From Rhodococcus tukisamuensis NBRC 100609 (GTDB taxonomy: Bacteria; Actinomycetota; Actinomycetes; Mycobacteriales; Mycobacteriaceae): DNA of 64,000 nucleotides. The notes below the pieces were generated by a model, which saw only the letters and a program-made list of their open reading frames with translations, had not been told where the DNA came from and searched no databases. Numbering within the stretch: position 1 is the first letter of the stretch; each line of letters begins with the position of its first letter. The stretch covers positions 1 through 64,000 of the forward strand of contig NZ_BCXG01000004.1 in assembly GCF_001894985.1 (NCBI RefSeq), written 5' to 3'. The position numbers and the translations under genes are program-made. Positions 1-64,000 of the stretch are shown one piece after another.

Positions 1-875
1 CCGCAGCCGGACCGCAGCTCGATCCGCGGATCCCGGTCCTGCTCCGGCCCAGCGGCACCCTCCAGCTCGGCTGGGACCCCGAGCGCGCCCTGCTGCTCGC
101 CGCGCCCGAGGGTGTGGCGCCCGCGGCGTTGGCGGGGCTGCTGCGCCTGCTCGACGGCCGGCACTCGCGTCCCGACGTGCTCTGGCAGGCGCACCTGATC
201 GGCATCGGCCTCGTCGACATCGCCCGGATCCTCGCCGAACTCGCCGCGGCGGACCTGCTCGTCCCCGCCGCCAGCGGTGCGGATCGATCGGTGCACATCC
301 ACGGGCGTGGCCCGCTCTCGGACGGCCTCGCGACCGCGCTGGCCCGGGGTCGGCTGCGGTTGAGCCGGTCGCGCCCGCCCGAGGGGTCCGCGGAGCGATC
401 GGCCCGCCGGGCGGACTGCGTCGTGCTCGCCGACGACCTGGTGCCCGACCCCGGGCTCGTCGCCGAACTCGTCGCCGCCCGGGTCCCCCACCTGCAGGTG
501 CGGTTGCGCGACGGCCGCGGCATCGTCGGGCCACTGGTGCTGCCGGGCCGCACCAGCTGCCTGCGCTGCGCGGACCTGACCCGCAGCGACCGGGACCCCG
601 AGTGGCCGCACCTGGCCGCCCAGCTACTCGGTGCGGTCGGACACGCCGAGCAGGCCACGGTGCTGGCGACCGTCGGCCTGGCGCTGGGCGAGCTGGACAC
701 CGTCCTCGACGTCAACCCGGCGCACCCGCCCGCCACGCTCGACACCACCCTCGAACTGGACGTCTCGTCACCGGCGCTGATCAGGCGGCGGTGGCGGCGA
801 CATCCCCGGTGCGGATGTCACGAGCCGCCCACCGAGCCCGGGGCGGTGGGCGAACCGGTGGATCGTCAGACATGA
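1..875 (+). CDS. Rv3196-type conserved protein (ThiF/cyclodehydratase-like), 5' end cut off
   Basis: The reading frame is open from the left edge to the TGA at 873-875, so the true start lies at or before base 1. The visible part is about 290 residues. It includes GRTSCLRCADLTRSDRDP, a Cys-pair segment of the kind seen in the zinc-binding part of ThiF/TOMM leader-binding proteins, and ends in a second Cys pair (CGCHEPP). It lies 4 bp before the ABC1 kinase gene, as Rv3196 does before Rv3197 in mycobacteria. Its biochemical role is unknown, and the ThiF-like relation is a family impression, not proven. Confidence 0.7.
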   Translation, partial: AAGPQLDPRIPVLLRPSGTLQLGWDPERALLLAAPEGVAPAALAGLLRLLDGRHSRPDVLWQAHLIGIGLVDIARILAELAAADLLVPAASGADRSVHIHGRGPLSDGLATALARGRLRLSRSRPPEGSAERSARRADCVVLADDLVPDPGLVAELVAARVPHLQVRLRDGRGIVGPLVLPGRTSCLRCADLTRSDRDPEWPHLAAQLLGAVGHAEQATVLATVGLALGELDTVLDVNPAHPPATLDTTLELDVSSPALIRRRWRRHPRCGCHEPPTEPGAVGEPVDRQT

Positions 876-879
876 TGGA

Positions 880-2211
880 GTGGTGTCTGACATCCCCCGC
901 CGCAGCTCCGCCCGCACCGCCAAACTGGCAAGCATTCCGATCGGTATCGCGGGCCGAGCCGCCGTCGGGTTCGGACGCAAGCTGGCGGGCGGCGACCGCG
1001 GGGAGATAGACGCGAAGCTCGCCTCGCAGGCCGCCGAACAGCTGTTCACCGTGCTCGGCGAGCTCAAGGGCGGGGCCATGAAGCTCGGGCAGGCACTGAG
1101 CGTGATGGAGGCTGCGGTGCCCGAGGAGTTCGCGGAGCCGTACCGGGACGCGCTGACCAAGCTGCAGGCCGAGGCACCGCCGCTGCCCGCCCGCAAGGTG
1201 CACAAGGTGCTCGACAGCCAGCTCGGCACCAAGTGGCGCGAACGGTTCAGCAGTTTCGACGACGTGCCCACGGCCTCGGCGAGCATCGGCCAGGTGCACC
1301 GCGCGGTGTGGTCGGACGGCCGCGACGTGGCGGTGAAGGTGCAGTACCCCGGGGCCGACGAGGCGTTGCGGGCAGACCTCAAGACCCTGTCGCGGCTCGC
1401 CGGGATGTTCAACTCGGTGATGCCCGGCGCGGACGTCAAGCCGGTGCTCGACGAACTGAGCGCGCGCACCGAGGACGAACTGGACTACCGGATCGAGGCG
1501 GACAACCAGCGCGCATTCGCGGCCGAGTTCGACGGCGACCCGAAGTTCGCGATCCCCAAGATCGTCGCCAGCGCACCGAAGGTCGTGGTCAGCGAGTGGA
1601 TGTCGGCGACGCCGCTGTCGACGATCATCACCACGGGGACCGTTCTTCAGCGCAACAGTGCCGGGGCCCTGCTCGCCGAGTTCCACTTCGCCTCCCCGGC
1701 CCGGGTGGGTCTGCTGCACTGCGACCCGCACCCGGGCAACTTCATGATGCTGCCCGACGGCCGACTCGGCGTGCTCGACTTCGGTGCCTGCGCCCCGATG
1801 CCCGGCGGCCTGCCCCCGGTACTGGGCCGGATGGTCCGCCTCGCCCTCGACCAGCGGTTCAAGGAGCTCACGGAACTGTTGCGCGACAACGGATTCGTGC
1901 TCCCCGGCAAGACGGTCACCCACCAGGAGATTTCCGACTACCTGCGTCCGTTCACCGACCCGATCCACACCGAGTCCTTCCATTTCACCCGGACGTGGCT
2001 GCAGCGTGCGGCGGGCACGGCGACGGACTTCTCCTCCCAGCACTTCCGTACCGCCCGGGCACTGAACATGCCGGCCGAGTACGTGATGATCTTCCGGGTG
2101 CTGCTCGGGTCCGTCGGGATCTGCGCGCAACTCGACGCGGAGGCGCCGTACATGGGGATCCTGACGCAGTGGCTGCCGGGCTTCACCGACGAGGTGCAGC
2201 GGGCCGAGTGA
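880..2211 (+). CDS. ABC1/AarF/UbiB family atypical kinase (Rv3197-like)
   Basis: 443 residues, full length for the family. The ABC1 hallmarks are all visible: the KxGQ-type motif (KLGQ, residues 68-71), an IGQVH loop, the VAVKVQYPG lysine strand, the HCDPHPGNF catalytic loop and the VLDFGAC metal motif. Family members are atypical protein/lipid kinases or ATPases; the mycobacterial orthologue sits beside whiB7 and has been linked to macrolide resistance. Two GTG codons (880 and 883) compete for the start. The second lies 6 nt after a CATGAT -10 hexamer (871-876), so translation may begin at 883 on a leaderless mRNA. Confidence 0.9.
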   Translation: MVSDIPRRSSARTAKLASIPIGIAGRAAVGFGRKLAGGDRGEIDAKLASQAAEQLFTVLGELKGGAMKLGQALSVMEAAVPEEFAEPYRDALTKLQAEAPPLPARKVHKVLDSQLGTKWRERFSSFDDVPTASASIGQVHRAVWSDGRDVAVKVQYPGADEALRADLKTLSRLAGMFNSVMPGADVKPVLDELSARTEDELDYRIEADNQRAFAAEFDGDPKFAIPKIVASAPKVVVSEWMSATPLSTIITTGTVLQRNSAGALLAEFHFASPARVGLLHCDPHPGNFMMLPDGRLGVLDFGACAPMPGGLPPVLGRMVRLALDQRFKELTELLRDNGFVLPGKTVTHQEISDYLRPFTDPIHTESFHFTRTWLQRAAGTATDFSSQHFRTARALNMPAEYVMIFRVLLGSVGICAQLDAEAPYMGILTQWLPGFTDEVQRAE

Positions 2212-2280
2212 CAACGGCCCCCTCGCCGGCGCACCGAGTGCTCGGTGCCGTCGTGAACGCGCTGCCTACACTGTGCGATC

Positions 2281-3195
2281 GTGCGGATCGCGACATTCAA
2301 CCTCAACGGCATCCGGGCCGCGCAGCGGCGGGGTTTCGAGCAGTGGCTGCGGGAGCGGCGCCCCGACGTGGTCGCGTTGCAGGAGTTGCGAGCACCCGCG
2401 TCCGCGATTCCCCCCGACGTGTTCGGCCCGTACCACCTCGCCTACGACGCCGGGACCCTCGCCGGGCGTAACGGCGTCGCTGTCCTCACCCGGCGCGCGC
2501 CCGCGGCGGTACGGACCTGGACCGGCACCGCACTGATCCGAGCGCCCGATGAAACTCACACCGACACAGTCGAACTCGGCCCGGTTTCGCTGGCACGGGG
2601 ACTGCGCGAGTTCGCCGATCAGGGCCGGTACCTCGAGGTGGACCTCGCCGACGCGCCGATCACGGTCGCGTCGCTGTACCTGCCGAAGGGCGGCCTCCCC
2701 GCACACCTGCAGAAGCCGGGGCGGATGCGTGAGGCGCCGGACGGCGGCGCCCGCTACGAGCGCAAGATGCGCTTCCTCGACGCTTTCGCGCGTCAGCTGA
2801 CGCGCTCGCGCCGCGACGCCCGCGCCCAAGGCCGGGAACTGCTGCTCATGGGCGACCTCAACATCGCGCACACCCACCACGACGTGCGGAACTGGCGGCG
2901 CAGTGCTCAGGCCGAGGGCTACCTCCCCGAGGAACGTCAGTGGTTCGACTCGATCCTCTCGCCGCGCACGCTCGTGGACGTGGTCCGCAGCCGGCATCCG
3001 GACACCGACGGCCCGTACACCTGGTGGTCGTGGCTGGGGCAGTCGTTCACCAACGACGTCGGCTGGCGCATCGACTACCACCTCGCGACGCCGAGGCTCG
3101 CTCGGACAGCCGTCGCCGCCGGCACCGACCGCGAACCGGCAGCGGACCGACGGATGAGCGATCACGCCCCCGTCGTGGTCGATTACGACCTCTGA
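2281..3195 (+). CDS. Exodeoxyribonuclease III / AP endonuclease family protein
   Basis: 304 residues of the exonuclease-endonuclease-phosphatase fold. Catalytic motifs occur in order: ATFNLNGIR at the N-terminus, VALQELR (metal-binding Glu), GDLNIAH and the C-terminal SDHAPVVVDY (His general base). It should nick DNA at abasic sites or act as a 3'-5' exonuclease in base-excision repair. The GTG start lies 8 nt after a TACACT -10 hexamer (2267-2272), suggesting a leaderless mRNA. It is convergent with whiB7, with 19 bp between stop codons. It could be xthA, but actinobacteria often carry several paralogues, so no symbol is given. Confidence 0.9.
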   Translation: MRIATFNLNGIRAAQRRGFEQWLRERRPDVVALQELRAPASAIPPDVFGPYHLAYDAGTLAGRNGVAVLTRRAPAAVRTWTGTALIRAPDETHTDTVELGPVSLARGLREFADQGRYLEVDLADAPITVASLYLPKGGLPAHLQKPGRMREAPDGGARYERKMRFLDAFARQLTRSRRDARAQGRELLLMGDLNIAHTHHDVRNWRRSAQAEGYLPEERQWFDSILSPRTLVDVVRSRHPDTDGPYTWWSWLGQSFTNDVGWRIDYHLATPRLARTAVAAGTDREPAADRRMSDHAPVVVDYDL

Positions 3196-3214
3196 TCCGC
3201 CGCCGACCCGTCGG

Positions 3215-3523
3215 TCAGGCGCAGACCGCCACCTTCCGGGGGCGACCGCGGGGACGCTTGCGGGCGATGACGACACCCTGGTCGAGGATCTCGCCGCCCC
3301 ACACCCCCCACGGCTCGGCACGGTCGAGGGCCGCGCTCAGGCATCGGGCGCGGATGGGGCACTGCACGCACAGGGACTTGGCCTGTTCGAGTTCGGCGGG
3401 GGTCTCCGCGAACCAGAGGTCGGGGTTGTCGGCTCGGCACGGCAGCTCGCGTCGCACGACGCCGATCACGGTCGGCTCGCTCGTGGCGGTCCGGAAATCG
3501 TCTCGGCAGGTGACGGTTGGCAC
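3215..3523 (-). CDS. whiB7: WhiB7 transcriptional regulator of intrinsic antibiotic resistance
   Basis: 102 residues from a GTG at 3523 that is preceded by TAAGGAG at 6-nt spacing. Four cysteines (29, 52, 55, 61) bind the [4Fe-4S] cluster, followed by the PWGVWGGE turn and a C-terminal AT-hook (RGRPRK, residues 92-97) that distinguishes WhiB7 from other Wbl proteins. WhiB7 binds SigA and AT-rich DNA just upstream of -35 boxes and activates drug-tolerance genes after ribosome stress. Its leader of about 420 nt carries a promoter matching its own target, a uORF and an intrinsic terminator, annotated separately. The frame stays open upstream to 3739 but has no start there with an RBS. Confidence 0.95.
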   Translation of the reverse strand: MPTVTCRDDFRTATSEPTVIGVVRRELPCRADNPDLWFAETPAELEQAKSLCVQCPIRARCLSAALDRAEPWGVWGGEILDQGVVIARKRPRGRPRKVAVCA

Positions 3524-3599
3524 GTCATGCTCCTTAGGCTTCTTCGGTGGTGTCAGGTCGTGGTGCGAACCTGTAGCCGGGCCTGGAGCTTGGTGCTCG

Positions 3600-3637
3600 A
3601 AACAAGAAGGCCACGGTCCGCTGGTGCGTCCGTGGCC
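3600..3637 (-). terminator. Intrinsic terminator/attenuator in the whiB7 leader
   Basis: On the minus strand an 8-bp perfect stem (GGCCACGG at 3637-3630 with CCGTGGCC at 3616-3609, 13-nt loop) is followed at once by the U-rich run TTCTTGTTT. It sits 20 nt after the uORF stop and 77 nt before the whiB7 start. Premature termination here, relieved by ribosome stalling on the uORF, is the arrangement described for actinobacterial whiB7 leaders. The hairpin is directly seen; its use as an attenuator is inferred. Confidence 0.75.
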
Positions 3638-3656
3638 GAGAGGAAGGAGATGATTC

Positions 3657-3863
3657 CTACCGAGTGATGACTCGGGGTCTACTCCTGGGCACGGACGAGA
3701 GGGCTGCTGCGTCGGCTGCATGCACTGCGAGGAGTGCATCTGCTGCGCGATGGCGCAGGACGCGATTCGGCGTCGCCGACCACGCTGCCGCGGGCAGGTG
3801 AGCGGCGGGAGCGATGCGAGTGGTCGCTGCGACGCCTGGCGCGCTGCCGTTCCAATCGATCAT
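3657..3863 (-). CDS. Upstream ORF (68 codons) in the whiB7 leader
   Basis: An ATG at 3863 is preceded by a strong ribosome-binding site (GGGAGGTGA, about 7 nt away) and opens a 68-codon frame that ends in TAG at 3657-3659. The peptide begins MIDWNGS and is Ala-rich. A short hairpin (TGCACT / AGTGCA, 3721-3738) lies inside the coding sequence and may pair alternatively with downstream RNA. The position between the whiB7 promoter and the leader terminator fits a translation-sensing uORF. The peptide itself probably has no function in trans. Confidence 0.7.
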   Translation of the reverse strand: MIDWNGSAPGVAATTRIAPAAHLPAAAWSATPNRVLRHRAADALLAVHAADAAALSSVPRSRPRVITR

Positions 3864-3950
3864 TGCCAATCACCTCCCTTTCCCTCGTGCGGACTGTGGT
3901 TCCTTATTTGGTCCAACGACGGCGAGCCGAAGCTCGCCGCGTCGGAAACC

Positions 3951-3989
3951 AGGGTATGCGGTCTCCCACAAACCACACAACCCATTTTT
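3951..3989 (-). promoter_or_regulatory. WhiB7-type autoregulated promoter of whiB7
   Basis: Read on the minus strand: an AT-rich patch (AAAAATG, 3989-3983), a -35 TTGTGT (3980-3975), an 18-nt spacer and a -10 TACCCT (3956-3951). An A/T run immediately upstream of the -35 is the documented WhiB7 AT-hook target. Transcription should start near 3944, giving a leader of about 420 nt. A CGGCGAGC/GCTCGCCG hairpin closed by TTCG (about 3919-3938) lies at the 5' end of that leader. Confidence 0.65.
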
Positions 3990-4014
3990 GACCTGCGGTT
4001 TTCCTACAATCCGG

Positions 4015-6153
4015 TCACGGCGCCAGTTCCGGGTCGCCGACCGGGGTCTCGCCCCGCACCACCGCGAGGACGTCCTCCCCGTACCGTTCGAGCTTCGCCG
4101 CACCGATCCCGGGGATCGCCACCAGGCCGCGGTCGTCCTTCGGCTGCTGTTCGGCGATCGCGGTGAGCGTGGCGTCGCTGAACACCACGTAGGCAGGCAC
4201 CTTCAGCTCCTTCGACTTCTCGGACCGCCAGGCCTTGAGCGAGTCGAACAACGCGGCGTCGAGGTTCGACGGGCAGGACTCGCAGCGCCCGAGCATCGTC
4301 GCCGCGGTGCCGAGCAGCGGCTTGCCGCACACCCGGCAGCGCGGCCGCTTCTTCGGCGTTGCCGCGGGCGCCGCGATCCGGGACGCCGGCGAGTCCTCCG
4401 GGATCAGGCCGTGCAGGAAGCGGGACCGACGCCGCGACTTGCGGCCGCCCTCGTTGCGGGCCAACGCCCAGGACAGCTGCAGGTGCTCGCGGGCGCGGGT
4501 AACGCCGACGTAGAGCAGTCGCCGCTCCTCCTCGATCGCCGCCTCGTCACCGGGTGACTTGCTGTCCCCCAGCGCGTGCGCGATGGGCAGCGTGCCGTCG
4601 GCGAGCCCGACGAGGAACACCGCGTCCCACTCGAGCCCCTTGGCCGCGTGCAGCGAGGCCAGCGTCACGCCCTGCACCGTCGGTGGGTGCCGGGCCTCGG
4701 CCCGGGCGGCGAGGTCCCGCAGCAGCCCGGCCAGGTCCAGGTCCGGCTCGTGGGTGAGCAGGTCCTCGGTGAGCTGGACCAGTGCGCCCAGCGAGGCCCA
4801 GCGCTCGCGCGCCTGCGCGCCCACCGGTTCGGTGTCGGTGAGCCCGAGCGGCACCAGGACCGCGCGGACCAGGGTGACCAGGGCCGGGCCGTGGTCGGCG
4901 CCTTCGGGCAGGTCGTCACGGGACGCGGCCTGACGCAGCGCGGAGACCGCCTGCCGGACCTCCTGCCGCATGAAGAAGCCCTCGCCACCACGCAACTGGT
5001 ACGGGATGTCGAGTTCGGTCAGGGCCTGCTCGTGCGCCTCCGACTGCGCGTTGATCCGATACAACACCGCGATCTCCGCGGCCGGGGTGCCCGCGGCGAT
5101 GAGCTTCTGGATCGCCTTCGCCACTCCCGCCGCCTCGGCGGGCTCGTCGTCGAACTCGGCGAACTCCGGCTCGGGCCCGGGCGCGCGCTGACCGATCAGC
5201 TGCAGCCGGGAGCCGGCGATCCGGCCGCGGGCCGCGCCGATCACCCGGTTCGCCAGGGAGACCACCTCCGGGGTGGACCGGTAGTCCCGTTCCAGGCGGA
5301 CGACGGTGGCGTCCGGGAACCGTCGGGAGAAGTCGAGCAGGTAGCGCGGGGTGGCGCCGGTGAAGGAGTAGATGGTCTGGTTCGCGTCGCCGACGACGGT
5401 GAGGTCGTCGCGGTCCCCCAGCCACGCGTCGAGCACCCGCTGCTGCAGCGGCGTCACGTCCTGGTACTCGTCCACCACGAAACAGCGGTAACGGTCCCGG
5501 AACTCCTCGGCCACCGAGGAGTTCTCCTCGAGTGCGGCGGCGGTGTGCAGCAGGAGGTCGTCGAAGTCCAGCAGCATGCCGTCGCCGCGGACCTTGAGCG
5601 CCTCGTAGGCGGCGTACACGTCGGCGACCTTGCCGGGGTCCGCGGGCGGCTCACGCCGGGAGCGGGCCGCAGCCGCCGCGTAGTCCTCCGGCGCGATCAG
5701 CGACGCCTTCGACCACTCGATCTCGCCGGCGAGGTCCCGGACGCTCTCGGTGCTGGTGGACAGGCCGGCCCGGTTCGCGGCCTGCGCCACGATGGTGAAC
5801 TTGCGGTCCAGCAGCTCCCACGGGGTGTCGCCGACCACCTGCGGCCAGAAGTAGCGCAGCTGGCGCAGCGCCGCGGCGTGGAAGGTGCGGGCCTGCACCT
5901 GGCTGGCGCCCTCCCCGATGCCGAGGGTGCGCAGCCGGGCCCGCATCTCGCCGGCCGCACGGGCCGTGAACGTGACCGCGAGCACCTGCCCGGCGGAGAC
6001 GTGACCGCCCGCAACCAGGTGGCCGATCCGTCGGGTGATGGTGCGGGTCTTGCCCGTCCCGGCCCCCGCGAGCACGCAGACAGGGCCGCGCGGGGCCAGT
6101 ACTGCGGCCGACTGCTGAGGGTCCAGACCGGTGTCGGTGTCGGCGGCTGACAT
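4015..6153 (-). CDS. uvrD2: UvrD2 family DNA helicase with zinc motif and HRDC domain
   Basis: 712 residues from the ATG at 6153; an in-frame ATG at 6162 is an alternative. SF1A motifs are present: Walker A (AGAGTGKT, about residue 34), Walker B VVDEYQD (about 228), then motifs IV-VI including [18 protein letters not shown]-terminal to the motor are a tetracysteine zinc motif (CRVC...CESC, about 606-627) and an HRDC-like domain (about 640-705), the mycobacterial UvrD2 architecture. UvrD2 is a 3'-5' helicase essential in mycobacteria. It diverges from the mycoredoxin gene across an 88-bp gap. Confidence 0.93.
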
Positions 6154-6205
6154 GACGGCCATTCTGTCATCGGCCACCGACATAGGACCCATCGCGTGGG
6201 CAACT

Positions 6206-6233
6206 GGAACAACTCGCGGCCGTCGTGGTGTTG
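6206..6233 (+). promoter_or_regulatory. SigH/SigR-type promoter of the mycoredoxin gene
   Basis: GGAAC (6206-6210), a 19-nt spacer and GTTG (6230-6233) match the SigR/SigH consensus GGAAY-N18/19-GTT. The predicted transcription start falls at or next to the GTG start codon at 6242, so the mRNA would be leaderless. The cognate sigma factor is probably the SigH encoded at 58481-59140. Confidence 0.75.
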
Positions 6234-6241
6234 TATCCGCC

Positions 6242-6499
6242 GTGACTGCAACTGAAACCGCCACCGCCCTGACCATCTACTCCACCACCTGGTGCGGGTA
6301 CTGCCGCCGACTCAAGAAGCAGCTCGACGAGTCCGGCATCAGCTACGTCGAGATCGACATCGAGGACGATCCCGCGTCCGCCGAGTTCGTCGGCAAGGTC
6401 AACGGCGGCAACCACGTGGTGCCGACCGTGAAGTTCGCCGACGGCAGCACCGCCACCAACCCGACGCTCGCCGACGTCAAGAAGGCCCTGGGTCTGTAG
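6242..6499 (+). CDS. Mycoredoxin/glutaredoxin-like thiol oxidoreductase (Mrx1 type)
   Basis: 85 residues beginning at GTG 6242. The single domain has the CGYC active site early in the protein ([14 protein letters not shown]), the cis-Pro loop VPTVKF and a C-terminal FADGS segment, as in Rv3198A. Mycoredoxin-1 reduces mycothiol-protein mixed disulfides. Its position divergent from uvrD2 and beside nudC is conserved in mycobacteria. The SigH-type promoter directly upstream predicts induction by thiol-oxidative stress. Confidence 0.92.
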
Positions 6500-6524
6500 C
6501 AGTCCCCCGGCGTGGGCCGGGCCG

Positions 6525-7424
6525 TCAGGCCTTGGCCCACGCCTCGAGCATGCCGCGGGCAATCGACACCGACCCGGGCACCAGCAGACGCGCGTCCGTG
6601 TCCGTCGTCCAGTCGCCCGCCGCCAGGGCCGCCTGCACCTCGTCGCGGCCGAACCAGTGCGCCTCCACGATCTCGCCGTCGGCGAAGACCAGGGGCGCGT
6701 CGGGGTCCGCGACCGCGGAGAACCCGATCATCACCGACCGCGGGAACGGCCAGGGCTGGCTGCCGAGGTAGCGCACGTCGCGAACCGTGATCCCGACCTC
6801 CTCGGAGATCTCCCTGATCACGCAGGTCTCCAGCGACTCGCCCGCCTCCACGAACCCGGCCAGCACGGAGAAGCGACGCTCCGGCCAGTGCGGTCCGCGC
6901 GCGAGCAGCACCCGGTCGGCGCCGTCGTGGACCAGACAGATCACCGCCGGATCGGTGCGCGGGAACTCCTCGTGACCGGTGCTGGTGCTGTGCCGTGACC
7001 ACCCGGACATCGTCGGCGTGGTCGGCGCCCCGTCGACGGCACTGAAGCCCGCGCTGTCGTGCCAGTTCAGCACCGCCACCGCGGTGGTCAGCAGGCCGGC
7101 GCTGGAGTCGTCGAGCCGGTGGCCGATCAGCCGCAGGTCGCCGAGCTCGCCGGTCAGCGCCGCGACCCGCACCGCCCACAGGTGGCGGCCGTCGCGCCTG
7201 CCCAGGAAGACCGCACCCGGCACCGGCTCGTCGCCGAGGTCGGCGGCGGGTTCGAGCAGCAGCCGGGTGCCGTCGACCCGCACCTGGCCTCGCCGCGTGA
7301 CCCGCAGCACCGACGCGTCCGCCCAGCCCGCCCGCAGCGCGTCGGTGTCCGCGCGCAGTTCCTCGGCCCGGTCGAGCGCCGAACGGGACAGGAGCGGTTG
7401 GTCAGTCATCTGGAAGTCAGCCAC
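6525..7424 (-). CDS. nudC: NAD(+)/NADH diphosphatase NudC (Nudix)
   Basis: 299 residues. The Nudix box begins GFVEAGES and continues to REISEEVGI, followed by the NudC signature SQPWPFPRS. NudC hydrolyses NAD(H) to NMN(H) and AMP and removes NAD caps from RNA. The four-Cys zinc ribbon of the E. coli enzyme is absent, as in actinobacterial NudC. The upstream GTG at 7424 (VADFQMTDQPLLSR) is preferred over the ATG at 7409 because mycobacterial NudC has the matching VDFQLRSVPLLSR N-terminus. It converges with the mycoredoxin gene, with 25 bp between the two stops. Confidence 0.93.
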   Translation of the reverse strand: MADFQMTDQPLLSRSALDRAEELRADTDALRAGWADASVLRVTRRGQVRVDGTRLLLEPAADLGDEPVPGAVFLGRRDGRHLWAVRVAALTGELGDLRLIGHRLDDSSAGLLTTAVAVLNWHDSAGFSAVDGAPTTPTMSGWSRHSTSTGHEEFPRTDPAVICLVHDGADRVLLARGPHWPERRFSVLAGFVEAGESLETCVIREISEEVGITVRDVRYLGSQPWPFPRSVMIGFSAVADPDAPLVFADGEIVEAHWFGRDEVQAALAAGDWTTDTDARLLVPGSVSIARGMLEAWAKA

Positions 7425-7452
7425 GGACCCAACCCTAGGTGCCGACGACGGA

Positions 7453-8520
7453 CTACTTGGTGACCCGGCGGATGTAGAGGAGCCGGTCGCCTTCCTCCAC
7501 CGCGTCGACCTCGGGCTCGCCGACCCGGAACAACCGGTTCTCGCGCACCACGCCGAGCACGATGTCCGCCAGGTGCCGCGGCGAACCGCCGATCTCGTCC
7601 CGCTCGACCTCGCGTTCGGCGATGGCGAATCCGGCCTCCGGGGTGAGCAGGTCCTCGATCATCTCCACGACGGTCGGGGTGGTACGCGCGATGCCGAGCA
7701 GGCGGCCCGCGGTCTCCGACGACACGACCACCGAGTCGGCGCCCGACTGGCGCAGCAGGTGCGCGTTGTCGCTCTCCCGGATGGCGGCGACGATCTTGGC
7801 CTTCGGACCCACCTCGCGGGCGGTGAGCGTCACCAGCACCGCGGTGTCGTCGCGGTTGGTGGCGACGATGATCGACGCCGCGTTCTGCACACCCGCCAGT
7901 CGCAGCACGTCCGACTTGGTGGCGTTGCCGAGCACGGTGACCAGGCCGAGGCCGGCCGCCGCGTCGAGCATCGCCTGGTCGGTGTCGACGACCACGATGT
8001 CCGACGGCGCGATGTCGTCGCCGAGCATCGCCTCGACCGCGGTGCGGCCCTTGGTGCCGTATCCGACGACGACGGTGTGATTGCGCACGGACTGCCTCCA
8101 ACGCTGGATCTTGAATGCCTGGCGGGACCGCTCGGTGAGGACCGTGAGGGTGGTGCCGACCAGGATGATGAGGAACATCACGCGCAGGGGCGTGATGAGG
8201 ATGACGTTGATGAGCCGGGCGCTCGGCGTGATCGGCGTGATGTCGCCGTACCCGGTGGTCGAGAGCGAGACGGTCGCGTAGTAGAGGCAGTCCAGGAAAG
8301 AGAGCTCGTTCTCCTGCGCGTCCCGGTAGCCGTCCCGGTCGATGTAGACCACCAGCACCGCGAGCATGAGGACGGCCACCGCCATCAGGACCCGGCGGAA
8401 GATCGCCCGGGACGGGCTCCGCAGGATCTCCGGAATGCGCAGCACACCCACCAGCGTGTAGTCCGGCCGATCGTTCAGCGCGTCCTGATTGCGTAGGCGC
8501 GCACGCAATTTACCGGCCAT
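7453..8520 (-). CDS. Two-TM potassium channel with RCK (TrkA-N/TrkA-C) domains
   Basis: 355 residues. After an N-terminal amphipathic stretch come TM1 (VLMAVAVLMLAVLVVYI), a pore loop with the K+ selectivity filter TTGYGD (about residues 88-95) and TM2. A cytosolic Rossmann RCK domain follows (VVVGYGTKG, nucleotide-binding glycines), then a TrkA-C region. This is the MthK-like architecture of Rv3200c. It probably passes K+ under ligand control. It is 28 bp upstream of nudC on the same strand. Confidence 0.9.
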   Translation of the reverse strand: MAGKLRARLRNQDALNDRPDYTLVGVLRIPEILRSPSRAIFRRVLMAVAVLMLAVLVVYIDRDGYRDAQENELSFLDCLYYATVSLSTTGYGDITPITPSARLINVILITPLRVMFLIILVGTTLTVLTERSRQAFKIQRWRQSVRNHTVVVGYGTKGRTAVEAMLGDDIAPSDIVVVDTDQAMLDAAAGLGLVTVLGNATKSDVLRLAGVQNAASIIVATNRDDTAVLVTLTAREVGPKAKIVAAIRESDNAHLLRQSGADSVVVSSETAGRLLGIARTTPTVVEMIEDLLTPEAGFAIAEREVERDEIGGSPRHLADIVLGVVRENRLFRVGEPEVDAVEEGDRLLYIRRVTK

Positions 8521-8600
8521 GAGGGGCTTCCTCGTTCGCAGACATCGGCAGGGAGCCTAACCGAGGCGGGTCCGCCCGGTGCACGGACCGATGCCTGACG

Positions 8601-9056
8601 GTGTGGCCGGTCGTCTTCCCGTGCTCGCGGCCGCCGATCTGCCGCCCCACGCCCGGCACCGCGACGCCGTACGGTCGGGGCATCGCACTCAAATCCAGCA
8701 CCGCACTCTCGGCGATCCTGCTCGGCGCGGGCACCTTGCACTTCGTGAACCCCAAGCCGTTCGACTCGATCGTGCCGCGGCAGCTGCCCGGCAGCCCCCG
8801 GGCGTACACCTACGCCTCGGGCGTCGCGGAGCTGGCGGTCGGGGCGGCGATCGCGGTGCCGCGCACCCGACGGCTCGGCGGCACCCTCGCCGCGGCACTG
8901 TTCGTCGCGGTGTTCCCCGCCAACGTGCAGATGGCGGTGGACTGGCTGGGCCGCAGCTCTACGCCCCTGCCGCTCAAGGCCGTCGCGGTCGCGCGGCTGC
9001 CCTTGCAGCTGCCCCTGATCGCCGCCGCTCTCAAGGTCCGCCGCGAAGCCGCCTGA
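8601..9056 (+). CDS. DoxX-like small integral membrane protein
   Basis: The conserved part runs from about 8682 (ALKSSTALSAILLGAGTLHF) to the TGA at 9054-9056, with four hydrophobic segments and the GAGTLHF...PKPF pattern typical of DoxX-like membrane proteins. Function is unknown. The start is uncertain. The GTG at 8601 gives 151 residues, but the first 27 or so look non-coding. A TACGGT hexamer followed by 6 nt and then ATC (8679-8681) has the same spacing as leaderless genes elsewhere in the window and suggests a rare ATC start. Confidence 0.6.
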   Translation: MWPVVFPCSRPPICRPTPGTATPYGRGIALKSSTALSAILLGAGTLHFVNPKPFDSIVPRQLPGSPRAYTYASGVAELAVGAAIAVPRTRRLGGTLAAALFVAVFPANVQMAVDWLGRSSTPLPLKAVAVARLPLQLPLIAAALKVRREAA

Positions 9057-9101
9057 GCACGGCGCTTTCGCAATGCGGTGATTTCCTGGTGCGGACGCCG
9101 G

Positions 9102-12100
9102 CTACTCGTCCCGCCCGCCCGCGCTCGCCCCGGCCGTCTCGATGAGTCGGACCAGGTCACCGGCGTCAGGTAGGTCCGCTGGGGAAATGGTGCGCGCGGT
9201 CCGCACGTAGTGGAACGCCGCCCGCACCCGTTCGAGCGCGACCGGCGGCTCACCCCGCGCGACCATCCGTGCAGACATCAGCTCCGCCCAGGCCAGCCGG
9301 TAGGCGGCCAACTGCATCGCGACGGCGCGTTCGTTCGCGGCCGTGGGTTCGGCGCCGGTCTTCCAGTCGATCACCGTCCAGCCGCCGTCGGGATCGGCGA
9401 AGACCGCGTCGATGCGGCCCCGGACCACGGTCCCCGCGAGCGACGTCTCGAACGGCACCTCCACCTCGACCGGGTTGCGGTTCGCCCACTTCGATCGCAG
9501 GAACGACTCCTGCAGGACCGACAGGTCGTCGTCGCCGCTGCCCTCGACGTCCGCGGCACCGGGCAACTCGTCCATGTCGAGCAGCGTGGTCGCCCCGAAC
9601 CGACGCTCGACCCAGGCGTGGAAGGCGGTTCCCCTGCGTGCCAGGGGGTTCGGCGGGAACGGCAACGGCCGACGCAGCCGGGCCGCCAGCTCGTCGGGCG
9701 CGGCTGCCAGGTCCACCAGCTGGCTCACGGACAGCTGTGCCGGCAGGGCAACCTCGGCGCGGGCGGCGGCCCTGCGGGCCCGCTCCGCGAGCAGCGCATC
9801 CACGTCCGCGGCCCAGCCCTCGGGGTCGTCCTCGGCGGGCGTGTCGTCGGCGGCCGCGTTGTCGGAGCCGAGGGGGTCCGGCTCGCCCTCGGGTTCCGGT
9901 TCGGGTTCGGGTTCGGGTTCCGGCGACGCGAGCGCGTCGAGCACCAGCCGGACACCCGCCTGCACCCCGGCCCGCCTGGCCCCCAACGGGTCCGGCGGCC
10001 ACTGCGCGGCGACGGGGTCCGCGGTCAGCGGGTTCTCCGAGTCCTCCTCGGGTGCGGGTGCCCACGCCTCGACCACCCCGATCGGCTCGTCCGTCTCGTC
10101 CGCGGCGAGCACCAACTCGCGGATCTCGCGCAGGAAGTCGGACGGACCCTTCGGCTTGGATCCCGATTCCGGCCAGTGGTGTCCGGACACGTACAGGACC
10201 CGCTCGGTACGGGTGAGCGCGACGTAGAACAGCCGCCGGTCCTCGTCGAGCTTGCGCTGGGCCAGTGCCTTCTTGTGCGCAGCGACCGCGTCCTCGAGAT
10301 CCTTGCGGTCGTAGACGTTCTCCAGGTCGAGCACCGGGATGCCGTCCGCGTCGTCACCGGGCCGGGCCCGGTCCCCGCGCAGGGACGGGGGCAGCTCGCC
10401 GACCGCGCCGAGCCAGCTGCCGGAGGCCGTCGAGGACGGGAACACCCCGTCGACCACGTGCGGCACCGCGACCACCTGCCACTCGAGGCCCTTCGCCGAG
10501 TGCACGGTGAGCACCTGCACCCGGTCCGGTGCGACCTCCACCTCGCCGGGTGCCAGTCCCTTCTCCACCGTCTCCGCCGCGGCCAGGAAGGCCAGCAGCC
10601 CGGTGAGGGTGGCCGAGGGGTTACGGGCGTACCCCGCCACGGCGTCCGCGAACGCGTCGAGGTGTTCGCGACCGGCCCCGCCGGCGCCGGACCAGCTCAG
10701 CCGGGCCTGCGCCTCGATGCCGATGCCGAGGACCCGCTCGACCTCCGAGACCAGCTCGGTGAGCGGCTGCCCGATCCGCTCACGCAGCGACGCCAGTTCC
10801 CCGGCGAGCGCGCCGATCCGGGCGTAGCCGCGCTTCGAATAGCGTTGAGCGCCACCGGGGTCCGCGATCGCGTCGGCCAGACCCGCGTTCTCCGCCTGCT
10901 CCCCCGGCAGTGCCGCCTCGAGCGCCTGGTCCAAGCTTGCCGCGTCGGTGACCGTGCCGCCGGTACCACGGGAGGCGCCGATCGCGAGTTCACGTGCCCG
11001 CCGCCAGAGGGCCGCGAGGTCGGCGGCACCGAGCTGCCAACGCGCCCCGGTCAGGACCCGCATCGCGGCGCTGCCGGCCAGGGGGTCGGCCACCATCCGG
11101 AGCATCGCGATGACGTCGGCGACCTCCGGGGTGTGCAGCAGTCCGCCCAGTCCCACCACCTCGACGGGCAGGCCCCGTCTGCGCAGCGCGGCGGCCACCG
11201 GTGCCGCGTCGGCATTGCGGCGGATCAGCACCGCGGCGGTCGGCGGCGGCTCCCCCACTGCGCGCGCGGCCGCGTACTCCCCCGCGATCCGCTCTGCGAC
11301 CCAGTCTCGTTCGCGGTCGACGTCCTCGGCGAGCAGCAACCGGATGTCGCCGGCCACGGCCCCGGGACGGGGGCGCAGCTGCTGCACGGGGACACCCCGT
11401 TCCCGCAACGGGGCCGAGGCCGCGTTGGCCAGGGTGAGCGCCTCCGGTGGGTTGCGCCAGCTGGTGAGCAGCTCGAGCCGCGGCGCGGGCCGACCGTCCG
11501 GCAGCGGGAAGTCGGTGGCGAACCGCGGCAGGTTGGCGGCCGACGCGCCCCGCCAGCCGTAGATGGACTGCATCGGATCGCCGACCGCGGTCAGCGCGAG
11601 TCCGCCGTCCTCGCCCCCGCCGAACAGCGACGACAGCAGCACACGCTGCGCGTGCCCGGTGTCCTGGTACTCGTCGAGGAGCACCACCCGGAACCGGTGC
11701 CGCTCGGCGCGGCCGACCTCGGGATGCTCCGCGGCGACGCGCGCGGCGAGCGACATCTGACTGCCGAAGTCCAGGGCGCCCTCCCGGCGGAGCGCCTCGG
11801 CCACCCGCCGCACCAACGGCAGCAGCGCGACCCGCTCGTGCTGGGTGTCGAGCAGCGCCAGCAGCTCCTTCTTCGGGCCGCCGCGTTGGCGGGGACCGGC
11901 GGGCAGCGTGTGCACCAGCTTGTCCAGCTCGGTGTGCGCCTCGCGCAGGTCCTCCGGCTCCACCAGGTGCTCGGCCAGCTGACCCGACAGGGCGAGCACC
12001 GCCTCGGTCAACGAGGTGGGGTTGCGGTCGGTGTCGAGGTCGCCGTCCCAGGAGCTGACCACGCGGTGCGCGAGCTGCCACAGCGCCGTCTCCGAGAGCA

Positions 12101-12542
12101 GTTCGGCGGACGGTTCCATCGGCAGCAGCAGTCCGTGCTCGGTGAGCAGCCGGCCCGCGTACGAGTGGTAGGTGCTGACCTCCGGTTCGCCGGCGAGGAT
12201 CCGGCCGCGCAGGCCGCCGCTGGGGTCGAGCGAACGCAGCAGGTCAGAACCGGCCAACCGCGCGAGGCGCTGCCGGATTCGGCTGGTGAGTTGCTGCGCG
12301 GCCTTGCGGGTGAAGGTGAGTCCGAGGACCTGCTCGGGGTCGACCATGCCGTTCGCGACGAGCCAGACCACCCGGGCGGCCATCGTCTCGGTCTTGCCGG
12401 CGCCCGCGCCGGCGACCACCAACGTCGGGCCGATCGGCGCTGCGATCACCGCCGCCTGCTCCTCGGTGGGCGGGTGCTGGCCGAGGGCGAGTGCGAGCTG
12501 GGCGGGGCTGACCCGGGGTTCGCCCGGATGCCGGGCGGTCAT
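9102..12542 (-). CDS. adnB: AdnB subunit of the AdnAB helicase-nuclease (UvrD motor + RecB nuclease)
   Basis: 1146 residues from the ATG at 12542, which overlaps the adnA stop by 4 nt (ATGA), so translation is coupled. The N-terminal UvrD-like motor has Walker A AGAGAGKT (about 44-51), Walker B LLDEYQD (about 289) and the later motif VQVLTVHSAKGLEWQ. The C-terminal RecB-family nuclease has the catalytic DWKTG (about 1059). AdnAB resects double-strand breaks in mycobacteria. A Glu-Pro repeat linker (about residues 872-884), encoded by a GGTTCG-like hexanucleotide repeat near 9894-9926, joins motor and nuclease. Confidence 0.92.
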   Translation of the reverse strand: MTARHPGEPRVSPAQLALALGQHPPTEEQAAVIAAPIGPTLVVAGAGAGKTETMAARVVWLVANGMVDPEQVLGLTFTRKAAQQLTSRIRQRLARLAGSDLLRSLDPSGGLRGRILAGEPEVSTYHSYAGRLLTEHGLLLPMEPSAELLSETALWQLAHRVVSSWDGDLDTDRNPTSLTEAVLALSGQLAEHLVEPEDLREAHTELDKLVHTLPAGPRQRGGPKKELLALLDTQHERVALLPLVRRVAEALRREGALDFGSQMSLAARVAAEHPEVGRAERHRFRVVLLDEYQDTGHAQRVLLSSLFGGGEDGGLALTAVGDPMQSIYGWRGASAANLPRFATDFPLPDGRPAPRLELLTSWRNPPEALTLANAASAPLRERGVPVQQLRPRPGAVAGDIRLLLAEDVDRERDWVAERIAGEYAAARAVGEPPPTAAVLIRRNADAAPVAAALRRRGLPVEVVGLGGLLHTPEVADVIAMLRMVADPLAGSAAMRVLTGARWQLGAADLAALWRRARELAIGASRGTGGTVTDAASLDQALEAALPGEQAENAGLADAIADPGGAQRYSKRGYARIGALAGELASLRERIGQPLTELVSEVERVLGIGIEAQARLSWSGAGGAGREHLDAFADAVAGYARNPSATLTGLLAFLAAAETVEKGLAPGEVEVAPDRVQVLTVHSAKGLEWQVVAVPHVVDGVFPSSTASGSWLGAVGELPPSLRGDRARPGDDADGIPVLDLENVYDRKDLEDAVAAHKKALAQRKLDEDRRLFYVALTRTERVLYVSGHHWPESGSKPKGPSDFLREIRELVLAADETDEPIGVVEAWAPAPEEDSENPLTADPVAAQWPPDPLGARRAGVQAGVRLVLDALASPEPEPEPEPEPEGEPDPLGSDNAAADDTPAEDDPEGWAADVDALLAERARRAAARAEVALPAQLSVSQLVDLAAAPDELAARLRRPLPFPPNPLARRGTAFHAWVERRFGATTLLDMDELPGAADVEGSGDDDLSVLQESFLRSKWANRNPVEVEVPFETSLAGTVVRGRIDAVFADPDGGWTVIDWKTGAEPTAANERAVAMQLAAYRLAWAELMSARMVARGEPPVALERVRAAFHYVRTARTISPADLPDAGDLVRLIETAGASAGGRDE

Positions 12543-15500
12543 TCTTCGGTCACCTGTCGTCCGGTCTCCTGGGCGGGGCAGCTCGAGAACACCGGGCAGT
12601 GCCGGCAGCCCTCGTTGGGGCGGGCCCAGAAGTGTGGGCCCTGGGTCGCGGCCGCGGCGCCGTGTACGACGTCCAGCCACTGCGCCTGCGACTCCTCGTC
12701 GAGCGGCGGTTGCAACCGCTGTGCCGCACCCTCCTTCTGGTGCGGTGCGGCCACGAACACCAGCCGGCCACCGCCCGGCGCGGTCGCCGGCTCGCCGTCG
12801 ATCGCGCCCGCCAGCACCGCCAACTGGTAGGTCGCGAGCTGCGCGTGCTGCTGCGCGGCCTCCCTGCTCACCGGGGCTCGCGCCGTCTTGACGTCGACGA
12901 TGACGGGCCGGCCGTCGGCGTCACGCTCGAGCCGGTCGATCCGGCCGCGCAGGTGGATCGACGGCTCCCCCTCGGCGCGCGGCTCGAGCACCCCGTCGAC
13001 CGCGACCTCGACGCCGATCTCGGTGAGTTCGCGGCGCGAGAGCCGCAGCCACTCGGAGAAGGAGTCGAGCATCTGGCCGGTGCGGTCCATCTCGCGCCGC
13101 GAGTACCACTGCGACCCGAGATCCACCGCGTCCCACGCGGTCGCCAGCGCCCGGCGCACCTGGTCCGGCGGCAGGTTGCCGGCCAACGCCTGCACCAGGG
13201 TGTGCACCAGGGTGCCCGCCACCGCAGTGGTGTTCTCCCCGTCGGTGCCGCCGTGCCGCTCGAGGACCCATCGCAGCGGGCAGGCGTCGAGTTGTTCGAT
13301 GGTCGAGGGCGAGAGGGGAACCGGGCCGTCCTCGACGTCCCAGAGGGTGGCCTCGGTACTGACGCCGGCCACGCCGTACCAGTGGTCCGGGTGCGCGCCG
13401 CGGACCCCGGCGCGGGCCAGTCGGGCCAGCTGCCGGGCGGCCCTGACCTGCATCTGCGGGTCACTCTCGGCCAGTTCGGGGTCACACACCACGCGCCGCA
13501 ACTCGGCGACGAGCGCGGGCAGCGCCAGCACCCGTCCCGCCGGCAGCGGTGCGGGCGGCAACGTCGAGTCCGCGGGCTCGCCGTCGACCACCCCGCCGCC
13601 GAGGAGTTCGTCGACGAAGCGGGAGGGCACCAGGTCGGTGTCGCCGGTGGCGGAGTTCACCGCGGTGACCAGGAGCGAGCGCCGGGCCCGACTGCAGGCC
13701 AACAGGAACAGCCGTCGCTCCTCGGCCAGCAGGGGCGCGGTGCGCGAGAGCCGAGCCTCACTGCCCGGCGTGGCATCGCCGACACCGGCGGTGAGGTCGA
13801 CAAGCGCCTCGGTGCCGAGGAGGGTCCCGCGGGACCGCAGGCCCGGCCACAAACCCTCCTGCACGCCGGCGACCACCACGACGTCCCACTCCCGGCCGAC
13901 CGCCGAGTGCGCGCTGAGCACCGACACCGACTCCCCCGGCACCGCCGCCGCAGAGCGTGGGTCGCTCGGGATCTCCTGTTCGGAAAGGTATTCCACGAAA
14001 CCGGCGAGGCTCGCCCGCGGCAACCGGTCCACGTAGTTGGCGGCCCGGTCGAACAGTGCCACCACCGCGTCGAGGTCCCGGTCCGCCTGCGCGCCGATGG
14101 GGCCGCCGCGGACCGACGCCGCCGCCCACCGCTTCTCCAGTCCGGTGGCGCGCCAGCAGGTCCACAGCACGGTCTCCACCCCACGGCCCTGCCGGTGCGC
14201 GGCCCGAGCCTGGCCGAGGATCTTGAGCACCCGCCGCAGCGCGGCGAACTCGACGTCGGTGAGGGCGGCGGTCAGGTCGCCGTGTTCGTCCTCCCCGTCC
14301 ACGATCAGCTGCCGCAGCAGTTCTGCGGAGTCTCGTTCGCCGCCCGCGGCCAGCTCGACGCGGCGCAGTCCGCGGCGCAGCCGCCGCAGCGTCACCGGAT
14401 CCGCGCCGCCGACGGGGCCGGACACCAGTGCCAGCGCGTCCTCTCCAGTGAACTCGCCGCCCGCCACGGCCCGCATCGCCAGGAGCAGACCGCCGACCGC
14501 GTGCTGGCGGGCGAGCGGCAGTTCGGACGCCGCGGTGGTCACCGGCACCCCGGCCGCCAGCAGCGCGCGGCGCAGCGGGGCCAGTGCCCGCGGCACCGAC
14601 CGGACGACGACCGCCATCTTCGACCACGGCACCTCGTCGTGCAGATGCGCCCGACGCAGGGTGTCCGCGATCAATGCGGACTCCTTGCCCTGGGTGGCGA
14701 GTACCTCCACGTGCACCCGGCCCGGGTCCGCGCCGGGGACGGTGGAAGCACCGCGGTGCGGGGGCAGTCCGGGCAGCCGGCCGGCGACCGAACCCACCAG
14801 TTCCCCGATCCGTGCGGCGTTGCGGTACGCGGTGTCGAGCACCACCTGCCGGTCCGACCCGTTCTCGGCGAGGTCCATCAGGAACCGCGAGTCCGCGCCA
14901 CGGAAGCCGAACACCGCCTGGTCCGGGTCCCCGGCGACCACGGCCGACTCGGCACCGGTCCCGAGCAGCCGGACCAGTTCGGCCGCCTGCGGGTCGAGGT
15001 GCTGGGCGTCGTCCACGTACAGGTGCCGGATGCGGTGGCGCTCCCGCTGGAGCAGGTCCGGGTCGGTGGCGAAGGCCGTCAGCGCGGCGCCGACCAGTTC
15101 GGCGGCGTCGAGCGCGGGCGCGGTCGCCTCCGGCGCCTCCACCCCGACGGCACCGCGCAGCAGCATCACCTGCTCGTACCGGGTGGCGAACTGCCCGGCC
15201 GCCACCCACTCCGGCCGCGAGTGGGCGTGGCCCAGCTCGATCAGGTCTTCGGGCCCGAGGCCGCGTTCACCGGCCCGCAGCATCAGGTCCCGCAACTCGA
15301 CCGCGAAGCCGGTCATCGGCAGCGCGGGCCGGAGCCGCTCCGGCCAGTACTCGGCGCCGTCGGTGACGTCGCCACGCAACATCTCCCGCAGCACCGCGTC
15401 CTGCTCGGCGCCGGTGATCAGCCGCGGCGGCGGATTGGCGTGCGCCGCGGCCTGCAACCGCAGCACCGCGAAGGCATAGGAGTGCACGGTCCGCACCAGC

Positions 15501-15859
15501 GGTTCGCGGGTGGCGCGGGCAGGTCCCGTATCGAACAGCCCCGCGGTGATCGCCTCGCGCACCGCGGTGGCGGCCTTGCGTGAATGTGTCAGCACCAGAA
15601 CCGATTCCGGGCTCCCACCGGGACCGCTGATCCGGGCCGCCGCGAGGTCCACCAGCAGTGAGGTCTTCCCGGTGCCGGGTCCGCCGAGCACCTGCCAGGG
15701 CCGCCAGCCGTAGCCGTGCTCACGCGGACCGGGCCCGTCCTGGGCCAGCAACCGCTGGACCTGCGGACCCCACTCCCGCGTCGGGGCTGCGTCGGGGGCA
15801 CGGCGGACCAGCGTCGCGAGCGAACGCTCCGCCGTGTCCCGTCCACCCCTGCTCGTCAT
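12539..15859 (-). CDS. adnA: AdnA subunit of the AdnAB helicase-nuclease (Fe-S nuclease)
   Basis: 1106 residues from the ATG at 15859. Walker A is GGPGTGKT (59-66). The Walker B equivalent reads VDDAQ (about 285) rather than DEYQ, so the motor may be impaired, consistent with the subsidiary AdnA motor in mycobacteria. The C-terminal nuclease has VIVDVKTA (about 989) and an AddB/Cas4-like iron-sulfur cysteine set: one Cys near 858 (DACPLRW) and three at the C-terminus (GCRHCPVFSSCP). It is the first gene of the adnA-adnB operon, divergent from the lipase gene with 79 bp between starts. Confidence 0.9.
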   Translation of the reverse strand: MTSRGGRDTAERSLATLVRRAPDAAPTREWGPQVQRLLAQDGPGPREHGYGWRPWQVLGGPGTGKTSLLVDLAAARISGPGGSPESVLVLTHSRKAATAVREAITAGLFDTGPARATREPLVRTVHSYAFAVLRLQAAAHANPPPRLITGAEQDAVLREMLRGDVTDGAEYWPERLRPALPMTGFAVELRDLMLRAGERGLGPEDLIELGHAHSRPEWVAAGQFATRYEQVMLLRGAVGVEAPEATAPALDAAELVGAALTAFATDPDLLQRERHRIRHLYVDDAQHLDPQAAELVRLLGTGAESAVVAGDPDQAVFGFRGADSRFLMDLAENGSDRQVVLDTAYRNAARIGELVGSVAGRLPGLPPHRGASTVPGADPGRVHVEVLATQGKESALIADTLRRAHLHDEVPWSKMAVVVRSVPRALAPLRRALLAAGVPVTTAASELPLARQHAVGGLLLAMRAVAGGEFTGEDALALVSGPVGGADPVTLRRLRRGLRRVELAAGGERDSAELLRQLIVDGEDEHGDLTAALTDVEFAALRRVLKILGQARAAHRQGRGVETVLWTCWRATGLEKRWAAASVRGGPIGAQADRDLDAVVALFDRAANYVDRLPRASLAGFVEYLSEQEIPSDPRSAAAVPGESVSVLSAHSAVGREWDVVVVAGVQEGLWPGLRSRGTLLGTEALVDLTAGVGDATPGSEARLSRTAPLLAEERRLFLLACSRARRSLLVTAVNSATGDTDLVPSRFVDELLGGGVVDGEPADSTLPPAPLPAGRVLALPALVAELRRVVCDPELAESDPQMQVRAARQLARLARAGVRGAHPDHWYGVAGVSTEATLWDVEDGPVPLSPSTIEQLDACPLRWVLERHGGTDGENTTAVAGTLVHTLVQALAGNLPPDQVRRALATAWDAVDLGSQWYSRREMDRTGQMLDSFSEWLRLSRRELTEIGVEVAVDGVLEPRAEGEPSIHLRGRIDRLERDADGRPVIVDVKTARAPVSREAAQQHAQLATYQLAVLAGAIDGEPATAPGGGRLVFVAAPHQKEGAAQRLQPPLDEESQAQWLDVVHGAAAATQGPHFWARPNEGCRHCPVFSSCPAQETGRQVTEE

Positions 15860-15938
15860 GACAGGAATTCCATCACGGGCCACCGACAGCCCCGCCGCCC
15901 GCTCGGGAACGTCGGTGGGATCGGGCAGGATGGCACCC

Positions 15939-16715
15939 GTGAGCGATCTCGAGATCCACCGGTACGGGCCCGCGGACGGCCCGGTCGTACTCGGCCTGCA
16001 CGGGATGACCGGGCATGGGCAACGCTGGCAGCACCTGGCCGAGCGGTACCTCCCGCAGGCCCGGGTGATCGCGCCCGACCTCCGAGGGCACGGCCGCTCC
16101 ACCTGGGCGCCGCCGTGGGGCCTCGCGGATCAGGTCGACAGCCTCGTCGCCCTGCTCGAGACGGAAACGAGCGAGCCCGTGGTGGTGGCCGGGCACTCGT
16201 ACGGCGGCGCGATCGCCATACATCTCGCCCGCCGGGTACCGGAACGGGTGCGGGCGCTCGTCCTGCTCGATCCCGCGCTCGGCATGAACCCCGCCCAGAT
16301 GCTCGAGATCGCGGACCTGACGGTGCGCTACCCCGACTACACGGACGCGGCGGAGGCCCGCTCGGAGAAGGTGCACGGAGCCTGGGCGGGCGTCGACACC
16401 GAGGTGCTCGACGCAGAGATGGCCGAGCACCTCGTCGAACTCGAGGGCGGCCGAGTCGGCTGGCGCTACTCCGTACCCGCCGTGGTGGCGTCGTGGGGCG
16501 AACTGGCCCGCCCCGCCGTGTTGCCTCCCCCGGACCTGCCGACGGTGCTGGTGCCCGCGATGCGGGTGCAGCCGCCGTACCTGTCACCCGACTACCGTTC
16601 GGAACTAGCCGCCCACCTCGGCGACCGACTGACCGTCGTGGAGATGGATGTCGACCACATGGTGGCCCAGGCCCGGCCGGGCGAGGTCGCCGCCCTGATC
16701 GAGAAGCTGCTCTAG
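15939..16715 (+). CDS. Alpha/beta hydrolase (LipV-like)
   Basis: 258 residues. The oxyanion region is LGLHGMTGHGQRW, the nucleophile elbow GHSYGG (Ser, about residues 84-89), and a C-terminal acid/His pair lies around MDVDHMV. Length and position match Rv3203 lipV of M. tuberculosis, an esterase/lipase. GTG 15939 is chosen because it lies 7 nt after a CAGGAT -10 hexamer; an in-frame ATG at 15930 is possible. It is separated by 2 bp from the next gene, so the two form an operon. Confidence 0.88.
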   Translation: MSDLEIHRYGPADGPVVLGLHGMTGHGQRWQHLAERYLPQARVIAPDLRGHGRSTWAPPWGLADQVDSLVALLETETSEPVVVAGHSYGGAIAIHLARRVPERVRALVLLDPALGMNPAQMLEIADLTVRYPDYTDAAEARSEKVHGAWAGVDTEVLDAEMAEHLVELEGGRVGWRYSVPAVVASWGELARPAVLPPPDLPTVLVPAMRVQPPYLSPDYRSELAAHLGDRLTVVEMDVDHMVAQARPGEVAALIEKLL

Positions 16716-16717
16716 CG

Positions 16718-17014
16718 GTGGCGGCCACCACCGAGGAACAGATCGAGCGGGTCCGCGCCCTCGTCGCCGCGATCCCGCCGGGCAAGGTGGCGACCTACGG
16801 TGACATCGCGGCCGCGGCCGGGTTGTCGAGCGCCCGCACGGTCGGCTGGATCATGCGGACCGACGCCGCCGACCTGCCGTGGCACCGGGTGCTCGGCGCC
16901 TCCGGCCGGCCGGCCGCACATCTCGCGCACCGACAGATCTCCAAACTCGCACTGGAAGGCGTCCCGATCAACGACGGCCGGGTGGACCTGCGCGCGGCCC
17001 GGCACCACTTCTGA
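16718..17014 (+). CDS. Alkyltransferase-like (ATL) DNA repair protein
   Basis: 98 residues from GTG 16718. It matches the DNA-binding domain of O6-alkylguanine transferases (IPPGKVATYGDIAAAAGL and the recognition-helix Arg in SARTVGWIM). The catalytic PCHR is PWHRVLG here, with Trp replacing the acceptor Cys. ATL proteins bind O6-alkylguanine without repairing it and direct the lesion to nucleotide-excision repair. The gene follows lipV by 2 bp, as Rv3204 follows Rv3203. Confidence 0.92.
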   Translation: MAATTEEQIERVRALVAAIPPGKVATYGDIAAAAGLSSARTVGWIMRTDAADLPWHRVLGASGRPAAHLAHRQISKLALEGVPINDGRVDLRAARHHF

Positions 17015-17139
17015 TCGGATTCACTCGCCGACGTCCTCCGCTCACGTCGATGCCGTGAGCAGGTCGACGCCGGGACCAGGTTGTGCGCCAACGAGGCTCG
17101 TGCCGTGCCGCCGGTCCGCCGGCGGCACGGCACGACCCG

Positions 17140-18699
17140 TCAGCAGGCGACGGTGATCGTGTACTCCCCTGCGCCGGACACTGGCACCGAGACCCGCGAA
17201 CCGCCGGCGACCGAGCGGACCGTTCCCGCTCCGATGTTGGTACCCGAGACCTCGGGTACGGCGCAGCGAGCGGGAACCCAGAGGTCCGCCGACACCCCGG
17301 CCCGGTCCGCGACGCCCTCGACCTCGAGGGCTCCACTGGGCACGTCGGCGCGGATCGCGGTCAGCTCGCCGGGGACCGCGCGCGGGTAGGCCCGGCTCAG
17401 GATGGCCCGGATGGGGCTGTCCGCCGGGAAGCTCTCGAACTCGCCGAACTCTCCAGCCTGGCACCAGTCCGGACGGTTCTCGCGATGCTGGACGTTGTGC
17501 GGGTCACCGCACGCCTGCTTCCACTGCCACCAGGTGCCTCCGACCAGGTACGCGTCCTCCTGCGCGGCGTACCGGGCGACCTTCTCCGGGTTGCTCGCGT
17601 CGTCACCGAAGAAGCCCCACTCGCCCGAGAAGAACGGTGTTCCGCCGTAGCCTTCCGCCGCCTTCGCGGCAGCGGCAAAGCCCGACTCGATACTGCCGAC
17701 CGCGAGCGGCAGCGACTCGTTGTAGATGTGCGGCGCGTAGACCAGGTTGGGATCCGAGGTGAACCTGGGTTCGCCCGACGAACCGGCCGAACCTGCCGAG
17801 CCCGTCGCCGGACCCGGTGTCGGGAGCAGGCTGGAGGCCACCGACGGCTCGAAGTACGCGGTGTGGCTGAAGCCGCCCGGCACCGATGCCTCGGCGGCCC
17901 GAATGGCAGGAATCAGTCGGTCGTACATCGCGCCGAGTCGCAGGTAGTCGTTGATGCCCACCGACAGGCCGGGACTGGGCTCGTTGAGCAGGTCGTATCC
18001 GACCACGGTCGGGTCCGCGGCGAAGCGCCGGACCACGAACTCCCACGACTTGATGAACTCGCCCTGGATGCCGTTGACGTCGTTGTAGAAGTTCTCGAAC
18101 GACTGCTGCACCACCACCGACACCTCGCGCGAGTCAGCGAGTCGGCAGGTCGCCAGACCGCCCATCGTCGCGGTAGCCCAGGCCGGGGCACCGTCCCAGC
18201 CGACCGAGGTCGCCAGCGGCGCAGGGCAGCTCACGCCGTCCGGCGTGGCGACCGCGGGACCCCAGGCGTCCTGGTGCATGTCCAGGATGACGCCGATGTC
18301 GTGCGCCTTCGCCCATTCCGTCGCCTGCGCGATCTTGTCGAGGTACGAGTGGTCGAAGACGCCCCGCTGCGGCTCGATCAGCGACCAGCTCATGATCAGC
18401 CGGACGACGTTGAAGCCCTGGGTCGCGATGCCCGCGAAGTCCGCCTCCGTGAGCGGCATCGTCGGGTCGAGGTCGGGGAACTCCTGGTAGTACTCGCCGA
18501 GTCCGTTGACATTGATCCCGCGTAGGAGGACCGTCCGACCGAGGTCGTCGACGATGCGCGGTGCCCCGGAGGTGCTGGTCGACAACCGGCCGTCGCCCGG
18601 TTCGGCCGGCGCCGCGACCGCTGTCGCCCCGCCCGCTGCCATCGTCGCCGCACACAGCAGCGCCGTCACAGCCGTCTTCAATCGGAATTTGGACCGCAT
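17140..18699 (-). CDS. Secreted endoglycoceramidase / GH5 glycosyl hydrolase
   Basis: 519 residues from ATG 18699; a GTG at 18714 is an alternative. A Sec signal peptide (KTAVTALLCAATMAAGGATAVAA, about residues 8-30) precedes a GH5-type TIM barrel. The acid/base Glu is in LLNEPSPG (about 241) and the nucleophile Glu in SGEWGFFGD (about 360). The ILDMHQDAWGP strand is also typical of rhodococcal endoglycoceramidases, which release intact glycans from glycosphingolipids. A C-terminal beta-rich domain follows. It lies where the mycobacterial order is interrupted and has no obvious operon partner. Confidence 0.87.
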   Translation of the reverse strand: MRSKFRLKTAVTALLCAATMAAGGATAVAAPAEPGDGRLSTSTSGAPRIVDDLGRTVLLRGINVNGLGEYYQEFPDLDPTMPLTEADFAGIATQGFNVVRLIMSWSLIEPQRGVFDHSYLDKIAQATEWAKAHDIGVILDMHQDAWGPAVATPDGVSCPAPLATSVGWDGAPAWATATMGGLATCRLADSREVSVVVQQSFENFYNDVNGIQGEFIKSWEFVVRRFAADPTVVGYDLLNEPSPGLSVGINDYLRLGAMYDRLIPAIRAAEASVPGGFSHTAYFEPSVASSLLPTPGPATGSAGSAGSSGEPRFTSDPNLVYAPHIYNESLPLAVGSIESGFAAAAKAAEGYGGTPFFSGEWGFFGDDASNPEKVARYAAQEDAYLVGGTWWQWKQACGDPHNVQHRENRPDWCQAGEFGEFESFPADSPIRAILSRAYPRAVPGELTAIRADVPSGALEVEGVADRAGVSADLWVPARCAVPEVSGTNIGAGTVRSVAGGSRVSVPVSGAGEYTITVAC

Positions 18700-18841
18700 A
18701 CGTCGGGCACTCACCTTCTTCTCGAGGCATCGCGCGGCCAGACACACCACGCCTGCCGGGACATTATTGGTCACTTGTTCAGTTCGCGTTCACATTTCGC
18801 CCAAATCGCCCCGCGCACAGCACTGATGGCAGGCTCGAGCC

Positions 18842-19246
18842 ATGACCGGCGAACGCAACCTCGACGTCCTGCTCGCCACCATGGATCCGGTCTGCCGCGA
18901 GGGCACCTTCGTGTTCGTCTTCCTCGCAGACCCGAATGCGGCCGACGGCCTGACGGCCGCCGCCACGGTCGCCGAGGAGAACGGACTCTCGCTGGTCGTC
19001 ACCAAGCGCGACGCCGACATCCGCGGCTGGACCTACCACTTCGAGGCCGGCTGGATCACCCTGCGGGTGCACTCCGCACTCGACGCGGTGGGGTTGACCG
19101 CCGCGGTGAGCGGGCGGCTCGCCGGGATCGGGATCAGCTGCAACGTGATCGCCGGGTACCACCACGACCATCTCTTGGTGCCCGTCGCCGACGTGCCGCG
19201 CGCACTGGACGCGTTGACGGAACTGGCGGGCGAGCACCGGAGATGA
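18842..19246 (+). CDS. ACT-domain protein
   Basis: 134 residues. The fold pattern (FVFVFLADP... then LSLVVTKRDAD, GWITLRVHSALDAVGLTAAVS, ISCNVIAGYHHDHLLVP) is that of tandem ACT-like small-molecule-binding domains, related to the ACT_7/CASTOR-type family. No catalytic domain is attached. It may sense an amino acid, but nothing nearby identifies the ligand. It is transcribed divergently from the endoglycoceramidase gene. Confidence 0.75.
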   Translation: MTGERNLDVLLATMDPVCREGTFVFVFLADPNAADGLTAAATVAEENGLSLVVTKRDADIRGWTYHFEAGWITLRVHSALDAVGLTAAVSGRLAGIGISCNVIAGYHHDHLLVPVADVPRALDALTELAGEHRR

Positions 19247-19370
19247 CGGAACTCCACCTGGCCCTGGCCACACTGTCGGACCCTCGAGCAAATCGGTGTT
19301 GGAACCAGCAACGACAACCCACTGCTGCACATACCTTTTACACAGTTCACCAGGCGAAACATCATTGTTA

Positions 19371-19393
19371 TCGAATGTGCGTGCGAGTAGAAT
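19371..19393 (+). promoter_or_regulatory. LexA/SOS-like box and -10 of the DUF222/HNH gene
   Basis: TCGAATGTGCGTGCGA (19371-19386) matches 10 of the 12 fixed positions of the mycobacterial SOS box TCGAAC-N4-GTTCGA. It abuts a near-consensus -10, TAGAAT (19388-19393), which lies 7 nt from the ATG. LexA bound here would block the promoter. Several mycobacterial REP13E12 (DUF222/HNH) genes are known to be LexA-controlled, which supports the reading. Confidence 0.55.
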
Positions 19394-19400
19394 TTGGTGT

Positions 19401-20840
19401 ATGAAACTCGACGCCAGGCTCACCGACCCCGCCCGGGTCGAGGCATGGCGACTCGACGAAACCGAGATTCTGGCGGCGGTGCCCGAGCTGGTTCAGGACA
19501 TGCGCAGACGCGACGCCCTCCTCGTCCGACTGGTCCGCGAGGCCGACCAGCGTTGCCTCCCCGAACACGCCGGCGCCGCCGACACCGCCTCCTGGCTCGC
19601 CGGCGCCACCCGGATGCACCGTGCCCGCGCCGCCCAGATCGTCCGCCTCTCACGCGAACTCCCCCTGCACCCGCAGATGGCCGACGTGCTGGACGAGGGA
19701 CGGATCGAACTCGCCCACGTCCAGGTGATCGTCAACTTCCTGGACCGCCTCGCGAAACTCACCCGCGACTTCGACATCGAACCCGCCGAAACCGACTGGG
19801 AGCACCCCGACCCCGAGACCGGACGCCCAGACGACTGCGAGGCCTACCTGCTCATCGCCGCCCAGGTCGAAGACCCCACACAGCTCCGCAACAGGGCCCG
19901 TGAACTGGAGATCCTGTTCGAGCGCGACAACGACCTGCCGTCCGACGCAGAGAACCCCGAACTCAACGAGTTCCACGCCAGCGCCACCCTGGGCGGTCGG
20001 GTGCTCGTGAAGGGCAGTTTCGACGCCGAGACCGGCGAAGCCTTGCAGACCGCCCTGTCCGGCCTGTCGAAGCCGCACCCGAGCACCGACGAGCATGGGC
20101 ACCTCGTACGCGACCCTCGCTCCGCTGCCAAGCGCCGCGCCGACGCCCTCGGACAGATCATCCGCGGACACCTCGACAACGCACGCGGACCGATGGAGGG
20201 CGGCGAACGACCCCATGTCACCGTGACCATCGACGTCGACGCACTACGGGATGCGGTGTCCGTGACAGCGAAGGTGCCCGTGACCGGAGCGTGGCGAGAC
20301 AACGACTGGGACTACCACTCCGACAACGCAACCGGACCCGTCGACGGGCGCGAAGGCTGCACCAGCCCCGCAGGATCGAGGCCACCCCGCCGCTACCGCC
20401 GCAGACGGCACGCCACCATGCCCTGGGCCGGCCCGATCTCCGCCGCCGTCGCCGCACGCATCTCCTGCGACGCCCAGGTCACCCCGATCTTCGTCGACCG
20501 AGAAGGCAACCCCCTCGACGTAGGCCGCACCACCCGCATCATCTCCCCGAAACTACGGAAAGCCCTGGTGGCGAGGGACTGCGGCTGCGCCTTCCCCGGC
20601 TGCGGCCGACCCGCCGCCTGGACCGACGCCCACCATATTTGGCATTGGTCCAATGGCGGTCCGACCGCACTGTCGAACCTGGTGCTGCTCTGCAAGAAGC
20701 ACCACACCATCATCCACAAGAACCACTGGGCAGTGAAGATCGAATCAGACGGATTTCCTTGGTTCACCCCACCCGCCTGGGTGGACCCGTTGCGAAGACC
20801 ACGGCCCGCTCACAACCGGCACGCTATCCACGGAGTCTGA
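19401..20840 (+). CDS. DUF222 / HNH endonuclease (REP13E12-like)
   Basis: 479 residues. An N-terminal DUF222 helical region (about 20-330) precedes an HNH nuclease domain (about 392-440) with CAFPGCGRPAAWTDAHHI, HWSNGGPT and LLCKKHHTIIH. These repeat-family proteins are common and variable in mycolic-acid bacteria and behave like mobile or decaying elements, though their function is unresolved. The ATG is leaderless by position after TAGAAT. The SOS-like box upstream suggests DNA-damage induction. No terminal inverted repeats were seen. Confidence 0.9.
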   Translation: MKLDARLTDPARVEAWRLDETEILAAVPELVQDMRRRDALLVRLVREADQRCLPEHAGAADTASWLAGATRMHRARAAQIVRLSRELPLHPQMADVLDEGRIELAHVQVIVNFLDRLAKLTRDFDIEPAETDWEHPDPETGRPDDCEAYLLIAAQVEDPTQLRNRARELEILFERDNDLPSDAENPELNEFHASATLGGRVLVKGSFDAETGEALQTALSGLSKPHPSTDEHGHLVRDPRSAAKRRADALGQIIRGHLDNARGPMEGGERPHVTVTIDVDALRDAVSVTAKVPVTGAWRDNDWDYHSDNATGPVDGREGCTSPAGSRPPRRYRRRRHATMPWAGPISAAVAARISCDAQVTPIFVDREGNPLDVGRTTRIISPKLRKALVARDCGCAFPGCGRPAAWTDAHHIWHWSNGGPTALSNLVLLCKKHHTIIHKNHWAVKIESDGFPWFTPPAWVDPLRRPRPAHNRHAIHGV

Positions 20841-20894
20841 CCCGCAGGCACGGATGCGGTACGTCACCAAGCGATGACCTGCACCCACCACAAC

Positions 20895-20937
20895 CAGACC
20901 GGTTGCGGCCGAGAAACCCTCGGCCGCAACCGGTCTG
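20895..20937. terminator. Long perfect inverted repeat between convergent genes
   Basis: A 19-bp perfect stem (CAGACCGGTTGCGGCCGAG with its complement) closes on a 5-nt loop (AAACC). It lies between the stops of the HNH gene (20840) and the minus-strand gene ending at 20998. There is no U-tract on either side, so it is probably a bidirectional hairpin terminator of the type used in GC-rich actinobacteria. Confidence 0.75.
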
Positions 20938-20997
20938 CGCTACATCAAGGGTGGGGCCAGTCAGCACTCCTGGCCACGACCCTCGGCTTACCCGAAA

Positions 20998-22290
20998 TCA
21001 AAGTTCCAGCCCTGGCGCGTTGGCAATGGCCTGCAACTGGTCCAGCGTCATCACCGTCCCCGGCGCCGCGTCGTCGAGGCTGACCTGGACCCGAGTCCCG
21101 GACGGCCGGGTGACGGTGACAATGCCGGGCTCGGTTCGGGTGAGCACAGAGCCGTCCGGCAGGGTGGTGAAGGTGGTGCGGCGCCGGTCACTCGGCTCCT
21201 GCGGCTCGACGGGAAGCTGGTGGCGACCACTGATCGATACCAGGAGCCGGCCGGATCCATCCGGTCCGCTCACATCCAATTCCTCGCAGACGCTGGACCG
21301 GTCGTAGGTGGACAGCTGCAGCGACCCGAGCCGGCGGTCGAGGCTCACCCCTGTCGGCGCGTGCTCGCGCCACACCTCGTCGAGCGCGGCGTTCAGTCGC
21401 TGCACTGTCTCTCGGCTCAGTGGCGTGCCGGCGTCGACACCACCGCGGCACTCCGCCGGCGGCTGCGCCGTGCCGGCCGGGACGGGCGCGGTGACCCGCA
21501 GTCCAGGCGTAGTGGCGAGGGCGGTGAGCTCGTCGACGGTCAGCGGCACAGTTCCGCTGTTCCGCCTCGCCTGCACCGGCTCCGCCCAGTTCTCGTCGCC
21601 CGCCGACGCGTCGACAAATGTGCCGTCGGGCAGGTGCGCGGTCACCCGGCGGACCAGGTTCCGGTTGCCTCCGTATTCGTTCCAGGTGTCCTGTGAGTCC
21701 ACCACGGTGCCGTCCGGAAACGTGGTCCGGCGGTCGAGTTGGCCTGCAACGCATTCCGGTATCTCCCGAGCCGACTGGCGCACCCGGACATCGAGCATCC
21801 CGACGGCGGCGCCACGGGTGAGCAGTCCCTGCGCCGACGTCGAGCCGCCGATGTCCTCCGCCCTCACTCCCTCGGGCAGTTCGGAGGTGAACACCGGGAT
21901 CGGCTGGAACCACAACGACTCGCTCGGGCCCGCAAACTCGAGACGGACGGTGTCCGGTAGCGCGGACCGCAGGGCGTCGGACATGGCGGTGGCCTTCGGC
22001 CCGTTGAACCACGGGTAGCTCGGGTTGTCGTAGCTCTGCTCGCCCGCGTACCCCACCATGAAGCCCTTGCCGCCCGACGGCGGCTCCACCCGCTCGCAGC
22101 CCGGTATCTCGACGGGATAGACGACGGTCGGGGTCACCCTCGACACCGGCGACGCCTCGTCCTCCGCCGAGGACGATGCACCCGGATCGTGCAGCAGACC
22201 GGCGACGATCACGCCGACCGCCACCACCGCGACCACCACCAGCGCGTCCGCCCAGCCGACCCGCCTGGCATTGCCGTCCAGCTCACCCAT
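20998..22290 (-). CDS. Membrane-anchored hypothetical protein with two related halves
   Basis: 430 residues. One TM helix near the N-terminus (ALVVVAVVAVGVIVAGLL) leaves a large exported domain. Two regions resemble each other: each has a PDGT/PDGS-type strand pair ending in a TLD/TVDEL-x-A-L/IA-x-(T/A)PGL motif (VPLTVDELTALATTPGL, about 250, and MTLDQLQAIANAPGLEL at the C-terminus). This suggests an internal duplication. No recognised family; similar proteins occur in actinobacterial genomes as uncharacterised exported proteins. Function unknown. Confidence 0.7.
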   Translation of the reverse strand: MGELDGNARRVGWADALVVVAVVAVGVIVAGLLHDPGASSSAEDEASPVSRVTPTVVYPVEIPGCERVEPPSGGKGFMVGYAGEQSYDNPSYPWFNGPKATAMSDALRSALPDTVRLEFAGPSESLWFQPIPVFTSELPEGVRAEDIGGSTSAQGLLTRGAAVGMLDVRVRQSAREIPECVAGQLDRRTTFPDGTVVDSQDTWNEYGGNRNLVRRVTAHLPDGTFVDASAGDENWAEPVQARRNSGTVPLTVDELTALATTPGLRVTAPVPAGTAQPPAECRGGVDAGTPLSRETVQRLNAALDEVWREHAPTGVSLDRRLGSLQLSTYDRSSVCEELDVSGPDGSGRLLVSISGRHQLPVEPQEPSDRRRTTFTTLPDGSVLTRTEPGIVTVTRPSGTRVQVSLDDAAPGTVMTLDQLQAIANAPGLEL

Positions 22291-22361
22291 CAGTCCCCCG
22301 CTCCTCGCGCCCGGCCCGCGAGCCCGGGCGTCAGAGTCCTGTCGCCGGATTCTCGAGCGGC

Positions 22362-22373
22362 GTTACGGGTAAC
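22362..22373. repeat. Short inverted repeat upstream of the lipoprotein gene
   Basis: GTTAC-GG-GTAAC lies in the 188-bp gap between two divergent genes (starts 22290 and 22479), about 105 bp before the lipoprotein start. It has the look of a small operator, but no regulator can be assigned. Nothing else stands out in this gap. Confidence 0.3.
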
Positions 22374-22478
22374 ACGCCCCGACCCGGCGCCGACACACCC
22401 CACGAGGGCCGCTCACGGTTCGCGACAGGCCGGTTCGCCCGCGAACCCGCCGTCGCTACTACCTCCCGAGGGGCGTGT

Positions 22479-23183
22479 ATGAGAACACCGACAGTGACTG
22501 CCGTTGTCTGTGCGGCGCTGATCGCCGCGGCAGCCACCGCCTGCGGAGGCGACACGGAGCCACCCATGCCGACCGCCCAGACCTCGGCGGTGCAGGCCTC
22601 AGCACAACCGTCCGAGACACAGTCGTCCGAGACAGTGCCGTCCGAGACACAGGCGATCGAGTCGGCGCCCTCGACAACACAATCCACCCCCACAACCGAG
22701 GACACCGAAACCGAGGACACCGACACCGCCACGACGAACCAGCCCACCGCCGACACCATCAGTGGACAGGGCCGATGCCTGGACCCGGACTCGACGGGCG
22801 TGCGCGACGCCGTCGCCGGCCTGGACCAGGCGCCTTACGGCTGGATCGTCGGCGCCGCGTCCGAGGACCCGCTGGGCTCCTGCCCCGACCTGTTGTGGGT
22901 GGTGGCGGACGTGCAGGCCGGTACCGCCAGCTCACCGCGCCACGTCCTGTTCTTCCACGACGGCCGCTACCTCGGCACCGCGACCGCCGAGCCGTACTCC
23001 TTCACCCACGTCGCGGGCACGACCGGCGACACCGTCACGGTCGAGTACCGGTGGCTCGCCGAGGACGAACCGAACTGCTGTCCCGCCGGTGGGCCGGCCG
23101 CGATCGACTACACCTGGGACGGGACCCGGGTGGTGATGGAGCAGCCGCTGCCGCAGGCGATGCTCGACTCCTACCACCGCTGA
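22479..23183 (+). CDS. LppP/LprE family lipoprotein
   Basis: 234 residues from ATG 22479, preceded by AGGGG. A lipoprotein signal peptide ends in the lipobox ATAC (Cys about residue 23). A long Ser/Thr/Glu/Pro-rich linker follows (about 25-95). The C-terminal domain has the LppP/LprE pattern HVLFFHDGRYLGTATAEPY and NCCPAGGPAAIDYTWDG. It should be anchored to the outer face of the plasma membrane. Family function is not established; some mycobacterial members are linked to virulence or efflux. Confidence 0.85.
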   Translation: MRTPTVTAVVCAALIAAAATACGGDTEPPMPTAQTSAVQASAQPSETQSSETVPSETQAIESAPSTTQSTPTTEDTETEDTDTATTNQPTADTISGQGRCLDPDSTGVRDAVAGLDQAPYGWIVGAASEDPLGSCPDLLWVVADVQAGTASSPRHVLFFHDGRYLGTATAEPYSFTHVAGTTGDTVTVEYRWLAEDEPNCCPAGGPAAIDYTWDGTRVVMEQPLPQAMLDSYHR

Positions 23184-23248
23184 GACTCCCCAGGTTCTCC
23201 CGGCAGTCGAGCAGACCTCTGGCGCACCCGGCTTCCTACACTCGTCCC

Positions 23249-24070
23249 ATGCCGACGCCGTCGCCCCATACCGATGCAGCCATCCAGATCCGGTGGGTCC
23301 AGGGCCCGAGTGCCTCGCGGTCCGCGCCGCCGACCACGGCGGAGGAGGCCGTCGCGCTGCTCGAACGGGGCAGCGCGGCCTTTTCCCGGGTGGGCGCGGA
23401 ATCGATCGAATTTCACGTCGACCGAGAGGCTTTCGGCATCGCGCACGACGACACGGACGGCATCCTGACCCAGCGTCCGTTCGCTGCCGTGCTGAGCTGC
23501 TCGGACGCCCGCGTGCCGATCGAGCTGACCCTCGGTCGCGCGGCCAACGACCTGTTCGTGGTGCGGGTCGCGGGCAACGTCCCCGGGTCCGACTGCCGAG
23601 GCAGCCTCCACTACGCGGCCGAACACCTCCCGAGCGTGCAGCTGTTCACGGTCATCGGGCACTCGCAGTGCGGGGCCGTGACGGCGGCGGTCGACGCGAT
23701 GCTCGAGCCGCACCGGTACCTGCAGATCGCCTCGGACGCGCCCCTGCGCGGGATCATCGACTCCCTGCTCGCCGGCGTGCATTTCGCCGATCGTGCGCTC
23801 ACCCACGTGCACGGAACCCAGGTCCGGGACTCCCCGCACTACCGCACCCGGATGATCACCCTGGCCACCCTCGCCAACACCGCCCTCACCGCGGCCGTCC
23901 TGCGACGGGACCTGAGCCGACCGACCGCCTTCGGCGTCTACAAGCTCGCCACCCGCAACGTCGGGGTCCGCCGCGCCGAGGGCTGGGTGCCCACGCTCGA
24001 GATGGCGCCGCAGGACGACAGCGAGCTCACGGCGATCGTGGAGAACGCGGCCCGGTCCCTGACGGTGTGA
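23249..24070 (+). CDS. Beta-class carbonic anhydrase
   Basis: 273 residues. Zinc ligands are in AAVLSCSDARVP (Cys, with the Asp-Arg dyad) and VIGHSQCGAV (His and Cys). An N-terminal extension of about 70 residues precedes the catalytic core. It interconverts CO2 and bicarbonate. The ATG lies exactly 6 nt after TACACT (23237-23242), so the mRNA is probably leaderless. The next gene starts 54 bp downstream on the same strand. Confidence 0.92.
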   Translation: MPTPSPHTDAAIQIRWVQGPSASRSAPPTTAEEAVALLERGSAAFSRVGAESIEFHVDREAFGIAHDDTDGILTQRPFAAVLSCSDARVPIELTLGRAANDLFVVRVAGNVPGSDCRGSLHYAAEHLPSVQLFTVIGHSQCGAVTAAVDAMLEPHRYLQIASDAPLRGIIDSLLAGVHFADRALTHVHGTQVRDSPHYRTRMITLATLANTALTAAVLRRDLSRPTAFGVYKLATRNVGVRRAEGWVPTLEMAPQDDSELTAIVENAARSLTV

Positions 24071-24124
24071 TCCGCCCCGACGTCCTACCGGGTGTCCGCA
24101 CTCCCCGCGTGCGAGCATGGACTG

Positions 24125-25906
24125 ATGACCCACGGCCAGGCGAGATTTGACGCGATCGTCCTAGCGGGCGGCTCCGGCAGCCGGATGGGCGGCGTCGACA
24201 AGCCCTCGATCGAGGTCGCCGGGCGGTCCATGCTCGACACCGCCCTGGACGCCGTGGCCGACGCGAGCGCCGTGGTGGTGGTCGGCCCGCACCGCGCCGG
24301 CCTCGCCCCCACCGTCCGGCAGACGCAGGAGTCGCCGCCGGGCTCCGGCCCGGTCGCGGCGGTTGCCGCGGGCCTGGCCGAACTCGGTGATGCCGAGCTG
24401 GTCGTCGTCCTGGCCGCCGACCTCCCGTTCATCACCCCCGCGGCGATCGCCACCCTCGCCGCCGCCCTGGTCTCGGGCCCCACCGCGGACGCGGCGTTCG
24501 CCGTGGACGAGTCCGGCCGGGTGCAGTTCCTGCTGGGGCTCTGGCGCGTGGACGCGCTGGCCTCCCGACTGCGTGCCCTCGGTGCCGACGGACCCGCCAA
24601 CCAGCCGATGAAGGTTTTGGTCCCCAAAAACCATGCGACGGTGCTCATGTCGGGCATCTCCGACTGCGACACCGACGCGGACCTGGCCCGGGCGCGGGCT
24701 CGCAGCACCGGCCCCCTGGCGAGCGGTTCCGCCACCGAGCTGAGCCTCGACGAGGCCCGCGCTCGCGTGCACCGCGGGGTCGACATGCTGACCGTGCGCA
24801 CGCTCGCCCCGGTACGGGCGCTGGGCGGCGCGCTCGCCCGACCCCTGACCGCGGCCGCTCCGCTGCCCCGCCTCGCCGTCTCCGCCATGGACGGTTACGC
24901 CGTATCCGGTTCCGGACCTTGGCAACTCGACCCGATGATCCGGTACGCCGGATCCGAGGACGAGCTCGAGCTACCGGACGGACACGCGGTACGCATCGCC
25001 ACCGGCGCCCACCTGCCGACCGGCGCCGACGCGGTGCTGCGCGACGAGCACGTCGACGCCACCGGCACCACCTTGCGCCGCAGGCCCGACGCCCCGGTCC
25101 GCGACGACACCCGCCGACGCGGCGAGGACTGGCACGAGGGTGACGAGCTGGCCCCGGCCGGCACGCCGGTCACCCCCGCGCTGGCCTCGGTGGCGCTGAG
25201 CGCCGAGGTCGGCGAGCTCGCGGTCCGCGGTCCGGTGCGGGCACGAATTGTGGTCAGCGGGGACGAGATCCGCCGCGACGGCCCGCTGCGTCCAGGGCAG
25301 ACCCGGGACTCGCTCGGCCCGCTGATGCCGCAGTTCCTGTCCTGGTGCGGGGTACACACCGCCACCGAGGCCCACCTGCGTGACACCGCCGGCGGCTTCG
25401 ACGAACTGCTGGCCCCGTCGACCGGGCTCGCCACCGCCGAGCACCTGGTGGTGATCGTCGGCGCGACCGGGGGCGGCGCCGCCGACCACCTGCGTCTGGC
25501 CCTGGACCGACGGGGCGCCCGCACGCTGGTGGGCCGGGTGCGCTGCCGTCCCGGTGGGTCGCAGGTGGTGGCGACGCTGCCCGACGGCCGGGTGGTGCTG
25601 GGCCTGCCCGGCAACCCCTACGCGGCCGTCGTGACGCTGCTGGCAATGACGCCGACCCTGGTCGCCGCGCTGACCGGCGTGCCGCGTCCGCCTGTGGTCA
25701 CCGGGGCGGTGGTCAACGCGGCGGAGGTCGGCGCGGACGTCGCCCGCCTGGTGCCGGTCACCCGGCTGGCGGACGGCCGCTGGCGAGCCGTCGCCGGGTT
25801 CCGGACCGCGCACCTCGCCGGCCTGATCGGGGCCGACGCCCTCGCGGTCATCGAACCGGGAGCACCCGACGGCGGTCACGCCGAACTGCTGACGCTGCCC
25901 CGCTGA
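24125..25906 (+). CDS. MobA-MoeA fusion: molybdenum cofactor guanylyl/molybdenum transferase
   Basis: 593 residues. The N-terminal MobA-like nucleotidyltransferase (about 8-185) starts with VLAGGSGSRMGG. The C-terminal MoeA domain (about 200-590) has SAMDGYAV (about 254), VVSGDEIRRDG (about 379), GATGGGAADH and GLPGNPYA (about 493). MoeA inserts Mo into adenylylated molybdopterin and MobA adds GMP, so the fusion joins successive steps of Mo-bis-MGD synthesis. It lies next to the nitrite genes, which suggests supply to a molybdoenzyme such as assimilatory nitrate reductase, but none is in the window. Its 3' end overlaps the convergent chelatase gene by 59 bp. Confidence 0.9.
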   Translation: MTHGQARFDAIVLAGGSGSRMGGVDKPSIEVAGRSMLDTALDAVADASAVVVVGPHRAGLAPTVRQTQESPPGSGPVAAVAAGLAELGDAELVVVLAADLPFITPAAIATLAAALVSGPTADAAFAVDESGRVQFLLGLWRVDALASRLRALGADGPANQPMKVLVPKNHATVLMSGISDCDTDADLARARARSTGPLASGSATELSLDEARARVHRGVDMLTVRTLAPVRALGGALARPLTAAAPLPRLAVSAMDGYAVSGSGPWQLDPMIRYAGSEDELELPDGHAVRIATGAHLPTGADAVLRDEHVDATGTTLRRRPDAPVRDDTRRRGEDWHEGDELAPAGTPVTPALASVALSAEVGELAVRGPVRARIVVSGDEIRRDGPLRPGQTRDSLGPLMPQFLSWCGVHTATEAHLRDTAGGFDELLAPSTGLATAEHLVVIVGATGGGAADHLRLALDRRGARTLVGRVRCRPGGSQVVATLPDGRVVLGLPGNPYAAVVTLLAMTPTLVAALTGVPRPPVVTGAVVNAAEVGADVARLVPVTRLADGRWRAVAGFRTAHLAGLIGADALAVIEPGAPDGGHAELLTLPR

Positions 25907-26597
25907 CGCGGCCTTCGTGCGTCGACTGCGCCGACCCGCGGTAGCGGTCCACGAGCAGGCGCACCAGGTCCGGGTGCACCCCGAGCGGCTGCGCCACCCC
26001 GTCGGCGCCGGCGTCACCCAGCCTCCGGTGAAAGAGCCCGTCCGCCAACAGGTACGACGCCACGAACACCCGCCGGCGGCCGCCGGCCCGAAGCCGCCGC
26101 ACCACGTCCGGTACCCGCGGCTGCGCCGTCGCAACGTAGCCGATGTGGACGCGGTCCTCGACCAGCTCGGCCAGCAGCGCGGCGCCGCGGCGCACGTCCG
26201 CGAGCGCGCGCGGGTCCGAGGAGCCCGCGGCGGCAAGCACCACCGCGTCGCCCGGCCGCCAGCCCGCCTCGCGGAGCCGTTGGCGGAGCACCCGCGCCAG
26301 CACCGGGTCGGGACCCAGCGCGGCGGTGACCCGGACGTCAGGGTGCCCGGAGTCTGCGACCTCGCGCGGCACGTCAGTGTGCACGTGGTAACCGGACGCC
26401 AGGAACGCCGGCACCACGACGGCGGGCCCGTCGAGGTCCCGCAGCACCTCCGCGGGCGACGGGCCGAGCACGTCCACGAACGCGACGCGGGTGGTCCCCA
26501 CCGCGGACGACACCTCGTCCGCGAGCGCGGCGACCATGTCGACACCGCGGGTACTGCGGGTGCCGTGCGCCACCAGCACGAGCGACGGCGCGCTCAC
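25848..26597 (-). CDS. Sirohydrochlorin ferrochelatase-like protein (CbiX family)
   Basis: 249 residues from GTG 26597, overlapping the upstream stop as GTGA. The N-terminal half begins LVLVAHGTRS, the catalytic-His motif of CbiX/SirB chelatases, and a second repeat-like domain follows (VVLAAAGSSDP). It probably inserts Fe(II) into sirohydrochlorin to make siroheme for NirB. The last 15-20 residues run antisense over the moeA end and look non-conserved. It is the last gene of the nirD-nnaR-chelatase operon, the arrangement of Rv0259c. Confidence 0.87.
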   Translation of the reverse strand: MSAPSLVLVAHGTRSTRGVDMVAALADEVSSAVGTTRVAFVDVLGPSPAEVLRDLDGPAVVVPAFLASGYHVHTDVPREVADSGHPDVRVTAALGPDPVLARVLRQRLREAGWRPGDAVVLAAAGSSDPRALADVRRGAALLAELVEDRVHIGYVATAQPRVPDVVRRLRAGGRRRVFVASYLLADGLFHRRLGDAGADGVAQPLGVHPDLVRLLVDRYRGSAQSTHEGRVSGAASAVRRDRRRVLPVR

Positions 26598-27787
26598 GTC
26601 TGCGGCCCGTCGTCGTTCCCGCCCGCCTCGTCGCAGGTATCCGCGTGGGCACAGTCGGTGGTGTCCAGCGCCAGCCGGTAGCCGCGTTTGACTATGGTCT
26701 GCACCATCTTCGGGGCACCGAGCCCGGCCCGCAGTCGCGCGATCGCCGTCTCCACCGCGTGGGTGTCCTCGCCGCCACCAGGCAGCACGGACAGCAGTTC
26801 CTCCCGGGTGACCACCCGACCGGGGACCCGGGTCAGGGTGCGGGTCAGGGCCATCGCCGCGGGCGGCAGCGGCCGGACCTCGCCGTCGACCACGACGCAG
26901 CCGCCGCGCACCGCCAACGAGTGACCTGCCGCCTGGAGCGTCACCGACCGACGCGGCAGTTCCTCGGCGATGTGCCGGGCCAGCGACCCAAGTCGGGCCC
27001 GGCCCGGCATCGTGGTGGGGACGCCGAGCGCCTCGAGCGGCGCCGCCGTGACCGGGCCGACGCAGACCGCCAGCACGGGACCACCGAACGCCTGGAGCAA
27101 CGAGTTGATCAAGCCGATCTCCTTGGCGCGCATCAGCATCGACGCCACCGCGGGCGCGCTGGTGAAGCTGACCGCGTCGAGTCCCCCGGCCGCCGTCAGC
27201 TCGATCAGCCGGTCCATCGCGGTCTGGTCGTCGGGCGGGGTCCACCGGTACACCGGCACCGGCACCACGTGGGCGCCGGCGATCCGGAGCACCTCGCACA
27301 GGTCCGGCAGCGGCTCCCACTCGGTGGCGGCGCCGTGCATCTGTACCGCGATCCGCCGGCCCTCGATTCCCTCCGCCAGCAGGTGGTCGATGACCTCGGC
27401 CGAGGACTCGGAGGCCGGCGACCACTCCTCCCGCAGGCCGGCGGCCCGGATCGCGCCCGTCGCCTTCGGTCCCCTGGCCAGCAGCCGCGACGAGGACAGC
27501 GCGCCGCGCAGGTCCTCCGCGCTGCCCCATCCCTCCGCGGCCTCCATCCATCCGCGGAACCCGATCCCGGTGGTGGCGATCGCGATCTCCGGCGGGTTGT
27601 CGATCAGGTCCTGCGTGACGCGCTCGAGTTCCGCGTCGTCGACGAGCGGGATGATCCGGATCGCGGGGGCGAGCACCACGTTCGCCCCGCGTCGGGTCAA
27701 CAGGGTGGTGAACTCCTCGGAACGCCGGGCTGCGGTCACCCCGATCGTGAACCCGCGCAGCGGATCACCGGTGTTCGCAACGCTCAC
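26594..27787 (-). CDS. nnaR: NnaR-like regulator: HemD-like domain plus winged-helix DNA-binding domain
   Basis: 397 residues from GTG 27787, overlapping the nirD stop (GTGA). An N-terminal uroporphyrinogen-III synthase-like domain (about 10-270) is fused to a C-terminal OmpR/PhoB-type winged helix (about 295-385: TRTLTRVPGRVVTREELLSV, VETAIARLRAGL, VKRGYRL). In Mycobacterium smegmatis and Streptomyces this fusion (NnaR) activates nitrate/nitrite assimilation with GlnR. The HemD half may sense a tetrapyrrole or may have lost catalysis. Genomic context (nirD before, chelatase after) strongly supports this over a plain hemD. Confidence 0.87.
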   Translation of the reverse strand: MSVANTGDPLRGFTIGVTAARRSEEFTTLLTRRGANVVLAPAIRIIPLVDDAELERVTQDLIDNPPEIAIATTGIGFRGWMEAAEGWGSAEDLRGALSSSRLLARGPKATGAIRAAGLREEWSPASESSAEVIDHLLAEGIEGRRIAVQMHGAATEWEPLPDLCEVLRIAGAHVVPVPVYRWTPPDDQTAMDRLIELTAAGGLDAVSFTSAPAVASMLMRAKEIGLINSLLQAFGGPVLAVCVGPVTAAPLEALGVPTTMPGRARLGSLARHIAEELPRRSVTLQAAGHSLAVRGGCVVVDGEVRPLPPAAMALTRTLTRVPGRVVTREELLSVLPGGGEDTHAVETAIARLRAGLGAPKMVQTIVKRGYRLALDTTDCAHADTCDEAGGNDDGPQT

Positions 27788-28257
27788 GCCGCGCCCGCCC
27801 CGGACACCAGGACGCTGGGCACCTGCAGGGAGTCGTGTGCCTGCAGGGAGCCATCTGCCTGCAGCGAGCTGTGCACCTGCACCACCCCTGCCCAGACCCG
27901 CACGTCGTAGACCGGCAACCGCACCGACGGCTCGTCCAGGCAGCGGCCGTCGACCAGCGAGAACGCCTGCTTGAGCAGCGGCGAGACCACGATCGGTTCG
28001 CCGGCCCGGTCCCCGACCAGGCCTCGCGACATCACCGCGGCCCGGCCGTACGGATCGATGTTCCCCACCGCGTGCAGGCTGCCGTCCTCGAGCAGGAACA
28101 GCGCCACCTGCTCGCGGCCGCGCAGCAGCACGGCGACCCCGAGTCCGGGGATCAGCCGACTCAACGGACAGGCCGAGGTCCACTCGAGCCGGCCGTCGTG
28201 CACGCTCTCGCGTCCGGCGCCGGTCATGCGGTGGGTGTTGATGTCGATCTCGGTCAT
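27784..28257 (-). CDS. nirD: Nitrite reductase small subunit NirD
   Basis: 157 residues, with GGGAGG before ATG 28257. The Rieske-like fold without Fe-S ligands is shown by LIPGLGVAVLLRGREQVALF, HAVGNIDPYG and SPLLKQAFSL. It partners NirB in NADH-dependent reduction of nitrite to ammonium. The C-terminus carries an unusual tail after VVQVHSSL, encoded by an 18-nt tandem repeat. An intergenic hairpin and a GlnR-like site separate it from nirB, so the two subunits can be regulated apart. Confidence 0.9.
   Translation of the reverse strand: MTEIDINTHRMTGAGRESVHDGRLEWTSACPLSRLIPGLGVAVLLRGREQVALFLLEDGSLHAVGNIDPYGRAAVMSRGLVGDRAGEPIVVSPLLKQAFSLVDGRCLDEPSVRLPVYDVRVWAGVVQVHSSLQADGSLQAHDSLQVPSVLVSGAGAA
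27822..27875. repeat. 18-nt tandem repeat (3 copies) in the nirD 3' end
   Basis: Three consecutive 18-nt units, each beginning CCTGCAG (27822, 27840, 27858), encode a six-residue repeat with SLQ at its core. Units 1 and 2 share the first 11 bases; the rest has diverged. The repeat extends NirD beyond the conserved domain and looks like recent slippage or duplication. Confidence 0.7.
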
Positions 28258-28282
28258 GACGGTCCTCCCTTGTCCCGGCCCT

Positions 28283-28315
28283 ATTTCTAGTTGGGGGGTG
28301 TTTCCTCGGCGTTAA
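28283..28315 (-). promoter_or_regulatory. nirD promoter with GlnR-like site
   Basis: On the minus strand TTAAC-GCCGAG-GAAAC (28315-28300) fits the GlnR pattern gTnAC-n6-GaAAC (also AC-n9-AC) with one mismatch. A -10-like TAGAAAT follows at 28289-28283. This places a nitrogen-controlled promoter between nirB and nirD. The match is by eye only. Confidence 0.5.
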
Positions 28316-28339
28316 GTCGGCATTCCCGCTCCGTAAGGA

Positions 28340-28373
28340 GTGCCCGGCACCACTTCGTTGGGGTGCCGGACAC
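28340..28373 (-). terminator. Hairpin after nirB
   Basis: A 12-bp stem with one mismatch (GTGTCCGGCACC / GGTGCCGGGCAC on the minus strand) with a 10-nt loop begins 12 nt after the nirB stop. It has no clear U-tract. It probably reduces read-through from nirB into nirD. Confidence 0.6.
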
Positions 28374-28384
28374 GGCTGAGGGGC

Positions 28385-30910
28385 CTACAGCTCGACGGGC
28401 ACGGCCGGCGCAGCCGCCGGGACCGCGGGCATCCCGATCAACACCGGGACCTTCCGGGCGCCGGAGTCGTCGAACGCGACCGTGGGGTCCGCCTCGTCCG
28501 GCGCGTTGACGAAGGACACGAACCGGGAGAGCTTCTCCGGGTCGTCGAGCACCCCCGCCCACTCGTCCCGGTAGCCGTCGACGTGCTTGGCCATTGCGGC
28601 CTCGAGCTCCGCGGCGATCCCGAGGCTGTCCTCGCACACCACGGCCTTGAGGTGGTCGAGGCCGCCGTCGAGGGCCTCGACCCACGGCGCGGTGCGCTGG
28701 AGCCGGTCGGCGGTGCGGATGTAGAACATCAGGTACCGGTCGATGTAGCGGACCAGGGTCTCGTCGTCGAGCCCGCCGGCCAGCAACTGGGCGTGCTTCG
28801 GGGACTGGCCTCCGTTGCCGCCGACGTAGAGGTTCCAGCCGTTCTCGGTGGCGATGACGCCGACGTCCTTGCCCCGCGCCTCCGCGCACTCGCGGGCACA
28901 GCCCGACACCCCGAACTTCAGCTTGTGCGGCGACCGGAGACCGCGGTAGCGGTTCTCCAGGTTCACCGCCATCCCGACCGAGTCCTGCACGCCGTACCGG
29001 CACCAGGTGGACCCGACGCAGCTCTTCACGGTGCGAAGCGACTTGCCGTACGCCTGACCGGACTCCATGCCGGCGTCCACCAGGCGCTTCCAGATCGCCG
29101 GCAGCTGCTCGACGCGGGCGCCGAACAGGTCGATCCGCTGGCCACCGGTGACCTTGGTGTACAGACCGAAGTCACGGGCCACCTCGCCGATCACGATCAG
29201 CTGCTCCGGCGTGCACTCGCCGCCCGGCATCCGCGGCACCACCGAGTAGGTGCCGTTGCGCTGGATGTTGGCCAGGAAGTGGTCGTTGGTGTCCTGCAAC
29301 GACGCCTGGCTGCGGTGCAGGATGTGGTCGGAGTCGGTGGAGGCAAGGATCGACGCCACCACCGGCTTGCAGATGTCGCAGCCGGACCCCTTGCCGTACT
29401 TGGCGATCAACGCGGAGAAGGTGCGGGTTCCGGTGGCCTGGACGATCTGGAACAGCTCGGCCCGGGACTGCTCGAAGTGCTCGCAGAGTGCCTTCGACAT
29501 CACCACCCCGGACGACGCCAGCAGTGCCTTCACCGTCGGCAGGCAACCGCCGCAGGTGGTGCCGGCGTTGGTGCAGGCCTTCACCGCCGCGATGTCGCAG
29601 GCGCCGTCGGCGATCGCACCGCAGATCGTGCCCTTCGTGACGCCGTTGCACGAGCACACCTCGGCGTCGTCGGGAAGCGCTCCGGCACCGGGCTTCTCGC
29701 CGGCCGGCGAGATCAGGGCGGCCGGATCGCCGGGCAGTTCCCGGCCGACCAGTGGCCGCAGCGACGAGTACGCGGACGCGTCGCCGACCAGGATGCCGCC
29801 GAGCAGCGTCTTGGCGTCGTCGGAGACCACCAGCTTGGCGTAGGTCCCCTTGGCCGCGTCGCTGAGCACCACCGCGAGCGCGCCGGGCGTCTGCCCGTGC
29901 GCATCACCGAAGCTGGCGACGTCGACGCCCATCAGCTTGAGCTTGGTGGACAGGTCCGCCCCCGGGAACTCGGCCGCGCCGCCGAGCAGGCGGTCGGCGA
30001 CGATCTCGGCGGTGGTGTAGCCCGGCGCCACCAGCCCGTAGCAGCGTCCCTCGACGGCGGCGCACTCACCTATCGCGTACACGTCCGGGTCGGAGGTGCG
30101 GCAGCCGAGGTCGGTGAGGATGCCGCCTCGTTCGGCGACGTCCAGTCCGGCCTCGCGGGCCAGCTGGTCGCGGGGGCGGACCCCCGCCGAGAACACCAGC
30201 ACGGCCGCCTCGAGTACCGAGCCGTCGGACAGTTCGACCGAGATTCCTTCGGGCCCTTCGGTGATCGACGAGGTCGACACGCCGGTATGCACGACCAGGC
30301 CGAGGGCGGTGACCAGCCGTTCGAGCAGCGCGCCGCCGCCCTCGTCCACCTGGGCCGGCATCAGTCGCGGGTTGTACTCGACCACGTGCGGGGTCATCCC
30401 CATCAGCTTGAGCGCATTGGCGGCCTCCAGCCCCAGCAGGCCACCGCCGACCACGACGCCCACCGCGCCCGGGCCGCCCTGCTCGGCCCGCTCCCGGATT
30501 CCGTCCAGGTCGTCCAGGGTGCGGTAGACGAAGCAGCCGTCCAGTTCGTGTCCGGGGACCGGCGGCACGAAGGGGTAGGAGCCGGTGGCCATCACCAGCG
30601 AGTCGTAGGCCAGCACCTCGCCCGCCGTGGTGGTGACCGTGCGCCCTGCCCTGTCGATCGACGCCGCGGACTCGCCGACCCGCAGGTCGACCAGGACGTC
30701 GCCCGGGTAGTCGTTGCCGGCGAGCGCGAGTTCCTTTGCGTCCCACGACCCGACGTAGGACGAGAGTCCCACCCGGTCGTAGGCGGGCAGGCGCTCCTCG
30801 CACAGGACGGTCACCCGCCACTGCCCCGCGTCGTCCCGCGCACGGAGCGCCTCGACGAACCGGTGCCCCACCATTCCGTGTCCGACCACCACTACCGACT
30901 TGCTGTTCAT
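28385..30910 (-). CDS. nirB: Nitrite reductase (NADH) large subunit NirB
   Basis: 841 residues with GGGAGG five to six nt before ATG 30910. Domains in order: FAD/NAD(P)-binding oxidoreductase (VVVVGHGMVGHRFVE at the N-terminus, GGGLLGLEAANAL), a BFD-like [2Fe-2S] domain with CSCNGVTKG (about 417-425) and CTNAGTTCGGC, then the siroheme/[4Fe-4S] reductase core with SCVGSTWC (about 635) and SGCAREC (about 672). It reduces nitrite to ammonium in the cytoplasm. It lies 80 bp downstream of narK on the same strand, an uptake-reduction operon. Confidence 0.95.
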   Translation of the reverse strand: MNSKSVVVVGHGMVGHRFVEALRARDDAGQWRVTVLCEERLPAYDRVGLSSYVGSWDAKELALAGNDYPGDVLVDLRVGESAASIDRAGRTVTTTAGEVLAYDSLVMATGSYPFVPPVPGHELDGCFVYRTLDDLDGIRERAEQGGPGAVGVVVGGGLLGLEAANALKLMGMTPHVVEYNPRLMPAQVDEGGGALLERLVTALGLVVHTGVSTSSITEGPEGISVELSDGSVLEAAVLVFSAGVRPRDQLAREAGLDVAERGGILTDLGCRTSDPDVYAIGECAAVEGRCYGLVAPGYTTAEIVADRLLGGAAEFPGADLSTKLKLMGVDVASFGDAHGQTPGALAVVLSDAAKGTYAKLVVSDDAKTLLGGILVGDASAYSSLRPLVGRELPGDPAALISPAGEKPGAGALPDDAEVCSCNGVTKGTICGAIADGACDIAAVKACTNAGTTCGGCLPTVKALLASSGVVMSKALCEHFEQSRAELFQIVQATGTRTFSALIAKYGKGSGCDICKPVVASILASTDSDHILHRSQASLQDTNDHFLANIQRNGTYSVVPRMPGGECTPEQLIVIGEVARDFGLYTKVTGGQRIDLFGARVEQLPAIWKRLVDAGMESGQAYGKSLRTVKSCVGSTWCRYGVQDSVGMAVNLENRYRGLRSPHKLKFGVSGCARECAEARGKDVGVIATENGWNLYVGGNGGQSPKHAQLLAGGLDDETLVRYIDRYLMFYIRTADRLQRTAPWVEALDGGLDHLKAVVCEDSLGIAAELEAAMAKHVDGYRDEWAGVLDDPEKLSRFVSFVNAPDEADPTVAFDDSGARKVPVLIGMPAVPAAAPAVPVEL

Positions 30911-30990
30911 GCCGCGTCCTCCCGGTCGATCGAATGCTGTGCTGTGTGCCCGGTGCCCGCCGGGTCTGCGATGGTCACGGCCGCTGCTGC

Positions 30991-32412
30991 TCAGACCAGG
31001 ACCGCGGCGCGGTCGTCGTCGGCGGCGTCCGCGGCCCGACTCGGGCGGCGCAGGAACACCGCCCACGTGACGGCCAGACACACCACGTAGAAGCCGAGGA
31101 ACACCCAGAACGCCATGGTCGCGGACTTCGCGGGGCTGTTGTAGGACGCCCGCAGCACCAGGTTGATGCCGACGCCGCCGAGTCCGCCGATCGCCCCGGC
31201 GAAGCCGATCAGCGCGCCGGACATGGTGCGCGACCAGGCCGCCCGGCCCGCCTTGTCGAGGTCGCCGCGCGACTGCGCCTTGGCCTCGAAGATCGAGGGG
31301 ATCATCTTGTACACCGAGCCGTTGCCCAGCCCGGACAGCAGGAACAGGGCGATGAAACCGAGCACCAGCGTCACCATCACCGGCCCGCTGGCGGCACCGG
31401 CGGTCGCGTCGTCGACGGTGCCCGCCGCGACCAGCACCGAGGCCGCCAGTGCCATCGCACCGAAGGTGTAGAGGGTGATCTTGCCGCCGCCGATGCGGTC
31501 GGCGAGGGCGCCGCCGAGGGGCCGGGCGATCGAACCGAGCAGCGGGCCGATGAACGCGATCTGCGCGGCATGCAGGGCGGCCTGCGCCGGGGTGTCCCCG
31601 CTGGCGAGGAAGTTGATCTGCAGCACCTGGCCGAAGGCGAAGGAGAACCCGATGAACGACCCGAACGTGCCGATGTACAGGAACGAGATGATCCACGAGT
31701 CCCGGAACTTCAGGGCCCGTCCCATGGCCCGCAGGTCCGCGGTCTGACCGCCGAGGTTGTCCATGTACAGCGCGGCACCGACGGCCGCGACACCGCAGAA
31801 CACCAGGTAGACGGCGCACACGATCCACGGGGCGGTGTTGCCGACGGTCGCGATGACGAGCAGACCGATCAGCTGGATCACCGGCACCCCGATGTTGCCG
31901 CCGCCCGCATTGAGCCCGAGCGCCCAGCCCTTTAGCCGCTGCGGGTAGAAGGCGTTGATGTTGGTCATCGAGGAGGCGAAGTTACCGCCGCCGACCCCCG
32001 CCAGCGCCGCGACCAGTAGGAACACGGTGTATGAGTAGCCCGGGTTGAGCATCAGGTAGAGGGTGGCGAGCAGCGGGACGAGGAGCACCAGCGCACTGAA
32101 GACCGTCCAGTTGCGACCACCGAACCGAGCCGTCGCGACGGTGTACGGGATCCGCATCAGCGAACCGACCAGGGTCGGGACGGCCACCAGGAAGAACTTC
32201 CCGGCGGGGTCGATGCCGTACACGTCGGCGGGCATGAAGAGCACCATCACCGACCAGATGGACCAGACCGAGAAACCGACGTGCTCGGCGATCACCGACC
32301 AGATCAGGTTGCGGCGGGCGATCTCCTTCCCGCCGGACTCCCAGGCTTCGGTGTCCTCGGCGTCCCAGTGCGGGATGTAGTGGTTGCGGGAGAGCAGGTT
32401 CTCGGCGGTCAC
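30991..32412 (-). CDS. narK: Nitrate/nitrite MFS transporter NarK
   Basis: 473 residues from GTG 32412, preceded by GAGGAGG. Twelve hydrophobic segments are visible, with the NarK/NasA signature loops: GVGGGNFASSMTNINAFYP in the first half and GLGNGSVYKMIPSIF in the second, both nitrate-signature Gly-rich helices. It likely imports nitrate or nitrite for NirBD. The symbol is generic; the closest mycobacterial counterpart by context is narK3. Confidence 0.92.
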   Translation of the reverse strand: MTAENLLSRNHYIPHWDAEDTEAWESGGKEIARRNLIWSVIAEHVGFSVWSIWSVMVLFMPADVYGIDPAGKFFLVAVPTLVGSLMRIPYTVATARFGGRNWTVFSALVLLVPLLATLYLMLNPGYSYTVFLLVAALAGVGGGNFASSMTNINAFYPQRLKGWALGLNAGGGNIGVPVIQLIGLLVIATVGNTAPWIVCAVYLVFCGVAAVGAALYMDNLGGQTADLRAMGRALKFRDSWIISFLYIGTFGSFIGFSFAFGQVLQINFLASGDTPAQAALHAAQIAFIGPLLGSIARPLGGALADRIGGGKITLYTFGAMALAASVLVAAGTVDDATAGAASGPVMVTLVLGFIALFLLSGLGNGSVYKMIPSIFEAKAQSRGDLDKAGRAAWSRTMSGALIGFAGAIGGLGGVGINLVLRASYNSPAKSATMAFWVFLGFYVVCLAVTWAVFLRRPSRAADAADDDRAAVLV

Positions 32413-32478
32413 AGGGCCTCCTCGATGGCGTGGGAGACCCGACACTACGAGCGAGATGTTGCCCCGGTGCTGCCGACC

Positions 32479-32494
32479 GTGACTCGGCAGTGAA
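32479..32494 (-). promoter_or_regulatory. Possible GlnR half-sites upstream of narK
   Basis: TTCAC-TGCCGA-GTCAC on the minus strand has the AC-n9-AC spacing of actinobacterial GlnR sites, 67-82 nt before the narK start. The second half-site departs from GaAAC. The adjacent 32541-32580 stretch has three GGT(A/n)AC-like repeats of unknown meaning. Low-confidence assignment, supported mainly by gene context. Confidence 0.35.
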
Positions 32495-32573
32495 CTTGCG
32501 CTCACCCGGCTCCGACGCCTGCGGTGAGAACAAACCCGCAGGTAAACGGGGTGCTACCGGATGTGAACCGGTG

Positions 32574-33827
32574 TTACCGGGCCGTGGCCGGACCCCAGGA
32601 GTCCTCCAGGTAACGCGGCTTGCACGCCACATACCCCGACACCAGGATCACCGCGACGGCACCGAGCAACAGGCCGAACGGCCACGCCCAGCCACCGGTG
32701 ACGTCGTGCAGCACTCCGAACAGCAGCGGCCCCAGGCAGGCGACGGCATAACCGAGGCCCTGGGTGAAACCGGACAGCGCGGCGGAGCCGGCGCCGGTAC
32801 GGGTGCGCAGGTTGATCAGGGTCAGCGACATCGGGAAGGTGCTCGGCCCCAGGCCGACCAGGAGGATCCACAGCACCGGCGCCCCCATCGGGGCGAAGAG
32901 CAGCCCGGCGAAGCCGATCAGGTAGAACACCGCGCAGCCCACCACGACGGGGTACGGGTTCGCGATCCGCGCGCACAGCGCGGGCGCACCGATTGCGGAG
33001 ATGAACCCGACCGCGGCGAACAGTCCGACCATGGTGCCGCCGAAACCGGCGCTCGCCCCGGCCTCGGTGAGGATCTTCGGCACCCAGGTGAACAGGGAGT
33101 ACGTGATCAGCGAGGTCATGCCGAACATGCCGGCCATCCCCCAGGCCACCGGCGAACGCCAGGCCTGCCCGTGCGGCTCGGCCGGGTTCGCGACGTACTC
33201 GGCGCTGGTGTCGAGGCGGTCGTGGCCGCGGCGTGAGACGACGATCGAGATCCACGGGACGGCGGCCGCGAAGGCGATCAGCGACCACATGCCGAGCGAG
33301 AACCGCCAGCCCTGCGCTTCGGCGACCGGCACCGCCACCAGTGCGGGCAGCACGGTCCCGACCTGCACGCAGGTGATGTAGATGGTGCTCATCATCGCGA
33401 CCCGGTCGGAGAAGTACCGCTTGACCAGCGGCGGGATCACCACGTTGCCGATGCCCATGCCGCCGAGCGCCAACGCCGAGAGAGCCAGCAGCGACCACGT
33501 GTCGGACATCGCGGACCTGGTGGCGATGCCCACTCCGGTCATCGCCACCGATGCCAGGGCCACCCGCTCGAGCCCGAATCGCAGCGCCAGCCGGGGCGTG
33601 CACAGGCCCGCGACCGCGAACAGCGCGGTGGGCAGCATGCCGAAGACACCGACGACGGTGGAGCCGAATCCGATCTCGGCGCTGATCTGGTCGAGCAGCG
33701 GGGTGAGCGAGGTGACCGCGGTGCGCAGGGTGAGCGCGGAGAGCACGATTGCGACGAGGACGGTCAGCCGTCCGGCGACCAGCGCCCGCTTCGGAATCGT
33801 CCGCCGCTGCTCGATCGCCACCGTCAT
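32574..33827 (-). CDS. MFS transporter, CynX/NimT family
   Basis: 417 residues from ATG 33827. Twelve hydrophobic helices, with the CynX-like N-terminus RTAVTSLTPLLDQISAEIGF and the loop FGLERVALAS. Family members export or import small organic anions such as cyanate or 2-nitroimidazole; the substrate here is unknown. It is divergent from a GntR regulator across 112 bp. A minus-strand -10 TATGAT (33872-33867) is visible, so the regulator probably controls this gene. Confidence 0.83.
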   Translation of the reverse strand: MTVAIEQRRTIPKRALVAGRLTVLVAIVLSALTLRTAVTSLTPLLDQISAEIGFGSTVVGVFGMLPTALFAVAGLCTPRLALRFGLERVALASVAMTGVGIATRSAMSDTWSLLALSALALGGMGIGNVVIPPLVKRYFSDRVAMMSTIYITCVQVGTVLPALVAVPVAEAQGWRFSLGMWSLIAFAAAVPWISIVVSRRGHDRLDTSAEYVANPAEPHGQAWRSPVAWGMAGMFGMTSLITYSLFTWVPKILTEAGASAGFGGTMVGLFAAVGFISAIGAPALCARIANPYPVVVGCAVFYLIGFAGLLFAPMGAPVLWILLVGLGPSTFPMSLTLINLRTRTGAGSAALSGFTQGLGYAVACLGPLLFGVLHDVTGGWAWPFGLLLGAVAVILVSGYVACKPRYLEDSWGPATAR

Positions 33828-33939
33828 CACACACCCACTCTTCTCTGTCTCGGTACGTCGTCCAAAATCATAGGATGACCCGATGATGCCGTGCAACCGG
33901 GTTAAGATGCGGCCACCACCACCCGACGGAGAGGGAACC

Positions 33940-34638
33940 GTGCAACCCGTTCGCCGAACCAGCCTCATCGCCCAGGTCACCGACCAGTTGCGCGACGAGA
34001 TCACCGCCGGCGCCTGGCCGGTCGGGTCCCGGATCCCGACCGAACCGGAACTGGCCGAGCTGACCGGGACCGGGCGCAACACGGTCCGCGAGGCCGTCCA
34101 GGCACTGGTGCACGCGGGGATGCTCGAGCGCCGGCAGGGCTCGGGAACCTACGTCATCGGCACCAGCGACCTCGGCGGCACGCTGGCGAAGTACTTCGCG
34201 TCGGCGCACGAACGGGACGTACTCGAGCTGCGCCAGGCCCTCGACGTGACGGCGGCCGCACTGGCCGCCCGGCGCCGCGACGACGCCGACGTCGCGAACC
34301 TGCGCGAGCTGCTGGCGACCCGAAACGAGTTGTGGCGCAATCCCGAGGCGGCCACCGGCGACGCCGGCCGCGACGCGGTCGCGGCCGACCTGGCCCTGCA
34401 CCGGGCGATCGTGGCCGCCAGCCACAACGAGGTCTACCTCGAGTTCTACGACTCGCTGCTGCCCGCCATCGAGCACACCATCAACCTCGGTCCGGTGGCT
34501 GCGTCACACTCCTACGAGGCCGAACACGACGAGCTGGTGCGGGCCGTGGTCGACGGGGACGTCGAGGGGGCCGCGACCGCGGCCCGGCGGTTCCTCACCG
34601 AGTTGATCGCCAAGGCAACTCCCCCCGCCGCCCCCTGA
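33940..34638 (+). CDS. FadR/GntR-family transcriptional regulator
   Basis: 232 residues from GTG 33940 with GGAGAGG upstream. The winged helix (residues 5-75) has SRIPTEPELAELTGTGRNTVREAV and GMLERRQGSGTYV; a FadR-type all-helical FCD domain follows, with LHRAIVAASHNEVYLEFYDSL. A -10-like TAAGAT lies at 33903-33908. Divergence from the CynX-type transporter suggests local control of efflux or uptake. The effector is unknown. Confidence 0.87.
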   Translation: MQPVRRTSLIAQVTDQLRDEITAGAWPVGSRIPTEPELAELTGTGRNTVREAVQALVHAGMLERRQGSGTYVIGTSDLGGTLAKYFASAHERDVLELRQALDVTAAALAARRRDDADVANLRELLATRNELWRNPEAATGDAGRDAVAADLALHRAIVAASHNEVYLEFYDSLLPAIEHTINLGPVAASHSYEAEHDELVRAVVDGDVEGAATAARRFLTELIAKATPPAAP

Positions 34639-34680
34639 CGACGCCGCAACACCACGGCGCCGCAACACCGACGATCGCGG

Positions 34681-35307
34681 CTACGCCCAGGCCAGGACGT
34701 CGTCGTTGGCCAGCCGCGGAAGCCGGTCGAACCAGGGGTCGACACCGGGGTGGCCGATGTTCACCACCAGCACGGACTTGAAACGGCCGTCCGGGAAGAA
34801 CTCCGCGTCGACGCCGGCCTTGTCGAACCCGCCCATCGGGCCCGCCGCCAGGCCCTGCGCGCGAACGGCGAGGGTGAAGTACGCGGACTGCAGGGCCGCG
34901 TTGAACTCGGCGGCGGAGGTCCGGGCGCCGTCGTTGGCGGCGTAGACGTCCTTGAGTTCCGGCCGGAACGGCAGCAGCGCCGGGATGTGCTCGTGGAACT
35001 CGGCGTCCATCGCCAGCACCGCGACGACCGGCGCCGACTGCGCCTTGGCGCGGTTGCCCTCGGCCAGGTTCGGGACCAGCCGGGCCTTGCCCTCCTCGGT
35101 GCGCACGAACACCACCCGCAACGGCTGAGTGTTGGCGGCCGTGGGGGCCCACTTGGCCAGTTCCCAGATGCCGACGAGTTCCGCGTCCGTGACCGGTTCG
35201 GCGGAGAAGGTGTTGGCAGTGCGCGCCTGCGTGAAGAGCAGTTCCCGGCCGGCCTCGTCGAGCGGCGCGGTGGCGTGCGGGGTGAGGTCGTCGATCAGCT
35301 CGGACAT
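34681..35307 (-). CDS. Nitroreductase family protein (RutE/HadB-like)
   Basis: 208 residues. The FMN-binding nitroreductase fold is shown by ARTANTFSAEPVTDAEL, KWAPTAANTQPLRVVFV and the C-terminal VVNIGHPGVDPWFDRLPR, the malonic-semialdehyde-reductase (RutE) subgroup pattern. It reduces aldehydes, quinones or nitro compounds with NAD(P)H. It is divergent from an HxlR regulator with an operator between them, so it is probably induced by a reactive carbonyl or quinone. Confidence 0.87.
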   Translation of the reverse strand: MSELIDDLTPHATAPLDEAGRELLFTQARTANTFSAEPVTDAELVGIWELAKWAPTAANTQPLRVVFVRTEEGKARLVPNLAEGNRAKAQSAPVVAVLAMDAEFHEHIPALLPFRPELKDVYAANDGARTSAAEFNAALQSAYFTLAVRAQGLAAGPMGGFDKAGVDAEFFPDGRFKSVLVVNIGHPGVDPWFDRLPRLANDDVLAWA

Positions 35308-35340
35308 GATGCTTCTTTCTCCGTGGTCGCTATGAAAAAA

Positions 35341-35376
35341 CTAGTCGCTACACAGACGGTAGCACTCGACTAGGAT
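35341..35376 (+). promoter_or_regulatory. Nested inverted-repeat operator and -10 of the hxlR-type gene
   Basis: CTAGTCG (35341) pairs with CGACTAG (35367-35373), and inside it GCTAC (35347) pairs with GTAGC (35359-35363). The right arm overlaps the -10 TAGGAT (35371-35376), which lies 6 nt from the ATG at 35383. The geometry fits an autorepressing HxlR dimer that also controls the divergent nitroreductase. Confidence 0.6.
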
Positions 35377-35382
35377 GGCGGC

Positions 35383-35721
35383 ATGGCGAGCGAGGCAGCG
35401 ACAACACACGAGCCCCGGGTCTGTGACGCGGCCCTCGCGCGGGCGTTCACCTTCCTCGGCAAGCGCTGGAACGGCGTGCTGCTGGGCACCCTGATCAACG
35501 GCCCGGCCGGGTTCTCCGAACTCAAGCGGGCGGTCACGGGCATCAGCGACTCGATGCTCTCCGAGCGCCTCACCGAACTCACCGGCGCCGGCCTGGTCCA
35601 GCGCACGGTCGAGCCGGGTCCCCCGGTCGCGGTGGACTACCGGCTCACGCCCGCCGGGCACGCGCTGCTGCCCGCACTCAGCGCGCTCACCACCTGGGCC
35701 GCGGAGAACCTGCCCGAGTAG
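35383..35721 (+). CDS. HxlR-family redox-sensing transcriptional regulator
   Basis: 112 residues forming one winged-helix domain: RVCDAALARAFTFLGKRWNG, then FSELKRAVTGISDSMLSERL (recognition helix) and the wing VDYRLTPAGHAL. The single N-terminal Cys (residue 14) occupies the sensing position known from HypR/QorR-type regulators of quinone or hypochlorite stress. The mRNA is probably leaderless. Confidence 0.88.
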   Translation: MASEAATTHEPRVCDAALARAFTFLGKRWNGVLLGTLINGPAGFSELKRAVTGISDSMLSERLTELTGAGLVQRTVEPGPPVAVDYRLTPAGHALLPALSALTTWAAENLPE

Positions 35722-35770
35722 GACACCGCCGTGTCGGCCAGGAACCCAGTCGGGCGGATCGACGGACGGA

Positions 35771-36619
35771 CTAGAGCATCAGCCGGATCAGGTCGCCGGT
35801 GCGCAGCAGTCCGGGGAACGCCTCCGACGTCGACCTCGGGTGCAGTGCATGCACCGCAAGCCGGAAGATCAAGGCACGCAACAGCATCTGCGGCCACTCC
35901 GGGAGGTCTTCCCAGCGGCCGATCAGTTCCTCGTCGGCCCCGCCCCAGGACAGCGCATCGACCACGACCACGCCCGCGGCCCAGGCCGCGGGCCGCCAGT
36001 ACGGGGTGATGTCGGTGATGCCCGGCGCATCCGCACCCGAGAACAGCACCGTGCCGAACAGGTCGCCGTGCACCAACTGGTCCGGGCTGCGCACCGGCTT
36101 GCGCAGCGTCGCAAGCTGGCTGATCAGCTCGATGCTGGTGCGTCCGTCCGCCGACGACGGCTCGAACTGGCCCTTGACCCCACGCAGCGGCACCTGCTCC
36201 CAGGCCGCCCGGTCGGCCGCGACGAAGACGTCGACGTCCTCCCACGGCGCCACCGGGGGCTGCACCAGGAACCGCGGTCGCTCCAGCGCCGCGGTCGCCG
36301 CATGCAGGCGCACCGACAGCGAGACCACCTCGTCGTGCCGCGGCTCCGGCGACCCTGGAATGAATGTGTCTGCGCGCCAACCCGACACGACGTACCTGCC
36401 GTCGGTGGCCCGTACCGGCCGCGCCAGCCGGACCCCGTCCGCCTCGAGCGTCTCCCGCACCTTCGCCGACCAGGCGGCGCGGGCGTGATCGGCCACCGCC
36501 GAGAGCACCACGTCGTCGCAGAGCCAGCCGCCGTCCCAGTCACTGCCCAGCGGGATCGGGTCCACTTCTCGAAGCCCGAACGTGGACCGGACGTGCGCGG
36601 GGGGTTCGACAGAGCTCAC
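35771..36619 (-). CDS. TIGR02569-family protein (Rv3205c-like)
   Basis: 282 residues from GTG 36619, which lies 7 nt after TAGCGT on the minus strand. LVHGDLFGTVLF resembles the catalytic loop of aminoglycoside-phosphotransferase-like folds (HGDLxxxN), but the expected Asn is replaced, so kinase activity is doubtful. The gene sits just downstream of moeZ as Rv3205c does of Rv3206c, marking the point where mycobacterial synteny resumes. Function unknown. Confidence 0.75.
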   Translation of the reverse strand: MSSVEPPAHVRSTFGLREVDPIPLGSDWDGGWLCDDVVLSAVADHARAAWSAKVRETLEADGVRLARPVRATDGRYVVSGWRADTFIPGSPEPRHDEVVSLSVRLHAATAALERPRFLVQPPVAPWEDVDVFVAADRAAWEQVPLRGVKGQFEPSSADGRTSIELISQLATLRKPVRSPDQLVHGDLFGTVLFSGADAPGITDITPYWRPAAWAAGVVVVDALSWGGADEELIGRWEDLPEWPQMLLRALIFRLAVHALHPRSTSEAFPGLLRTGDLIRLML

Positions 36620-36691
36620 GGCGACCACGCTACCGTTGCCAGCCCGCGCCACCGAGTAGACGCGCCCTGCCGGGACCGTTCCCGGGGCCGG

Positions 36692-37903
36692 TCAGTACAC
36701 CGGCAGCGAACTGTCCACCTGACTCACCCAGGCCATCACGCCGCCCTGCAGGTGGGTCGCGTCGGCGAAACCGGCCTTCTTCAGCGCGGCCAACGCCTCG
36801 GCCGACCGAATTCCGGTCTTGCAGTGCAGCACGATGGGACGGTCCTGCGGCAGCTCGGCGAGCGCCTCCCCCGACAGGATCCGGTCCTTGGGGATCAACG
36901 TCGCACCCGGCAGGTGCACGATGTCCCACTCGACCGGCTCGCGCACGTCGATCAGCTCGATCTCGCGGCCGGCCGCCAGCATCGCCGCCAGTTCCGGCGC
37001 GGTGACCGTCGACCCGGTCGCGGCGGCGGCGGCGTCCTCGGAGACGACCCCGCAGAAGGCGTCGTAGTCGATCAGTTCGGTGATCGGCTCGCGCGCCGGG
37101 TCGCGGCGCAGCCGCACGGTTCGGTAGCTCATCTCGAGCGCGTCGTAGATCATCAGCCGGCCGAGCAGCGACTCGCCGATGCCGGTGATCAGCTTGATCG
37201 CCTCGGTCGCCATGATGGAACCGACGGACGCGCACAGCACGCCGAGTACGCCGCCCTCGGCGCACGACGGCACCATCCCCGGCGGCGGCGCCTCCGGGTA
37301 GAGGTCGCGATAGTTCAGCCCGCGCCCGTCCGGGGCGGCATCCCAGAACACCGACGCCTGTCCCTCGAACCGGTAGATCGAGCCCCACACGTACGGCCGG
37401 CCCGCGAGCACGGCCGCGTCGTTGACCAGGTACCGGGTCGCGAAGTTGTCGGTGCCGTCGAGGATCAGGTCGTACTGGGAGAACAGCGCGACGGCGTTGT
37501 CGGGTTCGAGCCGGAACTGGTGCAGCCGAACCTCGACGTTCGAGTTGATCCCCAGTATCGACTCGCGGGCGCTCTCGGCCTTGGGCCGACCGACGTCGGA
37601 CTGCCCGTGGATGACCTGCCGCTGCAGATTCGACTCGTCCACCTCGTCGAACTCGACGATGCCGATCGTGCCCACGCCGGCCGCCGCCAGGTACAGCAGC
37701 GCCGGCGAACCGAGCCCGCCCGCGCCGATCACCAGCACGCGCGCGTTCTTGAGCCGTTTCTGCCCGACCATCCCGACGTCGGGGATGATCAGGTGACGGC
37801 TGTAGCGGGCGACCTCCTCCCGGCTCAGCTCGGCGGCCGGCTCGACCAGCGGCGGCAGCGGCCGACGCGTGGGCTGCGACTTGGGGGACGGGGTGGACGA
37901 CAC
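36692..37903 (-). CDS. moeZ: MoeZ/MoeB adenylyltransferase-sulfurtransferase
   Basis: 403 residues from GTG 37903 with GAGGAG upstream. The ThiF/MoeB domain has VLVIGAGGLGSPALLYLA (about 56-73), the DGTDNFATRYLVND adenylation segment and the conserved Cys of YDAFCGV. The C-terminal rhodanese domain (about 290-400) has its active Cys in VLHCKTGIRS (about 357). MoeZ adenylates and sulfurates CysO- and MoaD-type carrier proteins, feeding cysteine and molybdopterin synthesis. A SigH-like promoter lies upstream. Confidence 0.9.
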   Translation of the reverse strand: MSSTPSPKSQPTRRPLPPLVEPAAELSREEVARYSRHLIIPDVGMVGQKRLKNARVLVIGAGGLGSPALLYLAAAGVGTIGIVEFDEVDESNLQRQVIHGQSDVGRPKAESARESILGINSNVEVRLHQFRLEPDNAVALFSQYDLILDGTDNFATRYLVNDAAVLAGRPYVWGSIYRFEGQASVFWDAAPDGRGLNYRDLYPEAPPPGMVPSCAEGGVLGVLCASVGSIMATEAIKLITGIGESLLGRLMIYDALEMSYRTVRLRRDPAREPITELIDYDAFCGVVSEDAAAAATGSTVTAPELAAMLAAGREIELIDVREPVEWDIVHLPGATLIPKDRILSGEALAELPQDRPIVLHCKTGIRSAEALAALKKAGFADATHLQGGVMAWVSQVDSSLPVY

Positions 37904-37986
37904 TTTCGGCTCCTCGGTACTGCGCTCTCCGGCGGAGCGCATTCGGCGGCGGCACTGACTGAGGTCGGCGCGCACCCCTGCAGGTG

Positions 37987-38013
37987 CAACGCCTCGCACG
38001 ATCCCACTCTTCC
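37987..38013 (-). promoter_or_regulatory. Possible SigH/SigR promoter upstream of moeZ
   Basis: GGAAG (38013-38009), an 18-nt spacer and GTTG (37990-37987) on the minus strand. From the -35 through the following GTTGCACC it closely resembles the sigH promoter itself. The fifth -35 base (G instead of C/T) is off consensus. It would give a leader of about 80 nt. Confidence 0.45.
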
Positions 38014-38086
38014 ACGGAACGCGGCGTCCGCGGCTACCGTCTAGCCGCACCCGAAGTCCGTCCCAGTACAAACCATGAGGAGCACG

Positions 38087-38530
38087 ATGACCGCCGGCCA
38101 CACCCCGACCAGCTACACCGCCGAGGTCCCGGTGCGGTGGTCCGACATGGACGTCTTCCAGCACGTCAACCACGCCCGCATGGTGACCCTGCTCGAGGAG
38201 TCGCGAATCGACTGGCTGCGCGGCGTGGACCCGGAGGTCGCGGCGATGCTGCAGAACTCCGTGGTCGCGCACCTCGACGTGCGCTACCGCACCCCGCTGA
38301 CCCACCACGACAGCCCGCTGTCGGTGACGATGTGGCTCGAACGGGTGCGCTCCGTGGACCTGACCATCCGGTACGAGGTGCGTGCGGCCGGCGCGGCAGC
38401 CGACTCGCGGCCCGCGGTCCGGGCCACCACCCAGCTCGCGCTGGGCGACCCGCACACCCAGAGCCTGCGCCGGCTCACCGCCGAGGAGCGCGAGCAGCTG
38501 GCGCCGTGGGTGCACGAGGCCGGCAGCTGA
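38087..38530 (+). CDS. Acyl-CoA thioesterase, 4HBT hot-dog fold
   Basis: 147 residues from ATG 38087 (GAGGAG four nt upstream); ATG 38075 is an alternative. VRWSDMDVFQHVNHARMVTLLEE is the 4-hydroxybenzoyl-CoA-thioesterase signature, followed by HLDVRYRTPLTHHD. It hydrolyses acyl-CoA thioesters of unknown chain length. It is convergent with the DUF3152 gene, with 10 bp between the two stops. Confidence 0.88.
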   Translation: MTAGHTPTSYTAEVPVRWSDMDVFQHVNHARMVTLLEESRIDWLRGVDPEVAAMLQNSVVAHLDVRYRTPLTHHDSPLSVTMWLERVRSVDLTIRYEVRAAGAAADSRPAVRATTQLALGDPHTQSLRRLTAEEREQLAPWVHEAGS

Positions 38531-38540
38531 CCACTGGCCA

Positions 38541-39623
38541 CTAGCCCCTCGGATACGGCCAGGGGTTGAAGCGGCAGGTCTTGCCGTCCATCGGGACGAC
38601 GCCCTCCGGGTCCAGCTTCGCGATGTCGTTGTTGGAGGTGCCGAAGGTCTGCTGCATCATCACCGGCGCGAGACCGCCGTCCGCCTCGCACGGCTGGTGC
38701 TGCTGGTAGCCGACGGCGTGCCCGACCTCGTGGTTGATCTGGTACTGGCGGTACGAGCCGATGTCGCCCTGGAAGCCCACGGCGCCCCGCACCCAGCGCG
38801 GCTCGTTGAGCACCACCCGGTTGATGCCCGGGTTGTAGCAGGACACCTCGAGCTGGATGTCGTACCCGCAGGCCTCCCGGATCGACATCTGCGAGGTCAG
38901 CGAGATCCGGAAGGTGGGTTCCCCGCTGTCGATGCGACGGAAGGCGAACCGCTGGTCGTGGGTCCAGCTCTTCGGGTTGGACAGGGTCTCGTCGACCATC
39001 CGTCCGAAGGACTCGTCACCACCGAAACCGGCGGTGTCGACGCCGTCCTCGACCTCGACCGTGTAGGTGAAGACCTCCTCCGCACCGTGGCCGACCTGGT
39101 CTCGGGTGCCCGGCACCACGTGCCAGGTGCCCGCGCCGGTCACCGTGAACGGGCCGCCCTCGGGCAGCGAACCGGCCGGGATCGACTCCGCGAAGTTGCC
39201 GTCGGCCTTCGGCGGCACCCCGATCACGTCGGTGCCCTCGGTGCTGGTGCTGCGCGCGCCGAAGCCGGGGTCGACGGCCGCGGTCTGGTCGGTGACGACG
39301 CCGCCGCGGACCGCGTCGACAAGCACCAGCACCGTCACCACCAGCAGGATCGGGATCGCGTAGGCACGCCACCCGTACACGGCGACGAACTTCCCGAGCT
39401 TGCTCTGCTTGCGTGCCTGGCGTTCCGGACGAGGGGTCCGGGGCCGTCCGACGTCGCGGCTGGTGGGGTCCCACTGGGCCCGCAACGGCTGGTGCGAGCC
39501 CACCCGCCGGGCGTCGGAGTCGTCCGGATTCCAGCCCTCGTCGCGGTCCTCGTCCGGGTCGCCACCGTCGCCTGGACCAAGCGGGATGCTGCCCCGCAGC
39601 CGCGGTCCACCTCGATCAGTCAC
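38541..39623 (-). CDS. DUF3152 membrane-anchored putative zinc metalloprotease
   Basis: 360 residues from GTG 39623. A charged cytosolic N-terminus (1-80) precedes one TM helix (AIPILLVVTVLVLVDAV). The exported domain ends in INHEVGHAVGYQQHQPC (about 296-312), a HExxHxxG metal site with a third His, and then LAPVMMQQ, which could be a Met-turn. The spacing is HExxHxxGxxxH, one residue longer than the metzincin motif. Two Cys flank the site. It lies 12 bp after a hydrolase gene, in one operon as in Rv3207c. Confidence 0.82.
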   Translation of the reverse strand: MTDRGGPRLRGSIPLGPGDGGDPDEDRDEGWNPDDSDARRVGSHQPLRAQWDPTSRDVGRPRTPRPERQARKQSKLGKFVAVYGWRAYAIPILLVVTVLVLVDAVRGGVVTDQTAAVDPGFGARSTSTEGTDVIGVPPKADGNFAESIPAGSLPEGGPFTVTGAGTWHVVPGTRDQVGHGAEEVFTYTVEVEDGVDTAGFGGDESFGRMVDETLSNPKSWTHDQRFAFRRIDSGEPTFRISLTSQMSIREACGYDIQLEVSCYNPGINRVVLNEPRWVRGAVGFQGDIGSYRQYQINHEVGHAVGYQQHQPCEADGGLAPVMMQQTFGTSNNDIAKLDPEGVVPMDGKTCRFNPWPYPRG

Positions 39624-39635
39624 CCAGCCAGAATC

Positions 39636-40607
39636 TCACAGACCGCCGCCGGCGCCATCCGGCGCGCCGGATCCGGCCCGCTCCGCGGCACCGCGGAGCA
39701 GGTCCGCAATGGCGGCCGCGGACTCGACCGGCGCCTCCCGTTGAGCCATGTGCCCGACCCCCTCCAGCACCCGCAATCGGCCGCCGGGGATCGCCTCGGC
39801 GACCCGGCGCGCGAGCCCCACCCCGACCAGTCGATCGGCCTCGCCCCAGATCACCAGGGCCGGTGCGAGCACCGCCCGGGCCGCGCCCCAGTGGCGGCCA
39901 CGACCTGCCGTCCAGCTGTGCAGCAACGAGGTGAAGGTGCGGGCGACCGCCACCGCCGACCACGACATGGCGGCCCGGTCCTCGGCCAACGTCACGTCCT
40001 GACCGAGCCGCACCGGGTCGATGCCGGACGGGTCGCCGCCCCACACCGCGGCGATCTCCGCCCGCACCTGCTGCTCCGCCGGCACCCGCGCCATCAGCCC
40101 CGCCGCCCAGCCGCCGAGGACCGGAACGGCGGGCAGCGACAGCGGCAGGTAGGCCAGCCGTCGCGGCTGCGGCCGCAGGTCGGGGAAGGCGGGCGAGATC
40201 AGTGTCAGCGTGCGTACGAGATCCGGCCGACGACCGGCGACCCGGACCGCGACCGCCCCGCCCAACGAGTTCCCCACCAGGTGCGCCGGGCCGATCCGTT
40301 CGAGGTACTCGATCGTCAGCAGCACCAGCCGGTCCACCGAGTAGTCGCCGTCGGCGGCCGGCCCGGAGTAGCCGTGCCCCGGAAAGTCGAGCGCATGCCC
40401 GTCGACGAGCGGACTCAACAACGCCGCGAGGTCGGTCCAGGCGAGCGAGGATCCGCCGAGACCGTGCAGGTACAGGCCCGGCTGGGCGCCCGCGCCGCCG
40501 GGAGTGCGGCGCACGTTCACCCGGTTCCCGCCGAGCTCGATCTCGGTGGCCGGCCACGGCGGCGAGCACTGGTCGAGGTCACCGAGTCCGCGACCTGGAA
40601 TACTCAT
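39636..40607 (-). CDS. Alpha/beta hydrolase
   Basis: 323 residues from ATG 40607. The oxyanion segment is YLHGLGGSSLAW, the nucleophile elbow GNSLGG (about 109-114), and the catalytic Asp/His lie in WGEADRLVG and GVGHMAQREAP. The substrate is not predictable. The ATG lies 6 nt after CATGCT, so the mRNA is probably leaderless. It is followed by the DUF3152 gene after 12 bp. Confidence 0.88.
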   Translation of the reverse strand: MSIPGRGLGDLDQCSPPWPATEIELGGNRVNVRRTPGGAGAQPGLYLHGLGGSSLAWTDLAALLSPLVDGHALDFPGHGYSGPAADGDYSVDRLVLLTIEYLERIGPAHLVGNSLGGAVAVRVAGRRPDLVRTLTLISPAFPDLRPQPRRLAYLPLSLPAVPVLGGWAAGLMARVPAEQQVRAEIAAVWGGDPSGIDPVRLGQDVTLAEDRAAMSWSAVAVARTFTSLLHSWTAGRGRHWGAARAVLAPALVIWGEADRLVGVGLARRVAEAIPGGRLRVLEGVGHMAQREAPVESAAAIADLLRGAAERAGSGAPDGAGGGL

Positions 40608-40721
40608 GCGTACAGCATGCGCCATTGCGCCGTTGTCCCGGAGACCGTCCGGGTAGTCTTCGATAACTTTGTGCACCCGGTGCAGGGAGCAAGCTCACCA
40701 CGGCACCAGCTGCGACGGTGA

Positions 40722-41399
<678 letters not shown>

Positions 41400-41432
41400 G
41401 CACTCGAGCACTCCGGCACTCGAGACACCGAA

Positions 41433-41480
41433 GGACACGAAGACGGGGCGCGGAATTGTCCGCGCCCCGTCTTCGTGTCC
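41433..41480. terminator. Bidirectional terminator between the tetR-type and DUF3107 genes
   Basis: A 20-bp perfect stem (GGACACGAAGACGGGGCGCG and its complement) with an 8-nt loop (GAATTGTC) separates two convergent genes. No long U-run follows on either strand. It is the strongest hairpin in the window. Confidence 0.85.
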
Positions 41481-41503
41481 GGATCCTTCTCGTTCCGGTG
41501 CGA

Positions 41504-41737
41504 CTAGCTGGTCGAGGCGAACCCGACCTTGCGGATGTCGGACGGGCCGATCTCCACGTATGCCACCTTGCTGGCCTGGACCAGGAACTTGCGTCCCTTG
41601 TCGTCGGTGAGCGCGAGCATCCCGGCCGAGTCGCCACTGAACGCGGCGGCCACCAGCGCCTCGACCTCTTCCGAGGTCTGGCTGCTGTTCACGTTGAGCT
41701 CACGCGGGCTGTCAGAAACGCCGATCTTGACCTCCAC
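41504..41737 (-). CDS. DUF3107 small protein (Rv3208A/TB9.4-like)
   Basis: 77 residues from GTG 41737, preceded by GGAGG. It begins VEVKIGVSDSPRELNV and ends KVAYVEIGPSDIRKVGF, the full DUF3107 pattern. It is a small soluble protein of unknown function, strictly conserved beside the TetR and ferritin-like genes in mycolic-acid bacteria. Confidence 0.92.
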   Translation of the reverse strand: MEVKIGVSDSPRELNVNSSQTSEEVEALVAAAFSGDSAGMLALTDDKGRKFLVQASKVAYVEIGPSDIRKVGFASTS

Positions 41738-41850
41738 GGCCAACCTCCGAAATCTCGTGCCATCACTACCGCTGCCCAGGCTAGTGCAGCGACCGGGCCC
41801 GACGCGGCGTCCACGCTGTGCCGAGAGCGAACAGCGCGCGACCGTGCGGG

Positions 41851-42531
41851 TCAGACCAGTCCGAGGACCGCCATCCGTTCGGCGTGCCGTTCCTGCATGC
41901 GGTCGAACAGCGCCGCGATGCCGTTGAGGTCGCCGCTGGCGGTGATCACCAGTTCCGTCAACGCCTCGCGCTGCGCCATCACGTACTGCGCCTGGGTGAT
42001 CGCCTCGCCGAGCAGGCGCCGGCCCCAGAGCATCAGCCGGTCCTTGACCTGGGTGCTCGACGCGACGGCCGCGCTCACCTCGTGCACCACGAACTCCGAG
42101 TGCCCGGTCTCGGCCAGCACCTCCCGCACCACGTCGGCCACCGACGGGTCCAGCGAGTCCGCGATCTCGCGGTAGAAGTCGGCGGCGATCCCGTCGCCGA
42201 CGTGCGCCTTGACCAGGGCTTCGAGCCAGGTCGACGGGTGGGTGGCGGAGTGGAAGTCGTCGAGCGGCGTGACGAACGGCGCCATCGCCTCGTACACGTC
42301 GTGGCCGCGGGCGGTGATCGTCGTCTCGAGCGTCTCGAAGTGCTGCATCTCCGCGCCCGCCATCCGGGCGAGCGCGACCCGGCCCTGCAGCGTCGGGGAC
42401 ATCCGCGCGTCCTCCGCGAGGCGGTAGAAGGCGGAGATCTCGCCGTACGCGAGAACGGCGAACAGTTCGCCCACTCCCGGGTGATCGGCGGCGATGGCTG
42501 GCGTCAACGAATCCGAGGAATTGGCTCCCAT
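41851..42531 (-). CDS. Ferritin-like four-helix-bundle protein (Rv3210c-like)
   Basis: 226 residues from ATG 42531, exactly 6 nt after TAGGCT on the minus strand. Helices carry E-x-H type metal-ligand candidates (GELFAVLAYGEISAFYRL; MAGAEMQHFETLE; ETGHSEFVVHE). The family resembles ferritin-like/MiaE folds and may bind a di-iron centre. Function unknown; position matches Rv3210c. Confidence 0.82.
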   Translation of the reverse strand: MGANSSDSLTPAIAADHPGVGELFAVLAYGEISAFYRLAEDARMSPTLQGRVALARMAGAEMQHFETLETTITARGHDVYEAMAPFVTPLDDFHSATHPSTWLEALVKAHVGDGIAADFYREIADSLDPSVADVVREVLAETGHSEFVVHEVSAAVASSTQVKDRLMLWGRRLLGEAITQAQYVMAQREALTELVITASGDLNGIAALFDRMQERHAERMAVLGLV

Positions 42532-42877
42532 GCGGACAGCCTAGACGTACGGTTGCCCGCCGATTCCGCGGCGCGGCCACCCGACGCGCGGGTGACATTC
42601 GCCATGCATGCACCCGATCCGGCAGTGGCGCAAGTTACCATGGACGCGGGCAGCCGCCCGTTGCCCGCCACAACAGGGCCGACGAGTTCTCACCGGCGGC
42701 CCACAGATAATGTGCGCGCACCTGATCTCGAGGTCCCTTCCCGCGCCGCGCCGAGATCCCCGTGATCTCCCCGCTGGCAGCAGGAAGCGCGACTCACGGA
42801 CGAGGGCACCGACATCGGCCGACACCCGGCCTGGCCCCCAAGCTCGTGCGCGCGTGCCAACGAGGAAGGCCAGACCC
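42532..42877 (+). other. Divergent intergenic region with probable rhlE promoter and leader
   Basis: 346 bp without a convincing gene. Two -10-like hexamers on the plus strand, TACCAT (42637-42642) and GATAAT (42713-42718), could start rhlE transcription and give a leader of 150-235 nt. GTGCGCGCAC (42720-42729) is palindromic. Long leaders are common for cold-shock DEAD-box helicase genes. The leaderless promoter of the ferritin-like gene lies at the left edge. Confidence 0.4.
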
Positions 42878-44467
42878 CTGAGCAAGATCACTATCGACCA
42901 CGAAGACGACGCGACCGAAACAACGTTGTCCGCCCAGCTCGACGAGACGCACATTGCCCCCACCTTCGCCGAACTCGGCGTCCGGGACGAGATCGTCCGG
43001 GCCCTCGCCGAGATCGGCATCGACCGCACCTTCGCGATCCAGGAACTGACGCTGCCGCTCGCGTTGGCCGGCGACGACCTGATCGGCCAGGCCCGCACCG
43101 GCATGGGCAAGACCTTCGGCTTCGGCGTGCCGCTGCTGCACCGCATCGCCACCGGCGACACGGGCACCGCGACGCTCGACGGCACCCCCCGCGCGCTGAT
43201 CATCGTGCCGACCCGCGAGCTGTGCGTCCAGGTCACCGAGGACCTGGTCAACGCGAGCAAGTACCTGAAGGCAGGCGACCGCAAGCTCGAGGTGCTCTCG
43301 ATCTACGGCGGACGCCCGTACGAGACCCAGATCGCCGCGCTCCAGAAGGGTGTCGACGTCGTCGTCGGCACCCCGGGCCGGCTGCTCGACCTGGCCAAGC
43401 AGGGCCATCTGATCCTGGGCAAGATCGGCGTCCTGGTGCTCGACGAGGCCGACGAGATGCTCGACCTCGGCTTCCTGCCGGACATCGAGCGGATCCTCGG
43501 CATGGTCCCCACCAAGCGTCAGACGATGCTGTTCTCGGCCACCATGCCGGGCCCGATCATCACCCTCGCGCGCACCTTCCTGACGCAGCCGACGCACATC
43601 CGCGCCGAGGAGCCCGAGTCCTCCGCCGTCCACGACCGCACCACCCAGCACGTCTACCGCGCGCACGCGCTGGACAAGGCCGAGATGGTCGCCCGCGTGC
43701 TGCAGGCCGAGGGCCGCGGCGCCACCATGATCTTCACCCGCACCAAGCGGACCGCGCAGAAGGTCGCCGACGACCTCGCGGAGCGTGGCTTCTCGGTCGG
43801 CGCCGTGCACGGCGACCTCGGCCAGGTCGCCCGTGAGAAGGCGCTCAAGGGCTTCCGCACCGGCAAGGTCGACGTCCTGGTCGCCACCGACGTGGCCGCC
43901 CGCGGCATCGACATCGACGACGTCACGCACGTCATCAACTACCAGTGCCCCGAGGACGAGAAGACCTACGTGCACCGGATCGGCCGCACCGGCCGCGCGG
44001 GCCGCACCGGCATCGCGGTCACCCTGGTCGACTGGGACGACATCCCCCGCTGGCAGCTGATCGACAAGGCCCTCGACCTGGGCATGCCGGACCCCGTCGA
44101 GACGTACTCCAGCTCCGAGCACCTGTACGCGGACCTGGCCATCCCGGCAGGCGCGAAGGGCACGGTCCGCCGGCAGAAGGCCGAGCGCGCCGAGTCCGAG
44201 TCCACCGACGAGACCAGCTCGACCGCGACGCGTTCCGCCGAGACGGCCGAGAAGTCGGAGCGGCCGCGTCGCGCCCACCCCCGCAAGCGCACCCGCGGCG
44301 GACGCAGCACCGACGAGACCAACGCTGCCGCAGCGGTTTCCGACGCTCCGGCCACGGACACCACCGCGCCGTCCGGCGACGGCACCGCCCCCGCTCGGCG
44401 TCGGCGTCGTCGCCGCAAGCCCGCTGCGGCGGCGGGCGCGGCCACCGCAGTCGCAGCCTCGGAGTAA
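42878..44467 (+). CDS. rhlE: DEAD-box RNA helicase RhlE type
   Basis: 529 residues. Motifs in order: Q motif FAIQELTLPLAL, Walker A ARTGMGKT, PTRELCVQV, VLDEADEMLD, FSATMP and HRIGRTGRAGR. The C-terminal 120 residues are a disordered, Arg/Lys-rich RNA-binding tail. GAGGAAGG (42862-42869) lies 8 nt before CTG 42878 (CTGAGCAAG, MSKITID), which is proposed as the start. The upstream in-frame GTG 42854 has no RBS, and the next in-frame ATG would remove the Walker A region. It acts in RNA remodelling and ribosome assembly. Confidence 0.9.
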   Translation: MSKITIDHEDDATETTLSAQLDETHIAPTFAELGVRDEIVRALAEIGIDRTFAIQELTLPLALAGDDLIGQARTGMGKTFGFGVPLLHRIATGDTGTATLDGTPRALIIVPTRELCVQVTEDLVNASKYLKAGDRKLEVLSIYGGRPYETQIAALQKGVDVVVGTPGRLLDLAKQGHLILGKIGVLVLDEADEMLDLGFLPDIERILGMVPTKRQTMLFSATMPGPIITLARTFLTQPTHIRAEEPESSAVHDRTTQHVYRAHALDKAEMVARVLQAEGRGATMIFTRTKRTAQKVADDLAERGFSVGAVHGDLGQVAREKALKGFRTGKVDVLVATDVAARGIDIDDVTHVINYQCPEDEKTYVHRIGRTGRAGRTGIAVTLVDWDDIPRWQLIDKALDLGMPDPVETYSSSEHLYADLAIPAGAKGTVRRQKAERAESESTDETSSTATRSAETAEKSERPRRAHPRKRTRGGRSTDETNAAAAVSDAPATDTTAPSGDGTAPARRRRRRRKPAAAAGAATAVAASE

Positions 44468-44477
44468 CCGACTGCCG

Positions 44478-45707
44478 ATGCTCGCACCCGAGCGGCGCAC
44501 CCGCGTCGACCTGTTGGCCGCCGGCGCGATCGCGCTCGTTGTGCTGCTCGCGGCCGGGGTGATCTGGCTCCGTAGCGATGCCCGGGGTACCACCTCGGTC
44601 ACCGCGCGGACGCCGGCCACCCCGGCCGACTCGGCACTGTCCGTGCCCGAGTCCCTGACCGAGGCGTGGCGCGCCGCCAGCGGCGCCACCACCGCCCCGA
44701 TCGTCGTCGGCGGTGCCGTCGTCACCGCCGACGACGGCACCGTCACCGGACGCGACCGCGCGACCGGCGACGAGATCTGGCACTACCGGCGGGACATGCC
44801 GCTGTGCGGCGCGATCGGGGCCTGGAACACCGCCGTCGCGGTGTACCGGGACCGGTCCGGCTGCGGCCAGGTCACCCAGCTCGACGGCTCGACCGGAACC
44901 CGTGAGGCCCAGCGCAACAGCGAAGCCGACGACGTGGTGGCGCTCTCCGAGGACGGCACCTACGCGACGGCCCGCGGCTCCACCCGGCTGGAGGTGTGGC
45001 GTTCCGACCTGGTCCGCACCCTCGAGTACGGGCGGGTGGACGCGCCGGTGAACCCGAAGGCACAGCCGCGCACCGGGTGCGAGCTCCTCTCCTCCGGCTC
45101 GAGCAGCGGCCGCCTCGCGGTGGTCGAGCGGTGCCCGGACGAGACGGCGGCCCGGCTGAGCGTGCAGAACCCGGCCCCCAAGGACAACACCGAGCCCGAG
45201 GAGTACGGCACCACCCTGCTCGACGACGCCGGCGAGGACGTCCGGGTGATCGCGGTCTCCGGCGACCGCACCGCGTTGTACCTGCCCCCGGGGCCGGCCT
45301 CGACTCCCGGCAGCGGCGGACGGATCGGGGTCTACGACGGCACCGGCGCGATCGTGGACCAGTTCCCGGTCGCCGGCGAGGTCTCCCCCACAGCTGTGGC
45401 CGTCAAGGTCGGATCCACCTTCACGTGGTGGACCGGTTCACGCGTGATTGCTTTGCGCACAACAGATTTAACGCCGACCTGGACGTTCGACGGAGCGCTC
45501 GGCCCCGGCACCGCGATGGCCGGCCAGATCCTGGTGCCGGTGGCCGACGCCGTCGCCGTGCTCGACGCCGCCACCGGCGCCCAGATCCACCGCATCCCGG
45601 TGGACCGCTCGCCCGCACCGACCGGCGCGGGCGACCCGATCAGGTCCGCCGCGCTCGGGTCGATGCTCCTCGAGCAGCGCGGCGACGAGGTCGTCGCGCT
45701 GCACTGA
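44478..45707 (+). CDS. Membrane-anchored PQQ-like beta-propeller protein (Rv3212-like)
   Basis: 409 residues, starting 10 bp after rhlE. An N-terminal TM anchor (LLAAGAIALVVLLAAGVIWL) precedes an exported beta-propeller with repeats such as VVTADDGTVTGRDRATGDEIWHY and VPVADAVAVLDAATGAQIH. Cysteine pairs (MPLCGAIGA with SGCGQV; RTGCELL with VERCPDE) may form disulfides. It may act as an envelope scaffold. It occupies the Rv3212 position after rhlE. Confidence 0.8.
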   Translation: MLAPERRTRVDLLAAGAIALVVLLAAGVIWLRSDARGTTSVTARTPATPADSALSVPESLTEAWRAASGATTAPIVVGGAVVTADDGTVTGRDRATGDEIWHYRRDMPLCGAIGAWNTAVAVYRDRSGCGQVTQLDGSTGTREAQRNSEADDVVALSEDGTYATARGSTRLEVWRSDLVRTLEYGRVDAPVNPKAQPRTGCELLSSGSSSGRLAVVERCPDETAARLSVQNPAPKDNTEPEEYGTTLLDDAGEDVRVIAVSGDRTALYLPPGPASTPGSGGRIGVYDGTGAIVDQFPVAGEVSPTAVAVKVGSTFTWWTGSRVIALRTTDLTPTWTFDGALGPGTAMAGQILVPVADAVAVLDAATGAQIHRIPVDRSPAPTGAGDPIRSAALGSMLLEQRGDEVVALH

Positions 45708-45725
45708 GCTGAGCCGGGGCGCCGG

Positions 45726-46520
45726 CTAGCCCGCCGGGTTGAACGTCTCGAGCGCCGCGCCCGTGTCCCAGTGCGCCGTCAACTGCCGGGCCAACTCGCG
45801 ATAAGCCTGCGCTCCCTTGGACTTTCGGCCAGCCAGTACCGTCGCCCCGGAGGCCGTCGCCTCCGCGAACTTCACGGTCCGTGGGATCGGCGGCGCCAGG
45901 ACCGGCAGCTCGTAGCGGTCCGCGACGTCGGAGAGCACGTCCCGGCTGTGGGTGGTGCGCGCGTCGTACAGGGTCGGCAGGGCACCGAGCAGCTGCAGGT
46001 TCGGGTTGGTGATCTGCTGGACCTCGCTGACCGTCCGCAGCAGCTGTCCGACGCCGCGGTGCGCCAGCGTCTCGCACTGCAACGGCACGAGCACGGCGTC
46101 CGCAGCGGTCAGGCCGTTGAGGGTGAGCACGCCGAGGGACGGCGGGCAGTCGATCAGCACGGTGTCGAAATCGCCGTCCAGCGTCGCGATGGCGCGCTTG
46201 AGCGCGAACTCACGCCCCGGGCGCATCAGCAGCACCGCCTCCGCGCCGGCCAGGTCGATGGTCGCGGGCGCCAGCGACAGCCCTTCGGAGGTCGGCAGGA
46301 TCACCTCACGCAGGGACACCTCGCCGGTCAGCACGTCGTGCACCGACGACTCCAACCGGTCGGGGTTGTGCCCCAACGAGAAGGTCAGGCAGCCCTGCGG
46401 GTCGAGGTCGACCACCAAGACCTTGCGTCCGAGCGCGGCCAAAGCCGCCCCCAGAGACGCCACCGTGGTCGTCTTGGCGACCCCACCCTTTTGATTCGCC
46501 ACAGCGAGCACAGTTGTCAC
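45726..46520 (-). CDS. Orphan ParA/MinD-family ATPase (Rv3213c-like)
   Basis: 264 residues from GTG 46520. The deviant Walker A ANQKGGVAKTT, the switch VLVVDLDPQG and Walker B TVLIDCPPSLGVLTL are present. No parB or parS-like site is nearby, so it is an orphan of the Soj family, possibly positioning a protein complex rather than DNA. The ParA signature Lys in QKGGVAKT is intact. It is divergent from gpm2 across 72 bp. Confidence 0.9.
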   Translation of the reverse strand: MTTVLAVANQKGGVAKTTTVASLGAALAALGRKVLVVDLDPQGCLTFSLGHNPDRLESSVHDVLTGEVSLREVILPTSEGLSLAPATIDLAGAEAVLLMRPGREFALKRAIATLDGDFDTVLIDCPPSLGVLTLNGLTAADAVLVPLQCETLAHRGVGQLLRTVSEVQQITNPNLQLLGALPTLYDARTTHSRDVLSDVADRYELPVLAPPIPRTVKFAEATASGATVLAGRKSKGAQAYRELARQLTAHWDTGAALETFNPAG

Positions 46521-46592
46521 GGCTGTGATCTTTGCGCAATTCACGCCGGGTGGCGAGCGCTGGAACTTAATGGCCCTGGCATCATCGAGTCC

Positions 46593-47174
46593 ATGACCGT
46601 CGCCGACCCCCGCATCGTCCTGCTCCGGCACGGCGAGACGGAGTGGTCGCGCACCGGCCGCCACACCGGCCGCACCGACGTCCCGATGACCACCGCCGGC
46701 CAGGAGCAGGCCCGGCGCGCGGGGGCGCGGGTGGCCGCGCTCGGCCTGCGTGACCCGCTGGTGCTCTCCAGCCCCCGGCAGCGGTCCGTACGGACGGCGG
46801 AACTCGCCGGTCTCGACGCCCGCGAGTGGGACGCGCTGGCCGAGTGGGACTACGGGCAGTACGAGGGCCTGACGACGCCGCAGATCCGCGAGCAGGTCCC
46901 GCAGTGGACCGTCTGGACCCATCCGTGCCCGGGCGGCGAGCCCGCCGACACCGTGGCTGCCCGGGCCGACATGGTGCTGGCCATCGCGCTCTCACGACTC
47001 GACGACCGGGACGTGGTCCTGGTCGGGCACGGCCACTTCTCCCGCGCCCTGCTGGCGCGCTGGGCGGGTCTGCCGGTCGCGGCCGGCAACCGGTTCGGCA
47101 TGTTCCCCGGCGCGGTCTCCGTGCTCGGTTTCGAACACGGCGTCCAGCAGGTCGTCTCCCACAACCTCACCTGA
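46593..47174 (+). CDS. gpm2: Histidine phosphatase family protein (Gpm2-like acid phosphatase)
   Basis: 193 residues. The phosphohistidine motif LLRHGETEWS lies at the N-terminus, the second catalytic His is in VLVGHGHFSRAL and the Glu is in AEWDYGQYEG. Rv3214 (gpm2), once called phosphoglycerate mutase, is a broad acid phosphatase. ATG 46593 lies 7 nt after CATCAT, so the mRNA is probably leaderless. A GNAT gene follows after 49 bp. Confidence 0.9.
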   Translation: MTVADPRIVLLRHGETEWSRTGRHTGRTDVPMTTAGQEQARRAGARVAALGLRDPLVLSSPRQRSVRTAELAGLDAREWDALAEWDYGQYEGLTTPQIREQVPQWTVWTHPCPGGEPADTVAARADMVLAIALSRLDDRDVVLVGHGHFSRALLARWAGLPVAAGNRFGMFPGAVSVLGFEHGVQQVVSHNLT

Positions 47175-47223
47175 CCCGGCAACCGAACAGAAACCGGCCA
47201 CCCGAGAAGAAAGCAGGCAACAC

Positions 47224-47694
47224 ATGATCCGGCGGGCCACCCCCGACGACGTCACGGCCGTCACCGGCCTGATCTACGACCTCGCCGAGTACGAGAAGGC
47301 CCGGCACGAGTGCACGGTCACCGAGGAGCAGATCGCCACGGCGCTGTTCGGCGACACACCCGCGGCGTTCTGCCACGTCGCCGAGGAGTCGGGCAAGGTG
47401 GTCGGCCTGGCCCTGTGGTTCCTGAACTTCTCCACCTGGGACGGCGTGCACGGGATCTACCTCGAGGACCTGTTCGTGCAGCCCGAGTTCCGCGGCGCCG
47501 GGCACGGCAAGTCGCTGCTGACGGCACTGGCCCGCGAGTGCGTGGACCGCGGCTACTCGCGGATGAGCTGGGCGGTGCTGAAGTGGAACACGCCGTCGAT
47601 CGAGTTCTACGACTCGCTCGGCGCGCAGCCGCAGGACGAGTGGACCACCTACCGGCTCTCCGGCGCCCCGCTCGCGGCGCTCGGCGGACGCTAG
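47224..47694 (+). CDS. GNAT N-acetyltransferase (SSAT-like)
   Basis: 156 residues. The acetyl-CoA loop is LFVQPEFRGAGHGKSLL (R/QxxGxG/A). The N-terminus (RRATPDDVTAVTGLIYDLAEYEK) and the YLEDLFV and WNTPSIEFYDSLGA segments resemble spermidine/thialysine acetyltransferases. It probably acetylates a small amine. The stop overlaps the convergent membrane-protein gene by 4 bp. Confidence 0.88.
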   Translation: MIRRATPDDVTAVTGLIYDLAEYEKARHECTVTEEQIATALFGDTPAAFCHVAEESGKVVGLALWFLNFSTWDGVHGIYLEDLFVQPEFRGAGHGKSLLTALARECVDRGYSRMSWAVLKWNTPSIEFYDSLGAQPQDEWTTYRLSGAPLAALGGR

Positions 47695-48134
47695 TCGGCG
47701 TCCTTCTCTCCGAACTCCTCGTCGACCCCGTACGCCGCGGCCATCCAGCGGCTGGTCGGGCCGCTGAACAAAAGCAGCAGCGCGGGCACCACCACGAGGC
47801 CCAGCAGGGTGCCGTAGACCGGCTGGTCGGAGCCGGTCATCAACGACCACACCACTGGCAGCAGCAGCAGCTGGGCGAGCACGGCGAGGGAGCGACCCCA
47901 GCGGCGCCCCCGCAGCAGCGCGATGCCGCCGGCGAGCACACCACCGCCGAGGACGCCCGCCCAGGCGGCGGTGCCGTAGCTGCTGGCGATGCTCTGGTCG
48001 TGTCCCTGCAGGCCGCGCACGACCAGGATCGCGGCCAGTACCAGCGCGACGACCCCCTCCAGGGTCACCAGCACACCCGCCCAACGGACGGTGTTCGGCA
48101 GGACGGGTGAGACGGACGACGGTTGCTCGGACAC
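47691..48134 (-). CDS. Four-TM integral membrane protein (Rv3217c-like)
   Basis: 147 residues from GTG 48134. Four hydrophobic helices (GVLVTLEGVVALVLAAILVV; AAWAGVLGGGVLAGGIALL; SLAVLAQLLLLPVVWSL; TLLGLVVVPALLLLF) and an acidic C-tail. No catalytic motif. Position matches Rv3217c. The start lies 6 nt after TAGGCT on the minus strand. Confidence 0.8.
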   Translation of the reverse strand: MSEQPSSVSPVLPNTVRWAGVLVTLEGVVALVLAAILVVRGLQGHDQSIASSYGTAAWAGVLGGGVLAGGIALLRGRRWGRSLAVLAQLLLLPVVWSLMTGSDQPVYGTLLGLVVVPALLLLFSGPTSRWMAAAYGVDEEFGEKDAD

Positions 48135-48140
48135 GCCGCC

Positions 48141-48159
48141 AGCCTAGCCGGGCTAGGGT
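48141..48159. promoter_or_regulatory. Face-to-face leaderless promoters (33 bp between start codons)
   Basis: On the minus strand TAGGCT (48146-48141) lies 6 nt from GTG 48134. On the plus strand TAGGGT (48154-48159) lies 8 nt from GTG 48168. The two -10 boxes are 7 bp apart, so the polymerases cannot bind both at once and the two genes should exclude each other. Confidence 0.6.
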
Positions 48160-48167
48160 TGCTACCC

Positions 48168-49124
48168 GTGCGTGCGCTGCTGATCGTCAACCCCAATGCG
48201 ACTTCCACCACTCCCGCGGCCCGCGACCTGCTCGCGCATGCGCTGTCGAGCCGGGTCGAGGTCCGGGTGGTGACGACCACACATCGCGGTCACGCCGCGG
48301 AGCTCGCGCGGAGGGCATCCCTCGAGGGCGTCCGGCTGATCATCGTGCACGGCGGCGACGGGACCGTGAACGAGGTGATCAACGGCCTTCTCGGCGCACC
48401 GGAACCCGACACCATGAGCGCGGTGACGTTCGGGCCGACGCCGCTGGTCGCCGTCGTGCCGGGCGGGTCCGCGAATGTGTTCGCCCGTTCACTCGGCATC
48501 GACGCCGACCCGGTGGTCGCGACGAACCAGCTGATCGAACTGCTCGAACTGCGGGAGCGTCGACGCGTCGGGCTCGGCCACTGCGACGGCCGCTGGTTCA
48601 CCTTCAACGCCGGAATGGGGTTCGACGCGCAGGTGTGCGAGGCCATCGACGCGAGCCGCGCCAATGGGCACGCGGCGACGCCGAGCCGGTATGTCCGCAC
48701 CGCCCTCCGCGCCTTCCTGCGCAACCGCCGCCTCGCGCCGACGCTGACGGTGCACACCCCGGGGCACGAACCGGTCGACGGCGTGCACTACGCCTTCGTG
48801 TCCAATTCGAGCCCGTGGACGTACCTGAACGCCCGGCCGGTCCGGGTCAACCCGGAGACCGCGTTCGAGACCGGCCTCGGCGTCTTCGCGATGCGGACGA
48901 CGAGCGTCACGACCACCCTGCGACTGATCCGGCAGATGCTGACCCCGGGCTCACAACCGAAGTCCCGCAAGCTTTTTCGGACCGACAACGTGCCCCGGGT
49001 GCGAATCGTCGCGACTGCGCCGATCGGCCTGCAACTGGACGGCGACTACATCGGGATGCGCAGCGAAGTGGAGTTCGTCTCGGTGCCGGACGCCCTGACG
49101 GTCATTGCCCCCAGCCGAGCGTGA
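48168..49124 (+). CDS. Diacylglycerol/lipid kinase family protein (Rv3218-like)
   Basis: 318 residues from GTG 48168. The DAGK catalytic domain has ALLIVNPNATSTTPAAR, the nucleotide loop VHGGDGTVNEV (about 59-69) and VPGGSANVFARSLG. C-terminal LQLDGDYIGM is the usual YegS/DgkB lipid-binding strand. It may phosphorylate diacylglycerol, a sphingoid base or another lipid alcohol. Confidence 0.88.
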   Translation: MRALLIVNPNATSTTPAARDLLAHALSSRVEVRVVTTTHRGHAAELARRASLEGVRLIIVHGGDGTVNEVINGLLGAPEPDTMSAVTFGPTPLVAVVPGGSANVFARSLGIDADPVVATNQLIELLELRERRRVGLGHCDGRWFTFNAGMGFDAQVCEAIDASRANGHAATPSRYVRTALRAFLRNRRLAPTLTVHTPGHEPVDGVHYAFVSNSSPWTYLNARPVRVNPETAFETGLGVFAMRTTSVTTTLRLIRQMLTPGSQPKSRKLFRTDNVPRVRIVATAPIGLQLDGDYIGMRSEVEFVSVPDALTVIAPSRA

Positions 49125-49287
49125 CGAGATTGCCCACAGCCGGGCCTGGCGGACCGTCCGACCGGACAAAGTTCAGGGGAAATTCTACGCTACTAGTGCA
49201 TTACCGCCTCGCGCGGGGTAGAAAGTAACGCACACCACAGCTGCGGCAAACGTAGAGTGAGTTACCCCACGGAGTGGTCAAATTCTA

Positions 49288-49320
49288 TTGACTTCCAGCG
49301 TGTTCGTGAAAGCATTCACA
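49288..49320 (+). promoter_or_regulatory. whiB1 promoter with CRP-like site
   Basis: A -35 TTGACT (49288-49293), a 16-nt spacer and a -10 AAGCAT (49310-49315) overlap the palindrome CGTGAAAGCATTCACA (49305-49320), a perfect GTGA-N6-TCAC CRP core. A weaker copy (GTGAGTTACCCCAC, 49257-49270) lies upstream. Dual CRP sites are known at the M. tuberculosis whiB1 promoter. The proximal site would block polymerase. The leader is about 90 nt. Confidence 0.6.
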
Positions 49321-49413
49321 AGCAACAGCGTGGAAACAATGTCCACCGAGCGCATGAACGATGCGATACGAAACGAAGCGGTGCCGAACGCACCCGTACT
49401 AAGGAGCAGAGCC

Positions 49414-49668
49414 ATGGACTGGCGCCACAATGCAATCTGTCGCGACGAGGACCCGGAACTGTTCTTCCCCGTGGGAAACAGTGGCCCGGCCATCGCGCAG
49501 ATCGCGGACGCCAAGCTGGTGTGCAACCGCTGCCCCGTGACCGCCGACTGCCTGTCCTGGGCCCTCGAGTCCGGCCAGGACGCGGGCGTCTGGGGCGGCA
49601 TGGGCGAGGACGAGCGTCGCGCCCTCAAGCGTCGCAACGCGCGCACCCGGGCACGCAGCGCGGTCTGA
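49414..49668 (+). CDS. whiB1: WhiB1 iron-sulfur transcriptional regulator
   Basis: 84 residues from ATG 49414 with AAGGAG 7 nt upstream. Cluster ligands are Cys 9, 37, 40 and 46. The GVWGGM turn and a basic C-terminus (RRALKRRNARTRARSAV) follow, as in WhiB1, an essential nitric-oxide-sensitive [4Fe-4S] protein that binds SigA. A CRP-like promoter lies upstream and a terminator directly follows. Confidence 0.96.
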   Translation: MDWRHNAICRDEDPELFFPVGNSGPAIAQIADAKLVCNRCPVTADCLSWALESGQDAGVWGGMGEDERRALKRRNARTRARSAV

Positions 49669-49685
49669 CCAGCAGTATACGAATG

Positions 49686-49711
49686 GGCCCGGCACCTGGT
49701 GGTGCCGGGCC
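49686..49711 (+). terminator. Terminator after whiB1
   Basis: An 11-bp perfect stem (GGCCCGGCACC / GGTGCCGGGCC) with a TGGT loop lies 18 nt after the whiB1 stop. It has only a short T-containing tail. It may also serve the convergent pdtaS gene. Confidence 0.75.
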
Positions 49712-49780
49712 TCAGTCGTCTCCGGGGACCTGCCGTCCGGGTGGCTCAGCCGTCGCCGTTCCGCAGCCGGGGCCGCTCGC

Positions 49781-51292
49781 TCAGGACCGGCCGGCGCGTC
49801 GACCCAACGGCACCCGCAGCGACGCGTCCGTGCCGCTGCCCTCGGCCGGTTCCAGGCCCACCGATCCACCCAGTTCCGCCGACACCAGGGTGCGGACGAT
49901 CTGCAGCCCCAGCCGGTCGGAGCCTTCCAGGCTGAACCCCGGCGGCAGGCCCTTCCCGTCGTCGTGGATGACCACGTCCAGCCAGCGGGCCGAACGCCGC
50001 ACGATCATCGTCACCGTCCCGGGCACTCCCGGGTCGAAGGCGTGCTCGATGGCGTTCTGGACCAGTTCCGTCAGCACCATCACCAGCGGGGTGGCCCGTT
50101 CGGCCGGGAAGACGCCGAAGCTGCCCTCCCGTCGGATCTGGACGGGGCTCCCCACCACCGCGACGTCGGCCATGATCGGGGTGAGCCGGTCGACCACCTC
50201 GTCGAGGTTGACCTCCTCGTCGACCGACATCGACAGCGTGTCGTGCACCAGCGCGATCGAACTGACCCTGCGGACCGACTCGCTCAGTGCCTGACGGGCC
50301 TCCTCGTTGTTGGTGCGCCTGGCCTGCAGCCGCAGCAGCGCCGCCACCGTCTGCAGGTTGTTCTTCACCCGGTGGTGGATCTCCCGGATGGTGGCGTCCT
50401 TGCTCAGCAACGCCCGGTCCCGGCGCTTGACCTCCGTGACGTCGCGGATCAGCACCACCGCACCCGACGGCTGCCCGCCCGGGCGCAGCACCAGGGTGCG
50501 CAGCAACACGGTGGCGCCTCGCGCCTCCACCTCCATCCGCTTGCCGGCCTTGCCCTCGAGCGCGCCGCGGATGTCGTCGGCGATGTACTGGGCGTCGAAC
50601 GGGTCGGTGATCAGCGTCCGCATCACCGCCGGCAGGTCGCGGCTCTTGAGGCTCGTCGTGGTCAGCCCCATCCGGTGGTACGCGGACAGCGCGTTCGGGC
50701 TGGCGTAGATGACCGTCCCGTCGGTGTCGAGCCGGATGAACCCGTCACCCGCCCGCGGACTCGACAGAATCTCGCTGTGCTCCTCGGGCGTCGGGAACGT
50801 GCCCTCGCTGATCATCTGGCACAGTTCCCCCGCGCAGTCGAGGTAGGCGACCTCGAGCGGGCTGGACTGCCGCTTCTGAGTGGGGTTGGTGTCGCGGCTC
50901 AGGACGGCGATGACCTCGCCGGCGCAGCGGACCGGCACGGCCTCGCGGCGAACCGGGGTCCCCTCCGCGGCGGGGTCGTCGTCGACGCGGATGATCCGCC
51001 ACTCCTCGAAGGCCTTGCGCACGTGTGGGTGCTCGTCGTCTGAGACCACCGAACCGACGGCGTCCTCCGCGAAGGCGGTCGGCGCGGTGGTCGGCCGGCA
51101 CTGCGCGACGCACACCACCTCACCCACGCCGGGCGCGTCGGGGTCGTCGCGGTCGGCGGCGACCCAGAGCAATACGTCGGCGAAGGACAGGTCGGCCAGC
51201 AGCTGCCACTCCCCGACCACCCGCTGCAGGTGGTCCACCGCCTCGCCGGGCAGGTCGGTGTGTTCGGCCAGCAGGTCACTGAGAGTGGACAT
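49781..51292 (-). CDS. pdtaS: PdtaS sensor histidine kinase
   Basis: 503 residues. An N-terminal GAF domain (about 15-150) and a PAS domain (about 175-295) precede a HisKA_2-type dimerisation helix with the phospho-acceptor pair His306-His307 (REIHHRVKNNLQ). The HATPase domain follows, with LTELVQNAIEHAF (N box) and HDDGKGLPPGF (G1 box). It is soluble. PdtaS phosphorylates the ANTAR-domain antiterminator PdtaR, which is not in the window, as in mycobacteria, where the two genes are unlinked. Confidence 0.93.
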   Translation of the reverse strand: MSTLSDLLAEHTDLPGEAVDHLQRVVGEWQLLADLSFADVLLWVAADRDDPDAPGVGEVVCVAQCRPTTAPTAFAEDAVGSVVSDDEHPHVRKAFEEWRIIRVDDDPAAEGTPVRREAVPVRCAGEVIAVLSRDTNPTQKRQSSPLEVAYLDCAGELCQMISEGTFPTPEEHSEILSSPRAGDGFIRLDTDGTVIYASPNALSAYHRMGLTTTSLKSRDLPAVMRTLITDPFDAQYIADDIRGALEGKAGKRMEVEARGATVLLRTLVLRPGGQPSGAVVLIRDVTEVKRRDRALLSKDATIREIHHRVKNNLQTVAALLRLQARRTNNEEARQALSESVRRVSSIALVHDTLSMSVDEEVNLDEVVDRLTPIMADVAVVGSPVQIRREGSFGVFPAERATPLVMVLTELVQNAIEHAFDPGVPGTVTMIVRRSARWLDVVIHDDGKGLPPGFSLEGSDRLGLQIVRTLVSAELGGSVGLEPAEGSGTDASLRVPLGRRAGRS

Positions 51293-51310
51293 CGTCGTCT
51301 GCGCGTCGGG

Positions 51311-51526
51311 TCAGGAGATGACGGCGATCAGGTCGCCCTGCTGGATCACGTCGCCCACCGTCACGCCGAGCGAGGTGACCGTGCCCGGCACCTCCGCGAG
51401 CACCGGAATCTCCATCTTCATCGACTCCAGGATCACCAGGGTGTCGCCCTCCTGGACCTCGTCGCCTTCGGCGACAACGACCTGGTAGACGGTGGAAACC
51501 ATCTCCGCACGCACATCTTCCGCCAT
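51311..51526 (-). CDS. Biotinyl/lipoyl attachment-domain protein (Rv3221c/TB7.3-like)
   Basis: 71 residues, a stand-alone biotinyl domain with the modification site in ESMKMEIP (Lys) and the flanking GDTLVILE and GDVIQQGDLIAVIS hammerhead strands. It starts 18 bp upstream of pdtaS on the same strand. It may serve as a carrier for an acyl-CoA carboxylase encoded elsewhere. Confidence 0.93.
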   Translation of the reverse strand: MAEDVRAEMVSTVYQVVVAEGDEVQEGDTLVILESMKMEIPVLAEVPGTVTSLGVTVGDVIQQGDLIAVIS

Positions 51527-51618
51527 CGAGCACCTCGCTTGTATCGACCGTCAGTGAAGTACAGCCAACCACACGTGGGAGAATGTCCCGGAGCGAGATC
51601 TGAGGGAAGGAGACAACC

Positions 51619-51693
51619 ATGGGTAAGCGTGGTCGCAAGAAGCGCAGCCGTAAGGGCAACAAGGCCAACCACGGCAAGCGTCCCAACGCCTGA
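51619..51693 (+). CDS. Ribosomal protein bL37 (24 residues)
   Basis: A 24-codon gene with AGGGAAGGAG just upstream. The peptide starts MGKRGRKKRSRKGNK and is almost entirely Gly/Lys/Arg/Asn, the actinobacterial AURKAIP1/COX24-like ribosomal protein named bL37. It binds the large subunit. A strong terminator follows at 51716. It marks the left border of the secreted-protein array. Confidence 0.9.
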   Translation: MGKRGRKKRSRKGNKANHGKRPNA

Positions 51694-51715
51694 CGCGTCG
51701 TAGGTAGCAACACCC

Positions 51716-51752
51716 AGAAGGCCGGGGCACCGCAAGGTGCCCCGGCATTCTG
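51716..51752 (+). terminator. Terminator of the bL37 gene
   Basis: An 11-bp perfect stem (GCCGGGGCACC / GGTGCCCCGGC, loop GCAA) is extended by CAGAA/TTCTG flanks after one mismatch. A recognisable copy of this hairpin recurs at 52854-52895, evidence that DNA next to bL37 was included in a duplication. Confidence 0.88.
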
Positions 51753-51841
51753 GCGTATCCGAGCACTGAGGGGTCCCGCACGTAGTCCGCCCTTCGAGTT
51801 CCCGTTCGTTCGTTCTGCCACCAAGGCTCGACCATCGTCCA

Positions 51842-51847
51842 TAGGAT
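51842..51847 (+). promoter_or_regulatory. -10 box of large secreted gene A
   Basis: TAGGAT lies 80 nt before the GTG. The transcribed start (…GTTCGGGGGCATGCGATT) resembles the conserved early leader of the other array promoters (about TCGGGGGACCATTCGGT). The 18-nt upstream element present at five other array promoters is absent here. Confidence 0.45.
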
Positions 51848-51927
51848 GTCCCGAACGTGTTCGGGGGCATGCGATTCCAAGGAACCTCGGCGCGGATCCC
51901 GCGTCACCTGCCCTCGATCGGAGACCC

Positions 51928-52716
51928 GTGCCCCTCTCGTCGACAACTATGGTCCGCCCCAGCCTGCGCCGCCTCACCGCGGCGGTGGTCACCGCCGCAC
52001 TGCTCGCCGGTGGACTCGCTGCCGGCGCCGGCACCTCGGGGGCCACCGGGTCGGCGATTCTTCTCGGCGAGGCCACCGGATCCGCCGACCTCACCGCCGG
52101 ATCCTCCGGCCTGACGGCCGGGTCCACGGACCTGGTGGCTGCCACCGGGTCGTCGAGCAACAATCCCGACCTTCCCCGCACCGCCACCCGCACGGTCGAG
52201 AACGTCTCCGCCACCCGGGAAGTGATCGGCGACAACACGGGCCTGCCCGGCGACACCGTGACCTACCGCACCACCGTCGCCGCGACGGCGGCACCGGACC
52301 GTCTGGTCACCCGGATAGCCGATCTGCCCAGCCACGTCCAGGTCTACGTCCCCGGCAGCGCGAAGGTCACCTACACGGCCGCCGACGGCACCCGGACGAC
52401 CGAGGCCGTCACCCCGGTCCGGACCACCGCGGCAAACGGCCTCGACTCCTTGGCGGTCTCGGGTCCCGGTTGGCCGATCTCCGCCGAGTCCGGCGCCACG
52501 CTGGTCTACGAGATCACCTACCGGTGGACAGACGACAACGTCGTCAACCTCACCATGTTCCCCACCACGCGACTCGACACCGGCGTCGCCCTCGACGTCA
52601 CCGGACTCGGCACCGTCGGCTGGACCGCGATGGGCGCCCTCGCCGGTTGCGAGCAGTACTGCGTGTGGAGGCTGTTCGACGCATTCGAGTTCATCGGCCA
52701 ACGGTCCGGCAGCTGA
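51928..52716 (+). CDS. Large-family secreted array protein A (DUF11-like domain)
   Basis: 262 residues from GTG 51928 with CGGAGA upstream, the RBS shared by the array. A Sec signal peptide (RRLTAAVVTAALLAGGLAAGAG) leads to a Gly/Ser/Ala-rich stretch and a beta-sandwich: SATREVIGDNTGLPGDTVTY, then a SAKVTYTAADGTR strand and SGATLVYEITYRW, the DUF11-like order. The C-terminus has the family motif ALDVTGLGTVGW and a Cys pair (GCEQYCVW). This is the longest intact member. No catalytic residues are apparent; a surface or secreted structural role is only inferred. Confidence 0.8.
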   Translation: MPLSSTTMVRPSLRRLTAAVVTAALLAGGLAAGAGTSGATGSAILLGEATGSADLTAGSSGLTAGSTDLVAATGSSSNNPDLPRTATRTVENVSATREVIGDNTGLPGDTVTYRTTVAATAAPDRLVTRIADLPSHVQVYVPGSAKVTYTAADGTRTTEAVTPVRTTAANGLDSLAVSGPGWPISAESGATLVYEITYRWTDDNVVNLTMFPTTRLDTGVALDVTGLGTVGWTAMGALAGCEQYCVWRLFDAFEFIGQRSGS

Positions 52717-52853
52717 ACCACTGGGCATCGAAATGCCGTGATCCACAACGAGATTGAATGTCAGGGCACTACCTCATTCATCCAGGGCGGACCGCCTCGC
52801 GCAACTGCTCCACCGCCTTGCCGCGGGCGGACGAAGTGTCCCGAGGATGCGAT

Positions 52854-52895
52854 GCACGAGGGCCGGGGCACCGCTGCATGCCCCGGCCCTCGTGC
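52854..52895 (+). terminator. Terminator after gene A
   Basis: A 17-bp perfect stem GCACGAGGGCCGGGGCA / TGCCCCGGCCCTCGTGC with an 8-nt loop. The core GGCCGGGGCACCGC and the TCTG(G/C)C that follows match the bL37 terminator, so this is its diverged duplicate. The 137 bp between gene A and the hairpin hold no recognisable gene. Confidence 0.85.
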
Positions 52896-53123
52896 GTCTG
52901 CCGAACGGGCGGCTTCCTGACCAACGGTCGAGAGCACACCCCGACAACCGCCCGGTCGTGCGGCCGCGCAATTCCCCCGTTCGTCCACCACGTCGGGCAT
53001 CCGCCCATAGGCTGACGCGCACACGGCCGGGAGGACCAGCCGGTCTGTTTGTGCCCATGCCTTCCACTCCTTCACCCCCCCCCACTCGAACCCCTCGTCC
53101 TTCCGCTGCCGAACGGAGATCCG

Positions 53124-53262
53124 ATGCCCCGCCCGTCCCTGCTCACCCGCCCGACGGCCCGCCGCCTCGCGGATCGATCTCCGCGGCAGGCCCTCCATGG
53201 AGGACGGGGTGACCTACACCGGCGTCGGTATCGACGTCACCGGGCTGGGCACCCTGGACTGA
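53124..53262 (+). pseudogene. Remnant of a large-family gene (A')
   Basis: Starts with ATG 53124 behind GAACGGAGATCC (family RBS) and a truncated signal-peptide start (MPRPSLLTRPTARRLA). It then jumps to the C-terminal family motif in another frame (GVGIDVTGLGTLD, TGA at 53260). The whole beta-sandwich and the Cys tail are gone. The upstream promoter copy (TAGGCT near 53008, leader CGGGAGGACCAGCCGG) is still visible. Confidence 0.7.
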
Positions 53263-53349
53263 CCCCTCATGACCACCTCCTTCGGCAGCCCCCACAGGGC
53301 CCGTTCGAGAGCCGACCCAGCCAGCTCCGGCTTCCGTCGTCTAAATACC

Positions 53350-53405
53350 ATTAGACACAACAGTTTTCACAATTGCCGTCCAGGCAGGACGGTCATCCAT
53401 ACGAT
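53350..53405 (+). promoter_or_regulatory. Array promoter of small gene S1
   Basis: The upstream element TTAGACACAACAGTTTTC (53350-53367) lies 32 nt before the -10 TACGAT (53400-53405). No good -35 is present, which suggests activator dependence. The block from AAATAC (53343) through CATACGATG-CCACAGCATGGCC is nearly identical before S1, S2 and S3. Confidence 0.65.
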
Positions 53406-53478
53406 GGCCACAGCATGGCCGAGGGATCAATCTCCCGCCCCGGCTTGCATCGAAGAATTCACCCCAGAACGGAGACCC

Positions 53479-53757
53479 ATGTCCTCACCGACCCGTCCCG
53501 CGGTCCGACGTCTCGCGTCGGTCCTCGCGGCCACCGCACTGCTCACCGGCGGCATCGTCGCAGGAGCCGGCACCGCCGCAGCCAGCCTGCCCGTCACCGA
53601 CGATTGCGAGGGTCAGTACTACCCCTGCCACGGCCCACAAGGATCCGCGGAAATTGCATTGCGGGAGGCCACTACAGCCATTCTCAACCCAGTGCTGGTG
53701 CCGTTGCTGTCTGCCTACAAATCCGTTTTCAACAACACAGGCTCACTAGCCGAATGA
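53479..53757 (+). CDS. Small-family secreted array protein S1
   Basis: 92 residues from ATG 53479, preceded by AACGGAGACCC. A Sec signal peptide (RRLASVLAATALLTGG, cleavage likely after GTAAA) gives a mature peptide of about 57 residues. It contains TDDCEGQYYPC (Cys pair, 7 residues between) and a hydrophobic C-terminal half ending NPVLVPLLSAYKSVFNNTGSL. It is near-identical to S3 at the signal peptide and C-tail but differs around the cysteines. Function unknown; it resembles no family known to me. Confidence 0.82.
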   Translation: MSSPTRPAVRRLASVLAATALLTGGIVAGAGTAAASLPVTDDCEGQYYPCHGPQGSAEIALREATTAILNPVLVPLLSAYKSVFNNTGSLAE

Positions 53758-53804
53758 CGAACGAGGGCCGCCCGAGACAGCTTCCCGGGCCGCCCCCTTC
53801 GTCG
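53758..53804 (+). terminator. Degenerate terminator after S1
   Basis: An imperfect stem (ACGAGGGCCGCCCGAG against CTTCCCGGGCCGCCCCCTTCGT) corresponds position for position to the better hairpins after S2 and S3. Confidence 0.55.
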
Positions 53805-53830
53805 CATGCGGCTCTGGTCGGGGCCTATCC

Positions 53831-53905
53831 TGGCGATGATCGTGGTGATGCAGAGCTGGATCCGCAGGCGCCCACGCAGTCCGTCCGGGCGTATCCGCAT
53901 CACAC
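53831..53905 (-). pseudogene. rsrA fragment 1 (C-terminal part)
   Basis: The minus strand encodes RPDGLRGRLRIQLCITTII, matching intact RsrA residues about 69-87 ([18 protein letters not shown]). Nothing of the zinc-binding half remains. The fragment follows S1 at the distance at which intact rsrA follows S3. Confidence 0.75.
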
Positions 53906-53946
53906 CGGCTACTTGGCGCCGCGGTGCTTCGCACGGCGAATCACCG

Positions 53947-54001
53947 TTTAACAGAACAATTTCCACGTTTCGTCACCGGTCGGTCGCCGCTCTCGTACGC
54001 T
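53947..54001 (+). promoter_or_regulatory. Array promoter of large gene B
   Basis: The element TTTAACAGAACAATTTCC (53947-53964) lies 31 nt before the -10 TACGCT (53996-54001). The early leader CGCGGACCAGCCGG resembles those of genes C, D and A'. Confidence 0.6.
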
Positions 54002-54119
54002 GATCCGCGCGCAGTCGCGGACCAGCCGGAACGATTCGCCTCACGACATCGTGCTCCGCAGGGAAGTACTGGCCGCCCGCACTCGACCACGGCACCCAAC
54101 CCGAATCGGAGAACGCTGC

Positions 54120-54824
54120 ATGCCCCTCGCCACCCTCACCCGCCTCGCCGCCGCCGCGGCGACGGCCACAGTCCTGCTCCTCACCGGCACCGGGGTCGCC
54201 GGCGCCGCCGGATCGGCGGACCTGCTCAACGGCCTCGGCTCCACGGTGAACAACCCCGACCTCACCGCGACCGCCACCAAGGCGCACGGCAACCTGTCGG
54301 TCACCCGCGAGATCATCGGCAAGAACACCGGGCACGCCGGCGAAACCCTCACCTACCGCACCACGGTCTCCGCCGCCGACGGCCCCGCGCGCAACGTCAC
54401 CCGCATCAAGGAGCTCATCGAAAAGCCACACAACGGCACCTATCTCACCGAGGTCTCGGGAAAGCTCACCTACACCGACGCCACGGGTGCGCGGGTCACC
54501 GACGCCCTGCGTCCGTCCGGCATCGGCACCGTCACCGGGTCGTGGCCGGTCGACGCCGCCACCGGCGCCACCGTGGTCCACGAGACCACCTACCAGTGGA
54601 ACGATCCGAATGTGGGCCTCGGACCCAAGCCGCCCTGCTCCGGCGAGTGCCCTCCCGTGGACCCGGCGGCCCTGAACAGTTCGGTGAGCGTCGACGTCAC
54701 CGGCCTCGCCACCCTCGACTGGAACCCGACGGGAGTACTGGCCAGCTGCACCTTCGACTGCTCGAACCTCTGGCCGCTCGCTCCGGTGCTCGGGCCCTTC
54801 AGCATGCTCACCTCGCAGAGCTGA
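54120..54824 (+). CDS. Large-family secreted array protein B
   Basis: 234 residues from ATG 54120 (CGGAGA 8 nt upstream). A signal peptide (LTRLAAAAATATVLLLTGTG) is followed by the DUF11-like domain: LSVTREIIGKNTGHAGETLTY, RVTDALRPS and DAATGATVVHETTYQW. The C-terminus has NSSVSVDVTGLATLDWNPTG and a Cys pair (SCTFDCSNLW). An extra Cys pair (PPCSGECPP) lies between the domain and the motif. It is the best-preserved complete member. Confidence 0.82.
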   Translation: MPLATLTRLAAAAATATVLLLTGTGVAGAAGSADLLNGLGSTVNNPDLTATATKAHGNLSVTREIIGKNTGHAGETLTYRTTVSAADGPARNVTRIKELIEKPHNGTYLTEVSGKLTYTDATGARVTDALRPSGIGTVTGSWPVDAATGATVVHETTYQWNDPNVGLGPKPPCSGECPPVDPAALNSSVSVDVTGLATLDWNPTGVLASCTFDCSNLWPLAPVLGPFSMLTSQS

Positions 54825-54850
54825 TCGCCGCGACCACAGGCTTCCGCCGA

Positions 54851-54930
54851 CTCCGGCGCCACCGCGGTCCTCGAGATCACTGTCGGTGGATGGATTTCCG
54901 AGGCAGGCCTCCATGGAGGAGGGGGTGACC
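54851..54930 (+). pseudogene. Fragment of a large-family gene between B and S2
   Basis: CTCCGGCGCCACCGCGGTCC and the following bases encode SGATAVLEITVGGW, matching SGATLVYEITYRW of gene A. The CCTCCATGGAGGA stretch matches the A' remnant. It has no start and no continuing frame. Confidence 0.6.
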
Positions 54931-55024
54931 CCTGATGACGACCTCCTTCGGCAGGCTCCACAAGGGCCCTTTCGACAGCTGACCCCGCCGACCCTGCATC
55001 CGGCTCTCGATCGTCTAAATACAG

Positions 55025-55079
55025 TTATGCACAACGATTTTCACCGTTTCCGACCGGGCAGGCCGGTCATCCATACGAT
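55025..55079 (+). promoter_or_regulatory. Array promoter of small gene S2
   Basis: The element TTATGCACAACGATTTTC (55025-55042) lies 31 nt before the -10 TACGAT (55074-55079), with the same downstream sequence as at S1 and S3. Confidence 0.62.
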
Positions 55080-55153
55080 GGCCACAGCATGGCCGGGGGA
55101 TCAATCGCCAACTCCGGCCCGCATCGAAGAATTCACCCTACGAACGGAGACCC

Positions 55154-55438
55154 ATGCCCTCACCGACCCGTCCCGCGGTCCGACGGCTGGCGTCGGCTCT
55201 CGCCGCCACCGCACTGCTCACCGGCGGCATCGCCGCAGGAACCGGCACTGCCGCAGCCGGCCTGCCCGTCACGGACGTGTGCGGTGGCCCCCCGCCGTGC
55301 GTGCAACCCCCAACCGGATCCGCGGCAGTCGGCATGGAAGCCTTGGCATTCGTCGTCCTCCCCGTGAATTCCTGGTTCGCCGCGAACTTCACCGACGCGG
55401 GCTCACTGGACGGCGGACTACCCGGATCCGGGACCTGA
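55154..55438 (+). CDS. Small-family secreted array protein S2
   Basis: 94 residues. The signal peptide (RRLASALAATALLTGG) is the same as in S1 and S3 apart from single changes. The mature part begins GLPVTDVCGGPPPCVQPP (Cys pair). The C-terminal half (AVGMEALAFVVLPVNSWFAANFTDAGSLDGG) has diverged completely from S1 and S3, although GSL is retained. The divergence is confined to the mature region, the part exposed outside the cell. Confidence 0.82.
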   Translation: MPSPTRPAVRRLASALAATALLTGGIAAGTGTAAAGLPVTDVCGGPPPCVQPPTGSAAVGMEALAFVVLPVNSWFAANFTDAGSLDGGLPGSGT

Positions 55439-55444
55439 ACGACA

Positions 55445-55485
55445 GACGAGGGCCGTCCCGGGACACTTCCGGGGCGGCCCTCGTC
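55445..55485 (+). terminator. Terminator after S2
   Basis: A 17-bp stem with one mismatch (GACGAGGGCCGTCCCGG / CCGGGGCGGCCCTCGTC), 7-nt loop. Confidence 0.85.
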
Positions 55486-55486
55486 G

Positions 55487-55545
55487 TCGCTGCTGAGCTA
55501 GCTTTCCAGATCGGCGGTCGGGGCGAGGATCGTGTGGTGCGCAGT
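55487..55545 (-). pseudogene. rsrA fragment 2 (3' tip)
   Basis: TGCTGAGCTAG then CCAGATCGGCGGTCGGGGCGAGG match the DNA that follows S3 and runs into the last 15 or so codons of intact rsrA. It is the shortest fragment. The similarity stops about 10 bp before the promoter element of gene C. Confidence 0.6.
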
Positions 55546-55555
55546 CGAAATACTG

Positions 55556-55610
55556 TTCAACAGAACACTTTTCGAGTTTCACGTCACCCACCGCTCCCAC
55601 CCGCTACGAT
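55556..55610 (+). promoter_or_regulatory. Array promoter of large gene C
   Basis: The element TTCAACAGAACACTTTTC (55556-55573) lies 31 nt before the -10 TACGAT (55605-55610). The leader GGTCGGGGGACCATTCGGT is shared with gene D. Confidence 0.62.
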
Positions 55611-55747
55611 GACTCGCACGCGGTCGGGGGACCATTCGGTGCGTTTTCGTGCCTCTACGGCTCGGTCCTCCAGGCCGCACACCGTCCAGACGCGATGCGC
55701 AGGAGATCGCGCGTCTGCCGACCAGCAGACACATTCCTCTCACCCTC

Positions 55748-56467
55748 ATGCCACGATCCTCGGTCTTCCGCCGCACTCGCGGCGGCAGACGCGGGCTCGC
55801 CCGCCTCGTCACGGTGGCCGCGACCGCCCTCCTCGCCACCGGCGCAGTGACCGGAGTCGCAGGCGCAGCCGGATCCGCAGACCTCGGCTCGCTGTCAGAC
55901 GACTCGTCACGGACCGCGACGAAGGTGTACGACAACATCACCGTCACCCGCGAGATCGTCGACACGAACGTCGGACTCCCCGGCGACACCTTCACCTACC
56001 GCACCACCATCTCTGCCGTCGACGGCCCCGCCCGTCAGGTCACCCGCATCGAGGAAACTCCTGAAGGCCCGGCACCGCGCCTCCGCAACTGCTACCACCG
56101 AACCGGCGCCACAGTGACGTACACGGATGCAACCGGTAGCCGAGTCACCGATACCGTCATGCGCGTGGCCGCGACCGGTTCGTGGACCGTCGATGCCGCC
56201 ACGGGCGCCACCGTGGTCTACGAGAGCACGTACCTGGATCGATCCGAACATCGGCACCATGGAGGGAATTGATTGCGGGGTCCGTGTCCGTCCGTGGACT
56301 CGGTGGACCTCGACACCGCGGTGAGCATCGACATCAGCGGCCTCGGCACCCTCGACTGGCACCCGACCGGCGTGACAGCCACCTGCCTCTCCAGCTGCAG
56401 CTCGATGCTGACCGCGCCGCTCCAAATTGCACGCGACCCCCTGCGGCTGTTCACCGCACAGAGCTGA
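55748..56467 (+). pseudogene. Large-family gene C, frameshifted
   Basis: The frame from ATG 55748 encodes a signal peptide and the full beta-sandwich (ITVTREIVDTNVGLPGDTFTY to DAATGATVVYESTY), then stops at 56270. The family sequence continues in the +1 frame as WIDPNIGTMEGIDCG, and from 56273 in the original frame as DTAVSIDISGLGTLDWHPTG with the Cys pair TCLSSC, ending at 56467. Two compensating indels about 60 nt apart explain this. No GGAGA precedes the ATG. It is a decaying gene, or has sequencing errors. Confidence 0.72.
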
Positions 56468-56474
56468 CCACCGC

Positions 56475-56685
56475 GCCTGTCGGGGGCGTGCTCACCTCCA
56501 CACTTGCGGGCGAGCAGCGACTTCACCTTGGCCTCGATGCGTACGCCTCGAAGCAGGATCCGCAGTCCTTCATGTGCCGGCGCAGCCAGCGCGGGTGGAC
56601 TCGTTGCACTCGTTGTCCAGCATCAATCAGACGTCGGCGATCACCACAGAGCAGTCCAACTTCTCGAACTCGTTGGAATGCGACC
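56475..56685 (-). pseudogene. rsrA fragment 3 (zinc motif to middle)
   Basis: The minus strand retains RRHMKDCGSCFEAY, the HxxxCxxC anti-sigma zinc motif, then after a frame change [15 protein letters not shown], matching intact RsrA residues about 37-70. Frameshifts disrupt it and its start region is degraded. It is the longest of the four fragments. Confidence 0.8.
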
Positions 56686-56828
56686 GGAGTCCCCTCGGTG
56701 GGCTGCGACCCGAGCGAGGATTCGACAAACATGGACTCCGGGATTGCCGTCCCGGCAGACGGCCCCGACCCCCTCACCTGGGCCACGGCGAATCCGTCAA
56801 TTCGCCTTCTCGACCGCCGCGTATGGGC

Positions 56829-56834
56829 TAGCGT
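56829..56834 (+). promoter_or_regulatory. -10 box of large gene D
   Basis: TAGCGT followed by the conserved early leader AGTCGGGGGACCAATCGGT. The 18-nt upstream element expected 31 nt before it is missing, so gene D may have lost its activator input. The 56686-56820 stretch shows no gene. Confidence 0.45.
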
Positions 56835-56928
56835 TCCGCGCCAGAGTCGGGGGACCAATCGGTATGTTTCGGTGTCGCCACGTCCTCCGCCTCCTGACCG
56901 TTCACCACACGACCACCCAGGAGAACCC

Positions 56929-57624
56929 GTGCCCCACACCTCGCAGCGGCGACGCGGCACAGCCGCCCGACTCGCCACTGCCACCGCAGCCGCAGCACTC
57001 ATCGCCGCGAGCGTCACCGGCATCGCCACAGCCCAGTCCGCCGACACCGGGTCCGCGAACACAAAGCGCGCCACCACGACCCACGACAACCTCACCGTCA
57101 CCCACGAGGTCATCGGTAGCAATATCGGATTGGAGGGTGACGAAATCCACTACCGCACAACCATCTCCGCAACCGACGGCCCCGCGCGACAGGTCACCGG
57201 GATCGCCGAAGGCCTCGTGGATCTGGTGGGTTGCTACGCAACGTGGACGACGGCGAAGTCCGGGACCGTGACGTACACAAACAATTCGGGTGAGCGGGTG
57301 TCCGAATCCATGCCACGCAACGGCTACAGCTACCCGGCGGTCGGATCATGGACCGTCGACCCCGCAGCGGGAACAACCGTCGTCTACGACACCGTCCGCG
57401 AATTCAATTCCACGCTCGGAGGGTTCGCCGTGGGTTGCGACTGGGCCGGCAATGCGAGCCCGTCGAACATCGACGCCGTGCTGACCGTCCGAGTGGACGG
57501 TCTCGACACGCTCGATTGGCGCCCGACCGGCGTCACCGCGACCTGCGCCTCCTCCTGCCTCATCCCCGGCAGCCCTGCCGGTTCGCTCGACATGGTGCTC
57601 GGCTCCGCATTGTTCGGGAGCTGA
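56929..57624 (+). CDS. Large-family secreted array protein D
   Basis: 231 residues from GTG 56929 with CAGGAGA upstream. A signal peptide (RLATATAAAALIAASVTGIATA) precedes the beta-sandwich: LTVTHEVIGSNIGLEGDEIHY, GTVTYTNNSGERV and DPAAGTTVVYDT. The C-terminus has LTVRVDGLDTLDWRPTGV and a Cys pair (TCASSCLIPG). Two further Cys (VGCYATW, VGCDWAG) are specific to D. It is intact but diverged from A and B. Confidence 0.8.
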   Translation: MPHTSQRRRGTAARLATATAAAALIAASVTGIATAQSADTGSANTKRATTTHDNLTVTHEVIGSNIGLEGDEIHYRTTISATDGPARQVTGIAEGLVDLVGCYATWTTAKSGTVTYTNNSGERVSESMPRNGYSYPAVGSWTVDPAAGTTVVYDTVREFNSTLGGFAVGCDWAGNASPSNIDAVLTVRVDGLDTLDWRPTGVTATCASSCLIPGSPAGSLDMVLGSALFGS

Positions 57625-57626
57625 CC

Positions 57627-57697
57627 CGCCCGGGCCCAGGTGGCGTGGCCGCGTTCGTTGCCGAGCACGATCCATCCGTCCGCGATCATTGCAACTC
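57627..57697 (-). pseudogene. rsrA fragment 4 (N-terminal part)
   Basis: The minus strand encodes VAMIADGWIVLGNERGHATW, matching intact RsrA residues about 14-33 ([18 protein letters not shown]). It begins directly after the stop of gene D. Confidence 0.75.
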
Positions 57698-57721
57698 GCC
57701 CCCTCGATTGGCGAAATACCA

Positions 57722-57776
57722 TTAGACACAATGGTTTTCGCATTTACCGACAGGACAGGCCGGCCATCCATACGAT
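57722..57776 (+). promoter_or_regulatory. Array promoter of small gene S3
   Basis: The element TTAGACACAATGGTTTTC (57722-57739) lies 31 nt before the -10 TACGAT (57771-57776). Here the surrounding ACCATT-N6-AATGGT is palindromic. Confidence 0.65.
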
Positions 57777-57849
57777 GACCACAGCATGGCCGGGCGATCA
57801 CCCTCCCCGCTCCGGCCCGCATATCGAATTCGCCCCAGAACGGAGACCC

Positions 57850-58131
57850 ATGTCCTCACCGACCCGTCCCGCAGTCCGACGTCTCGCGTCGGCCCTCGCG
57901 GCCACCGCACTGCTCACCGGCGGCATCGTCGCAGGAACCGGCACCGCCGCAGCCAGCCTGCCCGTCACGGACGTGTGCGGCGGTGGCGGCTGCGAACAAC
58001 CACCCGGATCCGCGGAGATTGCACTGAATTCCGGTTTGTCTGCCCTTGCTGCCGTCGTCAACCCAGTGCTGGTGCCCGTGCTGTCTGTCTACCAGTCAGT
58101 CTTCGGCAATACTGGCTCGCTAGCGGAATGA
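57850..58131 (+). CDS. Small-family secreted array protein S3
   Basis: 93 residues from ATG 57850 (CGGAGACCC). A Sec signal peptide, then SLPVTDVCGGGGCEQPPGSA with the Cys pair (4 residues between) and a hydrophobic helix region LSALAAVVNPVLVPVLSVYQ. The C-tail VFGNTGSLAE equals that of S1 with one change. It is closest to intact rsrA and may represent the parental copy of the duplications. Confidence 0.82.
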   Translation: MSSPTRPAVRRLASALAATALLTGGIVAGTGTAAASLPVTDVCGGGGCEQPPGSAEIALNSGLSALAAVVNPVLVPVLSVYQSVFGNTGSLAE

Positions 58132-58134
58132 CGC

Positions 58135-58170
58135 ACGAGGGCCGCCCGGGAATCCCCGGGCGACCCTCGT
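58135..58170 (+). terminator. Terminator after S3
   Basis: A 16-bp stem with one mismatch (ACGAGGGCCGCCCGGG / CCCGGGCGACCCTCGT), 4-nt loop. It separates S3 from the convergent rsrA. Confidence 0.85.
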
Positions 58171-58199
58171 CGTCGCTGCTGAGCTAGACGTCCAGATCG

Positions 58200-58484
58200 C
58201 TAGTTGCCCAGATCGGTGGTCGTGGTGATGATCGTGGTGGTGCGAAGCTGGATCCGCAGCCGCTCCCGCAGCCCGTCCGGGGCGTGCTCGCCGCCGCACT
58301 TGCGGTTCACCAGAGACTTCACCTTCTCCTCGATGCCGTAGGCGGCCAGGCAGGACCCGCAGTCCTCGATGTGCCGTTGCAGCCGGGCGCGGGTGGCGTG
58401 GTCACACTCGTTGTCGAGCATCAGCCACACGTCCGCGATCACCGCGGAGCAGTCCAACTGCTCGAATTCGTCCTGCTCGCTCAC
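58200..58484 (-). CDS. rsrA: RsrA/RshA zinc-binding anti-sigma factor
   Basis: 94 residues from GTG 58484, overlapping the sigH stop as GTGA. The redox zinc motif HIEDCGSC (His38, Cys42, Cys45) and a further Cys (12) fit the ZAS family. It holds SigH inactive until disulfide formation releases it. Translational coupling keeps the ratio fixed. Pieces of this gene recur upstream in the array. Confidence 0.93.
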
Positions 58485-59140
58485 CGGGACGCCTCCTGCT
58501 CCTGGTCTGCGGTCGGCGCCGCGGCGCCGCTCCGGTTGAATCCACGTTCGCGCGCCACGCCGGCGAGCAGTCCGCGCAGCTGCTTGCGCCCCCGGTGCAG
58601 GCGCGACATCACCGTGCCGATCGGCGTGCCCATGATCTCCGCGATCTCCTTGTACGGGAAGCCCTCGACGTCGGCGTAGTACACCGCCATCCGGAACTCC
58701 TCCGGCAGCTCCTGCAGCGCGGCCTTGATGTCGTCGTCGGGCAGCAGGTCCAGGGCCTCCACCTCCGCGGACCGCAGCCCGGTCGAGGTGTGCTCTGCCG
58801 TCGCGGCGAGCTGCCAGTCGGTGATCTCGTCCGTCGGGTACTGCGCCGGCTGCCGCTGCTTCTTGCGGTAGGAGTTGATGTAGGTGTTGGTGAGGATGCG
58901 GTACAGCCAGGCCTTGAGGTTCGTGCCCGCCTTGAACGAGCGGAACGCGGAGTAGGCCTTGATGAAGGTCTCCTGCACCAGGTCCTCGGCGTCGGCCGGG
59001 TTGCGCGTCATCCGGAGCGCCGCACCGTAGAGCTGGTCCAGCATCGGCAGCGCGTCGCGCTCGAAGCGCGCGGTCAGCTGCTCACTCGACTCGTCCTCCG
59101 GGCGTGCGTCGAGAACTGGTTCTGGCCGGTCGTCAGGCAC
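58481..59140 (-). CDS. sigH: SigH/SigR ECF sigma factor for thiol-oxidative stress
   Basis: 219 residues from GTG 59140, which follows GGAAGGG. Region 2 is [20 protein letters not shown] with [20 protein letters not shown]; region 4 has [20 protein letters not shown]. It closely follows M. tuberculosis SigH. The frame stays open upstream (ATG 59155 and further candidates to 59296), so a longer isoform like Streptomyces sigma-R' is possible. It is preceded by a promoter of its own class and is cotranscribed with rsrA. Confidence 0.94.
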
Positions 59141-59293
59141 GCTGATCCCTTCCATCGGGGTAGAGATCAAGGCTACCGCGGCGACCCGTCTGTCCGTGGG
59201 CCGCTCCTCGCACAGCACCGGCACGTGCACTCCTTCGTTCGGTGGCATCCGTCGTGGTGACCTCGCCAGCTCGGTGACGCCACTTGTCGGGTG

Positions 59294-59320
59294 CAACGCC
59301 TCCCCCGCATCCCGTGTTCC
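59294..59320 (-). promoter_or_regulatory. Autoregulatory SigH promoter
   Basis: GGAAC (59320-59316), 18 nt and GTTG (59297-59294) on the minus strand fit the SigR/SigH consensus. The transcript would start near 59287, giving about 150 nt before GTG 59140. It overlaps the short gap to the divergent ybaK promoter. Confidence 0.8.
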
Positions 59321-59341
59321 CGGCGAACCTAAGCTGGCCCC

Positions 59342-59836
59342 ATGGCAGGCTCCTCAACCCCCGCGACACAGGCACTGACGAAGGCGAAGGTCGACTTCCG
59401 GGTGCATAGCTACCAGCACGACCCGTCCAGCGCCTCGTACGGCACGGAGGCGGTGGACGCGCTGGCCGGCCAGCTCGGCCTGCAGCCCGGCCAGATCTTC
59501 AAGACGCTGGTGGTCAAGACCTCCGACGGCGCGCTGGCCGTCGCGGTGCTGCCGGTCCCCACGAAGCTCTCGCTCAAGGCCGCCGCGGCCGCGCTGGGCG
59601 CCGGCAAGGCGGTCATGGCCGACCAGGCGGACGCGCAGCGGTCCACCGGCTACGTGCTCGGCGGCATCTCCCCGCTCGGTCAGCGCAAGCGGCTGGCGAC
59701 GGTCGTCGACTCCTCGGCCGTCGACTGGGACCGGGTGCTCTGCAGCGCCGGCCGGCGCGGACTCGAGATCGACCTGGACCCGGCCGACCTCGTCCGCCTC
59801 ACCGGGGCGGTACTGGCACCGATCACCGCGGGCTGA
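59342..59836 (+). CDS. ybaK: Cys-tRNA(Pro)/Cys-tRNA(Cys) deacylase YbaK
   Basis: 164 residues of the YbaK/EbsC editing fold: [33 protein letters not shown], the catalytic-loop Lys region and [17 protein letters not shown], the GG-x-SP-x-G motif that marks the deacylase subfamily. It clears mischarged Cys-tRNA(Pro). ATG 59342 lies 6 nt after TAAGCT (59330-59335), so the mRNA is probably leaderless. Confidence 0.92.
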
Positions 59837-59839
59837 GCC

Positions 59840-59867
59840 GGAATACCCGCCGCGCCCGCCACCGTTG
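59840..59867 (+). promoter_or_regulatory. SigH/SigR-type promoter of the LLM oxidoreductase gene
   Basis: GGAAT (59840-59844), 19 nt and GTTG (59864-59867), followed by CAC as at the sigH promoter. It lies 3 nt after the ybaK stop and gives a leader of about 35 nt. Confidence 0.72.
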
Positions 59868-59909
59868 CACTACGCAACGAACTCTCCACAAACGAAAGTC
59901 GGTACCCAC

Positions 59910-60914
59910 GTGAGTGTCCCCCTCTCCATCCTCGACCTCGCGCACATCGACGAGGGCGAGACCGCCGGCGAGAGCTTCCGCCACAGCGTGCAGATGGCGC
60001 AGCACGCGGAGCGCTGGGGCTACAACCGGATCTGGTACGCCGAGCACCACAACATGCGGTCCATCGCCTCCTCGGCGACCAGCGTGCTGATCGCGCACGT
60101 CGCCGCGAACACCGAACGTATCCGGCTGGGCGCCGGCGGCATCATGCTGCCCAACCACGCCCCGCTGACCATCGCCGAGCAGTTCGGCACGCTCGAGTCG
60201 CTGCACCCCGGGCGGATCGACCTGGGCCTCGGCCGCGCCCCGGGCAGCGACCAGCAGACCATGCGGGCGCTGCGCCGCGACCCCAGCTCCGCCGAGTCGT
60301 TCCCGCAGGACGTGCTCGAACTGCAGGGCTACCTCACCGGACCGTCCCGGATCCCGGGCATCGAGGCGACGCCGGGCAAGGGTACGAATGTGCCGCTGTA
60401 CATCCTCGGGTCGTCGCTGTTCGGGGCCAAGCTGGCCGCGGCGCTGGGCCTGCCGTACGCGTTTGCCTCCCACTTCGCGCCCAATGCCCTGCGCGACGCG
60501 GTGGCGATCTACCGGCGCGAGTTCCAGCCGTCGGCGCAACTGGCCGAGCCACACGTGATCGCCGGGGTCAACGTGATCGCGGCCGACGACGAGGAGCAGG
60601 CCCAGTCGCTGTTCCTCGACGCCAAGCGCAAGCGTGTGAGCCTGCTGCTGGGCCGCGGCCGCCGGTTCACCCCGGAGGAGGCCGACATGATCCTGGAGGC
60701 GCCCGCCGGTCAGCAGGTGCTTCAGATGGCCCGGTACTCCGCGGTCGGGACACCCGACCAGGTTCGGGACTATCTCGACCGGTTCACCGAGACGGCCGAC
60801 GCCGACGAACTGATGGTGGTGTCCTCGGCGCCCGACCGCGACGCCTGGTTGCGCTCCCTCGAGCTGCTGGCCGCGGTCAGCGGGCTCACCGCCGCCAAGG
60901 TCACAGCGGGCTGA
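59910..60914 (+). CDS. LLM-class flavin-dependent oxidoreductase
   Basis: 334 residues from GTG 59910. Bacterial-luciferase-like TIM barrel: [54 protein letters not shown] and [15 protein letters not shown], the YhbW/MsnO8-type pattern. It uses FMNH2 or F420; the substrate is unknown. Its SigH-type promoter places it in the thiol-stress response. It converges with the SRAP gene, with 12 bp between stops. Confidence 0.87.
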
Positions 60915-60949
60915 TCTGCTCCGAGGTCACAGCAGGCTGATCTGCTCGC
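60898..60949. repeat. 26-nt tandem duplication at the LLM/SRAP junction
   Basis: Two adjacent copies of AGGTCACAGCRGGCTGATCT plus GCTC. They span the LLM stop (60914) and the SRAP stop (60927) and supply the stop codons of both convergent genes. This is probably a recent slippage event. Confidence 0.6.
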
Positions 60950-61790
60950 CCACCGCCGGTCCCACCGGTCCCGCGGGGGCGATCAGGTCCGGTCCGTCGT
61001 TGGCGACGCTGTTCACCCGCTGCGAGACGCGCCGGATCTCGATGCCGGCCACCTCGGCGGCGGACGGCCCCGCGAGCAGCTCCGCGTCCGGCTCCGAGTC
61101 CGGGTCGAGCCAGCGGTCCCACTGCCCGGCGCCGAGCACCAGCGGCATCCGGTCGTGCACGTGCTGCAACTCCCCCACCGAATCGGTGGTCAGGATCGTG
61201 CAGCTGAGCAGCGGAGGTTCGTCCCCGCCGCCGGGTCCGGGGGGATGCCAGACGGACCACAGCCCGGCCGCGAACAGCCGGGACCCGTCGACCGGGGTCA
61301 TGAAGTACGGGACCTTGACGACCTTCCCCGACCGCCCGGGACCCGACGGCCGGGACCCCGACGGCCCGGCTCCAGCCGGCTCGGCGATCCACTCGTACCA
61401 GCCGTCCATCGGCACCAGGCAGCGTGTGCTCCGCAGCGCGGCCCGGAACGCCGGCTTGCTCGCCGCGGTGTCCGCGCGGGCGTTGATCAGCGGCGCCGAC
61501 CGCGCCGGGCGACGCCCCGGGGCGCCGCCGGTGCCCGGCTCCTCTGCCTTGGTCCACGGCGGCACCAGCCCCCAGCGCATCCGCCGGATCCGCCGGGTCG
61601 GGGCGTCGTCCGGGTGCTCGTGCGAGTGCCTGCTCACCACCGCGAGGACGGAGTCCGTCGGCGCCACGTTGTAGTTCGCCGCGTTGTAGGCCTCGGTGGG
61701 CTCACGGCCCCCGCTCACGGTCTCGTCGATCGCATCCAACTCGACCGCCAGCAGGGCCGGGTCCACCGTCGTTGCATACCTACCGCACAT
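60927..61790 (-). CDS. SRAP-domain protein (HMCES/YedK family)
   Basis: 287 residues. The catalytic Cys2 follows the initiator Met (MCGRYATT); other conserved features are [48 protein letters not shown] and HDRMPLVL. It crosslinks to abasic sites in single-stranded DNA to protect them at forks. AGGGAG precedes the ATG. The position matches Rv3226c. Confidence 0.93.
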
Positions 61791-61898
61791 GCCCACGCTC
61801 CCTCGCCCGCGACTGTTCCCACCCCATTGTGTGCCCGACCACCGACAGGTGCCGCACCACCGACACGTCCCGGGCGGCGATGCGGGAAGATGGAGCGC

Positions 61899-63182
61899 GT
61901 GAGCCTGTGGAGAGCACCCGTCGCCGAATCGCCCGTGCACGCGTCCGTGACGCTGCCGGGCTCGAAGTCGATCACCAACCGCGCGCTGATCCTGGCCGCG
62001 CTCGCCGACGGCCCGTCCACCGTCACCGGCGCGCTGCGCAGCCGTGACACCGACCTGATGATCGACGCGCTGCGCGCCCTCGGCGTGGGCATCGAGGAGT
62101 CCGGCGCCGCCACCACGCTGCGGGTGACGCCCGGACCGATGGGTGCGGCCACCGTCGACTGCGGGCTCGCGGGCACGGTGATGCGGTTCCTGCCCCCGGT
62201 CGCGGCGCTGGCCGAGGGCGTGGTGGCCTTCGACGGCGACGAGCAGGCGCGCAGCCGGCCGTTGAGCACCATCCTCGACGGCCTGCGCGGCCTGGGCGTC
62301 GAGATCGACGGCGACGCACTCCCGTTCACGGTCCGCGGCCGCGGCGCGGTGGCCGGCGGCGCGGTCACCATCGACGCGTCCGGCTCCTCGCAGTTCGTCT
62401 CCGGCCTGCTGCTCGGCGCGGCGCGGTTCGAGCAGGGCGTCACCGTGCACCACGACGGCGAGTCGGTCCCCTCGATGCCGCACATCGACATGACCGTGGA
62501 GATGCTCCGACGGGCCGGCGTGCGGGTGCAGACCCCCGCCGACGGCGAGGCGAACACCTGGCGGGTCGCGCCCGGCCCCGTCACGGCCGTGGACTGGGTC
62601 GTCGAGCCCGACCTGTCCAACGCCACCCCGTTCCTGGCCGCGGCCGCCGTCACGGGCGGCGCGGTGAGCGTGCCGCTGTGGCCCTCCACCACCACCCAGC
62701 CGGGTGACGCCATCCGCGACATCCTCACCGCGATGGGCGCCGAGGTGTCCCTCCGCGAGGGCACTCTCACCGTCCGCGGACCGCGGCGCCTGCGCGGCCT
62801 CGACGTGGACCTGCACGACGTCGGCGAGCTGACGCCGACGGTGGCCGCGCTGGCCGCACTGGCCGACGGCCCCTCCACCCTGCGTGGCATCGCACACCTC
62901 CGCGGCCATGAAACCGACCGTCTTGCAGCGCTTTCCGCCGAAATCAACGGACTCGGTGGCACCGTCACCGAGACCGCCGACGGCCTCCGGATCGAGCCGC
63001 GGGCGCTGCGCTCCGGCACCTGGCGTTCCTACGCCGACCACCGGATGGCCACCGCCGGCGCGATCCTGGGACTGGTGGTGCCGGGCGTCGACGTCGAGGA
63101 CGTGGGCACCACCGCGAAGACCCTGCCCGGGTTCGAGAACCTGTGGGCGACGATGCTGACGCCGATCGGGGCACCGTCCTGA
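61899..63182 (+). CDS. aroA: 3-phosphoshikimate 1-carboxyvinyltransferase (EPSP synthase)
   Basis: 427 residues from GTG 61899, 7 nt after GAAGAT; ATG 61890 is possible. Key motifs are [16 protein letters not shown] (PEP/S3P site), [46 protein letters not shown] and [12 protein letters not shown] near the C-terminus, with the YADHRMA Arg. It makes EPSP in the shikimate pathway. The stop overlaps the next gene by 4 bp. Confidence 0.94.
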
Positions 63183-64000
63183 GTACCCGACGGTACGACG
63201 AGTCCGATGTCCGGGTACGCCCGGGCAAGGGAACTCGTCCCCGCACCAAGACCCGGCCCGAGCACAAGTCGGCGGAGAGCGCGATGGTGGTCGCGGTCGA
63301 CCGCGGCCGCTGGGGGTGCGTGCTCGACGGTGACCCGACCCGCCCGGTGGTGGCAATGCGGGCACGCGAACTCGGCCGGACCCCGATCGTCGTCGGGGAC
63401 CGGGTCGGCATTGTCGGCGACACTTCGGGCCGCACCGACACCCTCGCGCGGATCGTGCGCGTCGAGGAGCGGTCCACCGTGCTGCGGCGCACCGCCGACG
63501 ACACCGACCCGTACGAGCGGGTCGTGGTGGCGAACGCCGCCCAGCTGCTGATCGTCGTCGCACTGGCGGACCCGCCGCCGCGCACCGGATTCGTCGAACG
63601 CGCACTGGTCGCGGCCTACGTCGGCGGACTGTCCCCCATCCTCTGCCTGACCAAGGGCGACCTCGCCGACCACGCCGAGTTCGCCGCGGCCTTCGCGGAC
63701 CTGGACGTACCGGTGGTGCTCGCGGGCCAGGACGACCCGCTCGAGCCCGTTCGTGAGGTACTGGACGGCCAGCTCACCGCGCTGATCGGCCACTCCGGGG
63801 TCGGCAAGTCCACACTGGTCAATCGCCTTGTCCCAGACGCATTTCGGGCCACCGGCGTGGTCTCCGGGGTGGGCAAGGGCCGGCACACCTCCACCCAGTC
63901 CGTGGCGCTGCCGCTGCCGGCTCCCGACGGGGAGCAGGGCAACCGCGGCTGGGTCGTCGACACCCCCGGCATCCGGTCGTTCGGCCTCGCACACATCTCG
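63179..64000 (+). CDS. rsgA: Ribosome small-subunit GTPase RsgA, 3' end cut off
   Basis: The frame runs off the right edge (about 273 codons visible). An N-terminal basic region precedes an OB fold ([32 protein letters not shown]). The circularly permuted GTPase follows: G4 [10 protein letters not shown]1 GHSGVGKST (about 203-211), G3 [10 protein letters not shown]. RsgA releases RbfA in 30S maturation. The best start is CTG 63179 (CTGA overlap with aro[12 protein letters not shown]); GTG 63143 is an in-frame alternative. Confidence 0.9.

Follow-up and report, generated by a model that had tools for sequence, protein, structure and literature searches.

The window analysed is a stretch of 64,000 nucleotides from a contig of Rhodococcus tukisamuensis NBRC 100609. 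An array of genes for exported proteins lies at positions 51842 to 58170, in which the initial annotation placed three intact large genes (A, B and D) and three small genes (S1, S2 and S3). All six are found there, with corrections to the arrangement around them. The neighbours of the array identified so far are housekeeping or regulatory genes, among them sigH-rsrA, an ordinary pair of stress-response genes. The features, in order, are:

51620-51694, forward strand: ribosomal protein bL37 (24 aa), the left border, matching bL37-named chains in solved ribosomes (E 1.4e-7)
51928-52716, forward strand: large gene A, with a GTG start 3 nt past GGAGA and an in-frame ATG at 51949; ends RSGS
53171-53317, forward strand: relic A', left from the tail of a gene that R. 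oryzae retains intact (L102:8091-8756; 84% over 151 nt)
53340-53428, forward strand: promoter-like block before S1
53479-53757, forward strand: small gene S1 (92 aa), with a Cys pair after the signal
53828-53889, forward strand: rsrA 3'-region relic (85% over 62 nt)
53936-54022, forward strand: promoter-like block before B
54120-54824, forward strand: large gene B, with Cys pairs; ends TSQS
54843-54990, forward strand: second relic of A' (R. oryzae) type, 3' of B (85% over 86 nt, 78% over 68 nt)
55014-55102, forward strand: promoter-like block before S2
55154-55438, forward strand: small gene S2 (94 aa)
55544-55633, forward strand: promoter-like block before C
55748-56467, forward strand: large gene C, broken
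56471-56673, forward strand: rsrA relic (81% over 206 nt), whose source gene lies on the reverse strand
56929-57624, forward strand: large gene D, with a GTG start and a Cys pair; ends in the tag-like ALFGS
57630-57688, forward strand: rsrA relic (80% over 59 nt)
57711-57799, forward strand: promoter-like block before S3
57850-58131, forward strand: small gene S3 (93 aa)
58203-58484, reverse strand: rsrA-like anti-sigma factor (zf-HC2), the right border
58481-59296, reverse strand: ECF-type sigma factor, which we take to be sigH

The large and small genes had been described as alternating. This is true only in part, since the order is interrupted by two kinds of relic and no small gene lies between C and D: A, A' relic, S1, rsrA relic, B, A' relic, S2, C, rsrA relic, D, rsrA relic, S3, rsrA. 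Gene C is indeed broken, having a frame disruption and an in-frame TGA, and A' is gutted as proposed, with a ribosome-binding site and the start of a signal still present near 53110-53160. The GGAGA ribosome-binding site attributed to every gene is present upstream of A, B, D and S1 to S3, but the copy belonging to C is displaced, about 40 nt before the ATG. Export signals in both families, called here by eye and by a simple rule, and Cys pairs in the large and small proteins agree with the earlier description.

Two repeat families stand well above chance, one of 144 nt in four copies (67–81% identical to the reference copy) and one of 159 nt in three copies (85–94%). Proteins A and B match each other with an E-value of 8e-33. 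The three relics of the 3' part of rsrA were missed in the initial annotation, and their presence within the array places duplication breakpoints in rsrA. The stretches 53757-53805 and 55446-55513, which also matched, fall in the region 3' of the small genes and are not rsrA, making the count three rather than five. Two families, the decay of some copies and diversification are as first described.

This amount of decay raises the question of whether the locus is neutral debris in which an unstable repeat next to rsrA is duplicated and lost without any function. The broken gene, the two relics of a single gene and the three rsrA relics are consistent with this, as is the absence of array genes from five of eight related loci. 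Set against it, three large and three small frames are still open with ribosome-binding sites, most of them with a conserved upstream block, and many family members elsewhere in the genome are open as well. An origin as debris is decidedly improbable.

The conserved upstream block is promoter-like and was found 5' of S1, B, S2, C and S3, where the nhmmer E-values (1.3e-20, 6.3e-16, 1.5e-21, 1.9e-17 and 7.6e-22, respectively) come from rows that were each also used to build the model. There is a weak match before A and none was found before D. From these sequences the array genes look like separate transcription units, and an operon of large–small pairs is rejected since the upstream blocks are separate. 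In S1 to S3 the block is joined to the signal peptide of a large-type gene, followed by an unrelated mature part. The small genes probably formed by fusion of a large-type gene's promoter region, leader and signal peptide to a new short mature sequence. The conservation of signal peptides and C-terminal tails reported previously should be divided along these lines. The signals of the small genes were brought by the 5' end of a large-type gene. The conserved tail characterises the large family, is shared by unrelated exported proteins, and is not a feature of the small genes.

It had been suggested that the large and small proteins are paired as a two-component secreted system, each large protein in complex with the adjacent small one, as PorA is with PorH. 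The alternation of the two gene types in the window and the common upstream block, which suggests co-expression, would fit this. In relatives, however, small genes are absent beside the large ones. The syntenic locus has five large genes in R. oryzae, one in R. maanshanensis and a large-type C-terminal fragment in R. triatomae, with no small gene in any of them, so that none of the two other loci with intact large genes has a small neighbour. The large-family profile has matches in all six genomes of the genus. The profile of the mature small proteins finds only S1 to S3 among the six, with nothing significant in the five relatives (best E 0.27) and nothing better than E 0.25 in the rest of its own genome. 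Searches with the small family covered the genus, except for one that added 15 genomes beyond it and gave no match there. The full S3 sequence, signal peptide and all, does have weak matches among small exported proteins of relatives, at E 1e-6 to 1e-3 and in one case spanning residues 6-90 with 40%. We read these matches as a common signal peptide and composition, because the mature part alone finds nothing significant, and the small family is rejected as a conserved partner on the mature profile. The single-chain model of a small protein is uninformative (mean pLDDT 51). With C and D also lacking a small gene between them, a two-component system is very unlikely.

Protein A consists of a signal peptide, a GS-rich linker, an Ig-like domain and a Cys pair. 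Its AlphaFold2 model is an Ig-like sandwich with pLDDT mostly above 90 over approximately residues 71-190 and 211-230, and has the beta-sandwich that characterises DUF11 / B_ant_repeat domains. Structural matches do not stand out, with Ig-like domains of integrins and toxins scoring about equally. Each large protein is a single domain of the Ig-like (DUF11-like) kind, from a family that is expanded in this Rhodococcus clade, and A, B and D reach no cut-off in Pfam or NCBIfam. Copy number and sequence differ between species, and there is local turnover with species-specific duplicates. This would suit effectors or antigens that have diversified under selection, for instance against phage or host recognition, and that play no part in anchoring. 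The housekeeping or regulatory nature of the neighbouring genes and the generic fold argue against this reading, which is considered improbable.

The large family has a terminal Ser in 63 of 74 members, and its tail conforms to a positional consensus, GSLx[SN][IL]FGS-COOH, which also terminates GH25, PhoX, phosphodiesterase and endonuclease proteins. There are 93 Phe-Gly-Ser-stop sites in the six genomes, 54 of which were judged coding by visual inspection. Two automatic rules had given 35 and 13, the latter visibly wrong in rejecting ORFs with clear signals. Of the 54, 46 are exported, 5 are not and 3 are cut, which puts an export signal on 46 of the 51 tagged ORFs that could be evaluated; every start was scanned in tagged ORFs and only the first 60 codons in background genes, and three false positives of the signal rule were taken out by hand. 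A further GS precedes FGS in 45 of 49 tagged ORFs; since family members are related, neither this nor the other tail counts are independent. Genome G004 has just 13 F-G-S sites against 8 in its control, and an excess, in site counts only, is also seen in the other genera g80, g68, g77, g4 and g19. The tag is weakest in the array itself, much of which carries a degenerate form: only D finishes in the complete FGS, A finishes in SGS and both B and C in QS, and S1 to S3 have no terminal Ser. The 74 C-termini inspected show no LPXTG-like motif, transmembrane helix or basic tail, and sortase substrates are rejected on the motif and helix. NCBIfam tail models gave no match to the 20 proteins scanned.

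We propose that the tail is a C-terminal envelope-anchoring signal, perhaps O-mycoloylated. To our knowledge, protein O-mycoloylation has not been demonstrated in Rhodococcus. In its most specific form the proposal would make GSLx[SN][IL]FGS-COOH a genuine sorting signal of mycolate-bearing actinobacteria, in which a mycoloyltransferase recognises it, esterifies the terminal Ser region and so gives Sec- and Tat-exported adhesins and enzymes their anchor in the mycomembrane. This is possible, and is put forward tentatively. If true, the motif is a sequence-defined address label for the mycomembrane and the array beside sigH-rsrA one site where the cargo diversifies. Published work on protein O-mycoloylation states that it yielded no strict consensus (PMC11066868, PMC5310785), PorA and PorH remained in the envelope without modification (PMC5310785), and assembly was not stopped by loss of either single site (PMC12632848). 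The Gly-Ser-rich tail could instead mark another sorting route, with the protein attached covalently to arabinogalactan-peptidoglycan or recognised by an outer-membrane insertion factor, for example, or be a mere protease-resistant end. The motif keeps a constant distance from the C-terminus, which is also true of sorting signals, yet the closest documented C-terminal analogue, the NFSS of PorH, includes a mycoloylation site, and another route is rather unlikely.

On balance we lean towards reading the array as a birth-and-death island, home to a lineage-specific family of exported proteins whose tail is an envelope-anchoring signal, most likely through a mycoloylated Ser. Local tandem duplication has enlarged the island between bL37 and rsrA in at least two species, with breakpoints inside rsrA in this genome, and copies are lost as pseudogenes. 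Each large gene encodes one exported Ig-like domain on a Gly/Ser-rich linker, which we infer to serve as an adhesin or coat protein at the surface of the cell envelope, and a mycoloyltransferase could esterify mycolic acid to the tail Ser, tethering the protein in the mycomembrane. The array also shows the raw material, an island at a fixed chromosomal site where genes for exported proteins duplicate, break and acquire new mature parts while an old promoter region and signal peptide are kept. For the addressing of proteins to the mycomembrane, the motif gives a directly testable candidate signal, carried by proteins of several unrelated folds in six genomes.

Among the nearest known systems are the exported Ig-like sandwiches of the DUF11 / B_ant_repeat (PF01345, TIGR01451) and RrgB-type isopeptide (TIGR04226) surface domains. 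A paralogue at L032:8554-9318 passes TIGR01451 (25.3 bits, cut-off 24) and falls below TIGR04226 (26 against 30). For A, B and D, which are single-domain and without an LPXTG-type tail, neither model gives a match at E<=1. Several tagged paralogues have the Big_3_5 (PF16640) repeats of surface repeat proteins, which are absent from A, B and D. Outside the genus, the longest ORF was taken at each of 29 Big_3_5 loci and none showed an F-G-S end, although the ORF taken was not always the matching one and some ran off the locus. LPXTG and PEP-CTERM are C-terminal sorting signals and likewise place a short motif on unrelated exported proteins, but the C-termini inspected here differ from them in having no transmembrane helix or basic tail. 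No homology was seen to PorA, PorH, PorB and ProtX of Corynebacterium glutamicum, and PorA and PorH, at 45 and 57 residues and with no signal sequence, are unlike the array proteins. The O-mycoloylated PorH, PorB and ProtX have Ser at or beside the C-terminus, as here, and the NFSS of PorH/PorB resembles the FGS and FSS ends of the Rhodococcus proteins, C. glutamicum also being in the mycolate-bearing group.

The initial annotation described a tandem array of alternating large and small secreted-protein genes beside sigH-rsrA. The array is present and its repeats are confirmed, although some details of that description needed correction. A repeat search over 51.5–59 kb identified four-copy large-gene repeat families and three-copy small-gene families. 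The large genes encode exported Ig-like proteins, of which A, B and D are intact and C is broken; the small exported genes are S1 to S3. The genome assembly comprises 66 contigs, with the whole array in one of them, and the genome has 12 matches to protein A at E<=0.001, some of them short. The array and its borders are as follows.

Left border: whiB-pdtaS-biotinyl carrier-bL37
51620–51694: bL37 ribosomal protein gene, 24 aa, adjoining the array and matching chains named bL37 in solved ribosomes
51842–58170: array
Right border: rsrA-sigH

Three copies of rsrA 3' sequence are found within the array (85% identity over 62 nt, 81% over 206 nt and 80% over 59 nt), indicating that duplications extended into rsrA. 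Two array stretches are remnants of a gene that is intact as the last array gene of R. oryzae, therefore one gene type has been lost twice.

Content of the array site in eight related loci, compared over the interval from bL37 or the carrier gene to rsrA
R. oryzae: five large genes (O1 to O5)
R. maanshanensis: one large gene
R. triatomae: 63-aa reading frame of large-type C-terminal sequence, with YVFGS at its end
R. sp. RD6.2: YCII-domain gene instead (L106:3521-3925), between the carrier gene and rsrA
R. spelaei: empty; bL37 adjoins rsrA
G072 (another genus): empty; bL37 adjoins rsrA
Prescottella defluvii: about 290 bp separate rsrA from the carrier gene
G006: without an array gene, and with no match for the carrier or bL37

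The array is therefore an island of variable content whose chromosomal site is fixed. A tree built from 21 proteins groups array members from three species into one clade (100/99), within which B pairs with D and O1 with O4, each from a single species. O2 and O3 of R. oryzae are on long branches outside this clade and their placement is unsure.

The large-family profile matches all six genomes sampled from the genus (our own, R. triatomae, R. maanshanensis, R. oryzae, R. sp. RD6.2 and R. spelaei). The 35 matches in our genome overstate the number of large genes, because the profile also recovers bare signal peptides. Among 200 genomes drawn from the order, three match, including our own and one with a weak signal-peptide match. 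At L201:4039-4776 in G072, the family profile matched an exported reading frame with the tail end SSTGSIADMLGSVLRSMLGS. Across the genus, a profile of the mature small proteins recovered only S1 to S3, with nothing else better than E 0.25. With its signal peptide included, S3 has matches in the five relatives (E 1e-6 to 9e-4), one spanning residues 6–90 at 40%, and none in 15 genomes beyond the genus. Elsewhere in our genome (L031, G000 C32:1-12000) there is a cluster of tiny exported proteins with a signal peptide of the same kind as the array's, GS motifs and a hydrophobic stretch, several with a Cys pair near the C-terminus; their mature sequences differ from S1 to S3.

A block of approximately 90 nt is found upstream of S1, S2, S3, B, C, O1, O5 and the R. 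maanshanensis gene. A model of these eight sequences was searched against 218 partly overlapping sequences (1.19 Mb, five duplicate loci removed), most chosen for holding family genes. Nine additional matches were found at E<=0.05, eight of them 33–67 bp upstream of large-family starts, including A, and one elsewhere; no block was found upstream of D in this search. The reading-frame list used to place starts omits S1 to S3; by coordinates, their blocks stop about 50 nt ahead of the start codons. Compared with shuffled sequences, the small genes have the block region in common with the large genes O5 and R. maanshanensis (z 12–25) and signal-peptide DNA in common with A and O4 (z 6–14); their mature parts do not match large genes (z at most 2.6). 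The small genes look like the 5' end of a large gene fused to a new mature sequence.

Serine ends predominate in the large family, being terminal in 63 of the 74 core-domain proteins recovered from the retrieved loci, with Gly-Ser in 42. Kinship inflates these and all later counts. Without truncated C (n=73) there are 63 Ser ends and 34 ending [FLIM][GSA]S or SS; when thinned to <=50% identity, 19/24 and 10/24 remain, versus 3/38 and 0/38 in background window genes. Within the array, only D ends in FGS.

A family-independent DNA search used the Phe-Gly-Ser-stop pattern TTYGGNTCNTGA, which is limited to a single Ser codon box and a single stop codon. It found 93 sites, 11 in our genome and 82 in the five relatives, whereas the reversed pattern has 17; in the genome with the weakest excess the two counts are 13 and 8. 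The permuted Gly-Phe-Ser pattern has three sites in our genome, in ORFs of 5, 5 and 6 codons. All 93 sites were read; 26 ORFs <60 aa were excluded and 13 more were dropped by eye as non-coding, leaving 54. Sec- or Tat-type signals are present in 46 (41 by rule inside the locus, five with starts in overlapping loci L194, L034, L195 and L118), compared to 3/38 background window genes under a similar but stricter rule (first 60 codons). Three are cut by contig ends and five are not exported: an M20 peptidase, an aldehyde dehydrogenase, a pyridine nucleotide oxidoreductase and two enoyl-CoA hydratases, the second (L317) judged from its tail.

The motif extends inward: among the 49 proteins that are exported or cut, 39 have Gly at -9, 33 have Ser at -8 and 29 have Ile or Leu at -4. 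An extra Gly-Ser just ahead of FGS is present in 45 of these versus 2/5 non-exported proteins. Tail bearers include a GH25 protein, two type I phosphodiesterases, PhoX and an Exo_endo_phos-Big_3_5 protein; five of ten scanned have no Pfam match, and NCBIfam tail models matched none of 20 scanned proteins. L242, which is GH25 by Pfam, and L282 encode exported proteins of two species, both ending GGLGDFGSSANPFGS. L195:2097-4082 (G000 C20) has a Tat-like signal, an Exo_endo_phos domain and Big_3_5 repeats, ending GSLENLFGS. Big_3_5 is abundant in our genome (32 matches scored), with one weak match or none in other genera of the family among the genomes listed. Across 201 genomes of the family, the DNA pattern is more frequent than its reversed control in g80 (271 versus 100), g68 (173 versus 43), g77, g4 and g19, and is not so in the genera g3, g6, g17 and g18.

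Among the titles and abstracts listed by searches of open-licence papers, none describes such a C-terminal motif, and the sole mycoloylation remark encountered in a Rhodococcus paper is speculation (PMC9233653). Excerpts on C. glutamicum describe mycolate on Ser56 of PorH, which has an NFSS end in common with PorB, and on penultimate Ser37 of ProtX; the modification promotes association of PorB and PorC with the envelope but is not required for that of PorA and PorH (PMC5310785). Mapped sites are described, in extracts, as lying amid Ser, Gly and Ala with no strict consensus (PMC11066868). Passages elsewhere report PorH and ProtX as seemingly cell-wall linked, with loss of the PorA or PorH site tolerated singly, not both together (PMC12632848), and in vitro modification of PorA by MytC alone (PMC11927696). 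From these mycoloylated proteins we infer that the Phe-Gly-Ser tag may be a mycomembrane-anchoring signal.
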